Virus record (IMG/VR): IMGVR_UViG_3300049893_001743
Location: 1 to 54,153 of that record
Reading direction: 5' to 3' (one strand)
DNA length: 54,153 nucleotides
From: a virus
In this document: in pieces, positions 1-54,153 of the stretch
Position numbering within the stretch: the first letter of the stretch is position 1
How the letters are laid out: each line of letters begins with the position of its first letter
Made by a program: the position numbers and the translations under genes
Notes under the pieces: generated by a model
What the model was told of the DNA's origin: nothing
The model's input: the letters and a program-made list of their open reading frames with translations, nothing else
The model's database searches: none

Positions 1-72
1 ATATAATTATCTTATCTTCTCCGGTTCCATAATCCAACAGGTGCCGGCCCCAGGGGGGTCATGCGGCCCATG

Positions 73-176
73 TCGTGCATGCGTGGAATTTATAAACATA
101 CCAAGCGGTATGTTAATGAAAGCGGCATCCGATATCGTGCATCGAGGCGGCGATTATAAACATACCAAACGGTATG
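73..176. repeat. Direct repeat carrying two 16-bp palindromes
   Basis: Two copies of a unit beginning TCGTGCAT (73 and 135) and ending in ATAAACATACC-AARC-GGTATG. The inverted repeats CATACC-N4-GGTATG lie at 97-112 and 161-176, 64 bp apart (about six helical turns). Equal palindromes on one helix face are typical of dimeric repressor or activator operators, so an operator pair controlling the early promoter is the natural guess. The protein that binds is unknown; the small HTH protein at 5008-5205 is a candidate. Confidence 0.55.
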
Positions 177-335
177 GGAATAAATTTCGTGTGAAAAAAT
201 GGATGAAAATTTGCGTGAGTGTGTGATGTATCCCCTCACCCCCTTTCAGCCTATCTTACCTATATATAAGGCCGCTATGAGGCAGACCCAATTTTATGGG
301 CCGGATCCATGGCGAAACTATTTTAGTGCGTAGGC

Positions 336-392
336 TTGACAATAAGGTGTGTTTGTGGTAGTCTTGACATAGATGGATGGGGGACAAGTTTG
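336..392 (+). promoter_or_regulatory. Tandem TTGACA boxes, possible early promoters
   Basis: Perfect sigma70 -35 hexamers TTGACA occur at 336-341 and 364-369, both inside the phrase CTTGACA and 28 bp apart. The first has TAGTCT at a 17-bp spacing as a weak -10; the second has no good -10 match. They sit 36-93 bp upstream of the first early gene, pointing towards it. The same CTTGACA phrase precedes the candidate leftward promoters at 27.2 kb and 54.1 kb. Confidence 0.35.
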
Positions 393-428
393 GGTTAAAC
401 ACTAACACAACAAAGGAGGCTATTAGCC

Positions 429-818
429 ATGTATATATCAGTCAAAGAGTGGGCAAGGAATGTGTTGAATAGGGCAGGAATAGAGTACGAATACGGAGAA
501 GATGGTTTTACTAAGATGCTCAATACCTATCTCACAATCAGGCGGTTAGCTAAGAAACATCACAGGTTAGCGGAGTATTCATGTAATGGTGAGGGCGTGG
601 TAGGAGGTAGATTCTGGAGATTAGACAATCCTAGCGCGTTCTCATTGGACAAGGATGGGTGCGAAGTTGATGTGTTTGACATTGAGAGTGAGCGTATAGA
701 GGCGAAGATAAAGGCGCTGTGCGACAAGGTGGGCTTTAGGGTGGAGTTTCAAGGAGATCCTAGGGGTAATACGGTTAAGCTGTCTTACAATGGGAAGTTT
801 GTATCAATTAACGCTTAA
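429..818 (+). CDS. Conserved phage hypothetical protein, FxGDPRG motif
   Basis: First gene of the rightward early block, 129 residues, preceded by a strong AAGGAGG about 8 nt before ATG. The C-terminal part carries the phrase FQGDPRG-N-TVKL, which I recognise from short phage early proteins of unknown function; the rest is mixed helix and strand with no signal peptide or membrane segment. A product cannot be named. First position after the putative early promoter suggests an immediate-early role, which is inference only. Confidence 0.7.
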   Translation: MYISVKEWARNVLNRAGIEYEYGEDGFTKMLNTYLTIRRLAKKHHRLAEYSCNGEGVVGGRFWRLDNPSAFSLDKDGCEVDVFDIESERIEAKIKALCDKVGFRVEFQGDPRGNTVKLSYNGKFVSINA

Positions 819-837
819 TAATAGGGAGGGGATTAAT

Positions 838-993
838 ATGCTAAAGATAACTAAGAAGTTCTTAGAAGGAAATCTTGAAGGAGAAACATATACATTTAAA
901 ACTTATCAGCCGTTTGAATTAGGCAAGATATACAGCGATTGTATTACTGGTAAAAAATATGAAATTGTCGCCGTTGAAAGGATAACTGATTAA
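838..993 (+). CDS. Small hypothetical protein, 51 aa
   Basis: The ATG at 838 is chosen over an upstream in-frame start at 790 because GGGAGGGG lies just before it and the 790 start would overlap the previous gene. The product is short, lysine- and tyrosine-rich, and resembles a small beta-barrel (LGKIYSDCITGKKYEIVAVERI). Its stop codon overlaps the next ATG (TAATG), indicating translational coupling. Function unknown. Confidence 0.6.
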   Translation: MLKITKKFLEGNLEGETYTFKTYQPFELGKIYSDCITGKKYEIVAVERITD

Positions 994-1259
994 TGAATAC
1001 TTACCCTGCCTTCCCAGTATTGCCTAATGGAAATAATAACGTAGATAACTATGGATTCAAGATCTTTGCATATCCTGGTATGACCTTGCTTGATTGGTTC
1101 GCAGGTAAAGCTTTGCAAGGTCTATTATCTGCGCCTAGCGACACAATAAGCCAAGATAGCGGACCTAATGCTAGAGCTAACCCAGCTAAGGCGTCAGAAT
1201 GGGCTTATCAGCAAGCGGAAGCCATGTTGAAATATCGGGAGAATATTAAATGGACATAA
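993..1259 (+). CDS. Conserved phage protein, PGMTLLDWFAGKA type
   Basis: Eighty-eight residues. The central PGMTLLDWFAGKALQGLL followed by an alanine-rich WAYQQAEAML helix is a pattern seen in many small phage early proteins of unknown function. The N-terminal segment (PAFPVLPNGNNN) also fits that group. Start and stop overlap the neighbouring genes by one to ten bases, so it is translated as part of a tight operon. No catalytic motif is visible. Confidence 0.7.
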   Translation: MNTYPAFPVLPNGNNNVDNYGFKIFAYPGMTLLDWFAGKALQGLLSAPSDTISQDSGPNARANPAKASEWAYQQAEAMLKYRENIKWT

Positions 1260-1711
1260 TGAAAATCTTACTACTAATAGCCCTACTCATGGGAGGGATA
1301 GAGGGAAGCGCATGTGCTAGTGAGGTTCTGATTGGGGATGCTGAGATAGTGCTTCAGACATTGGCTATGGAGTCCGCAAGCCATCCAGAGGGTATGCCGT
1401 ATGTAGCATTAACGCTCTACAATAGGGCTCTAATGCGTAATACGAGTATGTCTGAGGAGGCACTTAGAGCTAAACAGTATAGTTGCTGGAATAGCCAGAA
1501 ATGGGCTTATTCCTGGCTTTCTAGGCACTATACAGCATCAGTACAGGCTCAGGCGGTATCAAGCCTAGCCTTGGGGCTGGAAATGGCTAGAAATGGCATG
1601 TATAAGGGCATGAGACACTATCACACGATCAATACTAGCCCATATTGGGCGAAGGGGCATACGCCAGCTCTGATACTTGGCGGGCATAAGTGGTATGAGG
1701 GGATAAAATGA
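1250..1711 (+). CDS. SleB-type cell wall hydrolase, probable endolysin
   Basis: 153 residues matching the SleB/hydrolase_2 lytic family: TLAMES with candidate catalytic Glu41, the YSCW box at 77-80 and a C-terminal HYH (123-125) followed by PYWAKG. An N-terminal hydrophobic segment ends in ACA at about residue 23, a plausible signal peptidase I site, so it probably reaches the periplasm by the Sec route and cuts peptidoglycan there. The start at 1250 has GGGAG upstream; a second ATG at 1259 is possible. It lies in the early block, about 34 kb from the holin-like genes at 35.4-36.0 kb, so lysis functions are split. Secretion could make the holins timing factors rather than a strict exit route. 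Confidence 0.8.
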   Translation: MDIMKILLLIALLMGGIEGSACASEVLIGDAEIVLQTLAMESASHPEGMPYVALTLYNRALMRNTSMSEEALRAKQYSCWNSQKWAYSWLSRHYTASVQAQAVSSLALGLEMARNGMYKGMRHYHTINTSPYWAKGHTPALILGGHKWYEGIK

Positions 1712-1968
1712 GCGAACTAACAAAAGTAATTATATTTGAGCTAAAGAATAAACTTAGAAAGGCCACCCATTGCACTATTCAACATGATGGGTGGACGTGT
1801 GCAACGTGTTTTTTTAATCTCAGTAAATCACTAAATAACAAAGACTGGCAAGCCGTGTTATTGACCCGTGGAGATTACAAAAAAAGCGAACTGGATAATC
1901 TACCAAAGGACATTGAAGTATCAATAGAAAAGATACTTAAAATAATAAAGGGGATGAAGCAGATATGA
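1708..1968 (+). CDS. Hypothetical protein with HxxxWxCxxC motif
   Basis: Eighty-six residues, ATGA overlap with the endolysin gene. Contains an amphipathic N-terminal helix, then HDGWTCATCFF, which could hold a metal, and a lysine-rich C-terminus. No family recognised. Confidence 0.55.
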   Translation: MSELTKVIIFELKNKLRKATHCTIQHDGWTCATCFFNLSKSLNNKDWQAVLLTRGDYKKSELDNLPKDIEVSIEKILKIIKGMKQI

Positions 1969-2159
1969 GTGAACCATATGAGCCATGGCCAAGCGGGCCA
2001 TTCAGATGCCCATACTGTAAGGCAGAAGGGCAAGAAGCGGAGGATCTAGGGGATCATCCGGCATACCTAAGCGGGACTTGTGAAGAGTGTGGCAAGGACT
2101 TCTCGGTTAATACGTATCTGATGGAGTTCTATGATAATAAGGGGGATGTAATCAAGTGA
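1965..2159 (+). CDS. Small zinc-ribbon protein
   Basis: Sixty-four residues with two CxxC knuckles (RCPYC near residue 14-18 and TCEEC near 38-42), the classic spacing of a zinc ribbon. Short zinc ribbons of this type are common in phage early operons and often bind nucleic acid or host polymerase, but nothing here identifies the partner. The ATGA overlap with the previous gene and GTGA overlap with the next show tight coupling. Confidence 0.65.
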   Translation: MSEPYEPWPSGPFRCPYCKAEGQEAEDLGDHPAYLSGTCEECGKDFSVNTYLMEFYDNKGDVIK

Positions 2160-2311
2160 GCGCCTACTATGTGCCTCGCTACAAATGGGAGCTTGTGGCG
2201 TGGCTTAGTCAGAACGGCATCAGAATGCCGAGCAAGGCTCCTAAGAGGCAGTTGTATGCGATCTATCACAGGATAATGAATGAGAGGATAAGCCATGGAT
2301 CAATTAGGTAG
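2156..2311 (+). CDS. Small SAP/HeH-like protein, 51 aa
   Basis: Begins with GTG overlapping the previous stop (GTGA) and ends 17 nt inside the next gene. The sequence WELVAWLSQNGIRMPSKAPKR followed by QLYAIYHRI has the helix-turn-helix pattern and Lys/Leu spacing of SAP/HeH DNA-binding motifs often seen as small phage proteins. A DNA-binding role is inference from that resemblance. Confidence 0.55.
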   Translation: MSAYYVPRYKWELVAWLSQNGIRMPSKAPKRQLYAIYHRIMNERISHGSIR

Positions 2312-2552
2312 TGCCCAATGGGACTATGACAACATGGAGCCAAAGGACAGGCGCTCTGAGGGCGTCATAGAGTACCAGGATAGATCTACTCCCACGGAGC
2401 AGAAAGAGATATGCCTGGATTACCTGGAGCAGAAGAACCTCATGGCGGACTTTGAGGCCTGGTGGGACGAGCTAAGCGTCAAGGGCGCTTGGCTCGATGA
2501 TGTTGTGGCGTACTGTGAGGAAAGGGTGGACTTCTGGGACTGGCTGGAATAA
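2295..2552 (+). CDS. Acidic hypothetical protein, 85 aa
   Basis: Strongly acidic, tryptophan-rich product (ADFEAWWDE, FWDWLE). No motif recognised. Acidic small early phage proteins can be DNA mimics or inhibitors of host enzymes; this is only a compositional hint. The end is separated by 11 nt from the downstream methyltransferase gene. Confidence 0.6.
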   Translation: MDQLGSAQWDYDNMEPKDRRSEGVIEYQDRSTPTEQKEICLDYLEQKNLMADFEAWWDELSVKGAWLDDVVAYCEERVDFWDWLE

Positions 2553-2563
2553 CGGGGGAACAT

Positions 2564-3292
2564 ATGAGTAAATTATTATCAGATTATCTTTACTACCATG
2601 AGCCGGGACCACCAGATCTTAAGATTTACCACGGGAATTGTTTGGAGATTATGCCTCTACTCGACAAGGTGGACTTGGTGGTTATTGACCCGCCGTATGA
2701 GTTATCTGATTCAGGGCCAGGTAAATCCCATTGCAGGATGAGCCTCAATAAGTTTGACTCGGAATCTTACAAAGAAATAGTTACCGGATTTAATCACCAA
2801 AAAACATTTGGAATGATCGAATCTATTTGTAAGCCAATGCATCTATTCTGCTTCTGCTCTAACAAGCAAATATCAAAATTCATGCTTTATGGAGAATTAA
2901 AAGATTACCCGACAACTCTCCTTATTTGGAATAAAACAAATTCAGCCCCATTTGCGAACGGTGTTTGGCGTGGGGATGCTGAGTATTGCGTTCATATCAG
3001 AAAGCGTGGTGCTTATTTTGAGGGAAACGCAGAACTAAAAAGAAAGGTGATTCAACATCCAATAGTTTCAGACCAAGCACATCCAACAGAAAAACCTATT
3101 TTAATAATAAAGAAATATATTGAGATTGGTTCTTCTGAGAATATGACTATCCTCGACCCCTTCCTCGGCTCCGGCACAACCCTAGTCGCTTGTAAGGAAC
3201 TCAAGAGGAACGGTATTGGCATAGAGATTAACGAGAAGTATTGCGAGATAGCTAAAAAGCGTTTACAGAACACCCAAGTCCCATTCATTTAA
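2564..3292 (+). CDS. DNA amino-methyltransferase (N6-adenine or N4-cytosine)
   Basis: 242 residues with catalytic motif IV DPPY at 42-45 ahead of the AdoMet-binding motif I FLGSGTT at 200-206, the beta-class order, and HPTEKP at 173-178 just before motif I. DPPY methylases transfer a methyl group from AdoMet to an exocyclic amino group of DNA. Alone, without a restriction endonuclease neighbour, it most likely protects phage DNA from host restriction or serves a regulatory role. GGGGGAAC precedes the ATG. Adenine versus cytosine specificity cannot be told from the motifs. Confidence 0.88.
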   Translation: MSKLLSDYLYYHEPGPPDLKIYHGNCLEIMPLLDKVDLVVIDPPYELSDSGPGKSHCRMSLNKFDSESYKEIVTGFNHQKTFGMIESICKPMHLFCFCSNKQISKFMLYGELKDYPTTLLIWNKTNSAPFANGVWRGDAEYCVHIRKRGAYFEGNAELKRKVIQHPIVSDQAHPTEKPILIIKKYIEIGSSENMTILDPFLGSGTTLVACKELKRNGIGIEINEKYCEIAKKRLQNTQVPFI

Positions 3293-3313
3293 ACAGAGGA
3301 GGAGTAATAATCT

Positions 3314-3484
3314 ATGAATAGCATCAATGAGCTAAAGGTCTACGGACGGGCAGAGAAGATCAAGGGGATCCTTGAGTACATGTTGGATAGCGGCAAGAAG
3401 ATACCCTCTAAACAGCTATTAGAGGCCCATAGGAAGCTCGGAGAGGCCTTATACGCCCTCCAGGGTGAGCGGAGGGATAGATAG
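3314..3484 (+). CDS. Small hypothetical protein, 56 aa
   Basis: Preceded by AGGAGGAG about 10 nt before ATG, the best ribosome site in this region. The product is basic and helical (ELKVYGRAEKIKGILEYML then KQLLEAHRKLGEALYAL), probably a two-helix hairpin. No known function. Confidence 0.6.
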   Translation: MNSINELKVYGRAEKIKGILEYMLDSGKKIPSKQLLEAHRKLGEALYALQGERRDR

Positions 3485-3523
3485 CTCTAATAGGCCTTAA
3501 AACGAATTTAAACAGGGGTTCTC

Positions 3524-3733
3524 ATGTCACCTAAGATAATCATGGATCAATTCAAGGATATTCAGCTATCTAGGCAAAGACGCCACCAGTTGAGGAAGCA
3601 ATTAGCCGGCTACTGTGCCAAGTGTATCAAGCCCAGGGTAGGATCAAAGTACTGTGAGTACCACATGTATCAGGAAGCCAAGTACCAACAGATTAGGCGG
3701 TATCGTAGGAAGAATGAGTTATCAAGCTCATGA
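3524..3733 (+). CDS. Small basic zinc-finger-like protein
   Basis: Sixty-nine residues, highly basic, with CAKC and KYCEYH (a CxxC...CxxH arrangement) after the phrase QRRHQLRKQLAGY. This pattern recurs in short phage and mobile-element proteins that look like HNH-associated or transcription-related zinc fingers, but it lacks HNH catalytic residues. A nucleic acid-binding role is likely. It is the last rightward gene before the helicase/origin interval. Confidence 0.6.
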   Translation: MSPKIIMDQFKDIQLSRQRRHQLRKQLAGYCAKCIKPRVGSKYCEYHMYQEAKYQQIRRYRRKNELSSS

Positions 3734-3786
3734 CCTCAAGTTCCTCAAATACCATCAGTACCAAAGGCATGGAAACTCGTTTGGTA

Positions 3787-3850
3787 CTTGGCCCACGAAT
3801 AAGCGAGCTTTGGGGGGCTGAAAGCGCCCCCATAGCTTATTCTGGCCAAG
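3787..3850. repeat. Long interrupted palindrome (hairpin)
   Basis: Arms pair in three nested blocks: CTTGGCC 3787-3793 with GGCCAAG 3844-3850, GAATAAGC 3797-3804 with GCTTATTC 3835-3842, and GGGGGC 3813-3818 with GCCCCC 3826-3831, leaving a 7-nt loop. A competing hairpin pairs 3757-3765 with 3780-3788, which overlaps the left arm, so the two structures exclude each other. Confidence 0.7.
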
Positions 3851-3879
3851 TTGTCAAATACCAAGCTATATATATTAGT

Positions 3880-3906
3880 GTACTTGAGGTATTTGAGGTA
3901 TTTGAG
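3880..3906 (+). repeat. Three tandem 9-bp iterons
   Basis: GTACTTGAG, GTATTTGAG, GTATTTGAG in perfect 9-bp register, with further copies of both orientations within 130 bp on either side. The helicase gene ends at 3920. Confidence 0.6.
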
Positions 3907-3919
3907 GATTTTAATAGAC

Positions 3920-4873
3920 TTAATACAGAGATACTAGACTATACTTGCCTTCAGGGGTAATCTTGATTATTTTGGTACTTGAGAGCATATTTTTGATATC
4001 GAATGCCTTTTGCCTGTTATGAGACAAAAGCTCTCCGTTTGCCGCCGTCATTGCGGCTATGAATTCATTCATTGGGACCTTTGATCCATTCTTACTTGAA
4101 AGATAGTTTTCGGCCCATTCGCCTATGATGGTAACAGGATTATGCCAGTCGAATGACTTTGTGTCCTTGTTATACTTAATAACACGCTTTATAGCCTCAT
4201 CAGAATTACGAGTCTCAATGGCTAGTTCACGGTATTCTGTAGGTGTACGTCCTTCCATAGCTATGGTAGTAGAAGCCCATCCACGCATAGAGGTTGACCC
4301 ACGAATCATATCAAGTAATGAGGTTTTTTGCTTTGGGTCTCCCTGCTTCTTAAAGTGTTGAGCCATGATGACTGAAAAATTGAAGCGATCCTTTAGTATG
4401 TCTATCTCTCGGAAGAAATTAGCCATCTCGGTAGCGTTGTTTTCATTATACTTATGAAAGTTAATCATAGGGTCTATTTCAAGGACATCTGGCTTGAACT
4501 CATCACATTCTTGGGCTATAAGATTTGAATCACGTCCAAATATGACTTGGTTCTTTGTTGCCCATGTGCGTGAGTTACGCAAAAACTCCTCTTTCATCCC
4601 TGTATATGTAGGTGCAAGACGTTCTTTTAGACGAGCCTCACGCAATTCGGCCTGCAAGGATAATACCTTAAGTGGACGAACAACCTTGTATCCTAAAAAG
4701 TTACCGCCAGTTAGCAAGGCTCTTCGGATGTCATTTAGAAGAGTTGTTTTTCCTCCCTTTGACTCACACCCAACGAGCATTGTATCCCCACGAGAAAGCA
4801 TACCGCCTTCTATGAAGATTTCTTCAGGCCATTCTGTGTTAAGAAGTTCGTAATAAGATATGGAGTGAGACAT
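3920..4873 (-). CDS. RepA-like hexameric replicative helicase (AAA_25/RecA fold)
   Basis: 317 residues. Walker A GCESKGGKTT at 35-44, Walker B VLEIDPM at 130-136, AQHFKK at 171-176 and RGSTSMRGWA at 191-200 match the RepA/AAA_25 group of RecA-fold helicases typified by plasmid RSF1010 RepA and by phage replication proteins. The C-terminal about 60 residues look like a small winged-helix appendage. It is the only leftward gene in the early block, with its own candidate promoter at 4885-4913 divergent from an HTH gene, and iteron-like repeats at its 3' end. It probably unwinds DNA at the phage origin. No primase or DNA polymerase gene is visible, so host enzymes are presumably recruited. Confidence 0.8.
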   Translation of the reverse strand: MSHSISYYELLNTEWPEEIFIEGGMLSRGDTMLVGCESKGGKTTLLNDIRRALLTGGNFLGYKVVRPLKVLSLQAELREARLKERLAPTYTGMKEEFLRNSRTWATKNQVIFGRDSNLIAQECDEFKPDVLEIDPMINFHKYNENNATEMANFFREIDILKDRFNFSVIMAQHFKKQGDPKQKTSLLDMIRGSTSMRGWASTTIAMEGRTPTEYRELAIETRNSDEAIKRVIKYNKDTKSFDWHNPVTIIGEWAENYLSSKNGSKVPMNEFIAAMTAANGELLSHNRQKAFDIKNMLSSTKIIKITPEGKYSLVSLY

Positions 4874-4884
4874 ATTGTTTGGCT

Positions 4885-4913
4885 ATATTAAAGGATGCGA
4901 ATTATCTTGTCAA
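4885..4913 (-). promoter_or_regulatory. Leftward promoter for the helicase gene
   Basis: Read on the minus strand: TTGACA (4913-4908), 17-bp spacer, TAATAT (4890-4885), then 11 nt to the helicase ATG. The -35 is perfect and the -10 matches four of six positions. The short leader leaves little room for a ribosome site. Confidence 0.5.
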
Positions 4914-4954
4914 TGATATTCTTAAATTATTTATTGGACGGATAGAAAAAGTAT

Positions 4955-4983
4955 TTGACAAAGGTATATTAAAGAGGCATAAT
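4955..4983 (+). promoter_or_regulatory. Strong sigma70 promoter for the HTH gene
   Basis: TTGACA (4955-4960), exactly 17 bp, CATAAT (4978-4983), followed at 4996-5001 by AAGGAG and a TTG start at 5008. Eleven of twelve consensus bases match, the best promoter in the window. It lies inside the longer open frame that starts at 4879, which argues that the real gene starts at 5008. The motif ATATTAAAG occurs at 4885-4893 and again at 4966-4974, near both promoters, and may be an operator half-site. Confidence 0.65.
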
Positions 4984-5007
4984 AGTGGCATATTTAAGGA
5001 GAGCAAT

Positions 5008-5205
5008 TTGATTATTGCAACTAATGATTTGAAAAAATATCTTTCACTGTTTGCGACTCAAAAAGATGCTTGTGATCATCTTGAGATGGATGCCGCAACT
5101 CTATCAAAGATGGCTAATGGGCATGATGTGTCATCCTCTACCATTGCAAAGGTTTTGGAGAAAACGGGTTTTGACTTTGAGAAAGCATTTGAGGTGAAGG
5201 AATGA
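5008..5205 (+). CDS. Small Cro/XRE-like HTH regulator
   Basis: Sixty-five residues from a TTG start with AAGGAG 6 nt upstream. An upstream in-frame TTG at 4879 would give 108 residues but would bury the promoter at 4955-4983 in coding sequence, so I prefer 5008. The segment TQKDACDHLEMDAATLSKMA then GHDVSSSTIAKVLEKTGF is a helix-turn-helix of the Cro/XRE kind. Divergent from the helicase gene and between two promoters, it probably controls replication-gene expression and perhaps its own. Whether it belongs to a lysis-lysogeny switch cannot be said; no integrase is present. Confidence 0.65.
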   Translation: MIIATNDLKKYLSLFATQKDACDHLEMDAATLSKMANGHDVSSSTIAKVLEKTGFDFEKAFEVKE

Positions 5206-5381
5206 TTCACCATTACCTGCGTTGTCCTCATTGCGAGAGTAAGTGGTTATTCAGCTACGATATTCCGTCTATGATATTCAACTTTTGGCGTGTGATGGCT
5301 GAGAAGGCGTATGTGGAGATGGAGTTTGCGAACCATCAGGTGGACTGTATTTTGGCGGAGGTAGAACATGAACACGTATGA
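5202..5381 (+). CDS. Small zinc-knuckle protein, 59 aa
   Basis: ATGA overlap with the HTH gene. Starts MIHHYLRCPHCESKW, a single CxxC knuckle with nearby histidines, followed by a helical region with a lone later cysteine. Function unknown; co-translated with the regulator. Confidence 0.5.
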   Translation: MIHHYLRCPHCESKWLFSYDIPSMIFNFWRVMAEKAYVEMEFANHQVDCILAEVEHEHV

Positions 5382-5517
5382 GGCGTTATTACAGAAGGCA
5401 AATGATGTGCTTGTAGAGCTTGGTATGTGTGAGGAAGGTCAAAGATTGCCTAAGATAGAGGCTATGTTCGTGGATGGGTTTTTGCAAGTTCAGAGGGAGA
5501 GAGAGTACGCTCTGTGA
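5368..5517 (+). CDS. Small hypothetical protein, 49 aa
   Basis: Begins 14 nt before the previous stop and ends overlapping the next GTG start (GTGA). Helical, acidic, no recognisable motif. Listed because the overlaps on both sides and the preceding GGCGGAGG ribosome site fit the operon. Confidence 0.5.
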   Translation: MNTYEALLQKANDVLVELGMCEEGQRLPKIEAMFVDGFLQVQREREYAL

Positions 5518-6368
5518 ATCAAATTAAGTTCGATAACTCAAGTCTGCAGGCGTTCAAGGATTGTCCAGAGAGGTATCGCCTAAAGTATGTCCTTGGCCTT
5601 AAGAAGCGTGAGGAAGGTATCGAGAATCATGATATCAACTTCGGTAAGGCTATCCATAAAGGACTTGAGGCACATTATAAAGGTAAGGATTACAGGGAAG
5701 CTTTCACGTCTGAGTATGGTATTCAGTTGGATATCGAGGACAAGGCCAAGACATACGAGCATGGTCTACTTCTATTAGATAAGTACATAGAGTTCTATAA
5801 TGAACAGGATAAGCTGTTTGAGATCCTGGAAGTAGAGCAACCTGACCTAATAAAGGTAGGCGAGTTCGACTTTATCGTGAAGCGTGACATGGTCATAAAG
5901 CAACAGGGATGTATCTATGTCCTTGAGCATAAGACTACAAAGAAGTCGCTTAACTCGTGGGATTACTGGGGTCAATTTGAGCCAAATAGTCAGGTTACCG
6001 CACAGACGTACTCGTGCATGAAGAAGTACGGAGAATGCAGTGGGGTCATAATCAATGCCATGCAGGTGGGATTTAGGGAGAGAGCCTACAAGGGTGAGCC
6101 GGCGGGGTTCCACTGCTCGTTTCAGAGACAGATGTTCAATAGAACCAAGGAGCAGTGTGGGGACTGGTACGAGCAACACATAGAGTGGTTAGAGAGGCTA
6201 CGAGATAACAAGGAATTTGTTCCTAACTCTACCTGGCTCAAAAATGAGGGTCAATGCAGATATTGTAATATGAAAGAGATCTGTAACTCGCTTGCTGACG
6301 AGCAGATAATCGAGCAACTCTATGAGCGGCTTGATAATCCATTCAGCTATCTGGAGACAGAGGTATGA
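5514..6368 (+). CDS. Cas4/RecB-like PD-(D/E)XK exonuclease with Fe-S cysteines
   Basis: 284 residues, GTG start overlapping the previous stop. N-terminal FKDCPERYRLKY (Cys17), GKAIH at 44-48, the nuclease core with GEFDF near 116-120 and EHKTTK at 138-143, and a C-terminal C248-x2-C251-x5-C257. This is the arrangement of Cas4/AddB-type nucleases in which four cysteines hold a 4Fe-4S cluster. It likely resects DNA ends for phage recombination, together with the Sak4-like ATPase, SSB-like protein and RusA encoded directly downstream. No cas1 or cas2 is nearby, so a CRISPR role is not supported. Confidence 0.85.
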   Translation: MNQIKFDNSSLQAFKDCPERYRLKYVLGLKKREEGIENHDINFGKAIHKGLEAHYKGKDYREAFTSEYGIQLDIEDKAKTYEHGLLLLDKYIEFYNEQDKLFEILEVEQPDLIKVGEFDFIVKRDMVIKQQGCIYVLEHKTTKKSLNSWDYWGQFEPNSQVTAQTYSCMKKYGECSGVIINAMQVGFRERAYKGEPAGFHCSFQRQMFNRTKEQCGDWYEQHIEWLERLRDNKEFVPNSTWLKNEGQCRYCNMKEICNSLADEQIIEQLYERLDNPFSYLETEV

Positions 6369-7138
6369 GGTATACCGTAGACGAACTACAGAAGCCTGAC
6401 GTGCGTACATTCGTCAAGTTTCTAGTAAACGGTGGGCCTGGAACAGGGAAGAGCTATCACGGATTGACCTATCCTAAGGTTGCGTGGCTTGTGAACGAAC
6501 CTGGATGGAGAGCCTTGATCGAGTCTAATCCTGAACTTAAGGCTAACCTGGCTTGGGTGGAGGAGTTTATTCCAAGCCCGAATGAGGACGTAAAGTCTGT
6601 GATGACTCGCTTAGATACTGCTATTAAGCAGGCCCATGCGGACTTCAAGGAAGGTAAGGTCGATACGCTGTTCTTTGATAATATCTCGTTCCATGCAGAG
6701 AATCGGTGGCTCTATATCAATCAGTTCGAGCCAGTGAGAGCTATGAATGGGGCGTTAGATACGAGAGGAATGTATGGCGTATTAAGTAGGTATCTATATA
6801 AGTTTACTTATATGGATATATTGAGCTTCCCAGGAAATGTCGTGGTGTCGTGCCATGAACAGACCGAGGATGAGTCTGCTATGCAGAATAAGATAGATAA
6901 GAGTATGACCGTGGCTCCTGCCATCCTTGGAGGTTTCAGGGATAAGATCGCAGGGATGTTCACGGCATCTGTCTATCTTGAGAAGCGTAGGAAGGCAGAG
7001 AACACGTACGAGTACTGGGCAAGATGTCAGAAGGGGTCAAATAGGGATGCGAAGAATAGGTGCGGTTTACCTGAGCTTATTCAGAATGTGTCCTATAAGA
7101 CCATCATGGAGTACGTAACCAAACACAAGGTGAAATAG
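6365..7138 (+). CDS. Sak4-like RecA-fold ATPase (AAA_24), recombination
   Basis: 257 residues, ATGA overlap with the nuclease gene. Walker A GGPGTGKS at 23-30, Walker B TLFFD at 101-105, and the sensor-like VVVSCHEQ at 160-166 match the phage AAA_24/Sak4 group, single-domain RecA-like proteins that promote single-strand annealing with a cognate SSB. The nuclease upstream and OB-like protein downstream complete the expected set. It could also be described as a general phage nucleotide-binding protein. Confidence 0.82.
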   Translation: MRYTVDELQKPDVRTFVKFLVNGGPGTGKSYHGLTYPKVAWLVNEPGWRALIESNPELKANLAWVEEFIPSPNEDVKSVMTRLDTAIKQAHADFKEGKVDTLFFDNISFHAENRWLYINQFEPVRAMNGALDTRGMYGVLSRYLYKFTYMDILSFPGNVVVSCHEQTEDESAMQNKIDKSMTVAPAILGGFRDKIAGMFTASVYLEKRRKAENTYEYWARCQKGSNRDAKNRCGLPELIQNVSYKTIMEYVTKHKVK

Positions 7139-7149
7139 GAGGAGTGGAG

Positions 7150-7725
7150 ATGTTTGATGTCAATGACCAGATAGATGTGGTGGATCTAACAGACGTTAAG
7201 AAGGAGAGTATGGTGCTTCCTCCTTCCAAGAACGTCAAGGTGCGTATCGTCAAAACGGAGAAGTCTCCGAGGGTATTGACGAACGAGAACACCGAGAAGG
7301 GCAAGAAGGGGGACATTAAGTCTCTTGGATTATCCCTTGAGATAGCGGATGGAATTCCGACCACGAACGTTGAGACGGGAGAGGAGACGTTGAAGTTCAA
7401 GGGCATGAAGCTAAACACTGGCATCATGGACCTGATCGTGTGGGCAGACCTGGAAGTGTCCAACAAGAAGGGTGTCAAGAGATTAGACAATAAATGGTGG
7501 AAGAATAAGCAACATCTCGTAGGACTGAAACAGTTCTGCGTAGCGTTGGATATTCCTCTGGCAGGCCTTAAGGTCACGGATGCGTTCCTATCCGAGCTTA
7601 TCGGAAGGGAGCTTCTGATCGATATCGGGCAAGAAGAGGAAACGGTTGAGAACCCTCAAACGGGTGAGTACGTCAAGACTGGTACGATGAAGAATCGCAT
7701 CCAGGCGTTTAAGAAAGTCTCGTAA
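7150..7725 (+). CDS. Probable single-stranded DNA-binding protein
   Basis: 191 residues. The ATG at 7150 is 7 nt after AGGAGG, which is better than the in-frame GTG at 7144. The protein is rich in short strands (NVKVRIVKTEKSP, KSLGLSLEIADG, GTMKNRIQAFKKV), consistent with an OB fold, and has a variable acidic middle. Position between a Sak4-like ATPase and RusA is where phages encode their SSB. Family assignment rests mainly on context, since SSB sequences of phages diverge quickly. Confidence 0.6.
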   Translation: MFDVNDQIDVVDLTDVKKESMVLPPSKNVKVRIVKTEKSPRVLTNENTEKGKKGDIKSLGLSLEIADGIPTTNVETGEETLKFKGMKLNTGIMDLIVWADLEVSNKKGVKRLDNKWWKNKQHLVGLKQFCVALDIPLAGLKVTDAFLSELIGRELLIDIGQEEETVENPQTGEYVKTGTMKNRIQAFKKVS

Positions 7726-8138
7726 TGGAACAGGCTCAGGTGGTGGAGAAGCCGTATGGGATCGCTTTTAAACTGCCTGAGCCACCTCCATCTGTTAATA
7801 GTTTGTATAACGTCATATTCAGTTTAAAGAAGGTGGAGCTTAAGAACGAGGTCAAGCTGTGGAAGTCCAAGATGAAGTTGTATGTGCCTGTGTGGAGACC
7901 TAAGGTGGTTCCTGATTCACCTTGGATGTATTTTAGGATGGACGTACATATGGATCTATTCCATAAGAACGGTAAAGTAGCCAAGTTTGATGTTATGAAC
8001 ATGGAGAAGGCGTGTATAGATATGGTGTGTGAGAAGATCGGGATAGATGACAAGTTTATATCTGAGTGTCATACGAGGAAGATCCAGTCTGAGAATGAGT
8101 ATGTAATGTGTGAGATAGGATACTTAAGTCATGTCTGA
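7725..8138 (+). CDS. RusA-like Holliday junction resolvase
   Basis: 137 residues with the RusA hallmarks: LPEPPPSVNSLY at 17-28 and the catalytic acidic stretch KFDVMNMEKACID (Asp89, Asp99) followed by IGIDDKFI (Asp108, Asp109). RusA enzymes resolve four-way junctions as dimers. It starts by a TAATG overlap with the SSB-like gene and is the last recombination gene before the noncoding RNA-like interval. Confidence 0.82.
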   Translation: MEQAQVVEKPYGIAFKLPEPPPSVNSLYNVIFSLKKVELKNEVKLWKSKMKLYVPVWRPKVVPDSPWMYFRMDVHMDLFHKNGKVAKFDVMNMEKACIDMVCEKIGIDDKFISECHTRKIQSENEYVMCEIGYLSHV

Positions 8139-8193
8139 GCATGAGGTATACATGAGATTGTATGGGTGGGCGTTGAGGATCAATAAAATTTAA

Positions 8194-8683
8194 ACCTTCG
8201 CCGTAAGGCGGGTTGATGGTGGGCTGGTACCCTGACGATGAGGTGGCGTATATCGCTTCGGAGAAACAGCTTTGACTGGAGTATCCTTCGTTGCAGACCA
8301 ACTGCCCATCAACAAAGATTGTAAGGGAATTGTAAGATTTGTGTGAGGCAAGAATGGTTAGATGGTTGCTGAAACAAGCTGTGCTAGTGCAACCCAGCAT
8401 AGTGCTGAGAAGGTTAGAATCCTTCCTAACCACTCGTCTATCGAACGGTGTTTCTTTCTGACGAGAAAGATAGGCATGAGTTTATGTAAGACAAGAATGG
8501 CTAGGCCAGCGTGTCAGGGCTGGTGGTAAGAGACAGATGGAATTGACGGCTCGACATTACTACGATGAGTTTCTGACTATAGCTTATTGGAAGTAAACTC
8601 GCGAAGTCCGTCAAGGAGCGGGGTGGGGAATCCCGCCTAGCCAGGGAAAATCCCACACAGCCAATCAACTAGAGGGGAATAAT
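8194..8683 (+). ncRNA. Candidate large structured RNA with two tRNA-like closures
   Basis: No gene fits this 490-nt interval, but stems are dense. Module 1 (8355-8432): TGGTTAG pairs with CTAACCA (7 bp), directly stacked on a 5-bp T-arm-like hairpin GAAGG-TTAGAAT-CCTTC (8409-8425), with a central 7-bp stem 8379-8385/8396-8402. Module 2 (8498-8643): TGGCTAG pairs with CTAGCCA, with GCGGG/CCCGC at 8618-8622/8632-8636, hairpin CCAGC/GCTGG, and a long arm closed by TTGACGG/CCGTCAA (8543-8549/8608-8614). An upstream domain is closed by GTTGATGG 8212-8219 with CCATCAAC 8306-8313. Both modules begin with AAGAATGG. Strand is inferred from flanking genes. No family can be assigned by eye. Confidence 0.6.
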
Positions 8684-8818
8684 ATGGTTAATTCTGAATC
8701 TATTGAGCTAGTCCTATATCGGTGGAGGAACAATTACTACGGTGCCACAATGAAATCCAATGATGACAATGCGGTTAAAGCCATTCGTGAATTATTTGAC
8801 CATGCCAAACATGAATAA
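8684..8818 (+). CDS. Small hypothetical protein, 44 aa
   Basis: First gene after the RNA-like interval; AGAGGGG lies 7 nt before ATG. Product begins MVNSESIELVLYRWRNNYYG, helical and mixed in charge. The stop overlaps the next gene's ATG. No family. Confidence 0.5.
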   Translation: MVNSESIELVLYRWRNNYYGATMKSNDDNAVKAIRELFDHAKHE

Positions 8819-9023
8819 GCTGTATAAGCCGAGTCTATTAGTAGAAATTGACAATCAGTATTATATGCCAGAGAGTTTAGAAGCTGTCACTGAATGGTGG
8901 CTCCGAAACTATCCTATCTGCGTCTGCAAGATGGCGAACAAACCGAAGGAGTGGCTAAGAGTCAGGAAATTCATGGAGAAACTGTATCTTGACATCCGTC
9001 AAATCAAAAGGAAAAAGAAATGA
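8811..9023 (+). CDS. Hypothetical protein, 70 aa
   Basis: The ATG at 8811 overlaps the previous stop (ATGAATAA); earlier in-frame ATGs at 8760 and 8802 would lie within the previous gene. Basic, ends in a poly-lysine tail (RQIKRKKK). No motif recognised. Confidence 0.5.
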   Translation: MNKLYKPSLLVEIDNQYYMPESLEAVTEWWLRNYPICVCKMANKPKEWLRVRKFMEKLYLDIRQIKRKKK

Positions 9024-9271
9024 ATAAGCTGGATGACTGCGGGTGTTATATTCATCCTAATTCTCTGGACAGGATTCTTCATAGTATGCAGACATCTGGG
9101 CTTGGGCGTGAAGAACAACGTGGTAAAGCCCGATTCGCAATAGTGAAGATGGTGAGGGGGATGATGCCTGACAGATTAAAGGCAAGTGTTAGTGATGATT
9201 ACTATGACCTTGGTTGGAATGAATGTCTCGACACCATCGAAGCTAAGCTGAAGGATCTTGAGAATGGCTAA
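9020..9271 (+). CDS. Hypothetical protein, 83 aa
   Basis: ATGA overlap with its upstream neighbour. Mostly helical with a short cysteine pair (CGCY) at the N-terminus; C-terminus ends in an acidic helix. No known family. Confidence 0.5.
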   Translation: MNKLDDCGCYIHPNSLDRILHSMQTSGLGREEQRGKARFAIVKMVRGMMPDRLKASVSDDYYDLGWNECLDTIEAKLKDLENG

Positions 9272-9398
9272 GCCAAAGAAGCAGAGGAAACATAGACATA
9301 TATACAATATCTGTGCCTGTTGCCAGGTAGAACGTTATGGATATTGTGGCTGTTCGTTTGCTGAACAAATGTGTGAGTGCGGGGAAAGGAAGCCATGA
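9264..9398 (+). CDS. Cysteine-rich small protein, 44 aa
   Basis: Begins 8 nt before the previous stop and shares ATGA with the next gene. A basic N-terminus (MAKPKKQRKHRH) is followed by CACC, YCGC and CEC, enough cysteines for one compact zinc site. Function unknown. Confidence 0.5.
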   Translation: MAKPKKQRKHRHIYNICACCQVERYGYCGCSFAEQMCECGERKP

Positions 9399-9499
9399 CA
9401 GACATTCAATGGAGCTTAATTGGCCTTGTCATTGTCGGGAATATTATTTTCTTTTGGCTAGGAACTCAGTTTGAGGCTTATAAGAGGAGTAAGGAGTGA
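9395..9499 (+). CDS. Single-span membrane peptide, 34 aa
   Basis: One hydrophobic helix (LIGLVIVGNIIFFWLG) followed by a basic tail (YKRSKE), so probably N-out/C-in in the inner membrane. Coupled by ATGA and GTGA overlaps to both neighbours, which supports translation despite its size. Confidence 0.45.
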   Translation: MTDIQWSLIGLVIVGNIIFFWLGTQFEAYKRSKE

Positions 9500-9654
9500 C
9501 CGACATTCAGAAGCAGATTGAAGTGGTGAGAAGTCGTCTTGAATATATAACAGACAGGTTTACTGGCCTAAAAGGTTTTGAGGAGGCATTGGAAGCCCTC
9601 TCAAGAATCGAATCCTACATCAAGAGTTTGGAAGCGAAGGAGGGGAAGGGATGA
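9496..9654 (+). CDS. Small coiled-coil protein, 52 aa
   Basis: GTG start overlapping the previous TGA; GGAGTGA context places AGGAG just upstream. The product is helical with heptad-like spacing (IEVVRSRLEYI, ALEALSRIESYIKSLEAKE). It shares its first five residues (MTDIQ) with the preceding membrane peptide, an apparent reuse of the same start segment. Confidence 0.45.
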   Translation: MTDIQKQIEVVRSRLEYITDRFTGLKGFEEALEALSRIESYIKSLEAKEGKG

Positions 9655-9914
9655 GAGTTGACATTAAAGATGTAGAGGTGTCCGAGTCTTTCCACGAAAT
9701 TTCTCCATGCGATTATGGGGATTGTAAAAAACCTAGCCCATACATAATTTGGCCTGACAGTTTATTTCCTGGAAATACTTATGCTTGTAATGAACACGTT
9801 AATCATTTGTGGGCTGGCAGAAGGCATCTAGGAGTTCATTTTTCTATTGGGTATAAAATTTCAGCGATTCAGCAAAGATTGAATGAATATAAATTAATGG
9901 AGGCCAAAAGATGA
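9651..9914 (+). CDS. Hypothetical protein with paired Cys/His, 87 aa
   Basis: ATGA overlap. Contains CDYGDCKKPSPYI and, further on, ACNEH, a C-x4-C...C-x2-H arrangement that could bind one metal ion. Similar motifs occur in small phage proteins that I cannot assign. Confidence 0.5.
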   Translation: MRVDIKDVEVSESFHEISPCDYGDCKKPSPYIIWPDSLFPGNTYACNEHVNHLWAGRRHLGVHFSIGYKISAIQQRLNEYKLMEAKR

Positions 9915-10306
9915 AGTCGAATAAGGAGATAGCAAGAAAGGTAGCCGATAGCGACAAGTGCTATTGTGAAGCCGCTGTTGCTTACGAGGCACGAGTTGAC
10001 AAGTGTGAATACTGTCAAGTCATCGAAGCCCTTGACGCAAAGGATGTCCAAATTAAGGAGTTGGAGAAGCGGGTGGAGGAACTTAACGAACAGATTAAAA
10101 GACTTTGTTCGCCGATTTACAAAGACACTTCCACAGAACTTGTTTTATGTCAATCCCGCCTCAAAGATGCCGAGAAGATGCGTAAGGCATTAAATGAGAT
10201 AAAAAACCTTGATGTAGTTGGTGCTGATAATACAGGAAATCTTTACTTTGGAAAGATTGGTTGTATAGCACAACAAGCCCTAGCCGAATGGGAGAAGGGG
10301 AAATGA
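9911..10306 (+). CDS. Coiled-coil protein, 131 aa
   Basis: N-terminal CYCEA...KCEYC knuckle pair, then a strong heptad stretch (VQIKELEKRVEELNEQIKRL) and a C-terminal helical domain ending EWEKGK. Its last codons lie in the purine-rich seam GGAGAAGGGGAA that recurs at later gene boundaries. Function unknown; an oligomeric scaffold is possible. Confidence 0.5.
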   Translation: MKSNKEIARKVADSDKCYCEAAVAYEARVDKCEYCQVIEALDAKDVQIKELEKRVEELNEQIKRLCSPIYKDTSTELVLCQSRLKDAEKMRKALNEIKNLDVVGADNTGNLYFGKIGCIAQQALAEWEKGK

Positions 10307-10575
10307 GACACGAACCTGAATGTCGTTGGGAAAAGACCACACCTTATGAATGTGAGTTTAGAAATACGCATCATTATTGTCCGCATCCTGAACACGGATG
10401 CACTTGTGAGCTTGTAGAATGTGCTACTAAAGCAACCGCAATTCTGACAGCCATCAGAAACGCCGAGGTTGGAAGTGACATAATCGTAAACAATGATGAT
10501 GGAAGCATATTCTGTATCTTAACTGTTAAATGCAAGGAGCATCCAGAAACCATTGGAGAAGGGGAAGGAGAATAA
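10303..10575 (+). CDS. Cysteine/histidine-rich protein, 90 aa
   Basis: ATG at 10303 overlaps the previous stop (ATGA). N-terminal half has many Cys and His (PECRWEK, YECEF, HHYCPHPEHGCTCELVEC) suitable for one or two zinc sites; C-terminal half is strand-rich. It ends in the repeated GEGEGE seam, part of a 22-nt direct repeat (10554-10575). Confidence 0.5.
   Translation: MRHEPECRWEKTTPYECEFRNTHHYCPHPEHGCTCELVECATKATAILTAIRNAEVGSDIIVNNDDGSIFCILTVKCKEHPETIGEGEGE
10554..10575 (+). repeat. 22-nt gene-boundary direct repeat, copy 1
   Basis: Identical to 11204-11225. It covers the 3' codons, stop and ribosome site (GGAGAAGGGGAAGGAG) ahead of the C5 methyltransferase gene. A shortened form, GGAGAAGGGGAA, occurs at about 10291. 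Confidence 0.85.
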
Positions 10576-11229
10576 GTGAAGACGTTAGAGCTATTTTCTG
10601 GAACAAAGAGCTTTAGTCGGGTAGCGGCCAAACTTGGGCATCAAACGCTCACAATAGATAATAACGCTTCTTTGAATCCTGATATTTGTTGTGATATTTT
10701 GTCTATTCCTTTAAGCAATTTACCAACAGGAAATGATATTATTTGGGCCTCTCCACCATGTACAGCGTTCTCAGTTGCTTCTATTGGAACACACTGGGCT
10801 GGTGGATCGAGGGCATATATCCCAAAGACAGACTCGGCACGAATCGGTATAAAACTTGTGGAGAGAACGATATGGCTGATTGAAGTGTTGAAACCGAAAT
10901 GGTGGTTTATCGAAAACCCAAGAGGTGTCTTGAGGAAGATGCCTTTCATGCAAAATTTCAAGCGTGTCACAGTTACATACTGCCAATACGGTGATGAACG
11001 TATGAAGCCAACTGATATATGGACAAACGCATACTGGTGGGAACCGAAGTCTCTCTGTAAGAACGGTGATCCCTGTCATGTCAAAGCTCCTAGAGGGTCA
11101 AAGACTGGAACGCAAGGATTAAAAGGAGCTATGGAGCGTGGGGCTATACCACCAAATTTATTTATAGAAATATTTGAACAGATTCCAAAACAATTTTCAT
11201 TAATGGAGAAGGGGAAGGAGAATAAATGA
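10576..11229 (+). CDS. DNA (cytosine-5) methyltransferase
   Basis: 217 residues from a GTG start after AAGGAGAATAA. Motif I LFSGT at 6-10, catalytic loop SPPC at 59-62 (Cys62), ENPRG at 113-117 in place of the common ENV, and the YCQYGDERMKPTDIW segment at 135-149 match compact phage C5 methylases. It is much shorter than bacterial C5 enzymes and has a reduced target-recognition region. With the DPPY methylase at 2.6 kb it probably protects phage DNA from restriction. It is bracketed by an exact 22-nt direct repeat, suggesting insertion or exchange as a cassette. Confidence 0.87.
   Translation: MKTLELFSGTKSFSRVAAKLGHQTLTIDNNASLNPDICCDILSIPLSNLPTGNDIIWASPPCTAFSVASIGTHWAGGSRAYIPKTDSARIGIKLVERTIWLIEVLKPKWWFIENPRGVLRKMPFMQNFKRVTVTYCQYGDERMKPTDIWTNAYWWEPKSLCKNGDPCHVKAPRGSKTGTQGLKGAMERGAIPPNLFIEIFEQIPKQFSLMEKGKENK
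11204..11225 (+). repeat. 22-nt gene-boundary direct repeat, copy 2
   Basis: Second exact copy of the sequence at 10554-10575, at the 3' end of the C5 methylase gene. In frame it encodes MEKGKENK here but TIGEGEGE in copy 1, so the repeat is conserved as DNA, not as protein. Confidence 0.85.
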
Positions 11230-11405
11230 GCCGAGATAATGAGGCGCGTATTTATTCAGATTTACAAGATGCTAAGGATGCTCTTAGGAAAGCTCTTAAA
11301 GATATAAAGGAATTAGATGACAAGCTCGGGGGATATAATACTTTTAGTGGAGAGGTAGCTCCGATTATAGACGAGATATTCCCAGGAGAATTGGAAGGAA
11401 AATAA
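11226..11405 (+). CDS. Small helical protein, 59 aa
   Basis: ATGA overlap with the C5 methylase gene. Acidic-basic mixed helix (YSDLQDAKDALRKALKDIKEL) and a C-terminal PGELEGK. Its end again uses a GGAAGGAAAATAA seam. Function unknown. Confidence 0.5.
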   Translation: MSRDNEARIYSDLQDAKDALRKALKDIKELDDKLGGYNTFSGEVAPIIDEIFPGELEGK

Positions 11406-11428
11406 ATGAGGTATCAAAGGGAGTCTAA

Positions 11429-11485
11429 ATGAACGACTACGATCTATTTGACTGGTTGATGGCAATAGATGGAGGGCGCTCATGA
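11429..11485 (+). CDS. Possible 18-aa peptide
   Basis: ATG preceded at good distance by AAAGGGAG, encoding MNDYDLFDWLMAIDGGRS and ending in an ATGA overlap with the next gene. Too short to be sure; supported only by ribosome site and coupling. Confidence 0.25.
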   Translation: MNDYDLFDWLMAIDGGRS

Positions 11486-11595
11486 TACTAACCCTGGCAA
11501 TATACGGCTTAGGGGTATCCCTTGCAGTATTAATACTCGCCTCTATTGCCATAGCAATACTCAGTAAGACGGACTGGTGGATGGGGAAAGAATAA
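11482..11595 (+). CDS. Single-span membrane peptide, 37 aa
   Basis: One long hydrophobic helix (LGVSLAVLILASIAIAIL) then SKTDWWMGKE. Small membrane peptides of this kind in early operons may be holin-like or inhibitors, but no family is recognised. Start and stop overlap neighbours. Confidence 0.45.
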   Translation: MILTLAIYGLGVSLAVLILASIAIAILSKTDWWMGKE

Positions 11596-11825
11596 TGGAT
11601 AGCTTATTTGATCCTAGTAACATAAAAATATCCTCTGGAATAAAACCTCCAAAGAACCGTGGTTGGGCTAAGAATCTAATGTTATCTATGAAAGTAGGAG
11701 AACACGTGGATCTCCCAGACCCGTTCAAATGCCAATCAGTCTACTCTGCCGCTAAGACGCTTAAGTATAAGGTTAGATGGATTTGTGTTAATAGTAACAA
11801 GTATAGGCTTTGGAGGATTAAATGA
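11595..11825 (+). CDS. Conserved phage hypothetical, 76 aa
   Basis: ATG at 11595 by TAATG overlap. The pattern LSMKVGEHVDLPDPFKCQS ... SAAKTLKYKVRW ... KYRLWRIK resembles small phage proteins with a short helix-strand fold found next to replication genes. No function is known. Confidence 0.55.
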   Translation: MDSLFDPSNIKISSGIKPPKNRGWAKNLMLSMKVGEHVDLPDPFKCQSVYSAAKTLKYKVRWICVNSNKYRLWRIK

Positions 11826-11841
11826 GCGAGAAAGAGTGTAA

Positions 11842-12879
11842 ATGAAATATCTATTTCCATTAAGCCCATGGAATCAGCAACGTCAGTTTGAGAAGCCGGC
11901 ATGGGTATACCCTGCTCATCTTGCCATGTATGCTACACATCTGAGAGATCGTGGCCATGAAATCCTATGGGGCCTTACGGTAGATAAGGTGGATAGAGTA
12001 ATCTATGATGATACTCAGATTAATATTCCGTTTGAGAATCTTCCTTTTCCAGATAGAACGCTTACAGACGCCAAGAATCCTCGTTGGCAAGCCTATGGTA
12101 ATTACAAGTTTCATCCTGCTACCCATTACATGTCTTCTAACCTCTGTTGGTGGGCCGGCGCTAAGGGATGCATATTCTGTGTAGATTCTAGGAAGATTAT
12201 AGGGGGTGAGAAACGTGGAGTGCGTTCAGTTGCACATGTCATGTCTGAAATAGAGAATTGTGTATCACTTGGATTCAAGGAGATGTTTGATGATGCAGGC
12301 ACAATTCCCATTAATGATTGGTTGGAGGAATTATGCGAGCAAATGATTCTAAGCGGTCTAAGCAAAAGAATTGTCCTTGGATGCAATATGAAACCAATCC
12401 GTCAGAACTTCTCACTTATGCGGGAAGCGGGTTTCAGATTCATTCTAGTAGGAGTCGAGTCAGCAAATCAAAGCACCATAGACAAAATCCAAAAGGGTCA
12501 GCACTGCGAAAAGGTTATTGAGAATATCAAGTCTATGTCTGATGCAGGCCTTGAGCCGCATGTTACCTCCATGTTTGGGTATCCATGGGAGACTCACGAG
12601 GATGAGATGAGGACGGTAAGATTGGTCCAATTTCTCCTTAGGAAGGGTTATGCTAAGACAGCCCAGGCCTCAGTTTATTCTCCTCCAAGAACTCAGCCAG
12701 ATCCTCTCTCTACCGGTCATAAGTATATCCCAATGATCTATAACGCTTATATGCATCCTGAATTCTGGCTCAATAAGCTAAAAAGTGTACGTAAATGGGA
12801 AGATGTAACTTACATGGCAAGGGGTGGAAGGTTGATACTTGAGGAGAAGATAAGAAAGCTATGCATAAGAAAAAAATAA
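11842..12879 (+). CDS. Radical SAM protein with C-x7-C-x2-C cluster site
   Basis: 345 residues. The cluster motif is SNLCWWAGAKGCIFC (Cys102, Cys110, Cys113), the stretched form found in some B12-type-related radical SAM proteins, in a TIM-barrel context with GVESANQSTIDKIQKGQ and MFGYPWETHEDE, typical late-barrel motifs of that group. The N-terminal part (LAMYATHLRDRGHE) resembles the end of a B12-binding-like domain but is too short to be a full one. It sits at the end of the rightward operon, tail to tail with the glycan cassette, and likely acts with it, for example methylating or rearranging a sugar or lipid. Substrate unknown. Confidence 0.8.
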   Translation: MKYLFPLSPWNQQRQFEKPAWVYPAHLAMYATHLRDRGHEILWGLTVDKVDRVIYDDTQINIPFENLPFPDRTLTDAKNPRWQAYGNYKFHPATHYMSSNLCWWAGAKGCIFCVDSRKIIGGEKRGVRSVAHVMSEIENCVSLGFKEMFDDAGTIPINDWLEELCEQMILSGLSKRIVLGCNMKPIRQNFSLMREAGFRFILVGVESANQSTIDKIQKGQHCEKVIENIKSMSDAGLEPHVTSMFGYPWETHEDEMRTVRLVQFLLRKGYAKTAQASVYSPPRTQPDPLSTGHKYIPMIYNAYMHPEFWLNKLKSVRKWEDVTYMARGGRLILEEKIRKLCIRKK

Positions 12880-12982
12880 GCTTAAATTATCTTGGGTTTG
12901 GTAATGGAAATCAATTCAGGGGAAAGATATTTAAGGAGGATATAGTTAAGCTTCAGTTAAAAGGCCTGTGCAATGAAGCTAT

Positions 12983-13636
12983 TCAGCACTCACCGAGCTT
13001 TAAACGCTTCTTAAGAGAAAATATGAACCCACGGGCAAAGAGTGATGGAAAACGATCCGCCAGCCACTGGTGAACACTATCTGGTATTAGACGTAAGATT
13101 CCACCCACCCATTCCTGTCGGCTACCACAGGCTGTCGGGGAGATATAGTATTTTTCCTCGCAAATGTAGAACAGCTTGGACACGAGGCTTCGGGCTTGTT
13201 TTAAATTCGGAAGGTGTAAGTGTTTCCCTGATCCTGAAAAACAATCAGAATCAACTATTCCACAAAGACATCTTAGCCTGTGAAAGATCGTGGTTTCGTT
13301 TGGTACAGAGACAACTAGCACGCCATCATCAGATAGGCTCTTGGAAATCGATACGAGAACGTCTTGTGGATCAATTAAATGCTCTAGTGTCTCAAGACAA
13401 AGGCAAGCATTACAGGAGATTGGCTCAAAGCCATGATTTAAGTCTACTACCTTTGTCTCGTGGTGATAGGGGGCGCTATCAAGTCCAATATACCGAACAC
13501 TTTTCGGAAAGTACTTCCTTGCCTCGTGCGTGAAGCATCCTACATCAAGCACTGTATCTGAGTCCTTAAGATAAGGTAGGAGCATCCTAGCAGATTTCAT
13601 TACACGATCCCTGGCATATTTGTCCCTGCGATACAT
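12983..13636 (-). CDS. SAM-dependent methyltransferase (class I)
   Basis: 217 residues from ATG at 13636, chosen because the longer frame to 13750 overlaps the upstream glycosyltransferase by 98 nt. AdoMet motif I reads TVLDVGCFTHEA, followed by YIGLDSAP and CLETLEHLIDP, then SLSDDGVLVVSVPNE. This is the Methyltransf_11/23 pattern common in O-antigen and glycan clusters. Last gene of the leftward cassette, converging on the rightward radical SAM gene. Probably O-methylates a sugar; target unknown. Confidence 0.75.
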   Translation of the reverse strand: MYRRDKYARDRVMKSARMLLPYLKDSDTVLDVGCFTHEARKYFPKSVRYIGLDSAPYHHETKVVDLNHGFEPISCNACLCLETLEHLIDPQDVLVSISKSLSDDGVLVVSVPNETTIFHRLRCLCGIVDSDCFSGSGKHLHLPNLKQARSLVSKLFYICEEKYYISPTACGSRQEWVGGILRLIPDSVHQWLADRFPSLFARGFIFSLKKRLKLGEC

Positions 13637-13652
13637 CTGGTGCCATGGAGTA

Positions 13653-14663
13653 TTATCCGTGGAGGCCGATGCGGATGTACTTGGCAAACCTTTGGGTATA
13701 ATAGCCTCTAGGTGTCCTACGAGAAATAATAGGCCATAGAATATCTTCATCTGTCATCCTCTTGGCTTGAATCGTCTTCCTCTTCTGTGTGTTCACTTTC
13801 CAGTTCTTCAAAAAAGCCCATATCCCCTGTAAGATTTTTACACCTTGACCAACCTTGAATGTGCCAACCATTGCAAGGGCCGCAAAAAACCAGATAGTCA
13901 AATGGATTGGTATTATCCATAGGTGCTCCTTTCCAAGATTCTTATATAGCATAGTTAAGTAATTGCGACACCCCATGAACTGTACTCTAGTAGTGTTGTA
14001 ATGCTTCCTGACAGGCTTATATTTAGTATTAAACTTATGCTCACAGTAACTGGATGGAACCCATAGGACTTTAAATCCCATAAGCCACATACGCCATGAG
14101 AGGTCAGTTTCCTCTCCTAGGATAAAGAAGTCCTCATCGAATCCCCCCACCTCATAAAATATACTCTTACGGACCATACATGAAGCAGATTTGCCGGCTA
14201 GGATATACTCAGGCTTATCATACTGGCCTTCATCCACGATGTTCTGGCCTGCCCTGGACCACAGGAATCCTGTTGAGGTAATAAATGATCCTGCCTCATC
14301 GAAGCGGTTCTTATGCTCAAAATTGTGGAGCTTGCCATAAGCCATACCTGCGGTAGGTTCGGCTAGGAGCGCCTCGTGCATATTCTCTATACACTTAGGA
14401 TAGATATGCACATCATCATCGAAGAAAGCTACGTACTCTGACTTTGCCATACGGATACCCACATTACGCTTCTTAGCCGGCCCCTCGTTCATATAAATCA
14501 TAGTACATTCAGGTATACGTATGGACTTATCCGAGGTAACCACAATAACGTCTAGTTTATACTTACAGTTCTTGCGTAGGGATAGGAAAGCCTCATGGAT
14601 TAATATGCCTATGTGATGACAGAATACTACGCTAACAAGTATGTCGGACTTTGAAGATTTCAT
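13653..14663 (-). CDS. GT2 family glycosyltransferase
   Basis: 336 residues, GT-A fold. VSVVFCHH at the start, FDDDV at 81-85 (metal/nucleotide-sugar-binding DXD), and GEETDLSWR at 183-191 (acceptor-side ED motif) are the usual rhamnosyl/GT2 landmarks. A hydrophobic pair of helices at about 245-275 suggests membrane association near the C-terminus. It transfers a sugar from a nucleotide donor on the cytoplasmic side. Overlaps the upstream 82-aa gene by 32 nt. Confidence 0.85.
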   Translation of the reverse strand: MKSSKSDILVSVVFCHHIGILIHEAFLSLRKNCKYKLDVIVVTSDKSIRIPECTMIYMNEGPAKKRNVGIRMAKSEYVAFFDDDVHIYPKCIENMHEALLAEPTAGMAYGKLHNFEHKNRFDEAGSFITSTGFLWSRAGQNIVDEGQYDKPEYILAGKSASCMVRKSIFYEVGGFDEDFFILGEETDLSWRMWLMGFKVLWVPSSYCEHKFNTKYKPVRKHYNTTRVQFMGCRNYLTMLYKNLGKEHLWIIPIHLTIWFFAALAMVGTFKVGQGVKILQGIWAFLKNWKVNTQKRKTIQAKRMTDEDILWPIISRRTPRGYYTQRFAKYIRIGLHG

Positions 14664-14880
14664 AGAATTTATCTCTTAATTCCTCTGCATTATAGTCTAG
14701 CTTGTAGAAATCCAGGAATGCCTCAAGGGAAGTTCCTTGAATAAATACCATAGCCTCTTTAGCTTGAACAACTCTATTAGATACGTGTTTGGTCATCTTA
14801 GCCATAGAGTTCGTGATGGTAAATGAATAACTCGCCTCCATGAGAGTATGTTTTAAGATACTCTCCTGTAGCTCGGTCAT
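14632..14880 (-). CDS. Small helical hypothetical protein, 82 aa
   Basis: ATG at 14880 is preferred; a longer frame to 15015 would run into the membrane protein gene. The product is amphipathic helix throughout (MTELQESILKHTLMEASY ... EELRDKFYEIFKVRH). No motif. Its place between a GT-C-like and a GT2 gene suggests a helper of glycan assembly, without direct support. Confidence 0.45.
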   Translation of the reverse strand: MTELQESILKHTLMEASYSFTITNSMAKMTKHVSNRVVQAKEAMVFIQGTSLEAFLDFYKLDYNAEELRDKFYEIFKVRHTC

Positions 14881-14914
14881 AAGAAATACTGACTTATGAT
14901 CTACCTTTACCAGT

Positions 14915-16135
14915 TTAAAATTCTGGGTTGAGCCAGAGGTGTTTGACTGGTGTAGGTTTCCAATCCAGCTTCTTACGGCTGTAAGCGAATTTGACCCTGA
15001 GCCTAGGGTATCCATGTTTCTCCATTAGGTTAAGTCTCATGCCGCCTTGATAACCTTCTGTTCTAAAATGATTAATTAATCCTGTAAAGAGTGGGTAGGG
15101 AAGTCCTGATACACGATGATTTCCTAGAGCATACTTAAGATAATTGGTTAGGCGATTATTGAAGGCGTGAGAGGGACGCTTTTGTAGCTCATTGAATGGT
15201 CTTGTGACCATGGATTGACGCTTGGTCCATAAGTCGTATGCCTGAACCATACATAATACCATAGCTAATTCCGAAGGAAGCACCAGTAGAGACGCAAATA
15301 TAGCCATGTGAGCAGATAGGATCCATGCCCTTTGATACACCCTCGGAAGGACCTTCCTCATAAGGTAGCTTAGAACTACTGGTACTATTATCCATATATA
15401 CTCCATTCTAATTGTAGTTATAAGTAATACTATAGGTACTATACCTATGTAGTAATTCTTCTCCCAATATCCAGGAGATACATCCTCTCTGCTATGGGAG
15501 CGTACGGTCTTAGGAAGGTATTTTAGGAATGGTATAACTTGAGGGGAACCTATGACTAGCCCTATCAGGAATGGTAGGGTCTGCGGAAAAATGGAGTAAA
15601 CCGCAGGGAGCAGATACATGGATAATGGGTAGTATCCACTGAGGAGTATCATTCCTATTCCGACAGAAGCTAGCCATAGGTTATTAGTATCTAAACCAAG
15701 TAGCGTCCATGGAAGCCAACTTAGAGTATATATAATACAAGGTTGTTGTTTCAAGTGGTATGTTTGATAGGTGAACGTAATGGCCCCAAATAACGCAATA
15801 GGAGCCTCAAGGTGAGGTAGGAAGAGGTAATACCACCCAACACTAGCCATGAGGTAATGAGCAAGACTCTGATAGACGTAGGCCGTAAAGGAAAGATCCA
15901 ATCCAAGCTTGTGGCAACACATAGACACCAGGCGGCTGAATGGATAATAAGTACTAAGGACAGGATGCCCAGGCATGTTATACCAGTAATAAGGGTCAGT
16001 TTTTTCATTGTACCTCCATGAGGGAAAGAACGTGGATAGGGATTCACTTGTAGCCAGTGTAAACGGCTTCGTATAGGCCCACCAGAAGAAGATGAGGTGG
16101 TAGGCTATTAGAATATAGATGGATAGGCTTGCCAT
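14915..16135 (-). CDS. Polytopic GT-C-like membrane protein (YfhO-like)
   Basis: About 406 residues from ATG at 16135, which has AAAGGA 8 nt upstream; longer starts at 16144 and 16153 are possible. Roughly eight hydrophobic helices follow a first loop with FPSWRYNEKTDPYYWYNMPG and YYPFSRL, the region where GT-C enzymes and YfhO-type proteins place acidic catalytic residues. GT-C/YfhO proteins use polyprenyl-phosphate sugars on the outer membrane face. The Dpm1-like GT2 at 19.0-19.7 kb could make such a donor, so this is a candidate analogue of the serotype-specific Gtr of seroconverting phages. The long hydrophilic C-terminus after about residue 320 is unusual. Confidence 0.65.
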   Translation of the reverse strand: MASLSIYILIAYHLIFFWWAYTKPFTLATSESLSTFFPSWRYNEKTDPYYWYNMPGHPVLSTYYPFSRLVSMCCHKLGLDLSFTAYVYQSLAHYLMASVGWYYLFLPHLEAPIALFGAITFTYQTYHLKQQPCIIYTLSWLPWTLLGLDTNNLWLASVGIGMILLSGYYPLSMYLLPAVYSIFPQTLPFLIGLVIGSPQVIPFLKYLPKTVRSHSREDVSPGYWEKNYYIGIVPIVLLITTIRMEYIWIIVPVVLSYLMRKVLPRVYQRAWILSAHMAIFASLLVLPSELAMVLCMVQAYDLWTKRQSMVTRPFNELQKRPSHAFNNRLTNYLKYALGNHRVSGLPYPLFTGLINHFRTEGYQGGMRLNLMEKHGYPRLRVKFAYSRKKLDWKPTPVKHLWLNPEF

Positions 16136-16947
16136 GAGGTACATCCTTTGCAAACGCCATTATATTCTCTTCTCATATGTGAATCCCGAATAGAGCGTAA
16201 CCTATCAGAACTCCAATAATCATGGATATTGTAGCTACTAGAATATACTCCAGAAGATTCGACTCCTTTTGGGTCATTGCAACAGATCGTAATTTCACCA
16301 TTCCATCGGATGGCAGGTGCAAGCCATAAGTGGTAGCATGGATATCTATCGGCCCCAGATTTTTCATCCAATCCCCATTTGGCTGTGTCAATGTATCCTC
16401 CATAATTATGTAAATGCTTTACTTCCTTTTGGAACCCTTCCCATTTCTCAATCTCCCCTTCTGGCGTTTCTTCAATGAGGAACCGGATGAGTCCGATACG
16501 CTTAAGTAGAGATAGGGTGAAGTCATCGAAGTTGTTTTTTCTCCAACTCCATATGATCTTATCAACGTGTAGTTCAGAAAGTTCCCTGGAAAATTTATTA
16601 AGAAGAGTTCCATTAGTCGTAAGAAGGACCGTATTTCTTCTGTTCGCTTGCTTAATATACCTGATTGCGTCAAGTATTCTGGGATAGAGCAGGGGTTCTC
16701 CGAAGAGATGGAGTGAGAAGCTTCTTGGTCCGTAGTGCTTGGCTTCATCGATGATGGAGGTAAAGAGGGAGAAGTCCATGTCCTCTTTCCTATTTTCCCT
16801 TGGGCAAAATTCACATGATAGGTTGCAGTTTGCGGTGGTTTCGATAAAGAGGTGTCTTGGGAACTCATAGTCTATCCAGTTCTGTGCGAGGATTTTGTAT
16901 AACCATGATGGCAGGCTCCTTGAGAATGAGGCGTATTTAGTTAACAA
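16108..16947 (-). CDS. Radical SAM/SPASM enzyme
   Basis: 279 residues from a TTG start that overlaps the upstream stop. CNLSCEFC gives the 4Fe-4S triad (Cys41, Cys45, Cys48), GEP at 83-85 is the SAM-binding GGE-like motif, and the C-terminal cysteines (204, 222, 223, 266, 269) around EITICCND and GVCKGC form a SPASM or twitch-like auxiliary cluster site. Family members modify peptides, sugars or alcohols; in glycan clusters some dehydrogenate or epimerise sugars. Overlaps the downstream membrane protein gene by 28 nt. Confidence 0.82.
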   Translation of the reverse strand: MLTKYASFSRSLPSWLYKILAQNWIDYEFPRHLFIETTANCNLSCEFCPRENRKEDMDFSLFTSIIDEAKHYGPRSFSLHLFGEPLLYPRILDAIRYIKQANRRNTVLLTTNGTLLNKFSRELSELHVDKIIWSWRKNNFDDFTLSLLKRIGLIRFLIEETPEGEIEKWEGFQKEVKHLHNYGGYIDTAKWGLDEKSGADRYPCYHLWLAPAIRWNGEITICCNDPKGVESSGVYSSSYNIHDYWSSDRLRSIRDSHMRREYNGVCKGCTSWQAYPSIF

Positions 16948-18430
16948 GTTCTACAGCAGACTCAGGTTTGGCACTAGAGGCTATGCCAGTTTTAGTCCTT
17001 AGACCCCACGAATCACGTATCTTAGACTCTGGCGTAAGGGTCATCTTAAGGAGAGACAGTCCTGCAGAGGCATATCTCTTAAACTGCCCTGGATTCTTCA
17101 CCTCAAGGACTCTATCGAAGACGAACTTTGGGTTAAGATAAAACTTCCCATAGAACCATCTAAGATGGGACTCAAGTTCATTGCGTGTATATATCTGGTC
17201 CCATAGAGGAGGCCTGAAGTCATCATTGATACGATTTGCATAATCACGCCACGGATCACCCACAATAACGCCTTCCTGTAAGGCTCGTAGATATATCTGG
17301 GTAGCTGGAAATGGTGATAGGATGGTCATCTGCATAAAGTCAGGCTTGATGCGCTTAGATAGACGTAGCGTATCCTTGACATCATCTAGAGTCTCAGTGG
17401 GATTACCCATCATAAAGTAAGCAAGCGTCTTAATCTTGTACCTCTTACACAGATCAAATGCCTTCTCTACCTGCTCAATGGAGGTCCCCTTATTAAGCTC
17501 CCTTACGACACGTGGATTGCCTGTCTCAACACCGAAATGGATGCGCTCACAGCCAGCCTCCTTCATGTTCTTAAGAAGGGCCTCATTGACCACATTTACC
17601 CTTGTGCGTACGTCCCACTTTATCTTAATTCCCCTTCTCTTAATCTCATCACATATCTCATTAACACGCTTCATGCTCACAGAGAACGTATCATCATAGA
17701 AGAAGACTTCCTTAATGCCGTTATCTTGGCACCACTGCATCTCATCTGCGACACGGTTGGCGTTCATAGCACGAAATCCCTTACCAAGGGCCGGCCTATC
17801 ACAATAAGCGCATGAGAAAGGACATCCCCTGGAGGAGAAAGCTGTGGTAGTGGGAGTATCCTCAGATAATACAGAATAATACTTATCTATATTTGTAAGC
17901 TCTCTTGCAGGGAAGGGTAGCTCATTTAGATCCTGAATGAAGCTGACCTGCCTATAGGTACGCCTCTCAATGGATGCCGTAGTATCGATTTTCCCATTAG
18001 CGATATCCTGAGCTAATGTATCCAGTGTTATCTCTCCCTCACCGACTATGACGTAATCCGCTCCTAGCCCATTAGGATTGAAGCACTCGTTAGGATAGAT
18101 TGCTGTATGAGGTCCACCTATAACCACTGGTGCTGAAGTACGCTTCCTTAACTCCTGCATGACCAGTTTGCAGTCCACCAGGGTAAACGTCATGGCAGTC
18201 AGACCTATGAGGTCTGGCTTTAAATCTGCCGCTATCTGAGCTACCTCAGGATGGTTCCACCCCTCTGCTTGGCAATCCAGTACATGCATATCGTATCCCT
18301 TATTCTTAAGGTAAGAGGCGATATAGAGTAGTCCAAGCGGAGGATACACGCCCTGCTGATCCTTAATAATTACAGGGTCATTTCCGACTAGTTCATATGT
18401 ATTAGGTACGTTTATTAGTACTATACGCAT
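16937..18430 (-). CDS. B12-binding-type radical SAM enzyme
   Basis: 497 residues from ATG at 18430, with GGAG 6 nt upstream. N-terminal Rossmann-like domain with IVLINVPN, YPPLGLLYIASYL at 29-41, DLIGLTAMT and VVIGGPH is the cobalamin-binding type, but lacks the DxHxxG histidine, as many radical SAM versions do. The radical SAM motif is RGCPFSCAYC (Cys203, 207, 210), then FYDDTFS, IHFGVETG and YFMMGNPTETLDD. Such enzymes often methylate unactivated carbons or build lipid or sugar backbones. Clear full-length family member; specific chemistry unknown. Confidence 0.88.
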   Translation of the reverse strand: MRIVLINVPNTYELVGNDPVIIKDQQGVYPPLGLLYIASYLKNKGYDMHVLDCQAEGWNHPEVAQIAADLKPDLIGLTAMTFTLVDCKLVMQELRKRTSAPVVIGGPHTAIYPNECFNPNGLGADYVIVGEGEITLDTLAQDIANGKIDTTASIERRTYRQVSFIQDLNELPFPARELTNIDKYYSVLSEDTPTTTAFSSRGCPFSCAYCDRPALGKGFRAMNANRVADEMQWCQDNGIKEVFFYDDTFSVSMKRVNEICDEIKRRGIKIKWDVRTRVNVVNEALLKNMKEAGCERIHFGVETGNPRVVRELNKGTSIEQVEKAFDLCKRYKIKTLAYFMMGNPTETLDDVKDTLRLSKRIKPDFMQMTILSPFPATQIYLRALQEGVIVGDPWRDYANRINDDFRPPLWDQIYTRNELESHLRWFYGKFYLNPKFVFDRVLEVKNPGQFKRYASAGLSLLKMTLTPESKIRDSWGLRTKTGIASSAKPESAVELVN

Positions 18431-18490
18431 TAGTGTCTCCAAGCGTTAATAACGATAGTGGATACCACCTTAAGTAGTTTCTTATAAACT

Positions 18491-19066
18491 CTACTCACGA
18501 TAATACCTAGTAAGCATACAAAAAGTATTAAGCACATTATCTGGACGACTGTAAAGAAGCTTGCAGAACAGGTTAGGAGCATTATTACCTCCAACGATAT
18601 CGAATGGGTGGATGTAGAATATAGGTCTATTGGGTATGCTTTGCTTGATCCAAGAGTGCTTTAGGACACTTACGTGATTCTTCTTATTAGAATATATATC
18701 ATCAGTCTTATAGTGAAACCATGGAGAACGGTAATGAGATACGTCTCCAAGATAGTTTAGAGATACTAATTTATCTAGTTCAGATAGTCTTTTATCACTA
18801 TACTTAGTATGAAAGTGTCCATGAGATCCTATGGCGTGGCCTGCATCTGCTATTGTCTCAACTAGATTTGATGTGTGTTCCAAGACCTCTGTTGAGATGA
18901 AGAAAAGCGCTCTAATGCCCCTATCTCTAAATAGATCCAATATCACAGGTATCCCATACTTAATACCATCAAAAGTATTGATTCTTCCTCCCCAATCCTT
19001 CTCTACATCTACCGTCCACGTAAAAATGACCGAATCCTCCGTGTCCTGAGTGCCAATCCTACCCAC
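18491..19066 (-). CDS. NodB-type polysaccharide deacetylase
   Basis: Up to 191 residues. FTWTVDVEKDW gives the metal/base acid (Asp20, Glu22) and SHGHFH at 81-86 the zinc-binding His pair of the CE4/NodB fold; SHYRSPWF is the arginine-proline motif. It is short, with the last part (YIHPFDI) still matching, so it may be intact. No signal peptide: likely acts on a cytoplasmic lipid- or nucleotide-linked N-acetyl sugar. The start is unclear: a GTG at 19066 overlaps the upstream gene by 58 nt, while GGAGG sits 8 nt before an in-frame ATT at 19027. Confidence 0.78.
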   Translation of the reverse strand: MGRIGTQDTEDSVIFTWTVDVEKDWGGRINTFDGIKYGIPVILDLFRDRGIRALFFISTEVLEHTSNLVETIADAGHAIGSHGHFHTKYSDKRLSELDKLVSLNYLGDVSHYRSPWFHYKTDDIYSNKKNHVSVLKHSWIKQSIPNRPIFYIHPFDIVGGNNAPNLFCKLLYSRPDNVLNTFCMLTRYYRE

Positions 19067-19731
19067 AAAATATAGTACATAGTTACAAATCCATCTCTTA
19101 ATAACCTTACCCTGGACTTTCCGAAGTTCCTTGGCTGAACGTCTATAGGAAAATAAGCTACCTTATGACCATCAGTTACAACCGACATGGTAAGGGACGT
19201 AGTAAAGCTGAACGTATCACATAAGATAGGGGAATAGCTGTGGGCCATATCTCTATCAAATATACGCATACCTGAGTTAAGATCTACGAGGTAATGAGAT
19301 GCGATACAGGAGGCTATGAAGTTTATAATCTTTCTGAATATCCATCTTATGGGACGTTCCTTAAGGTTCCACCTGCATCCAACCACCATCTTGCAGTCTG
19401 GTATCATCCTGAATACTGTAGTTAGCTTAATAGCATCAGATACGGTATGTTGACCATCTCCATCCATGGTAAGAACAACTTTATTTCTAGAGGCCCTAAT
19501 GCCCTGTTTTATGGCATATCCATAGCCCATATTGGGCCAATAGTCCAAGGAAGGAACATCCAGCTCTACTGTATCCCCATCATTTACGATTATGACCTCA
19601 GCTCCTATGGAGGTTAATTCGGAATAAGTTTTATTAAGAAATGACGGATCTTCTTTATAGACTGGTATAACTACAGTTACGCCGTCTAGGGCTTTGGAAA
19701 GGCTTTGAGACTGAAGTATAGATTGTTCCAA
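19009..19731 (-). CDS. Dpm1/GtrB-like polyprenyl-phosphate sugar synthase (GT2)
   Basis: 240 residues from a TTG start. TVVIPVYKED, IIVNDGD at about 47-53, GYGYAIKQGIRAS, DGDGQH at 90-95 and GCRWN are the dolichyl-phosphate mannose synthase/GtrB landmarks. Enzymes of this type load a sugar from UDP- or GDP-sugar onto polyprenyl phosphate. Unlike GtrB it has no clear C-terminal pair of membrane helices, only a weak hydrophobic stretch near 215. In this cassette it would supply donors to the GT-C-like membrane proteins. Confidence 0.85.
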   Translation of the reverse strand: MEQSILQSQSLSKALDGVTVVIPVYKEDPSFLNKTYSELTSIGAEVIIVNDGDTVELDVPSLDYWPNMGYGYAIKQGIRASRNKVVLTMDGDGQHTVSDAIKLTTVFRMIPDCKMVVGCRWNLKERPIRWIFRKIINFIASCIASHYLVDLNSGMRIFDRDMAHSYSPILCDTFSFTTSLTMSVVTDGHKVAYFPIDVQPRNFGKSRVRLLRDGFVTMYYILWVGLALRTRRIRSFLRGR

Positions 19732-20225
19732 GTATTATACTCCGTAATAACGAATCTCTTAGAGATATACCCACGTATCTTACTATGAGAGTTCCTTATA
19801 TGAGTATCTCCTATAAGTTTATAATATAAGTCTGTAATAGGATTCTTCATGGGAGAAGCAACATAGAGAACTCTTTTGGTTATCTTATGTATCTTAAATA
19901 GAATAGGCTCTAAATCCACGAACTCAAGGTAGCTTGCACATACCACGGCATCAAACTTCCACTCATCCTTGACCTCTTCTATTCTGTCTGCCAGCTTAAC
20001 CCTAACAGAGTGTTTCTTAAGCTCATCCAGGAATATTCCAGGGCCGCTTCCAAGGTCGAGTATGTTGTAGTAATAATCACTCCCTATCATGTCCACGATC
20101 ATCTGTAGCTTATGTCTATAGAAGTATCTATAAGGGAATGTATAGTACTTCTTAATGGCATAGTTTCCTAAGCCCTCATATTCCTCTAGTGTGCGTAGCG
20201 AAGGCAGGATAAGACTGTTAGGCAT
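19686..20225 (-). CDS. SAM-dependent methyltransferase
   Basis: 179 residues, ATG overlapping the upstream gene by 40 nt. NILDLGSGPG at 54-63 is AdoMet motif I, followed by VKLADRIEE and FDAVVCASYLEFVDL. The C-terminal half is short and basic, as in small glycan methyltransferases. Likely substrate is a sugar or lipid-linked intermediate. Confidence 0.75.
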   Translation of the reverse strand: MPNSLILPSLRTLEEYEGLGNYAIKKYYTFPYRYFYRHKLQMIVDMIGSDYYYNILDLGSGPGIFLDELKKHSVRVKLADRIEEVKDEWKFDAVVCASYLEFVDLEPILFKIHKITKRVLYVASPMKNPITDLYYKLIGDTHIRNSHSKIRGYISKRFVITEYNTWNNLYFSLKAFPKP

Positions 20226-20419
20226 AGGATTGTAAGACAGAATATAGAAGTAAACGCTGATACGAATTTGTCAAACAGGTATAGCTTCCAAACAGCAGAG
20301 AACATGGTTTTAGGATTGACGCCGGCTTCTTCCAGCTTATTGATTAGTTCCACAGAATCCTCAATAAGAGGACGTAATGTATACTCACAGAACGCACCAA
20401 GCGGTTTAGGATCCAACAA
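20186..20419 (-). CDS. Small C-terminally membrane-anchored protein, 77 aa
   Basis: TTG start inside the end of the GroES-like gene. A soluble helical N-terminus (EDSVELINKLEEAGVNPKTM) leads to a long hydrophobic C-terminus (FVSAFTSIFCLTILCLTVLSC). Too few spans for a GtrA-type flippase. Function unknown. Confidence 0.45.
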   Translation of the reverse strand: MLDPKPLGAFCEYTLRPLIEDSVELINKLEEAGVNPKTMFSAVWKLYLFDKFVSAFTSIFCLTILCLTVLSCLRYAH

Positions 20420-20753
20420 CAGCTATGACCTCCGATTCACGGACAAATAGGATTGTCTTCCCATTCATCTCTTCTCTCTGACCTCCAAAACGGGATACCA
20501 TGACCTGATTTCCTACATGGATGTCCATCTTAACTTTGGGGCCTACTGAGATGACTTCTCCAGTACCAGGATACTTCTTGACTGCATCCTCAGCTATGTC
20601 AGGAGCTACAAGCTTACCTGACTTAAGAGCCTCAATAGCTTCTCTGGTAAAGCCAGTATAACGTCCCGCCTCCATCCTAGGATCATCTTCTATGATAATA
20701 ACGATATCATTCAAAGCCTTCAAATTGAACTTCTGTGATTTCTCCTTTTTCAT
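20406..20753 (-). CDS. GroES-like co-chaperonin (Cpn10)
   Basis: 115 residues, ATG preceded by GGAGGG. LKALNDIVIIIEDDP, then GTGEVISVGPKVKMDIHVG and NQVMVSRFGGQ, and the terminal VRESEVIAVV match Cpn10 from end to end. An insertion at about 28-55 (GRYTGFTREAIEALKSGKL) sits where the mobile loop that docks GroEL belongs. Phage co-chaperonins such as T4 gp31 redirect host GroEL to fold the phage capsid protein. Its location inside a glycan cassette, far from the capsid gene, is odd. No GroEL gene is present. Confidence 0.85.
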   Translation of the reverse strand: MKKEKSQKFNLKALNDIVIIIEDDPRMEAGRYTGFTREAIEALKSGKLVAPDIAEDAVKKYPGTGEVISVGPKVKMDIHVGNQVMVSRFGGQREEMNGKTILFVRESEVIAVVGS

Positions 20754-20859
20754 CTACCCTCCATTGCCCTCCGCACCAGTGGCACACATGCATATCGCTT
20801 GAACTGACTTTCTCTAACTCATTATTATCTTTCGGGCAAAAAACACCCGATTTAGTCAT
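20707..20859 (-). CDS. Small zinc-ribbon protein, 50 aa
   Basis: ATG at 20859 forms an ATGA overlap with the upstream glycosyltransferase stop; a longer frame to 20970 lies inside that gene. FCPKD and HVCHWCGGQW give one C-x2-like knuckle and one CxxC, a minimal zinc ribbon. Co-translated with the glycosyltransferase and the GroES-like gene (47-nt overlap). Confidence 0.5.
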   Translation of the reverse strand: MTKSGVFCPKDNNELEKVSSSDMHVCHWCGGQWRVDEKGEITEVQFEGFE

Positions 20860-21815
20860 ATCATTCTCAAATCTTTTATCTTGAGATAAGTCCATATAAA
20901 TCCCTGATAGATATATCCAATTAGGGTTGGTTTGATCCAACGGCTGTAGTATCTTCGGAAGTTTGTCCATCGATGTTTAGTACGAATCCTCTCTTTATAC
21001 ACTCCAGCCTTAGAAGGTCTATGATAGAGTCTGCAGGCATTCTTATAGATGAGCGTGCCGACTTTTGAAAGTTTAAGCGCAAGATCGACTTCACACCATT
21101 CTGATGTGCGTGTATAACCACTGTCGAAACCTCCAGCATTTATAGCCTCCTTTTTTCTGACAGACATATTGCACGCTTCAAGGTAAGCAACTGGTCCATC
21201 GTAATCGCAATCAGGGTCATTAGAAGCAGTAGACACAGCCCCACAAGGGCTAATACGCCCAGGAAGATACTTAAGATTGCCAAGAAAGATAGTATCGTAC
21301 AGTCCTTTAAGAAATTTAAACTTGAACAAATCACGGTTATTACGATATTCATCTGTTATGACAGTAGGACCGGATACGCCAACTACTCCCTTATCTTTGA
21401 ATGACTTAAATACGTTTTCAGCCCAAGTTGGTTCGCAATAAACGTCATCGTCAATAAACGAGACAATATCCGATGTTGCATTCTCAAGCAGTGCTTGTCT
21501 ACATTTGGACAAGTCGCCAAGTTCTTCATTGATGATAACTTCGAAGTTTTTGAACGTTTGTTTGGAGAGACTCTTGAGCGTTTCATTTAAGCTCTCTGGC
21601 CTCCCAACAGTACAGATGGCAACTGTAATATCCGTCTTAGTCCTAGGTGGACAATCATGATGCCGTATGTAACCACTGTCGCAAAACACATTATCGGGTG
21701 GACGAACCACGCTATATCCCTGACCTTCAAATAACCTCGTATACTCAGGATTAACGGTTCTATAAAAGTAACCGACACGAGTATGAACCAGATCAGTTTG
21801 CATATGTCCTCCCAT
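20856..21815 (-). CDS. GT2 family glycosyltransferase
   Basis: Up to 319 residues. The GT-A core begins about residue 62 (DITVAICTVGRPESLNETL), with IDDDV at 121-125 and EWCEVDLALKL near 235. The N-terminal 60 residues overlap the upstream gene by 229 nt in another frame, and no internal ATG, GTG or TTG before the core offers a shorter start. C-terminal residues (WTNFRRYYSRWIKPTLIGYIY) are basic-aromatic, suggesting peripheral membrane contact. Confidence 0.8.
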   Translation of the reverse strand: MGGHMQTDLVHTRVGYFYRTVNPEYTRLFEGQGYSVVRPPDNVFCDSGYIRHHDCPPRTKTDITVAICTVGRPESLNETLKSLSKQTFKNFEVIINEELGDLSKCRQALLENATSDIVSFIDDDVYCEPTWAENVFKSFKDKGVVGVSGPTVITDEYRNNRDLFKFKFLKGLYDTIFLGNLKYLPGRISPCGAVSTASNDPDCDYDGPVAYLEACNMSVRKKEAINAGGFDSGYTRTSEWCEVDLALKLSKVGTLIYKNACRLYHRPSKAGVYKERIRTKHRWTNFRRYYSRWIKPTLIGYIYQGFIWTYLKIKDLRMI

Positions 21816-22534
21816 TTACTGAAATCTACGAGGTGCCATCTTCTATTCTTATTGAAGGCGTGTTGAAGGCCGTATCGATAACGCTTGATAAAGAATGAGA
21901 ATATATTTCCACCAGTGTTATGGATTATTCTCTGTCTGACAATGGCATAAGCATCATAACCTTCAAGAACTAGATCATATGGATTATCTATATGATAGTA
22001 GTTATCCAAATCAGATTGACTTATTACCTCTTTTCTTATAAAGAAACCATTGTCACCTAAGGACGGAGTGTTGTTAGGACTGAAATACTTGATAGTATAA
22101 TCTCCACATCTCTTTAATCCACCAGGCCACTTACCTATCGGAAATCGGTCATTCTTACCTAGATATAAACTAAGAGGATCATTTCCTCCTATAAGTGAGA
22201 AATATTTTCCAAGTCTGTCCATACCCATCTTTGGATAATAATTTCCTGGGTATGAACCAGTAAGCCAGGGTAGCTCAAATAGCGGTCTAGTAACTTCTGA
22301 TAAGAAATGAAGGCCATTAAGTTCATTATCACTAGCTAGTATGCCTATGATCTTACCCTTGGCTCTCCTAATCCCAATCGCCTTAGCACTCTCAGATGTA
22401 CCTTCAGTAATAATAAGAGTCTCCATCTTGTCCTTAGGGAAATCCTGCTCCTCTATTGACCGAAGTAGTTCAGCCAATTTAGGGTCATTCTTATCCTTAG
22501 CTGTTATCACTAGGCTTAGTAGGATATTTTCCAC
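21587..22534 (-). CDS. GT2-like glycosyltransferase with C-terminal membrane helices
   Basis: 315 residues. LLSLVITAKDKNDPKLAEL and ILASDNELN (ASDNE at 67-71 in place of a standard DXD) with GDNGFFIRKEVI fit the GT2 superfamily, an unusual branch. Two to three hydrophobic helices at about 240-300 (LIWFILVSVTFIEPLIL, HPIMCFATVVTYGIMIVHL) anchor it. Its last 229 nt overlap the next gene. Confidence 0.72.
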   Translation of the reverse strand: MENILLSLVITAKDKNDPKLAELLRSIEEQDFPKDKMETLIITEGTSESAKAIGIRRAKGKIIGILASDNELNGLHFLSEVTRPLFELPWLTGSYPGNYYPKMGMDRLGKYFSLIGGNDPLSLYLGKNDRFPIGKWPGGLKRCGDYTIKYFSPNNTPSLGDNGFFIRKEVISQSDLDNYYHIDNPYDLVLEGYDAYAIVRQRIIHNTGGNIFSFFIKRYRYGLQHAFNKNRRWHLVDFSKWEDICKLIWFILVSVTFIEPLILSIRGYLKVRDIAWFVHPIMCFATVVTYGIMIVHLGLRRILQLPSVLLGGQRA

Positions 22535-23297
22535 TCTTTAGATACTCCAGATTAGCTTCGGGATCACAATCAAAATACTTCTTATCACTAAAGTTACCCT
22601 CACCTACTTTGAAATGGAACGGGGCCAAGTCATCTGGACCACAGCATGGATAGTGGGTCATGTAAATAGCTCCCTTATCCTTGAGCATAGAGGTTAGATA
22701 TTTATATAGACCATTAGGATTAATGACATGCTCAATGACATCCTTAGCCATGATGAAGTCGAACATGCCATCTATTTTAGAACCTGATTCAATAATATTG
22801 ATGCTTAATCCACACCTCTTACTAATATATCTCATCCAGGCTAAGCATAGAAAATTGCTCTCTATGAAAGTAACGTTATTTCCTTTAGAGGCCATATGAA
22901 TAGAGAATCCGCCTGTTCCTCCAGCAAAATCCAGGATATCTCCCTTAACTTGGTCGCTTATATCAATGAACATATTCCTGTGCATTCCATCCATCATGCG
23001 AATAATGTTATTAAAGAAGTGAAATGGAGAGAATCTGTAGAAGTCATCTAGTTGTTTCTCATTTGATGGCCTAAAAGTCTTGAATAGGTCAGCATTAATC
23101 CTTGTGCCAACTCTGGCATAAGCTAAGGCTTCTTCACGTTCTATAGGATTCTTGGTATATCCCATAAATGAGTTATAGAACTTGATTGCCTCACTTAAAG
23201 CCCACTCATCTAAGAATATAGTTTCATAATATCGATTCTTTATGAAATCATCGAATCTATGGAACTCTCTAGCTGAATCGATTTTATATTCTTGCAA
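22497..23297 (-). CDS. SAM-dependent methyltransferase with helical N-domain
   Basis: 266 residues, TTG start overlapping the Gmd gene end. An N-terminal helical domain of about 110 residues precedes motif I GDILDFAGGTGGF at 119-131, then VTFIESN and FDFIMAKDVIEHV. The C-terminus carries THYPCCGPDD. Likely a sugar or lipid methyltransferase. Could act on the Gmd product or a later glycan. Confidence 0.75.
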   Translation of the reverse strand: MQEYKIDSAREFHRFDDFIKNRYYETIFLDEWALSEAIKFYNSFMGYTKNPIEREEALAYARVGTRINADLFKTFRPSNEKQLDDFYRFSPFHFFNNIIRMMDGMHRNMFIDISDQVKGDILDFAGGTGGFSIHMASKGNNVTFIESNFLCLAWMRYISKRCGLSINIIESGSKIDGMFDFIMAKDVIEHVINPNGLYKYLTSMLKDKGAIYMTHYPCCGPDDLAPFHFKVGEGNFSDKKYFDCDPEANLEYLKSGKYPTKPSDNS

Positions 23298-24234
23298 TAT
23301 CAGCCTCTACCATTTCTTTGACTAGTTCCTTGAACCTTATCTTAGGTTCCCATCCTAGGACCTGTTTAGCCTTGGAATAATCACCACGAAGGTAATCTAC
23401 TTCAGATTGACGCTCCATAGTCGGATTCTGGGTATAGACATCCCAGAAATCCACCCCTCCAGCTTCACAGGCCGCTTCAAGCCATTCCTTAACAGTGTGA
23501 GTCTCATTAGTGGAAAGGATGTAGTCATCGGGTGCCGGCTGTTGGAGCATAAGCCATGCCCCATACATGAACTCTTTGGCATGACCCCAATCTCTTGAAG
23601 CGTTGAGGTTGCCAAGACAAATCTTCTTACCTGTAGCTTTGTATTCAGCAATACCTTTGGTAATTTTTCTAGTGACAAATTCCTCTCCTCTGCGTGGAGA
23701 TTCATGATTGAACATTATTCCGCATGAGATGTGCATTTTATAGGCTTCTCTATAATTAACGGCAATATAGTGAGCAAAAGCCTTTGATGCTCCGTACGGA
23801 GAGCGTGGATAGAAGCGAGTAGTTTCTTTCTGAGGAGTTTCTTGGATCTTGCCGAACATTTCAGAGGTCGAAGCTTGAAAGACTCGGCAATCCGAATGAT
23901 TATTTCTAATAGCCTCAAGTAATCTAAGTACTCCAAGCCCTGTGATATCAGAAGTTGTTGTAGGGGCTTTAAATGAATATTGGACATAGCTTTGCGCCGC
24001 AAGGTTGTAGACTTCATCTGGTTTAATGCTCCTAATTGCGTTATCGAGTGAGGATTGATCAGTAAGATCTCCTGGTATCAAGTTAAGCTTATCCTTAATA
24101 TGGTCAATGCGCCATAGATTGGTACAAGCAGAACGTCTTACCAAACCATGAACCTCATAGCCTTTTTCTAGAAGAATCTCAGCTATGTATGATCCGCCTT
24201 GTCCTGTAATTCCTGTAATAAGCGCTTTAGGCAT
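23284..24234 (-). CDS. gmd: GDP-mannose 4,6-dehydratase
   Basis: 316 residues, an extended SDR. GITGQGGSY at 8-16 binds NADP, ASTSEMFG at 121-128 holds catalytic Thr/Ser and Glu, and YGASK at 147-151 gives Tyr147 and Lys151. NLWRIDHI, the DLTDQSSL segment, FNHESPRRGEEFVTRKI and SRDWGHAKE are specific to GMD. It converts GDP-D-mannose to GDP-4-keto-6-deoxymannose, the branch point to fucose, rhamnose, perosamine and related sugars. GDP-mannose must come from the host, since no mannose pathway genes are here. Confidence 0.93.
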   Translation of the reverse strand: MPKALITGITGQGGSYIAEILLEKGYEVHGLVRRSACTNLWRIDHIKDKLNLIPGDLTDQSSLDNAIRSIKPDEVYNLAAQSYVQYSFKAPTTTSDITGLGVLRLLEAIRNNHSDCRVFQASTSEMFGKIQETPQKETTRFYPRSPYGASKAFAHYIAVNYREAYKMHISCGIMFNHESPRRGEEFVTRKITKGIAEYKATGKKICLGNLNASRDWGHAKEFMYGAWLMLQQPAPDDYILSTNETHTVKEWLEAACEAGGVDFWDVYTQNPTMERQSEVDYLRGDYSKAKQVLGWEPKIRFKELVKEMVEADIARI

Positions 24235-25015
24235 AAGTCTCCTTGAACCATTTTTCTGTCCTTGTTAATCCTAATTCCCTTCCAAATAACACCTCCATTT
24301 TCTCCGGTGCTTGGCTAAAAGGAATATCAAATGAGCGTTTTGGCTTATAAATCACTTTAGGCATCTTTCCGTATATAGTTTTACAAAGGTCATCGACTGA
24401 GATTGGATTAGAATATCCTAAGCTGACTGTTCCTATGGTCCATGAAAATAAGGCTAGTTTCTTAATGTTATGAACTACATCCTTTACGTATGTAAAGTCT
24501 CTTTTCTGTTTCCCATCTCCATAAATAATAGGTGGATATTTCTCTAGTTTAGCTTTGAGGAATAGAGGTACCACAGCATTACTCTGTGGAGGTTGATATT
24601 CTCCAAAGACATTATAGAGTCTTATATTGAGCCAATTCTTATGAAGTTTACCCATACTTTCCCCAAACTGCTTTGTTGCCCCATATAGGCTTCTTACGTC
24701 ATTCACTGAACTTGAGGAGATATTAATGACACGGGCTTTAGGGTAAGTTTTAGCTATGAGGTATGTACCGTAACAGTTGGTATCGATGAATTGTTTAGGA
24801 TAAAGCTCTCCCATTGGGACAGAGCGCTTTGCGGCAAGGTGAATAACCACGTTAATATCTTTATCGTTAGGTAACTGATAGAGGATATCATTACCTTCTT
24901 TCAAATCTATATTGATAGAGTCAGATGGAAGAAGTGCCATAAGATGTCGGCCTATGAAGCCACTACCACCAGTGACTAGGATTTTACCTGTATATATCGG
25001 GCTTTGACTGGTCAT
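24227..25015 (-). CDS. NAD-dependent sugar epimerase/dehydratase/reductase (SDR)
   Basis: 262 residues. TGGSGFIG at 15-22 binds NAD(P), SSSS at 100-103 and Y111-x3-K115 (LYGATK) are the catalytic residues, and RLYNVFGEYQPP, YGDGKQKRDFTYVKDVV are the extended-SDR sugar-nucleotide motifs. It overlaps the gmd gene, so it may reduce or epimerise the 4-keto sugar Gmd makes (for example Rmd- or Fcl-like), though it more generally resembles UDP-sugar 4-epimerases. Confidence 0.85.
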   Translation of the reverse strand: MTSQSPIYTGKILVTGGSGFIGRHLMALLPSDSINIDLKEGNDILYQLPNDKDINVVIHLAAKRSVPMGELYPKQFIDTNCYGTYLIAKTYPKARVINISSSSVNDVRSLYGATKQFGESMGKLHKNWLNIRLYNVFGEYQPPQSNAVVPLFLKAKLEKYPPIIYGDGKQKRDFTYVKDVVHNIKKLALFSWTIGTVSLGYSNPISVDDLCKTIYGKMPKVIYKPKRSFDIPFSQAPEKMEVLFGRELGLTRTEKWFKETYA

Positions 25016-25307
25016 AGGCCTTAGATAAGAACGTCATAAAGGTTACATCTGTGATACACAACAGGGTATGTCTTTCTCCAGGATCGAAGCAGAATAGGGA
25101 GTATTTAGATAGTATTCTCTCATCATTTACCATAAGGACACCTTTTAGGATATAAAAGTATTCCGTAGTTTCTTTATGGAAGTGATTACCGAGAACCGAG
25201 TCCTTTTTAGCATTGTATATATTAACCTGTTCTATCTTAGAGGAGAATAGCTGAGTTATAGTACGTCTATTGTCAGAGTGGGTAAACTCAGGCTCCAGAA
25301 GTCTCAT
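24984..25307 (-). CDS. Cupin-fold sugar-nucleotide enzyme
   Basis: 107 residues, one cupin barrel. GNHFHKETTEYFYILKG gives the metal-ligand pattern His42, His44, Glu49 and FDPGERHTLL contributes His80. Small cupins in sugar clusters are ketoisomerases (FdtA/QdtA/WxcM type) or 3,5-epimerases acting on 4-keto-6-deoxy sugars. Next to an SDR and gmd, this points to a modified deoxysugar. Starts by TAATG overlap with the coiled-coil gene. Confidence 0.72.
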   Translation of the reverse strand: MRLLEPEFTHSDNRRTITQLFSSKIEQVNIYNAKKDSVLGNHFHKETTEYFYILKGVLMVNDERILSKYSLFCFDPGERHTLLCITDVTFMTFLSKAYDQSKPDIYR

Positions 25308-25477
25308 TAGGCAGGCTTATTTTGATTCTGTTGGTTAAGGATCTGGCTAAGTTGCTGATTGATGATTTGGAGCTTACCTTGGAGAATCTCAAGCTGAGTT
25401 ACAATTTCACCTTTTTGGGCGAATAACTGGTTAATGTCAACTACCTGGACATTCTGAGGAATAGGCGTAGTACTCAT
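25307..25477 (-). CDS. Coiled-coil peptide, 56 aa
   Basis: ATG overlapping the stop of the TMTC-like gene (ATGA) and its own stop overlapping the cupin ATG. Heptads IVTQLEILQGKLQIINQQL then SQILNQQ, glutamine/asparagine rich. May be a small oligomeric partner of the cassette. Not recognised. Confidence 0.5.
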   Translation of the reverse strand: MSTTPIPQNVQVVDINQLFAQKGEIVTQLEILQGKLQIINQQLSQILNQQNQNKPA

Positions 25478-27198
25478 TTTGGCTCCTTTAGGATTTTATC
25501 TAATAGCTGTGATTCATTGACTGTCTTAATACCTTCCCTTTGAAAGAGATAATTCTCGGCATGCTTAAGTTGTATCTGAGCATCTCTGATGGAGGATGCA
25601 ACCTCATCCTTGCGTTTCTGATCAGGAGCTTGAGACATCATAGTATTAAGGTTATTGATTAGGTCATTAAGCCTCTTATGCTCTCCCATGACGATAGAGA
25701 TTGGGCGTTGGAGAGAGGCTTCTAGCTCCTTATACTCTTTCCTCCATTGCTCAGGGAAATGGCATGACTTGGCGCTTAGGCAACGTTCAAGGATAGGCAA
25801 AGCTGACCTAAGTTTGGCTAAGCCACCGTCATAATCGCCATGAGATATCATGGTCATAGCTTCCATACGTGTAGATGAGAAGATATTGTACCAAGATACG
25901 TCGTAGTCTGGATTAATTGATGCCCCTAACTTCCATGCGTCCATTGATGCTCCAGGCATGCCATAGTTCATGTAGGTAACACCAAGATTTCCTAGGGCTA
26001 CCTCAGAGTCAGGAAATTGCCAGTGGTTGGACTGGTAGAAGCGTAGTTCATTATCGTATGTAGGTAATTGCATCCAGGTCCTGACGAGGTAGCCGGCGAA
26101 TACCATAGAGTAGATTATGAGATGGTCCTTTGTGAGGAAGGCTATAAGAAGGCATATTCCTACAGATGGTATGAAGACATAGCGTTCTGTTATGAACTGC
26201 TGTATTGTGATCCAGTTAAGGAATATGAATAGGAATGAGATGAACCATAGGATGGAGAGGCGTATCTCAAGATATGGTGTGAGGAAGAATATAGCTATGA
26301 GAGATACTATGATAAGTAGGCCAGTAAAGAAGCTGGCGTCCTCTCTTTCCATATCCTTGGAATAGTGAAATCCATAGGTATGGTATAGGCCCATGCGGTT
26401 TGGAAATATGACGTGCTTGATGTAGTAATAGAATGTCTTAACCGCCACGATAATCTTACGCCAGTGGAACACCGTGGATTGGCCCATTTGCTGTTTCTTG
26501 AACTCTGAGACTCGCATACCGATAGTCTGCTTAATGATATCTAGGCACATTATGGAGGATATGATGAAGCCTAATAGGGCATACTGCCAGAAGCCATAAA
26601 ATAGGAGTATGACCCATACCATCATAGCCGTGAACATGGCGTGGATGCCTAGAAATTGCATGAGGCTAAAACCTATGAGCAGGAATAAACTATATTCTGG
26701 ATTAACACCCTTGGCCCAGAACACGAAGTTTAGGGTCGTAGTGATCCAAAACAAGCAAAGGGGATAGCCTAGTGCAGAACACCAGGCTACGGCTTGGGTG
26801 CCTATGGGATGAACGATGAAGAGAGCGGTTGTCATAAAAGCTATCTCATCTGAAGTTACCTGTCTAAGCCACGCATAAAGAGACAAAATAGCTACATTAA
26901 AGACTAGGATAGATAGGGTATGGTGCCTAGATGGTATCTTACCGAGTGGTATCTTATTGCCGGCCCCATCCTTCTTGTCTGAGGGGAAATTACCTCCTAC
27001 GATAGTGTATCGGAGCCAACGGCTTATCATACCGTATTCCTTACCTTGGAGCTTCCCGTCAAAGGAGAGGATGCCTGCTAGATCGTCAGATACAAATCCG
27101 CACTTGACCGTATAGGAGTATGTGAGCCATACTAAAAGGGTGAGTACAAGGTAATTCTGGTGGGGTGCCAGGAGCGATAAGATATCTTGTATGCTCAT
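25474..27198 (-). CDS. TMTC-like GT-C glycosyltransferase with C-terminal TPR
   Basis: 574 residues: about ten hydrophobic helices, then a soluble C-terminus. First loop has FVSDDL (35-40), where GT-C enzymes place the catalytic acid pair, and IVHPIGTQAVAW at 128-139 recalls the HPxxxEAVAW signature of TMTC O-mannosyltransferases; YYYIKHVIFPNRMGLYH fits the later loop. Residues about 395-440 (VALGNLGVTYMNYGMPGASM) form a TPR-like repeat, followed by a long coiled coil. TMTC-type enzymes transfer mannose from dolichyl- or polyprenyl-phosphate-mannose to protein Ser/Thr outside the cytoplasm. Here the acceptor could be host surface glycan or protein. First gene of the cassette. Confidence 0.72.
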   Translation of the reverse strand: MSIQDILSLLAPHQNYLVLTLLVWLTYSYTVKCGFVSDDLAGILSFDGKLQGKEYGMISRWLRYTIVGGNFPSDKKDGAGNKIPLGKIPSRHHTLSILVFNVAILSLYAWLRQVTSDEIAFMTTALFIVHPIGTQAVAWCSALGYPLCLFWITTTLNFVFWAKGVNPEYSLFLLIGFSLMQFLGIHAMFTAMMVWVILLFYGFWQYALLGFIISSIMCLDIIKQTIGMRVSEFKKQQMGQSTVFHWRKIIVAVKTFYYYIKHVIFPNRMGLYHTYGFHYSKDMEREDASFFTGLLIIVSLIAIFFLTPYLEIRLSILWFISFLFIFLNWITIQQFITERYVFIPSVGICLLIAFLTKDHLIIYSMVFAGYLVRTWMQLPTYDNELRFYQSNHWQFPDSEVALGNLGVTYMNYGMPGASMDAWKLGASINPDYDVSWYNIFSSTRMEAMTMISHGDYDGGLAKLRSALPILERCLSAKSCHFPEQWRKEYKELEASLQRPISIVMGEHKRLNDLINNLNTMMSQAPDQKRKDEVASSIRDAQIQLKHAENYLFQREGIKTVNESQLLDKILKEPK

Positions 27199-27206
27199 GG
27201 AAGATA

Positions 27207-27236
27207 AGAATAGGACTATGAGTTAATGGGTGTCAA
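27207..27236 (-). promoter_or_regulatory. Candidate promoter of the glycan cassette
   Basis: Minus strand: TTGACA (27236-27231), 18-bp spacer, TATTCT (27212-27207), 8 nt before the TMTC-like ATG at 27198. No ribosome site precedes that ATG, so the transcript would be nearly leaderless. It would let the cassette be expressed apart from the late structural operon. Confidence 0.4.
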
Positions 27237-27245
27237 GGAGAAAAA

Positions 27246-27308
27246 ATGGTAGAATTATTAGCGTTTGTACTTTTAGTTATTATAGCTGATGCATTCTTAG
27301 ATTCTTAA
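27246..27308 (+). CDS. Possible 20-aa membrane peptide, antisense
   Basis: AAGGAG 5 nt before ATG on the plus strand, encoding MVELLAFVLLVIIADAFLDS, an almost entirely hydrophobic helix. It runs against all surrounding genes and ends at the stop of the leftward gene at 27305. Could be a type-I-toxin-like or chance peptide; size limits confidence. Confidence 0.25.
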   Translation: MVELLAFVLLVIIADAFLDS

Positions 27309-28399
27309 GAAGAGGCTTTTGAGTATAAAGCTCTCTTAATGAATCCAGGAATAAATGGTGATGCGGCGGCTGAGAGTCCTCCGATAACTACCGCACCCTT
27401 TATCTTTCTATAAGTATCTTCATTAAATTTAGCTTTTTCAACTTCTTTGGAAATTCTAGGAGCAAATCTTTTTAGAGCTACAGAAGCCCTATCTCCTAAT
27501 TTACCTCCAGCGCCACTCATCTGCTGTAGAATATTTCCACCAAACACATTCTCTGGACCTCTAGAAGACTGAATTGGAGATATAGCTTCCTTAAAGTTTT
27601 CTGCATGCTTACCAAACTTCTCCATAACTGGAGTCATGGATGGATCGGCTTTACGCATCCTATCGCCTATTTCTTTAGACAAGGTTCTCTCATCTAAATA
27701 CTTAGGAGATATCTTCTTACCACTCTTAATATTCTCAGGAATTATTGTACTAAGACTATTCCTAAGATCCTGGGCTTCCTTCATGGTATAAATACCTTTT
27801 GGCTCAGGTAATCCTAATTCTATTTCGATATCTCTTAAGTCAACCTGACCCCATGATTTCTCAAGAGATTTACCGTAAGATTTCCCAAGCGCCCTTCTTC
27901 TATTAAGAAGCTTCTTTTCTACATTCTTTGTAAAATCCACACGGGATTCTGCGGAGCGATATGGAAATTTCTTAGATATAGCCTTAGCGCCGCTCTGTAC
28001 TACCTTTGGACCCAGAAGAGCTTCTGGATCAGAAACCATGTCAAGGAGCATTCCACCTGCCCCAGGTGACGCTTCCTGAGCGATATCTGACTTAATATCA
28101 TGCCCAGTCATGTAAGGTCCTAGTCCAGGAACCTTCTTAAGTCCTGAGAATGTGCCTTGTATGGCTGATCCAAATGGATTAGAGGGGTCCATTGGCTTAG
28201 GGGGAAGCATTGCATCTGAGACATTTTGTTTAATTATGTTAGATGCTTTTTGAAGCATATTCATAGCATTAGGCCTATGATTATACTTCTTCTCAATGCT
28301 TGCCATAATCTCATCCTGGTCCTGATCATTTAAGGACAGGAAATCCTGGTCATTCATTAACTCATCAATGACAGATTTAGGAATATTGCTCAATTCCAT
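27305..28399 (-). CDS. Probable internal virion (ejection) protein
   Basis: 364 residues, helical and glycine-rich, with no catalytic motif: N-terminal IDELMNDQDFLSLNDQDQDE, a middle GLKKVPGLGPYMTG and a small-residue-rich C-terminus (VVIGGLSAAASPFIPGFI) that may insert in membrane. Last of three consecutive genes of this style after the tail genes, the place of DNA-ejection proteins in podoviruses. Role inferred from position and composition only. Confidence 0.5.
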   Translation of the reverse strand: MELSNIPKSVIDELMNDQDFLSLNDQDQDEIMASIEKKYNHRPNAMNMLQKASNIIKQNVSDAMLPPKPMDPSNPFGSAIQGTFSGLKKVPGLGPYMTGHDIKSDIAQEASPGAGGMLLDMVSDPEALLGPKVVQSGAKAISKKFPYRSAESRVDFTKNVEKKLLNRRRALGKSYGKSLEKSWGQVDLRDIEIELGLPEPKGIYTMKEAQDLRNSLSTIIPENIKSGKKISPKYLDERTLSKEIGDRMRKADPSMTPVMEKFGKHAENFKEAISPIQSSRGPENVFGGNILQQMSGAGGKLGDRASVALKRFAPRISKEVEKAKFNEDTYRKIKGAVVIGGLSAAASPFIPGFIKRALYSKASS

Positions 28400-29349
28400 C
28401 CCCTCTCTTTAAGTTTCTTCATAAGACGAGATTTAGGGTCCTCATTAGATGTGATACTTGCATCTTGAGCGGTATCAGCACGAGATTGACCAGAGGCATC
28501 AAGTAAGGGATTGGCTGTTCCTCTTCTTAAGTCTCCTACTCTAAATCCCCTTTGAGAATATAGATTAAGTAATAATTCTTCTCCTTCCTGAAGTCTCCTT
28601 ATAGCCTCATTAGCTTTATTCTTGTACACCTCTGGAGGATCTGTAGGCATAGGATAATCGGGTTCTAACCATCCTAATTCCTTAAGGGCGGCTTGGGCAC
28701 CAGTTGTTTCCTTCCTAAATTGTTGAAATACTTTATCCGTTTCAGCTTTAAATGTTAGGAAATCAGTAGCTGAAGTATCTCCTGTCATAGACTGAGCTTT
28801 AAGTAAGAAATTACTTCCAGGCATTCTGGAAGCACTATAACTTAAGGGACTCATCCTCTTTTCGACACCAGGATTCATTAGATTCAGATTATTAGTAAGA
28901 TTCTGCCTAGTTCTTCTAAAAGAACCTATCTCAGCAGTAGACTTGGAATCTAGTGGGTCCTTAAGTTTAGGTGCGTTCTGAACTATCATCTGACCTTTAT
29001 ACCTAGTAACAGTAGGATTCTGGATATAGTCTGACTCATCAAATCCAGATTCAGAAGCAAGAGATTCTAGAGACCCGTTGCTTGAGCCATCAAGCCCTAT
29101 ACGCTTATTAAGATCTGCCGCACTACGATACATTTCAGTCTGAGCTTTCTCCTTCTCATTCATAGGAAGCTCATTCTCAAACTTTTTTAAAGCCATCTGA
29201 CCACCGAGAGTCTTACGTAGAGTCCTATCCTCTTCCTGGCGTTTCTTAAAGTCCTCAAAGATATTATCTGAGGTCATGCCGAATGCAGAACGTCTGGACT
29301 TTCCTACGGACTGTCCTACCTCAAATGCCTTAAATGGGTCTATAGCCAT
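28390..29349 (-). CDS. Probable internal virion protein
   Basis: 319 residues, charged and helical: FKKRQEEDRTLRKTLGGQ, ENELPMNEKEKAQTEMY, and a conserved-looking NEAIRRLQEGEELLLNLYSQ. It overlaps both neighbours by a few bases. No signal peptide or enzyme motif. Similar proteins lie beside tail genes in several phages as ejection or tail-assembly components, which is the basis of the call. Confidence 0.5.
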   Translation of the reverse strand: MAIDPFKAFEVGQSVGKSRRSAFGMTSDNIFEDFKKRQEEDRTLRKTLGGQMALKKFENELPMNEKEKAQTEMYRSAADLNKRIGLDGSSNGSLESLASESGFDESDYIQNPTVTRYKGQMIVQNAPKLKDPLDSKSTAEIGSFRRTRQNLTNNLNLMNPGVEKRMSPLSYSASRMPGSNFLLKAQSMTGDTSATDFLTFKAETDKVFQQFRKETTGAQAALKELGWLEPDYPMPTDPPEVYKNKANEAIRRLQEGEELLLNLYSQRGFRVGDLRRGTANPLLDASGQSRADTAQDASITSNEDPKSRLMKKLKERGWN

Positions 29350-30242
29350 CAGATTAGTCCCTCATTACCGTAGATGCCATTCTGTAAGAACATACTACCT
29401 ATATTGGAGAATGATTTCTTGAACTGTGCCGCCTCTTCTGAGGACATGCCAAGCTCAAGCATGATTGTGGAGATATCGTAGTTGGCTATCTCTTTAAGCT
29501 TCTCTAATTCCTGAGATGAAGCCTGAGTACCTGCCAGAGCGATAGCATCTGCCCTGTCTATAGTCTGCTGACGATTAAGATTAGACACCTCTCTTTGATA
29601 TGCTGTATCTGTCGTAGGATCGAATCCAGGGTGGAGATTCTTATAGATGTCATTTATACGCTTCATCTCCTGATCCTGTTTAATTTGAATAGAGCGATTA
29701 ACGGCTCCCTCAAGCTCAGGGGACATCTTCCCAGGTTGGAATGATTTAAGAGACTGTATACTCTCAAGCGAGTTAATGTCTGGAACAGACTTAGATTTAG
29801 GAGCCGCTAAGTCACCTATTAAGTTCATTCCTAGACCAAGCATAGTCTGGTTAGGATTCTTTCCAAAGAGTTGATTCATCCAGTCGTTGCCAGATTCTTT
29901 CGGAGTATTCTGAGGGCCAGATCTTGTTTCGGATGGGAGAAACTTTTTTAGGAAATTTACTCCCTGAGATGGATTAGGGTTGGTTGTAGAGTTAAAACCT
30001 GGGAGAGCAGAAGCCATACTTTGAGGAGATGACGAAGGAGCAATGGGGGTTCCTTGAGATGGCTTAAATGACTGAAAAGCTTGATTTCCTGAGGCCTTTC
30101 CAGCCATACCACCTATTGCATTTGAGATACCACTGACATTTCTTACGGCACCGCCCAGAGCTTTGCCTACAGAACTTGCACCCTGTATGAATGGGGTGAA
30201 AGCCTTCTGAATATTACCAAATAAGGATGAAAGAAATTCCAT
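29349..30242 (-). CDS. Probable internal virion protein, Gly/Ser/Gln-rich
   Basis: 297 residues: an N-terminal amphipathic GNIQKAFTPFIQG followed by long Gly/Ser/Pro/Gln-rich low complexity (AIGGMAGKASGNQAFQ), then helix-rich KQDQEMKRINDIYKNL. Starts by TAATG overlap with the HExxH gene. Low complexity then helices is common in ejection proteins. Confidence 0.5.
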   Translation of the reverse strand: MEFLSSLFGNIQKAFTPFIQGASSVGKALGGAVRNVSGISNAIGGMAGKASGNQAFQSFKPSQGTPIAPSSSPQSMASALPGFNSTTNPNPSQGVNFLKKFLPSETRSGPQNTPKESGNDWMNQLFGKNPNQTMLGLGMNLIGDLAAPKSKSVPDINSLESIQSLKSFQPGKMSPELEGAVNRSIQIKQDQEMKRINDIYKNLHPGFDPTTDTAYQREVSNLNRQQTIDRADAIALAGTQASSQELEKLKEIANYDISTIMLELGMSSEEAAQFKKSFSNIGSMFLQNGIYGNEGLI

Positions 30243-30826
30243 TAGAAACTCCTTCCCTGCTCCGCACCGAATTGTCTATTGAACAGATCGAATGCTCCAG
30301 AGCCTTCTTGTTGTTTACTACGTATAGCTTGCAAAGCTTTATTAAGAACTCCAGTACCAACATTTGCTCCACCACCTTGAGTCCCACCACCGCCAGGAGG
30401 CGTAATAGCATTTGGCTGAGGCTGAGGCATTTCTTGTTGAACGAATTGTTGCGGTTGAGATTCTTGCTGAGCTTGGTTACCACCTTGACCAAATGCATTC
30501 ATTCCAAGTCTTGTTGCACTATATATACCAGCAGGAGCTTGCCAAGGACCAGGAATAAATGAGAAGAGATTAGCGGCTGGTTCTAAGAAATCATTAATTT
30601 TCTTATAGTAAACTCCGTTCGCCTTATGATGAGCAAACTCTCCTTGATCTCCATCCTTCAGGTGGTCAAGTTCGTGGATAAGGTTCATAGCGTCCAAGAC
30701 CTTAATACCTGTTTTCCTAACGTAGGCAGTATTTGTAGAAGGATCTGCCACACCTAAGCTTGAGTGCATATCTGGGTAATCTAAACTTTCGAAATCTTTG
30801 TCATCCAAGAACTGTACTTTGTACAT
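30242..30826 (-). CDS. HExxH zincin-like protein with Gln/Gly-rich tail
   Basis: 194 residues. NLIHELDHLKDGD (His51, Glu52, His55) is a zinc-metallopeptidase HExxH motif in the expected helix, after a strand-turn AYVRKTGIKVLD; His66 or His67 could be the third ligand. After about residue 85 comes a hydrophobic stretch and a Gln/Pro/Gly-rich tail (QQESQPQQFVQQEMPQPQ). In late-gene context it may be virion-borne, cutting host surface protein or another virion protein. Activity is inferred from the motif alone. Confidence 0.6.
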   Translation of the reverse strand: MYKVQFLDDKDFESLDYPDMHSSLGVADPSTNTAYVRKTGIKVLDAMNLIHELDHLKDGDQGEFAHHKANGVYYKKINDFLEPAANLFSFIPGPWQAPAGIYSATRLGMNAFGQGGNQAQQESQPQQFVQQEMPQPQPNAITPPGGGGTQGGGANVGTGVLNKALQAIRSKQQEGSGAFDLFNRQFGAEQGRSF

Positions 30827-31214
30827 AATTCCTCCTATAGATTTTGATTAATCTGTCAAAAGGTTCCCTATGGTAATAACCCTCTGTTACAAATGGAAAC
30901 TTTTCTTCAATAGACTTTTGAAGGGCTTTTCTAATTGAAACTGTCCATTTTGAACAGATCATTTTATCGATGTATATTTGATGACCCAATGGGTTATCCT
31001 CAGGTATATCCCAAGTACCTTTCTTATAAGAATTAACAAAATCTTTCGTGAGAAAGTATACTATTAGGCATATAATACGCCCTCTATCCCATATTACCAT
31101 TATGCGGTTCATACGCAACATGGCTTCAAGGTATGCCCTAAAGTTCTCATATTCATGGTCTTTTATCTTATAACCCCAACTGTACATTAAGTTTGCGATA
31201 GAATGGAACGTCAT
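30801..31214 (-). CDS. Hypothetical late protein, 137 aa
   Basis: ATG at 31214 has an ATGA overlap with the upstream stop and GGAGTG upstream; longer starts at 31229 or 31256 fall inside the upstream gene. A strand-helix alternation (IMVIWDRGRIICLIVYFLTKD ... VSIRKALQKSIEEKFPFV) is faintly GNAT-like, but no acetyl-CoA loop is clear. Unknown function; lies between closure and ejection genes. Confidence 0.5.
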   Translation of the reverse strand: MTFHSIANLMYSWGYKIKDHEYENFRAYLEAMLRMNRIMVIWDRGRIICLIVYFLTKDFVNSYKKGTWDIPEDNPLGHQIYIDKMICSKWTVSIRKALQKSIEEKFPFVTEGYYHREPFDRLIKIYRRNYVQSTVLG

Positions 31215-31444
31215 AAAGTCACACTCCATGTAGATACCCATGCTGTACCAAACCAAACATATTGGGTGTGTCCGCCTGTAGATGGGGCTAGGATCACGGC
31301 TTCACCTATCTGACCGGACCAAGATGGAGCGGAGGTTATGAATGGAATTTGATACTTTCCAAAGTTCCATACATTGGTAACTGTATCTCTAAAATTCTCT
31401 AACTCGGTAGATATGTTGGCAAATGAGTAGGGTTCTATCTTCAT
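31211..31444 (-). CDS. Small beta-rich virion protein, 77 aa
   Basis: ATGA overlap with the long upstream gene. C-terminal APSTGGHTQYVWFGTAWVS resembles the small terminal beta domain of many tail fibres. Probably structural. Confidence 0.5.
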   Translation of the reverse strand: MKIEPYSFANISTELENFRDTVTNVWNFGKYQIPFITSAPSWSGQIGEAVILAPSTGGHTQYVWFGTAWVSTWSVTL

Positions 31445-34284
31445 CCTGTTACCCCACGACCTATTCCCTTTTCTGACTGTAATAGATCATATCTAACCAG
31501 CTTCCATGGCTCTGAGGTTCCATTAGACGATGTTAGACGAAATTGGTATGTATTATGGGTACTCTTAATATCTGTTGTTCTTAAACATAAGAGAGAGCTT
31601 TCGGCTCCAGTAAAAGGTGAAAATGGGACCATTTGAGCAAAAGTTCTGCTTAAATCCACCCTATCCTGAAAATATATCATTCCATATGAGTCGTGGCCGA
31701 AATAGAAGTCTATTTCATGCGCTTTTGAGACTATCTGAGGAGAGTTCTTATACATGATAGGAGAATCATATATCTCATTTACAGGCATAGAGTATGAGTC
31801 TAGATTTCCAGAATTCAGGATATGGACGAAACCTGAACGATCTATAGCCATAAGAGCCTGTTGGTTATTTGACTCTGCGATACACATAGCTTGATACCCT
31901 TGATTGGAATAGGGGTACATCGAAAGGGTCCTAGCGTTTAAGACTATGGCGTGAGTAGTTTGGGTAGAGTTAGGTCCAATGACAAGATTGAGCCTATATT
32001 CCTGTTCTACCGGATCTGACTCAGCATGAGAAACTATAAGTCCAGAGCCGGCATAGCTTACTTTCTTTAAAGCAAACTCACAGTAATCATTATCATTCTC
32101 AACGTTATCAGATATAATAATGTCTCCGAATCCGTCAAATACACGTATTCTTCGTTGCCAGTCCAGACCAACAGCTACTTGCTCGCCCTTTATTGTAACA
32201 AGTTTTACCGTTCTTGGAACGAATCCCCAATCCTTAATCTTTAGATATGACCAGTCAGGATTACCTCCGACAAAGGCTACCCTGAATATGCGATATCTTG
32301 TAGAGATATATAGAAACTTTGATAATACGAATGCGGCAGTTATTTCATCATCTGCGGATGATGGAAAGTCGAATCCATCTGACCAGTCATCCGTAATCTG
32401 TAGATTCTCATCGGCATACTTAAATCCTCTTCTTCTGACATTATTATTAGAATCCATGAAGTTTAGAAGGATTAAGAATCCGTTATAGTTAATAGAGTAT
32501 TTAGCAGACGGAGCTGAGTTGATAGCGAGGACACTGGCAAAGGACCCTGCAGATCCAGCCCAATAAAGTGTTGGGTCATAGGAATCGGATGTAGCAACTA
32601 GGATATTCTTGGATCTCTCAAAGTATTGGTAATTCTGGGTTCTAGAAGATGCGATTGTGACGAAAGAGGCGCCTCTATTTGAAGAAGCTACAAGTCCAGT
32701 TCCAGCGGCTACAACTAACCACCTAAGGGAAGATGCTCCAAAATCGAACATTCCCCATCCGAATCCAGAAAATCCTCCAGAAAAAGTATTCCCTGTTCCT
32801 CCTCCATATAAGTCAGAACGTTCACTTAAAGTTAATACTTTCTTCCAGAATCCAGTTTCATCTTGCCTCATATCAGCATGAGTAGTTGCGAAGCTTTGTA
32901 GAGAATCACTCATGGCTCCTAGAACAAAAGGCGCTGAACCTATTCTTAGACCTGTAGTATAAGCGGCTGTATTGATATTAAGATTTACAGATATCCCTAT
33001 GTGGGAGTTGTTGCTGTGCCAAGCCACAATGTTATACCAAGTAGCTGTATTTAAAGCTCCAATCGAACTCGCTTGTACTGTAGCAGACTGAGAGCTACCA
33101 TTGGCTGAAACTCTAAATGTGGCATTTTGATTTGTATTGATATAGAGCCAATATTCGTAGTCATTTACCTTATAAGCTCTTGCAGGAGGAGTGAAGTTTG
33201 AGGTCCAACGTGCAATTCCTTTTGTAATCCTAGCTTCATCCATTAAACCTTGAAGACCTGCTAATCCAGCAGCCTGACCACCTAAATTTATTCCATCTGC
33301 TGGAACGCTGTTCGAAATTGACTGCGTAGTTCCATACTGAGTACCGTCAATAAAAACTCTAACATCATTATTTCTTCTTGTTATTGCAAAGTGATACCAT
33401 GTATTTACGGACAATGCAAAACCAGTAAAATCATTAAATGGAGCGCCAACTGAAACTCTAAATCCACCAGCTATTGATGGCGTATAGTTTACTGAGAAGT
33501 TTGAGCTTGTATCATAAGCTATTAGTACATTATCTGTATTAATAGTTGTCATCATAAAAAAGAAATCTACCGTAAAATCTCCTGTACCAAAATTCCAATC
33601 AGAACTACTAGATGACTTTATTGCATCCACAACATTAAATTTTGAAGCATTAACGAACTTTGCAGTTGTAGAAGAAAGAAGTACATTTCCTCCTGTAGTT
33701 AATGAATGTGCGGCAGGAGAGGAGTCCGTGAAAGGAGTTCCATCCATGTGGAGAAGAAGGACTGTGGCCGAGTCTATCTCAGGATCACGTTTAGAGATAA
33801 TGCTTCTTTCAAGAGTAGTAGATGTGGAATTAAGGTATATCCAGGTAGACATTGAAAAGTTGATGTTACCTGTTTGGATACTTCCAGTGTTTGCTCCAAC
33901 GAGAGCATTAGAAGCTGAGGCAAGAAATAAGGCGGCTTGATTCCTTATACCTGTAATTGACTGAGTAGTATTTACATCAAATAGAGTTAATGAACTAAAT
34001 GCATCTGATCTATTTCCACTTATTTCGTCTAATTTCCAATAATTTTGTAAACTTGTTGATAGCGAGTTACCAGAATCTATTGTCCATCCAGCCGCTCCAG
34101 TAGAGCCAATGGAGATAGAGTTTGTTGTAGATGAGCCATAACGTTTCTGGATAGAGCCATCAAAGTTCCACTTAATATCCATGGAATTTGGTGACTGATT
34201 AGGGTCATTCTTCATGATGTCTGATCGGGTAACCAGACCCTTATTGAAATCCTGGCTTGTTAAGAACTCATTTTTCTGTAGCAT
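31441..34284 (-). CDS. Large tail protein with LamG domains (gp10-like candidate)
   Basis: About 947 residues from ATG at 34284, 1 nt after the upstream stop; a GTG at 34311 would add nine. N-terminal DFNKGLVTRSDIMKN and a later beta-propeller-like part (RWLVVAAGTGLVASSNRG, FVPRTVKLVTIKGEQVAVG) recall P22 gp10-type tail closure proteins. Two concanavalin A-like/LamG segments are inserted near residues 80-160 and 180-370 (YWKLDEISGN, LLHMDGTPFTDSS, GTGDFTVDFFF). LamG folds bind carbohydrate, so this protein may combine DNA-closure and adhesion. Confidence 0.62.
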   Translation of the reverse strand: MLQKNEFLTSQDFNKGLVTRSDIMKNDPNQSPNSMDIKWNFDGSIQKRYGSSTTNSISIGSTGAAGWTIDSGNSLSTSLQNYWKLDEISGNRSDAFSSLTLFDVNTTQSITGIRNQAALFLASASNALVGANTGSIQTGNINFSMSTWIYLNSTSTTLERSIISKRDPEIDSATVLLLHMDGTPFTDSSPAAHSLTTGGNVLLSSTTAKFVNASKFNVVDAIKSSSSSDWNFGTGDFTVDFFFMMTTINTDNVLIAYDTSSNFSVNYTPSIAGGFRVSVGAPFNDFTGFALSVNTWYHFAITRRNNDVRVFIDGTQYGTTQSISNSVPADGINLGGQAAGLAGLQGLMDEARITKGIARWTSNFTPPARAYKVNDYEYWLYINTNQNATFRVSANGSSQSATVQASSIGALNTATWYNIVAWHSNNSHIGISVNLNINTAAYTTGLRIGSAPFVLGAMSDSLQSFATTHADMRQDETGFWKKVLTLSERSDLYGGGTGNTFSGGFSGFGWGMFDFGASSLRWLVVAAGTGLVASSNRGASFVTIASSRTQNYQYFERSKNILVATSDSYDPTLYWAGSAGSFASVLAINSAPSAKYSINYNGFLILLNFMDSNNNVRRRGFKYADENLQITDDWSDGFDFPSSADDEITAAFVLSKFLYISTRYRIFRVAFVGGNPDWSYLKIKDWGFVPRTVKLVTIKGEQVAVGLDWQRRIRVFDGFGDIIISDNVENDNDYCEFALKKVSYAGSGLIVSHAESDPVEQEYRLNLVIGPNSTQTTHAIVLNARTLSMYPYSNQGYQAMCIAESNNQQALMAIDRSGFVHILNSGNLDSYSMPVNEIYDSPIMYKNSPQIVSKAHEIDFYFGHDSYGMIYFQDRVDLSRTFAQMVPFSPFTGAESSLLCLRTTDIKSTHNTYQFRLTSSNGTSEPWKLVRYDLLQSEKGIGRGVTG

Positions 34285-34285
34285 C

Positions 34286-35392
34286 TTAACGTCTATACAT
34301 CCATTCTTCACCTATATGATGAATATCTTGGTTATAATTTCTGGTCTTATATAAGCGCTTACCATCAGATAGGACTTCGGCTAGGATAAGTTTATAGCCA
34401 GATACCTGAGGATCATCTTGGTCAGAAACTACTTGGAGTATGGCTCCATATAGTAAAGCTGGATGCATCTTTGACGGCATTTGAGGAGATGAACTTATGG
34501 TATATCTGGCTGAGGTTGCGCTGGATTGACCAAAAGAGACTCCTAAAGTAAGAGAAGAATTTCCGCTTATGGCAATAATTGGGTACCATTCAGAATCTGA
34601 TCCTGTCCCAAAATCGTCTATCCTGAAATAATCTCCAGTAGTTGCTTGTGTAAAGAGAGTGCTTCCATCACCCGTGACACTTGTTCCATTTGCTGAGATG
34701 GATACAGTGCCGGCAGTTGTTTCCCTTAGTGGCTTAGGACGAAGAAAATAATCATATCGGTAACTTTTATCTATGGCTGAAGGAGGATTAATCTCAAGGA
34801 GAGCGTTGCCGGCTGTATCAGTTCCGATTATACGACAAAATTTGGCATCATTGGACGGAGTGGATGAATAATCATCTCCCCATTCTTGGAATGGTTTCTC
34901 TGGAATAATTTCCTCTTTGCCGCCTCTGTAGTTAATAAGACCGCCATTCTTGGGAAAACGGTCAAAATTCTCAGCTAAGGAGTATTTGGATTTGAATAGG
35001 TTATAGCTAGTAGATGAGGCATTTTGATCCCCAGAAAGTACTGGAGAGATGTTTAGGCTAGTAGTTCCTGCAAAAGTTACATCATAGATATAGCTATTAC
35101 CTGATATCTTAAGTTGATATCCAGTGTAAGATGACCCCATAGTGACACCTGAGAACGTGGCTGTGGAGCCTCCAGTCGTAGCAGAAACAGTCCCATCGGC
35201 TACCTTCTTATTCACGGTAAGAGTTGATGATGTTAAAAAGAAATTCCAATCTTCTTTTCTTGGAAATTCTCTTACGTAAACATCATTAATTATTCCACGG
35301 ATCTTACCCTTTACCTGCGCCCTCTCACGAGAAAGCTCCTGAACCCTCTCTACGAGTTCAGTAAAGGGGATGTTGGCTATGTTTTTACTCAT
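34286..35392 (-). CDS. Probable head-tail connector/adaptor protein
   Basis: 368 residues: helical ends (FTELVERVQELSRERAQVKG; DIHHIGEEWMYRR) with two beta-sandwich inserts (ADGTVSATTGGSTATFSGV and VSISANGTSVTGDGSTLF then GDYFRIDDFG). Phage adaptor proteins with such inserts lie just before the gp10-like gene. The call rests on order and helix pattern. Confidence 0.5.
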   Translation of the reverse strand: MSKNIANIPFTELVERVQELSRERAQVKGKIRGIINDVYVREFPRKEDWNFFLTSSTLTVNKKVADGTVSATTGGSTATFSGVTMGSSYTGYQLKISGNSYIYDVTFAGTTSLNISPVLSGDQNASSTSYNLFKSKYSLAENFDRFPKNGGLINYRGGKEEIIPEKPFQEWGDDYSSTPSNDAKFCRIIGTDTAGNALLEINPPSAIDKSYRYDYFLRPKPLRETTAGTVSISANGTSVTGDGSTLFTQATTGDYFRIDDFGTGSDSEWYPIIAISGNSSLTLGVSFGQSSATSARYTISSSPQMPSKMHPALLYGAILQVVSDQDDPQVSGYKLILAEVLSDGKRLYKTRNYNQDIHHIGEEWMYRR

Positions 35393-35410
35393 GAAGGCTC
35401 CACATAAACT

Positions 35411-35677
35411 TCATTTCCAGTTGAATAGATTAAATAATGAATATGTATTACCGCTCTTATCCTCATTTTGAGTAGCGATAATACCCTGATTGTCACCAAC
35501 TTGCTGTGTAGGTTGAGCGGTCTTATGAAGCTTAGACTTCACTACACTGACTACACAGAAAGCTATTGTGATGATTACTGTTAGACAGAATCCTAGTACT
35601 ATGGCCTTAGCATAATTCTTGCCACTTATGAATCCAGTGAAGAATTTCTTCCAGGACCATGCTTCATCAAGTGGCAT
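35411..35677 (-). CDS. Single-span membrane protein of the lysis set
   Basis: 88 residues: one membrane helix (AIVLGFCLTVIITIAFCVVSVV) about residues 24-46, then a soluble Gln/Asn-rich tail. Follows two holin-like genes; size and topology could suit an Rz-like spanin or pinholin, with no specific motif. Confidence 0.45.
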   Translation of the reverse strand: MPLDEAWSWKKFFTGFISGKNYAKAIVLGFCLTVIITIAFCVVSVVKSKLHKTAQPTQQVGDNQGIIATQNEDKSGNTYSLFNLFNWK

Positions 35678-35678
35678 A

Positions 35679-35825
35679 TTAACCTACTTTGAAGAACTGC
35701 TTGATAACGCCAATAATAGTAACTGCCGTAGTGTTCTTCTTTTCAACCATATAGGATTCAAGTACACGTAGAAGAGCGAGAACTGCCGCCGCAATTTCTA
35801 CCCAATGTGTTTGAATAAAATCCAT
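35679..35825 (-). CDS. Small holin-like protein, 48 aa
   Basis: Preceded by AGGAGG at good distance. One amphipathic-hydrophobic helix (WVEIAAAVLALLRVLESYMV) and a second weaker one (TTAVTIIGVIKQFFKV). Size and neighbours (XhlA-like and another membrane protein) support a holin role. Confidence 0.5.
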   Translation of the reverse strand: MDFIQTHWVEIAAAVLALLRVLESYMVEKKNTTAVTIIGVIKQFFKVG

Positions 35826-35834
35826 ATATCCTCC

Positions 35835-36041
35835 TTATATTTTAATTACTTTTAAAGCTACCTCTATTATGACTAAGGCTCCTCCTATTCCATAGATTAC
35901 CTTATCATGGAATTTAAGCCTGTCATCATGCTCCTTCACATCATCTATGATATGGTCCAGCTTCGCATCTATACGAAGAAGTAAATCATGATCATCTGCG
36001 TTCAAACCCTTCCTCCTTTCAACACCATCCCATTTTGTCAT
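35835..36041 (-). CDS. XhlA-like holin-associated protein, 68 aa
   Basis: ATGA overlap with the upstream LamG gene. N-terminal helix with Asp/Lys heptads (DAKLDHIIDDVKEHDDRLKFH) and a C-terminal membrane helix (VIYGIGGALVIIEVALKVI), the layout of haemolysin XhlA-type phage proteins that act with holins in lysis. Confidence 0.6.
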   Translation of the reverse strand: MTKWDGVERRKGLNADDHDLLLRIDAKLDHIIDDVKEHDDRLKFHDKVIYGIGGALVIIEVALKVIKI

Positions 36042-36781
36042 TGGTAAGATAGAACTCCACTAGCTTTTGCTACAGGACTGTTATATGGAGTACCAAAGTT
36101 ACTATTACCAGAGTAATCCATAATACTGTTTGATCCAGAAGCTATTGCTCCATCAGGGAATTCATTGAACCATAGACTTAGGACATGGTTTGAGGGAGTT
36201 GATGCTAGCATCTTAGGTACTGTGAATATTCTTGATTTAGCGGCTATTTCTATCTTTTCTGGAGTTAGAACCTCACGGTATGCATCAAATGATAGAATTT
36301 GACCTGTGTTCCACCTAGTCGCATCATGACGATTTCCTACATAAAATATCCCATCTGGAACTCGCTTTGAACCAGATCCATTTTGTGATGTCTCCAAACC
36401 TGCTATTTGGGAGCCATTAATATAATATGTAATATCTGTGGCGTTAGATCCTCCTCTATACACAACACCTATATGAGTTGGAGTGTTTAGCGGGATACCT
36501 ATGGAGGTAACCGAGAACATAACTGTAGTAGAATAATCTTGTTCAAACGAAACTCTAGGAGATGTAGTTCCCCCTTGAGTTCCTGACCAAATTAATAATT
36601 GCGCCTGAGTTGTTGTGGCACTGCCTATATTAACTTGAAATACTCTAGGATCCCCAAGACCAACTATGCGTTGAGTTGTTGGAATAACCCATGTAAGATA
36701 AGTTACGCTTCCATCCATAAGAAGAGATAAGGATGATCCGCATGATACTCCACCACTATTTGCATCAAATAATAGTGACAT
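36038..36781 (-). CDS. LamG/concanavalin A-like tail protein
   Basis: 247 residues from ATG at 36781 (TAATG with the fibre gene). Strand-rich with SVTYLTWVIP, THIGVVYRGG, ITYYINGSQIAG and GQILSFDAYREVLTPEKI, the ladder of a LamG/jellyroll lectin fold. Encoded immediately after the long fibre; a receptor-binding or virion-adhesion partner is likely. Confidence 0.65.
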   Translation of the reverse strand: MSLLFDANSGGVSCGSSLSLLMDGSVTYLTWVIPTTQRIVGLGDPRVFQVNIGSATTTQAQLLIWSGTQGGTTSPRVSFEQDYSTTVMFSVTSIGIPLNTPTHIGVVYRGGSNATDITYYINGSQIAGLETSQNGSGSKRVPDGIFYVGNRHDATRWNTGQILSFDAYREVLTPEKIEIAAKSRIFTVPKMLASTPSNHVLSLWFNEFPDGAIASGSNSIMDYSGNSNFGTPYNSPVAKASGVLSYQ

Positions 36782-39700
36782 TAAATTGAACCTCTGCAAG
36801 CAATAGCTGGAACTGCTGTTGCTATTTGATTGCCCGTTGTGTTGGAATAGTCTGCCGCAAATCCATTGGATGGATTTACTCCTACTTGAAGATATAGATT
36901 AGGAGTCGTTCCAAGATCTGTTCCTAGACCAAAGATAGGATAAGCTCCTCCAACAGCTATTGTTCTAAGAGTTACGGCTGATTTAATTGAAAGATATGAA
37001 AACCAATATAATTCTCCAGCAGATAATGTAATTGCAGGGTTATATCCTACAAGGGTAGTATTTGTGGCGCTTATATTAAGACCACTTGTTGATACGGCTC
37101 GAAATGGATATAGAACATTTGGAGAAGAGTTTGTATATATACCAAGCTGGATTAAACTCGTCGCAGATCCAGCTATCGTGGCTACAACTCCAAGCGTGTC
37201 TACCTTAAGGAATGTGGTGGAAATGAATGGAACAAAGCAGGCTGAGTTAATCGGAATTACGGTTGCTCCAAGGGCTGTGGCATTAACATGACTTGCTAAC
37301 CATAATCTTGTTGTAGCATTTCCGACAACAATTTGATTTGTTCTTAAACTATAAAAACTGCCATATCCCTCTGCCGCATTATCAAGATACAGAAGAGAAC
37401 CTGATGTTCTTATCGATATAGCAGTTCCGGCAGTAATAACTTGTTCATTAAAAAGCGTCCCATTATCTGACCAGACTACATAACATCCTCCAGTACTAGC
37501 TAATCCACCTGATCCACTAGCTATAGTTTGTGTACCAGATCGATAAATAAGTCCTGCGGCAAGGAGTTCATTATTACCTGCATTATTGCCTGCAGAGCTT
37601 GATATACGGAGCTTTATCATGTTGCAAGCGGCAAACGAGACTAAATTGACAAGAGGTATCGTTAGTTGCTGTGCTTGGCCTGCGGAATAGCCTGCAACAT
37701 ATGTAAAGCTAGCTGAGTTTATTAGACCAAATGTATCATTATGAGCGCTTACAGATCCTGTGTTGGTGCCATATCCCCACTGGTCTATAATCCATGTTGT
37801 AACTCTTGATGCAGATAATGACGAACCATTACTGAATTGAAGATGAGCTGTAGGGGATCCTGAATAATCGCACGGAAGAACAAACTGCCATACTCCATAT
37901 TGTTGAGTGGCAGTTGAGTACAATAATCTCCAAGTTCCTGTTCCAGCATCAATTACAGCAGAAGAAGTGTTTCCATATAGCTTAGCGGAGTAAACAGGTA
38001 ACTGAACAAATCCTCCAGAGGATATATTTGTGTTAGAAGCTCCTCCTCCAGTAGAAGCATTGATATAGAAAAAAGTAGAGTCTGTATGAGTCGTAACAGA
38101 TGAACCTGCTTTAAGGATTAAATCTCCTGTAAGAGTCGCATCTGATGTGAAAACTATGTATGGTCCACCTGTCGGTGCATACGTTACACCCCCAGGAGGA
38201 CTTGTAAGAGCATTGATATATATTGCAGTTGCATCTGTTACGATAGATACGCTACTACCTGCTGTTAGGATTTTCTCTGATGATAATGTTGCGTCTGCGG
38301 TATAGGTAACATAAAACCCGCCAGTGCTAGCAAGTCCTCCCGAACCTGTAAATAGGCTTGTTGTTGCATTAATAAACATATTAGAACCAGTAATATGCGT
38401 GGTTACACTTGATCCTGGTTTAATATAAAGAGCATTAGGCCATCCTGCGACAAGGGAGGATAGGATGAATGTTGCACCAGTTCCAGCGAGGCCACCTGAA
38501 TTAACGGGAACATTTGCAGTATTAGCGTCTATGTATATAGCTGTAGCATCTGTCCTGACTGTTGTGGAAGAACCTGAGGTGAGAGTCTTCTCGGCTGAGA
38601 GAGTTCCGTCTGCGGCATAGCTTACATAAAAGCCTCCAGTGGATGCCAGTCCTCCGCTACCTGCAAATGTGTTGGTTATAGCATTTATCCAGAAGAATGT
38701 TGAGTCAGTAACGATGGTAACTGAGGAGCCGGCTGTAAGGATTTTCTCTGTGGTAAGGGTAGAATCGGAAGTATAGGCAATATAGGGACCGCCTGTAGGG
38801 GCATAGACTACCCCACCTGCGGCATTAGTTAAGGCATCAATATAGATACTTGTAGCATCAGTTCTAAGAAGGACAGATGATCCAGCGGTGAGTATTTTCT
38901 CATTAGATAGCGTAGTGTCACCAGACCAAGTTACTGCGAATATGCCTGTACCTGCGAGGCCAGCAGAGTTTGATGCGCCTGCACCTGTAGTAGCTGAAAC
39001 ATAAATGGCTGTAGCATCTGTTACTATTTGGACATTAGTTCCTGCGGTTAGGATGCGAGACTGAGGAAGAAGAGGTGATGCTGAGGTGACTACAAATAGG
39101 CCTCCAGATCCAACAAGTCCAGCAGACATCGACGCTATTGAACCTGCTTGATAGTCAAATGTAAGTCCAGCTAGTTCGGCTTGTCCTACAAATCCACCAC
39201 TAGCGGAAACACGCATTCTCATTAGGTTACCGCCATTAAATGAGACTACATTGGTGAGGGGGATTGTGAGACTTTGCAGGGTTCCAGATGAGTAACCAGC
39301 TTGAAACACTGTCCCAAATGTGTTAGCTAGACCGAATGTATCTAAGTACATCCCTGAGTTAAGACCTGGAGAATATCCCCATTGCTCAACAAGCCAGGTG
39401 ATGCTTTTAGCAACGGACATACCTGAGTTAGAACCATATAGGATTCTAGTAACAGCATCTGATGAATAGTCATTTGGTAGAGCAAACTGCCATATACCGT
39501 ATTGCTGAGTTGTGGCAGAGTATAGGAGTCTCCAAACAGAGGTTCCTGCGTCAATTAAAGCGGCTGAGTTATTGGGGTAAAGCTTTGCACCTTGCACAGG
39601 TAGCATGTAATAGGGATGAGGAAGGATTGTTCCTGTTGCAACGAATGAAGCGTTGTTTGTTAGAGCATCAATGTAAATTGTGCTTGCGTCTGTGCGAATC

Positions 39701-40281
39701 TGGACACTTGAGCCGGCTGTTAGGACTTTTTCATTTGAGATAAGAGGATCAGCACTCCAGGTAATGAGATAGTTGGCGGTTCCCATAAGACCAGCGGAGG
39801 AAGAGGATACAGTTCCGTCTGTATGGGATAAGCGAGTGTAATAAGCTGTCCCACCTAGGTAGTACTCTAAGAGAACTCCTGCTGAGCTTAAGACCCAGAA
39901 ATCACCTGTATTAGGGGAAGCTATTTGAGTTGTAAGTGCTTGGAAATTAAGAGCCGCTACACCTGCGCCTGTAGATACTTGAACAGGAGCGTCATCTAAA
40001 GTAGTTCCGTTAGCCGGATAATAGGCGATATTGCCTGCGGAACCTGGATTGATTACAGCACTTCCAGCCCCTGTAGATGCGGCTATAGTGATCGTAGTGG
40101 CATCTGTTGTGATACTTACATTTGCTCCTGCCGTCAGGATCTTCTCATTAGACAATAAGGGGTCTGAGGACCAAGCTACGTAGAAGCCTCCTGTACCGGC
40201 TAAACCGCCTGAATTAGAGGATCCTGTACCACCCCCACCACCATCATTTCCTGTGTTCCTAAGTCTAGTTTCTAAGGACAT
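36781..40281 (-). CDS. Giant tail fibre of about ten tandem repeats
   Basis: 1,166 residues, almost entirely beta. About ten copies of a 45-50 residue unit occur, with the core SEKILTAGSSV then TDATAIYIDA. A separate domain of about 150 residues is present twice (starting LPVQGAKLYPNN and LPVYSAKLYGNT; shared signatures TQQYGIWQF and WGYS/WGYG). N-terminus is Gly/Ser-rich (GNDGGGGGTGSSNSGG); the C-terminus is unique. This fits a trimeric fibre with repeated shaft and duplicated receptor-binding or capping domains. Confidence 0.78.
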   Translation of the reverse strand: MSLETRLRNTGNDGGGGGTGSSNSGGLAGTGGFYVAWSSDPLLSNEKILTAGANVSITTDATTITIAASTGAGSAVINPGSAGNIAYYPANGTTLDDAPVQVSTGAGVAALNFQALTTQIASPNTGDFWVLSSAGVLLEYYLGGTAYYTRLSHTDGTVSSSSAGLMGTANYLITWSADPLISNEKVLTAGSSVQIRTDASTIYIDALTNNASFVATGTILPHPYYMLPVQGAKLYPNNSAALIDAGTSVWRLLYSATTQQYGIWQFALPNDYSSDAVTRILYGSNSGMSVAKSITWLVEQWGYSPGLNSGMYLDTFGLANTFGTVFQAGYSSGTLQSLTIPLTNVVSFNGGNLMRMRVSASGGFVGQAELAGLTFDYQAGSIASMSAGLVGSGGLFVVTSASPLLPQSRILTAGTNVQIVTDATAIYVSATTGAGASNSAGLAGTGIFAVTWSGDTTLSNEKILTAGSSVLLRTDATSIYIDALTNAAGGVVYAPTGGPYIAYTSDSTLTTEKILTAGSSVTIVTDSTFFWINAITNTFAGSGGLASTGGFYVSYAADGTLSAEKTLTSGSSTTVRTDATAIYIDANTANVPVNSGGLAGTGATFILSSLVAGWPNALYIKPGSSVTTHITGSNMFINATTSLFTGSGGLASTGGFYVTYTADATLSSEKILTAGSSVSIVTDATAIYINALTSPPGGVTYAPTGGPYIVFTSDATLTGDLILKAGSSVTTHTDSTFFYINASTGGGASNTNISSGGFVQLPVYSAKLYGNTSSAVIDAGTGTWRLLYSTATQQYGVWQFVLPCDYSGSPTAHLQFSNGSSLSASRVTTWIIDQWGYGTNTGSVSAHNDTFGLINSASFTYVAGYSAGQAQQLTIPLVNLVSFAACNMIKLRISSSAGNNAGNNELLAAGLIYRSGTQTIASGSGGLASTGGCYVVWSDNGTLFNEQVITAGTAISIRTSGSLLYLDNAAEGYGSFYSLRTNQIVVGNATTRLWLASHVNATALGATVIPINSACFVPFISTTFLKVDTLGVVATIAGSATSLIQLGIYTNSSPNVLYPFRAVSTSGLNISATNTTLVGYNPAITLSAGELYWFSYLSIKSAVTLRTIAVGGAYPIFGLGTDLGTTPNLYLQVGVNPSNGFAADYSNTTGNQIATAVPAIACRGSI

Positions 40282-42149
40282 TAAACTGCCACCATGCTAA
40301 GTTTTGCGTCTCTATTAATGGTTATAGTAGAATCCCTACTAATCCTAAAAACACCATAATTGATACTGCTTGAAGAGAAGTTATCTCCACTATTGTAATG
40401 ATAACCTAAATCTAGGGCTGTCAAGCCTGGGTCTACGGTACCATCTGAGCGAGCTATGCCTCTTACTCCACCGCCATATGGGAATAAATCAGCGGGTAGC
40501 CAAGCTGGTGGCGTGTAAGGATTGACAGTCCCCATTTGGATTGCACGAGAGGAGGCTTGAAGATGAACATCTGGGGCAGTGCCAGTGTATGATACGATTA
40601 GTGGTGAAGAATTGGTACTTGCCGAATCTTGGCTTGTGCCAGAGCGCCATTGTTCTAATGTTATGCTACCTGATCCACCGCCTGTCTTAAATATATCTGT
40701 GCCGTTATTAATCTTCCAAAAAATGTTATAGTTTGAGTCTAGGTAGGTTGATGTGGAGGTCCATATATTCACACCACAGTTACTGTTTGATCCTATTACG
40801 AAGATATTATTCTTAATGTGAAATGTACCGTTGATTGAGTTTATATCTTCCCAATACATACCCATGACGCCTCCTGCCTGGAGACGACTTATGACAGTAT
40901 TGTTTATGACATATATTTCCTCCATGGTGTTCTCTGGAGCGTTAGCGTTATCGATCCTAGTGGAGTCATAGCTTGAATTATGTATTAAGTTATTTACTAT
41001 GTAAACTTTCGTAGTAGGCTTAGTTGTTGGATGTTCTGAGCCTGCGGCTATGCTAGCTCTGCCAAAGCCAAGTGTATTATTGACGCCTGCATTGAACGAT
41101 ACGTTTCCATATAGGAATATATCTGAAGCGCCATCTACGTAGATATTTGGGTCAGCACTGTTAGCATCTTCCCAACGACCATTGTTAAAGACATAGCAAC
41201 GCAGACATCCACCGCTATTTACGGCAGTATTGGCATTGAAATCTAGGAAGTCAACACCTGCCATAAAGTTGTCATGGACTCCACCTATGATAGTAGTTCC
41301 ATTATGGGATCCACAATCAACAATCCAGCTTTGTGCGGCATACGTAGTCCATCCTTGACCAGCACCCGATCCTGCGTTATTAGCGGCGGCATAAGAGATT
41401 TCGCCTCTATACCAACGACAATCTGTGGCGTTTTCCCCTGAGCCAGCTATTTCAGCATAGAATAGAACCCCATCTATACCTGCTCCCATTACAGCACAGT
41501 CATAGAAGTAGTTTCCTGGGGATGAGGAGGACATGCCTACACCATTGGCACAGACTACTTTGAGGTTATACCAGTTTACATATGAACCTCTAGTTCCATT
41601 TGCACGAGAGGATGAGACAAGGCCTCTGGCGCCATCTGCAGAGGAGGAGTGGGCAAAATTAGCTACACGGACTTCTGATACGGAGGGATCAGCATCATCC
41701 CATAGATGTACGTAAAGGTTGCTTCCTGAGCGCTTAAATGTGCCGGCTACAAGATTAGATGTAGTTCCGTTCCATAATCCTAAAGCTCTATTTGAACCTT
41801 GGGTAACTACTTTAAGGTGTGTTTGATTTTGACCTGTAAGAGTGTAGATACTGGATACGCCTGTGGCAATCCATCCTAGAAGAGTTGTATTAGCACCATA
41901 GAATACAGGATCAGGGCCTGTTCCGTATGTGGTTATTGTTATTTTATTAGCTTGAGTTCCTGATGAGTTTACAACGACTTCTGCAGATGAGCTTAGCCAG
42001 AAATCACCTCTTTTGAAATATACGGTATCTCCTGGCTGGAGAAAGTAGTTTCCGTCACATTTGCCTTTGAACATTCCCCAAGGGTTACCTTGGGAACCAT
42101 CTCCTGTGGTATTAGAACCTGTAGATGAAGAGATGTAATAAGAGGCCAT
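40281..42149 (-). CDS. Right-handed beta-helix tailspike, possible depolymerase
   Basis: 622 residues. Residues about 20-480 show the pectate-lyase-like parallel beta-helix pattern: QPGDTVYFKRGDFW start, then rungs with N/D ladders (FYDCAVMGAGIDG, IYVDGASDIFLYGNVSFN, VYIVNNLIHN, HIKNNIFVIGSNSN). The C-terminus resembles the LDLGYHY-type end common in such proteins. Typical function is binding and cleaving host capsule or O-polysaccharide. Catalytic residues cannot be named from sequence. Confidence 0.75.
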   Translation of the reverse strand: MASYYISSSTGSNTTGDGSQGNPWGMFKGKCDGNYFLQPGDTVYFKRGDFWLSSSAEVVVNSSGTQANKITITTYGTGPDPVFYGANTTLLGWIATGVSSIYTLTGQNQTHLKVVTQGSNRALGLWNGTTSNLVAGTFKRSGSNLYVHLWDDADPSVSEVRVANFAHSSSADGARGLVSSSRANGTRGSYVNWYNLKVVCANGVGMSSSSPGNYFYDCAVMGAGIDGVLFYAEIAGSGENATDCRWYRGEISYAAANNAGSGAGQGWTTYAAQSWIVDCGSHNGTTIIGGVHDNFMAGVDFLDFNANTAVNSGGCLRCYVFNNGRWEDANSADPNIYVDGASDIFLYGNVSFNAGVNNTLGFGRASIAAGSEHPTTKPTTKVYIVNNLIHNSSYDSTRIDNANAPENTMEEIYVINNTVISRLQAGGVMGMYWEDINSINGTFHIKNNIFVIGSNSNCGVNIWTSTSTYLDSNYNIFWKINNGTDIFKTGGGSGSITLEQWRSGTSQDSASTNSSPLIVSYTGTAPDVHLQASSRAIQMGTVNPYTPPAWLPADLFPYGGGVRGIARSDGTVDPGLTALDLGYHYNSGDNFSSSSINYGVFRISRDSTITINRDAKLSMVAV

Positions 42150-42463
42150 TAATTGCCTCCGTATTCATGCACAACGGCTGTTACTGTTGCTCCTCCAGAT
42201 TGGGTCCTTAGGGCCATGGTGAAGTTGTCTACTACGCTATCCCAGAACTTTGCTCCACCTGAGGTATTAATAAATATACCTGCTGAATTTACAGCTAGAC
42301 CTGATAATCCATAATAGAGTAGTGCTGTATTAGCTAAGTTGGCTATTTCAACGGCTCTTGCACCAGAAGAGATTTGGTATAGTGTTTCGGATGAGGTGAT
42401 GGATAGTAGTTTAGAGGTAATTATAGACCCTAATTGGAGATCACTTATTCTTCGTATCGGCAT
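42149..42463 (-). CDS. Small beta-rich tail-associated protein, 104 aa
   Basis: N-terminal ISDLQLGSIITSKLL, then beta-sandwich-like strands ending VTAVVHEYGGN. Starts within the end of the next gene upstream. Probably a virion component; no family name. Confidence 0.5.
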   Translation of the reverse strand: MPIRRISDLQLGSIITSKLLSITSSETLYQISSGARAVEIANLANTALLYYGLSGLAVNSAGIFINTSGGAKFWDSVVDNFTMALRTQSGGATVTAVVHEYGGN

Positions 42464-42662
42464 TTAATCTCTCCAATGTTTCACTTATGGCTCGTTCCTT
42501 TACTCTTTCAATTATCTTCTTATCTATTTCAGAGGATATTTGTAGACCTATCTCTAGACCCTTGTTTAAGCCCTCAATGTAGGCAGAGTCTAGGGGTGTG
42601 GCATGAGGAATAGAGTTAGTTTCCTTACTCTTGAACTGAGTAAACCACTTTAAAAGTGTCAT
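42441..42662 (-). CDS. Small helical protein, 73 aa
   Basis: ATG at 42662 (an alternative at 42674). Helical and charged (GLNKGLEIGLQISSEIDKKIIERVKERAI has its key pattern in the EIDKKIIERVKERA part). Perhaps a fibre assembly factor by location; not recognised. Confidence 0.45.
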   Translation of the reverse strand: MTLLKWFTQFKSKETNSIPHATPLDSAYIEGLNKGLEIGLQISSEIDKKIIERVKERAISETLERLNADTKNK

Positions 42663-42924
42663 TTGGACTCGCATTTGTTATGTTAAGAACATATTTACCA
42701 GAAACAGGTACAGCTATTCCAGTTTCGTTTAACTCACCACGGGAGAATCCCCAATTCATGACGGTAGTGTTATTCTCGTCCACCATGTTTACTCTGAATA
42801 CGGTAGTGTCAGTTAAGGCTTGAACTACAAGATGTCTTAATAAGCCACCTATTACTGAAAGAGTGGTGGTTGAGGTAGATCCTGCAGATGTTAATAAGGA
42901 CGTTTTATGTTGATAGATTCTCAT
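42625..42924 (-). CDS. Small beta-rich virion protein, 99 aa
   Basis: Strand-rich (TTTLSVIGGLLRHLVVQAL, TVFRVNMVDENN, GKYVLNITN), compatible with a small jelly-roll. Overlaps the upstream beta-rich spike gene by four bases. Probably a tail accessory or decoration protein. Confidence 0.5.
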   Translation of the reverse strand: MRIYQHKTSLLTSAGSTSTTTLSVIGGLLRHLVVQALTDTTVFRVNMVDENNTTVMNWGFSRGELNETGIAVPVSGKYVLNITNASPNDTFKVVYSVQE

Positions 42925-44780
42925 GTCCAGCCTTGGGTAAAGTAAATGGATGATGGAATTGCCTGTGGAGGAGTAACGGGGGCGCTAGAAAATATCCAGC
43001 CTGTATTACCTCCTCCGTCTACCGATGGAGGCGTAGCTCCAGCGTAGAAGGTTGCACCTCCTGTTGAAATGATGTTAGTGAGGTTAACTGATTCCCAGGT
43101 TACTAGACCAGATGCTTTGGATAGAGTGGCTGATCCTGCAGATGCTGTGAAGGTTATTATATTGGAACCATTTTCAAGACCAGCATCGGTTATGAGAGTA
43201 GTTGTAGTAGATCCAGGAAGAGTTATTGACTTCGTTCCTCCCCCATCTGTGTAGATGCGGTTGAAGGTGTTGGAGCCTGTGATAGATTGAACATCAGAAC
43301 CAACGGAAGCCGCCTTGATTTGTAAATCGTTATAGGTTAATCCGCCCCCAGCAAAGGTCTTTGTTGTCGCTGAAATATTAGACAGAAATATCGTAGAACC
43401 AGACGAGTTAAAAGTTAATCCGGTTGTCGTTCCAAAAGACCATGATGTTGATGACCCAGTAACTGTGGTTGTAGCAGAACCAAGTGTGATGGCTTTTGTA
43501 GCTGTTCCAGAAATATTAAGATTTGCAAACTGCATTGAAATATTATTTGTGTTTAGGAATGAGCCATTCGTTAATGTAAAATTACCACTCACACCACCTA
43601 TTGCGTCTTGTGGTGTAAGTGTTCCTCCGACCATAGAAATTGTTAAAGCGTTTGGAAATGTTTTTCCAGCGGTTGTAAGAAGAAACCCCGACCTACCCTC
43701 AAATGTTGTAGTTATTCCAGTATTTCCAGATAATGTCATTCCAGATATTAGTTTAAGGTCGCCATAAATTGAGTGCGATATTGAGCTAATTGTCCAATTC
43801 GGCGTCCCACTCGCCCCCGTCCAATCAATAGACTTTCCAAGGCGGGGCATATCGGCTGTGATGGTTCCCCCTGTGACACCTGACATGCTTACGTCGTCTT
43901 GAGGCAGAGGAACACGGCTAGTCCATTTGGCTACACTTGACCAGTTATCTGTGCCGCCTGTGTAGGTTTGGGTGGCGGCGGTGGTGAAGGTGATGCCTGA
44001 GTTGCCTCCGCAGTCTCCTGAGTTGCCTGTGATGGCGGATAAGTCCCATGAGCCAGCACCTGCTCCTGTGATGTCACGGAAGTCGGCGTTTGAGATTGTG
44101 TTGCTTGCCGATGTGATTGTGCGAGCAGTTCCTAGAGTTGTTGACGCAAAAAGTATTCGATTGGTGGAGGAGTTTCCAGCCAATGTAAAACTGTTGGTAA
44201 CGACAAACCCTGTAGTAGTGAATATGCTGGTTTTTGTGTTTGCGCCATTAAGAACTAGGTTATAAAAAGACTGTCCACCCGTGTCGATTACCCTTGTCCC
44301 ACCCATGTGATTCATAGTAAAAGTTTTTCCATTCGGAACAAGAGTCCCTGGGAAGATAGTAAAATCTCCAGCTGATGAACCGTTGCCAGAGGTAATGTCA
44401 TCTCCAAAGGTATATGTTCCAGATGCCATCGTAATTCTTGGTAAGGCTTTTGTTCCAGATGTGAGTGTTCCTGTAGCATTCATAGCGAGAACTGCCCCAG
44501 AAGAATAGTTATACGTCATCGTAGAAACAAGTGTTATAGAACCAGATATGGTAAGAGTGATGCTAGCATTATGCGTCAACGTCCCCGTATACCCCGTACA
44601 GGTAAGCGACTTTCCTACGGAGGTGGCGGAGATGGTACATTGACCAGAGCCAGCGTCCATGATGCAGTCATCAGCAGATGTGGGTGGGCCAGAGGAATCA
44701 CCGCCTGCGGAAGATACGTTTGACCACGTTGCGGCGTCTGTCCAGTTTCCGCCTGCGGCTTTAAGGTAGAGAGTGGCCAC
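42921..44780 (-). CDS. Large beta-rich adhesin/tail spike with internal duplication
   Basis: 619 residues, Thr/Ser/Gly-rich. The opening GGNWTDAATWSN, with DDCIMDAGSGQCTI after, is repeated in changed form near residue 277 as GGTDNWSSVAKWTS with DDVSMSG, so the protein is two related halves. The strand pattern (GSITLVSTMTYNYSSG) fits a beta-helix or stacked sandwich typical of phage and bacterial adhesins. Receptor binding is likely. Confidence 0.65.
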   Translation of the reverse strand: MATLYLKAAGGNWTDAATWSNVSSAGGDSSGPPTSADDCIMDAGSGQCTISATSVGKSLTCTGYTGTLTHNASITLTISGSITLVSTMTYNYSSGAVLAMNATGTLTSGTKALPRITMASGTYTFGDDITSGNGSSAGDFTIFPGTLVPNGKTFTMNHMGGTRVIDTGGQSFYNLVLNGANTKTSIFTTTGFVVTNSFTLAGNSSTNRILFASTTLGTARTITSASNTISNADFRDITGAGAGSWDLSAITGNSGDCGGNSGITFTTAATQTYTGGTDNWSSVAKWTSRVPLPQDDVSMSGVTGGTITADMPRLGKSIDWTGASGTPNWTISSISHSIYGDLKLISGMTLSGNTGITTTFEGRSGFLLTTAGKTFPNALTISMVGGTLTPQDAIGGVSGNFTLTNGSFLNTNNISMQFANLNISGTATKAITLGSATTTVTGSSTSWSFGTTTGLTFNSSGSTIFLSNISATTKTFAGGGLTYNDLQIKAASVGSDVQSITGSNTFNRIYTDGGGTKSITLPGSTTTTLITDAGLENGSNIITFTASAGSATLSKASGLVTWESVNLTNIISTGGATFYAGATPPSVDGGGNTGWIFSSAPVTPPQAIPSSIYFTQGWT

Positions 44781-45079
44781 TAGGGTATAACCTCATCAGC
44801 GGCTGGAGCTACAGCGATCTGAGCATCAAGTTGAGCTATTTGTTCAAGAAGATTAGCTTTATCAGCTTGAAGCTGTTCCTTTGTAAGGACAACTGGTGCT
44901 GGAGGATTATTGATGAGGTTTGAATAATTAGTTAACCTCTTTGACTTCTCAGCCTCATGCGATCCATCAGCTACTTTAGATTGATACTCAGCCATTGAGC
45001 TGTAATAGATAGCATCCCTATAAGTAGCGCCAGAAACTTGTTCCTCAAATATAACTTGAATCTTAACTTGTTCAGTCAT
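44780..45079 (-). CDS. Hypothetical tail accessory protein, 99 aa
   Basis: N-terminal strands (KIQVIFEEQVSGATYRDAI) and C-terminal coiled coil (LTKEQLQADKANLLEQIAQL). Layout resembles small fibre-assembly proteins, but no motif is diagnostic. TAATG-type overlap with the spike gene. Confidence 0.5.
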   Translation of the reverse strand: MTEQVKIQVIFEEQVSGATYRDAIYYSSMAEYQSKVADGSHEAEKSKRLTNYSNLINNPPAPVVLTKEQLQADKANLLEQIAQLDAQIAVAPAADEVIP

Positions 45080-45087
45080 TTATCCTC

Positions 45088-45363
45088 CTATCTATAATAA
45101 AGTATCGCTGTGCCAGCTACGAGAGTCTTAACATATAGCTTCTCGAATTCGACTCCACCTAAATACGTAGAGATAGAAACTGGATTATTATCAGGTGATG
45201 TCTGCCTGAATACTATTTGAGCCGTATTAGTCTTCAGAGCGAGTTCAAGAACACTAGTAGTATTTGTTGCTATTAGAAGGATACTTTGTACGTCCATAGA
45301 AAGATCAATATTAAGTCCTGCACTATCAACGTAGAAGCCACACCCTATAGATCCATTAGCCAT
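45088..45363 (-). CDS. Small beta-rich virion protein, 91 aa
   Basis: Strand pattern with VLELALKTNTAQIVFRQ and LYVKTLVAGTAILYYR. One base separates it from its upstream neighbour. Probably virion structural; unnamed. Confidence 0.5.
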   Translation of the reverse strand: MANGSIGCGFYVDSAGLNIDLSMDVQSILLIATNTTSVLELALKTNTAQIVFRQTSPDNNPVSISTYLGGVEFEKLYVKTLVAGTAILYYR

Positions 45364-45960
45364 TTAGAACCTCCCGTAGTCTTTAGTTAAGTGGCTACGA
45401 GAAGTTTCGTGCCACAAGTTATCGGTTGCTGAGTAGAAAAGATTTAGGATTGCGCCTGAGTCCATTACAAAGCGACTGGTATAAAGAGCAAGTCCACTGC
45501 TATCAAAAAACGTTATGCTAGAACCTATGCATAGGAGAGTTATCTGCTTGCCCTGATAGGCTGATGTAATCTGTGGAGTAGACATGGAGGTAACGTTAAT
45601 GTTGGAGCCTGAGATGTATGTCCAGGGCTTATCATTCCAGGCTATAGGCTGACTTGTGGTATAGACGATAACCTTTGTTGATTCGGGTGGAATAATGTAG
45701 GCGTTTGATCCAACGAATACTGAGTTATCACGTTCTCCATCTCCGATATCGCCTTCCCCACCCAAGGATATCTTGGATAGAGGAGGCGTATCGAATTCGG
45801 CTGGAGAGACATCTGAGCCTTTATCACTTACAGGACGACCTGCTTCTCTAGTGTAGGCATTAGGATAAGAGGTAGTTGGTTGGAATCCGAATTGAAAACC
45901 ACTTCTCTCAGAATTCCACCATCTAAATCTTTCGCTTTTCCTACGACTAGGAGTAGCCAT
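45364..45960 (-). CDS. Hypothetical virion protein, 198 aa
   Basis: Basic, aromatic N-terminus (RRKSERFRWWNSERSGFQFG), proline-rich middle, and C-terminal beta region (VFVGSNAYIIPPESTKVIV; YQGKQITLLCIGSSITFFD; SATDNLWHETSR) like the small beta domains of tail tip proteins. Possibly anchors downstream fibres. Confidence 0.5.
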   Translation of the reverse strand: MATPSRRKSERFRWWNSERSGFQFGFQPTTSYPNAYTREAGRPVSDKGSDVSPAEFDTPPLSKISLGGEGDIGDGERDNSVFVGSNAYIIPPESTKVIVYTTSQPIAWNDKPWTYISGSNINVTSMSTPQITSAYQGKQITLLCIGSSITFFDSSGLALYTSRFVMDSGAILNLFYSATDNLWHETSRSHLTKDYGRF

Positions 45961-45966
45961 GTTAGG

Positions 45967-46371
45967 TTACACCTGAGTGTTTAGGGATACCCTGTTGGCT
46001 AAAGCTGACCAGTCTGTGCCATTGTGTAGGAACGACAAGGTTTCTCCATTGAGCATAGTAACGTTTCCAGCAGTCGTAAAGAGAACACCACTCACACCCG
46101 ATCCTGTTAGCACAAGGCTAGGGATACGGATACCACCTGCGGAGTTCTGGATAACAACCGCTCCACCAGTGTTGCTGTAGACATGGATAACTTTACCAAG
46201 TTCACCACCATCAAAGTTAGTGATCGTGAGAGCAGATGCGCCAACGATGAAGTAGGTTCCGTAAGATACGTCTGGGGTAGTGTCTCCTGCCGTGAAGGTG
46301 TAGGCAGTACTTCCTACTCCAGGTTTAACGTAACTTAGACCGTAAGGAAGTCTCGTGGGTTGATGAGGCAT
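45967..46371 (-). CDS. Small beta-rich virion protein, 134 aa
   Basis: Strand-rich: TAYTFTAGDTTPDVSYGTYF, LTITNFDGGELGKVIHVYS, LNGETLSFLHNGTDWSAL. The last phrase is the tip-like beta motif seen in many tail fibre ends and also in the neighbouring gene. Encoded after a hairpin downstream of the capsid gene. Confidence 0.55.
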   Translation of the reverse strand: MPHQPTRLPYGLSYVKPGVGSTAYTFTAGDTTPDVSYGTYFIVGASALTITNFDGGELGKVIHVYSNTGGAVVIQNSAGGIRIPSLVLTGSGVSGVLFTTAGNVTMLNGETLSFLHNGTDWSALANRVSLNTQV

Positions 46372-46427
46372 TTTATATTCCTTCTTTGCTTACACCAGGC
46401 TTTACTGGAATAAGACTTTAAGTAACC

Positions 46428-46453
46428 GTGGATGGGGATTTCTCCCCACCCAC
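46428..46453 (-). terminator. Hairpin downstream of the capsid gene
   Basis: Eleven-bp stem 46428-46438 / 46443-46453 (one G-T pair) with a GAAA tetraloop on the minus strand. No T-run follows, so it may act as an attenuator or mRNA-stabilising 3' end, raising capsid message over fibre message. Confidence 0.5.
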
Positions 46454-46466
46454 AGCCACGACATTT

Positions 46467-46508
46467 CTATTTCTTCTTCGTACCCTTTTTCTTACCGCCG
46501 CAAGGCAT
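46467..46508 (-). CDS. Possible 13-aa basic peptide
   Basis: ATG one base after the capsid stop, encoding MPCGGKKKGTKKK. Very short and basic; may be translated by reinitiation but may equally be noncoding. Confidence 0.2.
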   Translation of the reverse strand: MPCGGKKKGTKKK

Positions 46509-46509
46509 T

Positions 46510-47439
46510 TTACGCTCCTGCAGAGAAGTAGATGTTATTAGGCTTATTGCACTCAATGGAATAGCGGAAGGTTACCTTGAACAAGGCATCCCCTGTTTCA
46601 AAGTCACCATCCTGTGCGAAGTCCACATCACGCCTCATATAAGCGATGATACCGCCGTTAGATGACGGAGGATCGGCCCACAGCGTAAAGGCATCCGTAT
46701 CGGTCAGATACGGGGTGACGATAAGCTGGAGGTTGCGCTCTTTCAGAGCATTGATGGAGTTATTCGCTGACTCAGGATCATAACCAGAGTTTAAGAGTTC
46801 CTTGGCTTTCCATGCGTTAGCAGGGTTAACCAGGATTTTCTTAGCTCTGATCATCTGGATTTTACCTGAGTCATCTCTCGTGTTCTCAAACTCATCCAAG
46901 GCGGCCTGAAGAGAGGTCGCTGAAAGGTCTGAGGCGGGAGCAAGCAGGTTATTCCAGGTACCACCACGAAGACGGACTTTGCCAGTGGAGAAAATTGCAT
47001 TCCCCAGGCCATCCGTATGAGTGGCAGTAGCAGTTCCATTATTGATGATATCGAATCCAAGGATCTCAAGAGTCTCACGAGCCGAAGAACCAAGTTCCTC
47101 AGAGAACTGTTTCATCTGAGTAGGAACTTCAGGGTAGAGAGAATCCTCAATGAGTTCCTCCGTGATACGGACACCTAGACCATAGGTCTTATGAGTCCAT
47201 CTCTTGGTAGGACCTTGAACGAATTCATCATATGCAATCGGAGCGCCTTCTTCCTTGGAAGGAATCAGTCCTAACGCACCGAAGTATGCGCTCTCCTCAT
47301 AGGCACGTTTGGATGATTTCCAATCGCCACCTGTGAGAATTTCTTTGGACATTAAGTCCGAAGAGCGAGGTTTATAGCTATCTCTCATAAAGGAGAATAA
47401 GCCAGGAACCACGCTCTTATTAAACGTTGTTCTATTCAT
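46510..47439 (-). CDS. Major capsid protein (HK97 fold, Mu gpT-like)
   Basis: 309 residues. N-terminal NKSVVPGLFSFMRDSYK, middle EELIEDSLYP and ARETLEILGFDIINN, and the C-terminal LIVTPYLTDTDAFTLWADPP, RRDVDFAQDGDFETGDALF, FRYSIECN phrases match Mu-like major head subunits of the HK97 superfamily. Follows scaffold and decoration genes in the expected order. No protease gene is needed or seen. Confidence 0.85.
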   Translation of the reverse strand: MNRTTFNKSVVPGLFSFMRDSYKPRSSDLMSKEILTGGDWKSSKRAYEESAYFGALGLIPSKEEGAPIAYDEFVQGPTKRWTHKTYGLGVRITEELIEDSLYPEVPTQMKQFSEELGSSARETLEILGFDIINNGTATATHTDGLGNAIFSTGKVRLRGGTWNNLLAPASDLSATSLQAALDEFENTRDDSGKIQMIRAKKILVNPANAWKAKELLNSGYDPESANNSINALKERNLQLIVTPYLTDTDAFTLWADPPSSNGGIIAYMRRDVDFAQDGDFETGDALFKVTFRYSIECNKPNNIYFSAGA

Positions 47440-47453
47440 GGTTTATGCTCCTA

Positions 47454-48056
47454 TTAGACGGATACGCCAACTTTAGTGTTGCCTAGTTGATGGTTTGCAA
47501 TACGAACAACCCACTCACAATAGTTACCAGGAGAATTTAATGTTCCATCCTGGTTAACCTTGTCCTGCGGATACAGAATCTGTAATGCGCCACCAGTACC
47601 TGCCGCCGCCGTGGAGCGATCTAGGACAGCGTATGAGTAACCGGTAGTCGTATTGCCAGTTCCTGCATCGATGTAGGTGAAATCAGCAGTATTACCGATT
47701 TCAGAGGTAGTTAATGCAGAACCACCCGTGTCTTCTTCAATCAAGTACCTTTGTGCTGGACTGTCAGTTACTCCCACCCAAGCGTCCGTACTTGCAGGTA
47801 GATATGCTCCTGCCGATAACGAGGTAATTCCACTTGGAAGGCCTGCATGGTTAAGATCCAAGAAGCCTACAACGGAGCCAAGAAGAGGAAGGTTCTGACC
47901 AACTGCCACTTGAGCAACCTGGCCTGAGTTATTCAGGGCAACGGGTTGATAGCGGTAGATAGCCAGAGCCGTATTAGCTCTGTAGTAGGTAACTTGAATG
48001 TTACCAGTAGGACCTGTAATGGGAAATAACCCACGAATCGATGAGTCATTAGCCAT
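47454..48056 (-). CDS. Probable capsid decoration protein
   Basis: 200 residues, beta-rich with alanine/glycine/threonine bias: YRANTALAIYRYQPVAL, NLPLLGSVVGFLDLNHAG, ADFTYIDAGTGNTTTG, GNYCEWVVRIANHQLG. Just upstream of the capsid gene, the normal place for a head decoration or stabilising protein in this gene order. Confidence 0.65.
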   Translation of the reverse strand: MANDSSIRGLFPITGPTGNIQVTYYRANTALAIYRYQPVALNNSGQVAQVAVGQNLPLLGSVVGFLDLNHAGLPSGITSLSAGAYLPASTDAWVGVTDSPAQRYLIEEDTGGSALTTSEIGNTADFTYIDAGTGNTTTGYSYAVLDRSTAAAGTGGALQILYPQDKVNQDGTLNSPGNYCEWVVRIANHQLGNTKVGVSV

Positions 48057-48079
48057 TTAAGTCTCCTAAGTTGAAGTTA

Positions 48080-48655
48080 TTATTCTGTTGTTTGAGCTTC
48101 TTCACGGGCATCCTCGCCAGTGAGCTTAGGTTTATAGTACGACTCTCCACCTTCTTTCCATTTCTCAATGGGGAGATTTCGCACTCTCTCTAAAGATTCA
48201 AGGCCAGGCCTCTGCCGAAGCTTGGTTGCTTGCTTTAAAGGCATGAATCCAAGTATGGAATCACCTCTTTCTATTGTGCCTATTGCGGTAAATAGGCTCC
48301 TGGAAAGGTCAGGAAAGTACGTACGGTTAGCTATATGCCACCCTCGTACAGTTGTTGCCCTATCGATCATCCGTTTATCTTTATTGATCCAACGGAATGC
48401 GAATCGAGAGGAATACTTTTTGTCTACCTCATCAGGAAGGGATAATGAGTGTTTACCTTCAGGGAGGTCTACTTCTTTGACTTCGATATCGTCTAGAGAC
48501 TTAGGCTGTTCTCTAAGCTTCTCATGAACGTATGCGTCAATATTGGATGTGAGGACTAGGGGCTGTGCGGATTGAGTTTCTTCAGCCTTCGGCTCATCTT
48601 TTACTTCGGGCTTAACTTCTTGCTTAGGCTCTTCCTTCTTATCCCATCTACCCAT
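48080..48655 (-). CDS. Late virion-assembly protein with disordered N-terminus
   Basis: 191 residues from ATG at 48655 by TGATG overlap. The first about 35 residues are Glu/Lys/Pro-rich (KEEPKQEVKPEVKDEPK), then a folded part with SSRFAFRWINKDKRMIDRA and VRGWHIANRTYFPD. Lies between scaffold and decoration. Role in head assembly inferred from place. Confidence 0.5.
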   Translation of the reverse strand: MGRWDKKEEPKQEVKPEVKDEPKAEETQSAQPLVLTSNIDAYVHEKLREQPKSLDDIEVKEVDLPEGKHSLSLPDEVDKKYSSRFAFRWINKDKRMIDRATTVRGWHIANRTYFPDLSRSLFTAIGTIERGDSILGFMPLKQATKLRQRPGLESLERVRNLPIEKWKEGGESYYKPKLTGEDAREEAQTTE

Positions 48656-49464
48656 CACGCACCACCTTTTCTTCTCTCATCGAGAATTTTACGTTCTCTG
48701 GCGTAATCCTCTGGCTTAATACCGTTGGATTTACAGAATTCCAGGTCATCTTTGGATAGAACTATCTTTGTGGTTGAGGGAGAGGAGGAGGCTTGAGATA
48801 CGGTGCCGGCTCCAGCCCTGGCCTGTCTATTGACCTCAGTTTGGACCAACTTCTTAGTAACAGTATCAAGTTTGCCTTGTTCACGGAGTTTAAGCTCCAT
48901 GTCATGCATAGCTAAGACAGGACCGAATGGATCTGCGGTATAGTCAATGTTCTCTGAGACGATTTGTTGGTACAAGAGTGCTTTCTCGCTCATGGCATCG
49001 GCTAACTCTGGATGACGCTCAAGGACCTGACGCTTGGACTTCTCAAAGTTCTCTCTGCGTCTAGTTTCTTGAGCTTCTATGAGTTGTTGCTGGCGTTCTT
49101 TCTCCATTAGGTTCTTGAAGCGTAACTCGGCTAACTCCTCTACGGTTGCCTTCCAGTCTTTGTTGAGCTTCTCATCCCATTCAGAGGGGGGGCTTTGAGG
49201 CTGACTAGGCTGTGAGGGCGGTTGCATTTGAGAGAGGAGGCGTTCTAGTTTTTCCTCTAACTTGCGAGCCGAGGTATTTTGATAGTTAATACCTTTTTGG
49301 ATCTTCTCTAGTTGTTCAATAGTGACATATTGAGGCTCAGATTTAGGCTTGGGTTCTGGCTTAACAGGCTTATTGTCCTGGTCAAGCTCAACCTCCTGAT
49401 GGTCTGAGGGACTCTCAGGCACTACCTTCTCCTCTTTCACTGCTGAGGGCGTATTAGTTTTCAT
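48655..49464 (-). CDS. Scaffolding protein
   Basis: 269 residues: acidic, Lys/Glu/Pro-rich N-terminus, long helices (LEKIQKGINYQNTSARKLEE, RRENFEKSKRQVLERHPELA) and a basic C-terminus (FCKSNGIKPEDYARERKILD) suited to bind coat protein. Position between portal and coat is typical. Confidence 0.7.
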   Translation of the reverse strand: MKTNTPSAVKEEKVVPESPSDHQEVELDQDNKPVKPEPKPKSEPQYVTIEQLEKIQKGINYQNTSARKLEEKLERLLSQMQPPSQPSQPQSPPSEWDEKLNKDWKATVEELAELRFKNLMEKERQQQLIEAQETRRRENFEKSKRQVLERHPELADAMSEKALLYQQIVSENIDYTADPFGPVLAMHDMELKLREQGKLDTVTKKLVQTEVNRQARAGAGTVSQASSSPSTTKIVLSKDDLEFCKSNGIKPEDYARERKILDERRKGGA

Positions 49465-49484
49465 TGTATTACTCCTTCTTTCTC

Positions 49485-49751
49485 CTAGTTGTAGGGCTGT
49501 TCTTCTTCTGTACTTACTTGTGTGTTACGTTCTACTTCATAAATAGCTTGAGATATTCCGTCTATGATTCCTTGTAGACGGTTGGCTCCATCATAGTCAT
49601 GGATGCGAAGGTTTTCCGACTTCTCCTTCTCTTTTCTTATCGAGAGCCTCTCCCATAGGGCCTGACACATTCTCCACTGACGGTTGTTGACCAGGCTTTT
49701 CAGAAGCTCCTTGTCCTCCTTTGTCAGGTAATCCTGCTGAGACACTTCCAC
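49485..49751 (-). CDS. Small helical late protein, 88 aa
   Basis: Helical (YLTKEDKELLKSLVNNRQW, DYDGANRLQGIIDGISQAIY). Overlaps the portal gene's last 155 nt in another frame; a start at an internal ATG (49670) would still overlap. Both reading frames look coding: the portal tail is low complexity, this one structured. Unknown role, perhaps portal-associated. Confidence 0.55.
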   Translation of the reverse strand: MEVSQQDYLTKEDKELLKSLVNNRQWRMCQALWERLSIRKEKEKSENLRIHDYDGANRLQGIIDGISQAIYEVERNTQVSTEEEQPYN

Positions 49752-51858
49752 CTCCTACTTTTGCCATTAGCGCCATCATTTGTTGCAACATGGCAAAATG
49801 TTGCTCTACGTGTAATTTATTGTACTCCATGATCTGGTTTGTCAATTCAGGGGCTGTTTGCTGAAGTTCCAGGAAATGAGGGGATTTGGCGAACTCTAAG
49901 TGTTTGTGGATATGGAATAGATGATTCTCTGCCATTTGGGGTATGACACGGGAGAAGTCACCGTTAAGCATTAGAGTATTCTCATCTTCTGGGTCAGTTA
50001 CGTCATCGGTCATAGGGGCAGGACCAAGGTAGCGTTCAGGGTCACGTCCATAGGCCTTGAGGAAATCAGCCGTTACGGTGTATATCTTAACGGGGTCAGT
50101 TCCTACGAGAACATTCTGCATGAGGATGGAATACATCATGCCCATGAGTTGGCGTTCGGTTTCCTTTGAACCCATGGAGGGATCGGCTAATTGGAAGGCC
50201 GTGAATTCTCCGTTTATTCCTTGGGCTGAGAGTTCACCATCTGAGAATATCTTTTCACCTTTTTCTCCAAGCACCTTCTCTTCCATGCCGATGGGGATAT
50301 TTAGTTGGATGATATCCAGGTGTTGCTGAACTATGCGTGAAGCTCCGAAGCGCAGACGCTCAGATGGAAGAGAGAAGCGTATCTCGGCAGATTGGACGAT
50401 AGCTTGGGTCCTTGTAGCTGTACCTGAACCACCTACGGTCCCAGACTCACGACCCATGACGTATTCAGAGGCGGCTGTGAGGCGTTCTATGAATTCAAGA
50501 GTAAGGCGTATGGCGTTTATGAGGCGTTCTGTCGGGATGTCTAGAGGAGGAAAGTAGACGTTCCTGTTGGGGTCTGTTACAGGCATACCCTTGTTGGGGC
50601 CAAGCTTAATGGCAGGGGCATCTACGTCTCCCGAAGGGTCATAGAAGAATGGGCGTAAGACTCCTAGCGTATTGGCATCTGTCATTTGGTTAAAGATGGC
50701 ATCTACTTCTTCTGCAAGTTCACGGACTTTGGTAAGAACGCCCTCGCCCTCTAGGTCATCTGGACGTTGGAGATAGTTGTCATATTTTGTGAGGTCTAAA
50801 GGGCGTTTCCCAGACTTTGTGACATCACGCATGCGGATACCGCCCAGGTAAACTCTGTGTTCGGGTGATACCCAGACTCGGACAGATTCGGGTGTTCCTA
50901 CGCCATCTACGTCGTAGTGCATGTATTCACGGACTACCTCAACGGGGATGTTGCGGATCTTAATTCTACGAAGGCGTTCACGCTCAGATGGGTCCGCATT
51001 TTCAGGTATGCCTGGGACTATAATCTTGGTACGTAGTTCATCTAGGTTGATTATGGCTCCACTTAATTCTAGTTCCTCTAGGATACGGAAGGGGACTTCT
51101 TCTCGTATGATAACGGGATCTTTTTGGATATCACGGGAGTGTTTTAGGAAGAAAACGCTATCCTTGGGAATGACACGGGATTTAGTCTTCTCAACCTTGA
51201 TTTGCTTGGGAACCTTAGTTTTGCCGGCTCCTACGGGCTGACCGTCTGGACCTAGAACATCGAGTTCCTCTGTGGTGTGGTTAACTTCTACGTCCCAGTA
51301 AGTTTCTGTGAGAGAGTCTCCGATACTGGCGGTATGCTTAGTCCAGAAGTCGAAGAAGGGTCGCATGGGTGACCATACACGCACCCACCAGTCCATGAAT
51401 TTAGAAATGCGTTCTGTCTTAGGGACATAGACGCTTGCCATGGCTCTCCATCTGGTCAAGTCTTCGTTCCATACAGAAGGGAAGAGACGGGCATGGATGA
51501 GGTCTACTACGGATGTGGCAATACGGATGGAGCGGTTAGAGCAGAATTTCCATGGGACATCCTTGGGGATACGATTCCCATTGTACATATCTATGATACG
51601 TTTGTACCATTCCTTGAAGTTGAGTTTTTCTCCCTTGGAAGTGGTTCCGTAATCTACTTTCTCCTTATCTGACTTGGCTCTCTCATAGTCATCTAGAACC
51701 GTATCTAAGAGCATCTGGAACAGATTAGGATCTCTGGTTATTTGTATATCAATAGGAGAGGAGCCAGACTGCGAAGCATCTGCGGTTTGGTCTACGTTTA
51801 TAGGTGTGGCAGGTTCGGCCTGGCCCCTCTCTTCTAACTTTGTCTCAAGTCCTGGCAT
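49597..51858 (-). CDS. Portal protein
   Basis: 753 residues, large like P22-class portals. LNFKEWYKRIIDMYNGNRIP, SNRSIRIATSVVDLIHARLF, FMDWWVRVWSPMRPFFDF in the N-terminal half, and QMTDANTLGVLRPFFYD, EFIERLTAASEYVMG in the wing/clip part are the signatures. It forms the dodecameric ring for DNA entry and exit. The Gly/Pro/Gln C-terminus may be a disordered barrel substitute. ATG lies directly after the upstream stop. Confidence 0.85.
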   Translation of the reverse strand: MPGLETKLEERGQAEPATPINVDQTADASQSGSSPIDIQITRDPNLFQMLLDTVLDDYERAKSDKEKVDYGTTSKGEKLNFKEWYKRIIDMYNGNRIPKDVPWKFCSNRSIRIATSVVDLIHARLFPSVWNEDLTRWRAMASVYVPKTERISKFMDWWVRVWSPMRPFFDFWTKHTASIGDSLTETYWDVEVNHTTEELDVLGPDGQPVGAGKTKVPKQIKVEKTKSRVIPKDSVFFLKHSRDIQKDPVIIREEVPFRILEELELSGAIINLDELRTKIIVPGIPENADPSERERLRRIKIRNIPVEVVREYMHYDVDGVGTPESVRVWVSPEHRVYLGGIRMRDVTKSGKRPLDLTKYDNYLQRPDDLEGEGVLTKVRELAEEVDAIFNQMTDANTLGVLRPFFYDPSGDVDAPAIKLGPNKGMPVTDPNRNVYFPPLDIPTERLINAIRLTLEFIERLTAASEYVMGRESGTVGGSGTATRTQAIVQSAEIRFSLPSERLRFGASRIVQQHLDIIQLNIPIGMEEKVLGEKGEKIFSDGELSAQGINGEFTAFQLADPSMGSKETERQLMGMMYSILMQNVLVGTDPVKIYTVTADFLKAYGRDPERYLGPAPMTDDVTDPEDENTLMLNGDFSRVIPQMAENHLFHIHKHLEFAKSPHFLELQQTAPELTNQIMEYNKLHVEQHFAMLQQMMALMAKVGGGSVSAGLPDKGGQGASEKPGQQPSVENVSGPMGEALDKKREGEVGKPSHP

Positions 51859-52035
51859 TTATTTACCCTGCCATGTTTTCCTGAAAGAGTGACGTTTAGT
51901 GGAGCTTCCTTCTGGGCAACAAGAGTCGCTCATTTCTTTTCTGTGAAGCTTGGCTTTGCCTATGGCATAACGTCCATCTGAGCCGACCCCTCTATCGTTA
52001 GGAACGCTTATCTTCTGAGGCTTTGCTTGGGACAT
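51859..52035 (-). CDS. Small basic late protein, 58 aa
   Basis: ATG inside the last codons of the TerS gene; the stop abuts the portal ATG with GGCAGGG near its end as ribosome site for portal. Product MSQAKPQKISVPNDRG ... DSCCPEGSSTKRHSFRKTWQ is basic with a CC pair. No family; gene order suggests packaging or portal assembly. Confidence 0.5.
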   Translation of the reverse strand: MSQAKPQKISVPNDRGVGSDGRYAIGKAKLHRKEMSDSCCPEGSSTKRHSFRKTWQGK

Positions 52036-52681
52036 CTATGATCTCCTTTGATTTAGCTTTCTTTATCTTATCTAGAAGCCATTCACGCTTGGCTTCAAGT
52101 TCCTCATCGGACATAATGTTGTATTGATTGAGGGTGAGAGAGTGTATGCCGTCACCCTCCATCTCCTTGCGAGAATGCTCTATCGTAGTCAACAACTCTC
52201 GCACGTTTCCTTTGGTCTTGGCTTTCTCGTATAGCTTCTCTACACGTTCCAAGCGGACCTTCTTGTGAGACATTGGAACATCTTCCAAGGTAGCTAAGTA
52301 TTCCTGCCTGTATTTGCTTATGATAGGTTGCCATTTTTTAGTGGATTTGTAGGCGGTGACGAGGGATGGTGTAATGGAGATGCGGAATATGTCTTGGACT
52401 TGTTCCACGATGTCGGATGGTGTGACATATTTTGCAATACCACGCAGTATGTAATCTTTAACGTCATATCTTTCGTCCAGTTTTCCTATGCCAGTCTTTC
52501 CACGACCTTTGTTCACGTCTTCAAGGTCGGATGTTTTTATGAGGTACTCATCCTTCGTGTCCTCTGGATTTACAATAACAGGTTCTTGTCCTTGTGCAAC
52601 TTGCTTAGAGGTGTCACGAGGCGCAGGAGCAGGTTTCTTATGGAACGGATTAAGGTTAGTAAGGAGCTTCTTCAAGTTCAT
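51998..52681 (-). CDS. Terminase small subunit
   Basis: 227 residues. DVKDYILRGIAKYVTPSDIV is a helix-turn-helix-like DNA-binding part, and YKSTKKWQPIISKYRQEYLA then VPMSHKKVRLERVEKLYEKA is the oligomerisation-type helix pattern of DUF2280/TerS proteins. The flexible Pro-rich N-terminus (NPFHKKPAPAPRD) is unusual. It overlaps terL by 26 nt; order terL then terS is the reverse of common, but seen in some phages. Confidence 0.72.
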   Translation of the reverse strand: MNLKKLLTNLNPFHKKPAPAPRDTSKQVAQGQEPVIVNPEDTKDEYLIKTSDLEDVNKGRGKTGIGKLDERYDVKDYILRGIAKYVTPSDIVEQVQDIFRISITPSLVTAYKSTKKWQPIISKYRQEYLATLEDVPMSHKKVRLERVEKLYEKAKTKGNVRELLTTIEHSRKEMEGDGIHSLTLNQYNIMSDEELEAKREWLLDKIKKAKSKEIIDVPSKASEDKRS

Positions 52682-54098
52682 AATCTATTCCTGCCATACG
52701 GCTTGAGGTTGGGTTGGACATGCATAGGTAGCGTACACAGTCAGCTCCGTGAGTCTCCTTGTCCTTGGATTTCTCCTTGGGGTCCTTCTCATCTGCAGTT
52801 TTGCCGATCCACTCCTCGTATTGGTGGTTCATGATGGAGTGTATAGTCTTGGGAGCGAGGTACTTGTGGAAGAAGAGTTTAGGCTTATTGGTGTGGGAGA
52901 TGGGCATATCTTTGTCGTAGTGGAGGTACTCTTTTACCTTAAGACGGCCTTCGTCCTTGGCGTCATCGGCTTCTATCCAGCCTCCACAGCCGGCATGATA
53001 GAGTTCCTGGATGACGGTACGGCCCGTGGTTATAAGGGGCTTGCGACCAAAGTTAGGGTCTATGATGCGTTTTTTCATGCGGTAGCCTTGCTTGCGTTCG
53101 TGGGACTTTATCATGGTAGCTAGTTCCTGGATGGTGCAGTGAACGGATAGCTCAGAGTGTACGAATACGTCATCATTGCGGTCTATGATGGCCCATATGA
53201 CATGGTGCGGTTGGCGGTCATGGGGGTCTAGGATGGAGATGACGGGATCTGGGTATTGGTAGGAGAATTCTATCTTGTGGACATCACAGAATTCCCTGTA
53301 GACGATACCTCTTAGATGATAGAACTTTCCGTGGATGCGAGTCTCACGGGTCTCATCATCCCACATGGTTTCAAATTTCTTGATATTCTCCTCTGAGAGA
53401 ATGGGATTTCCCTTAATATCGAACTTGTTGTCCCGCATATCCACGATGAAGGATTCGATGCGTTGTCCGTCTGATTTATCAACTAGCTCCTCCTTCATCC
53501 ATGGCTCAATTAGGGGGGTAAAGGTTAGGATGGCACGACCTCCACGGTCAATTAAGCCACGCATGATGGCATCGAAGCGTTTCTTGGATTGAGGCTCATC
53601 TCCCCAATAGAAGTCCCAGTCCTGGGATTCGAATTTCATAACGTCTTGTTCGTTGGATAGGAAGTCTACTGTGGATCCGTCTGCACATACGATACGGGCA
53701 ATGTAGCCACCTGTTATACGCTTAATGTGGGTTATGTAATTTGAGGGAAGGTAGGACATAATCTTGGGTTCGATAACCTTCTCCACGATGGCGTTATCGG
53801 TTCCAACTACTACAGCCTTGATGGGGTGGAAAAAGCGGCGTTTACGAGGGAAGTAATCGGGATATTTTCGTGTAAGGTGCATGGAGAGTTCAACTGCCCC
53901 TATGGTAGATTTACCCGACCTATTCCCTCCAGAAAAAAGAATTATATCGGCTTCAGATTTGTGGGCCTTAAGTTGCATCGGGTTAGGAATATAATATTTC
54001 AGGCCCTCCGAAGTGCGTCGCCTTTGGCGGATCGCATCTATGGCCTCCAGCTCGGCTAAGGCCTGCCGCAATGTCAGTTCGTCCTGCACCTGTTCCAT
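52656..54098 (-). CDS. terL: Terminase large subunit
   Basis: 480 residues. ATPase: Walker A FSGGNRSGKST (about 55-65), Walker B FYWGDEP at 163-169, motif III LTFTP. Nuclease: ISILDPHDR (Asp291), IIDPNFG (Asp348) and HGADCVRY (Asp454) are the RNase H-type acids. It drives DNA packaging through the portal. First gene of the leftward late operon, six bases from a candidate -10. Confidence 0.92.
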   Translation of the reverse strand: MEQVQDELTLRQALAELEAIDAIRQRRRTSEGLKYYIPNPMQLKAHKSEADIILFSGGNRSGKSTIGAVELSMHLTRKYPDYFPRKRRFFHPIKAVVVGTDNAIVEKVIEPKIMSYLPSNYITHIKRITGGYIARIVCADGSTVDFLSNEQDVMKFESQDWDFYWGDEPQSKKRFDAIMRGLIDRGGRAILTFTPLIEPWMKEELVDKSDGQRIESFIVDMRDNKFDIKGNPILSEENIKKFETMWDDETRETRIHGKFYHLRGIVYREFCDVHKIEFSYQYPDPVISILDPHDRQPHHVIWAIIDRNDDVFVHSELSVHCTIQELATMIKSHERKQGYRMKKRIIDPNFGRKPLITTGRTVIQELYHAGCGGWIEADDAKDEGRLKVKEYLHYDKDMPISHTNKPKLFFHKYLAPKTIHSIMNHQYEEWIGKTADEKDPKEKSKDKETHGADCVRYLCMSNPTSSRMAGIDYELEEAPY

Positions 54099-54104
54099 GA
54101 CTGA

Positions 54105-54132
54105 ACGCTAGCACAATGAAGGTGCGTGTCAA
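54105..54132 (-). promoter_or_regulatory. Candidate late promoter before terminase
   Basis: Minus strand TTGACA (54132-54127), 16-bp spacer, TAGCGT (54110-54105), ATG of terL at 54098. The -10 matches weakly. Same CTTGACA phrase as at 336, 364 and 27.2 kb; leader almost absent, as at 27.2 kb. Confidence 0.35.
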
Positions 54133-54153
54133 GAAGCGAGGGGCGGTATAGGG

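Follow-up and report, generated by a model that had tools for sequence, protein, structure and literature searches.

Positions 8194–8683 of a tailed-phage contig (plus strand; the extent is approximate and predicted from sequence) hold a gene for a structured non-coding RNA, which almost certainly represents a new, undescribed structured RNA family that is not in Rfam. The contig comes from IMG/VR (record IMGVR_UViG_3300049893_001743), and its whole 54-kb stretch (54,153 nt), as analysed here, is referred to as the window. The structure of the RNA is under selection, because other phages keep the pairing while the letters differ. The first-pass annotation had described the locus as an unassigned structured phage RNA with tRNA-like closures, and this part of its reading is upheld by homology among four phages, in which the stems of a core domain (domain A) covary, and by the finding that no reading frame is kept through the interval. 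The set of large structured phage RNAs is small, and this RNA brings it an undescribed family. All window features given below are on the plus strand.

Genomic Setting of the RNA

The RNA occupies a non-coding part of the early recombination region, and is co-directional with its neighbour genes. A RusA-like resolvase gene (7725–8138) lies upstream and is followed by a 20-aa mini-ORF (8131–8193) that ends just before the RNA; genes for an exonuclease and a Sak4-like annealing protein are located further upstream. Downstream is a 44-aa ORF (8684–8818), and terminase, major head, and baseplate proteins are encoded in the other half of the contig. As previously annotated, the 490 nt between these ORFs contain no plausible gene. 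The sense strand folds with a z score of about -3 (-2.9 and -3.2 in two runs against dinucleotide shuffles), whereas seven control segments downstream have z scores of -1.85 to +1.4. Homologous modules in three further phage loci (L051, L116, and L124) complete the evidence for the RNA gene.

Relatives and Module Order

BLAST searches with the RNA as query gave no significant match among the phages and plasmids of GenBank. Alignment of the radical-SAM protein of the window (11842–12879) with its L021 relative led to 14 contigs, and a DNA search of the whole records of these contigs matched one record (G023, that of L051) twice within 270 bases (best E 2.7e-4). Two parts of the window RNA, domain A and one further module (module C), are present in L051, with their order permuted. 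When the domain A sequences of the window and of L051 were used to build a covariance model (R1), a search of relatives totalling 722 kb yielded two more members, one in L124 (E 1.4e-4) and one in L116 (E 1.3e-3). The overlapping locus L036 shows the L116 match at the same place. In a second model (R2), all four domain A sequences serve as seeds; by construction, these reach 82–86 bits, and no other match exceeds 17.6 bits. The radical-SAM gene is common to a group of environmental phages, and is the best marker for RNA-bearing relatives.

The module order is A-B-C in the window, P-C-Y-A in L051, 1-A-3 in L116, and A-2 in L124, and the size of the RNA ranges from about 210 to 490 nt across members.

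Domain A and Covariation of Its Stems

The conserved core of the RNA is domain A (8212–8313), which was overlooked in the first-pass annotation. It is a four-way junction of P1, K1, P3, and K2, with linkers of 1, 1, 0, and 0 nt and an arm order as in the cloverleaf, and both R1 and R2 match it in the four phages. P1 is an acceptor-like closing helix, the 5′ strand of which (GUUGAUGG, 8212–8219) pairs with the 3′ strand (CCAUCAAC, 8306–8313). At the D-arm position is the K1 hairpin (GGG-CUGGUA-CCC, 8221–8232), which exposes the loop UGGU (8225–8228). The middle arm (8234–8292) is closed by P3 (GACGA/UCGUU, 8234–8238/8288–8292), and its contents vary among members. The K2 hairpin (GCAG-ACCAA-CUGC, 8293–8305; loop ACCA, 8297–8300) occupies the T-arm position and sits directly on P1. 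The UGGU and ACCA loops are complementary in the window and L051, are complementary over 3 nt (UGG/CCA) in L124, and are not complementary in L116. In domain A of L051, the T-arm is GATGG-TTCGATT-CCATC.

Even by eye, the closing helix changes in letters and not in pairing: it is GUUGAUGG/CCAUCAAC in the window, UGUCCUUG/CAGGGACA in L051, GGUAUCUU/AAGAUACC in L124, and GUCGGCG/CGCCGAC in L116, with the same conserved core between the strands. In an alignment of the four sequences fitted to the R1 structure (A11), 97.5% of the pair cells of P1, K1, P3, and K2 are paired. Both sides have changed in 10 of the 20 pairs (with P3 picked by scanning this same alignment), against a shuffle mean of 3.8, and none of 500 shuffles reaches as high a count. 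P1 holds seven of these changes (in seven of its eight pairs), and two of the five P3 pairs are changed on both sides. When the partners are slid, pairing falls to 34–57% and the covariation score falls from 0.675 to 0.217 at most. The K2 stem is identical in all four members, and its loop in three; as K2 never varies, covariation counts neither for nor against this stem. Domain A is a compact core of about 100–125 nt that is defined by covariation and open to probing and structure solution.

A run of tiny genes might be suspected, as small genes are closely packed in these phages and the sequence does contain short ORFs of 10–34 codons, several with Shine–Dalgarno-like starts (GTRAGR..ATGG, with ATG at 8216, 8353, 8496, and 8538). 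However, K1 and K2 are spaced 72, 74, 85, or 93 nt apart, depending on the member (85 nt in L116), so that no frame is kept, and stem letters change while pairing stays. A protein-coding reading is accordingly rejected as barely credible, and the short ORFs are probably due to chance, since no frame is conserved. Alternatively, the locus could act as DNA, as a replication origin or a recombination site with cruciforms, and recombination genes do adjoin it. Against this, the strand in the coding direction is predicted to fold more strongly by energy in five of five stretches (partly via G-U pairs), conserved G-U pairs are present in P3, and the orientation of the RNA is that of the flanking genes in all members, all of which makes a DNA element very unlikely.

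Modules B and C

The first-pass annotation had the two modules downstream of domain A start alike, and the sequence in question, AAGAATGG, is present at 8350 and 8493. Both copies sit inside a 24-nt direct repeat with 83% identity, the first copy (8338–8361) leading into module B and the second (8481–8504) into module C. A 20-nt motif of the repeat (three mismatches at most) is confined to these two places, against 0.04 occurrences expected by chance.

The closures that had been noted for these modules, TGGTTAG/CTAACCA (8355–8361/8426–8432) and TGGCTAG/CTAGCCA (8498–8504/8637–8643), are both found, each directly 3′ of a hairpin of at least 5 bp. Module B (8355–8432) consists, by sequence and fold, of a 7-bp closing helix (UGGUUAG/CUAACCA), a 2-nt linker, two hairpins, and a T-arm-like hairpin (8409–8425), which has a 5-bp stem and sits directly on the closing helix. 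Its 7-nt loop, UUAGAAU, is the T-loop reported earlier (TTAGAAT, 8414–8420). A linker hairpin predicted by folding (8437–8475) separates modules B and C. Module C (8498–8643), which is closed by UGGCUAG/CUAGCCA, contains a hairpin (8505–8524), a GGUAAGAGA box (8525–8533), an arm (8543–8614), and a hairpin that sits directly on the closing helix (8618–8636). The arm is closed by TTGACGG/CCGTCAA (8543–8549/8608–8614), in agreement with the earlier description, and measures 72 nt.

The homologue of module C in L051 shares the GGUAAGAGA box and also has GUGGGGAAU as a hairpin loop, but its closing letters are different; as read from the sequences, the window and L051 differ in both letters of one hairpin pair and of four of the seven pairs in the closing helix. 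The compensatory T-A to C-G change between the closures of B and C, to which attention had been drawn before, is real, but it is a single change, and both modules belong to one RNA.

A closure descriptor was set to demand at least seven Watson–Crick pairs in the closing helix, placed directly 3′ of a hairpin of 5 bp. It finds two closure modules in the region, against a shuffle mean of 0.015, and none of 400 shuffles reaches two. When the window is divided into 222 tiles (489 nt, both strands), the RNA tile is the only one with two closures. When G-U pairs and a one-base gap are allowed, the descriptor is commonly matched across these genomes, and a single closure alone would therefore mean little.

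Two short hairpins flank the modules, namely GCC-GUAA-GGC (8200–8209; sequence and fold), the sequence of which (GCCGUAAGG) is also found in module P of L051, and a terminal GGGA-AAA-UCCC (8644–8654; fold). Beyond the latter, CAGCCAAUCAAC (8658–8669) is an alternative partner of 8212–8217 and 8222–8226 that competes with P1 and is partly used in the minimum-free-energy fold of the whole region. In this pairing (8658–8669 with 8212–8226), the 3′ end of the RNA, CAGCCAATCAAC, would engage the 5′ strand of the domain A closing helix; it lies two bases before AGAGGGG, a ribosome-binding-site-like sequence of the next ORF. This pairing is possibly a switch; it has no counterpart seen in L051 and is not conserved.

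Comparison with Known RNA Classes

An Rfam covariance search of the window RNA matched no family. A tRNA-type acceptor helix with a T-arm stacked on its 3′ strand, together with the four-way junction order, is found in the RNA, with covariation in domain A and with the closures of modules B and C. The likeness to tRNA comprises the junction order, the 7-bp closure in modules B and C, the hairpin at the T position directly on the closing helix, pairable loops at the D and T positions, and, in module B, a 7-nt T-like loop and the 7-bp/5-bp/7-nt geometry of acceptor and T-arm. As differences, the window modules lack an anticodon arm of normal size and a 3′ CCA (the sequence after the closures encodes no such tail), K1 has only 3 bp, K2 has 4 bp and a 5-nt loop, and the loops of the phage RNA pair by Watson–Crick pairing, whereas tRNA uses G18/G19 with the T-loop. 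The Rfam tRNA model (RF00005) has no match in the window even at E values up to 10, its best score among the relatives being 21.5 bits for domain A of L051, below the cut-off of 29. ARAGORN at standard settings calls no tRNA or tmRNA, and its matches at a 40% threshold are noise. A tRNA identity is therefore rejected on the Rfam and ARAGORN tests.

tmRNA resembles the phage RNA in having a tRNA-like closure with long inserts, but it has one closure where the phage RNA has several, and neither ARAGORN nor Rfam finds a tRNA-like domain with a tag frame. Cobalamin and FMN riboswitches likewise have GGUnnnAAUCC-type hairpins beside a junction; cobalamin, FMN, and T-box riboswitches are rejected, as no aptamer covariance match is found in Rfam and the four members have no related or conserved gene downstream of the RNA. 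Self-cleaving ribozymes and group I or II introns are absent from the window at E values up to 10. A hammerhead, which was considered because of CUGACGA motifs, does not fit the stems; a Hammerhead_II line in L116 has an E value of 6.7.

GOLLD, ROOL, and OLE are also large structured bacterial or phage non-coding RNAs, and PMC12286853 describes them as forming homo-oligomers. With this precedent, the phage RNA could be an ornate architectural RNA that self-assembles by loop–loop contacts as GOLLD and ROOL do, given that it is large, structured, and found in phages, and that its exposed UGGU and ACCA loops are complementary. We consider this quite unlikely, since the RNA has no Rfam covariance match to GOLLD, ROOL, or OLE, is smaller (about 210–490 nt) and modular with a shuffled order, and loses the loop complementarity in L116.

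Action in cis or in trans

By blastp of nearby proteins, the genes directly beside the RNA show no relationship between any of the four members, so that the RNA behaves as an independent unit. Only two related pairs occur among the nearby proteins: L051 and L116 have SSB-like proteins with 46% identity, and the window and L021 have related RusA proteins. Unrelated neighbours and a module order that differs among the four members argue for separate trans-acting units, and the RNA probably acts in trans.

The principal competing reading is a cis element of the early operon, the nascent RNA either modifying RNA polymerase (processive antitermination) or setting the translation of the next gene. 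The put RNA of phage HK022 is a cis-acting element of about 70 nt that brings about processive antitermination; like the phage RNA, it is structured and lies in an early transcribed region of a phage, but the phage RNA is larger and modular. A cis role would suit the position of the RNA within a co-directional gene string and the start of the next gene within about 50 nt of the RNA end in the window, L051, and L124. In addition, the boxA-like sequence GTTCTTTGAA is located upstream of the first closing helix in two members, at a distance of 3 nt in L051 (3495–3504, minus strand) and 12 nt in L116 (17526–17535, minus strand). It resembles the boxA of rRNA leaders and may point to antitermination of a transcript that is not translated; on both strands of 786 kb, the 10-mer is present at four sites, and its link to the RNA was noticed post hoc. 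However, the window and L124 have no boxA-like site, the downstream genes are unrelated in four of four members, and the shuffled order and the sizes of about 210–490 nt would be unusual for one RNA-polymerase-binding element. In L116, moreover, a T-tailed hairpin (17136–17151, minus strand; the tail is T-rich) comes after the RNA, although such matches are no commoner than in shuffles. Taken together, these points leave a cis element unlikely, if still credible. The gene after that hairpin in L116 (16621–17121, minus strand) encodes a product that is HNH endonuclease-like by eye.

As the mechanism, we tentatively favour tRNA mimicry in trans, although we judge it less likely than not. The RNA is a string of modules with tRNA-elbow topology, in which an acceptor-like closing helix carries, on its 3′ strand, a stacked hairpin that resembles a T-arm; domain A has the full cloverleaf topology, with D- and T-position loops complementary in most members. 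The tRNA elbow, formed from the D and T loops, is presented as a known recognition surface in PMC4810234. A stable transcript, possibly cut between modules, may show elbow-like shapes in trans to host proteins and may serve as a decoy in early infection, occupying proteins to which the tRNA elbow or the acceptor–T stack is a recognition site, for example tRNA-cleaving enzymes, tRNA-modifying enzymes, or defence nucleases. Against such a mimic, no module passes as a tRNA, the K1–K2 loop complementarity fails in L116, and the number of members, four, is small; the distance of no more than about 50 nt between RNA end and next gene in three members suits a cis element too. A more specific version, which is rather unlikely, is a phage anti-defence RNA of tandem elbow mimics, shuffled and diverging among phages, that would titrate host tRNA-targeting enzymes early via a Watson–Crick loop–loop elbow unlike that of tRNA. 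If the elbow-mimic reading is true, phages engage tRNA-binding host factors by RNA and not by protein. The rest of the probability belongs to functions that we have not thought of.

Searches beyond the Four Members

Searches via the Sak4, RepA, and terminase proteins yielded no relatives that led to the RNA. R2 at E values of 0.001 or less finds nothing in genome sets from two phyla (395 and 400 genomes), a result of little weight, since the sets were chosen without knowledge of the host and included no positive control. An exact-pattern scan of viral contigs recovers L051 again together with two chance matches, and its 46 matches in genome contigs are chance-like by their flanks.

In L021, a distant relative, a non-coding structured stretch of about 480 nt (7905–8383) lies at the same place, after rusA. 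It has a closure of its own and a T-arm-like hairpin (GCAGG-UAAAAAU-CCUGC) on CCCGCUGAU, but matches neither the sequence of the window RNA nor the models, and is likely an analogue of the RNA rather than a proven member. A match of the RNA in Lactobacillus phage KC5a was rejected as T-arm likeness only. In KC5a (L057), 1447–1540 is an unannotated tRNA-like sequence, the anticodon arm of which is unusually long, and the terminase gene lies downstream of it.
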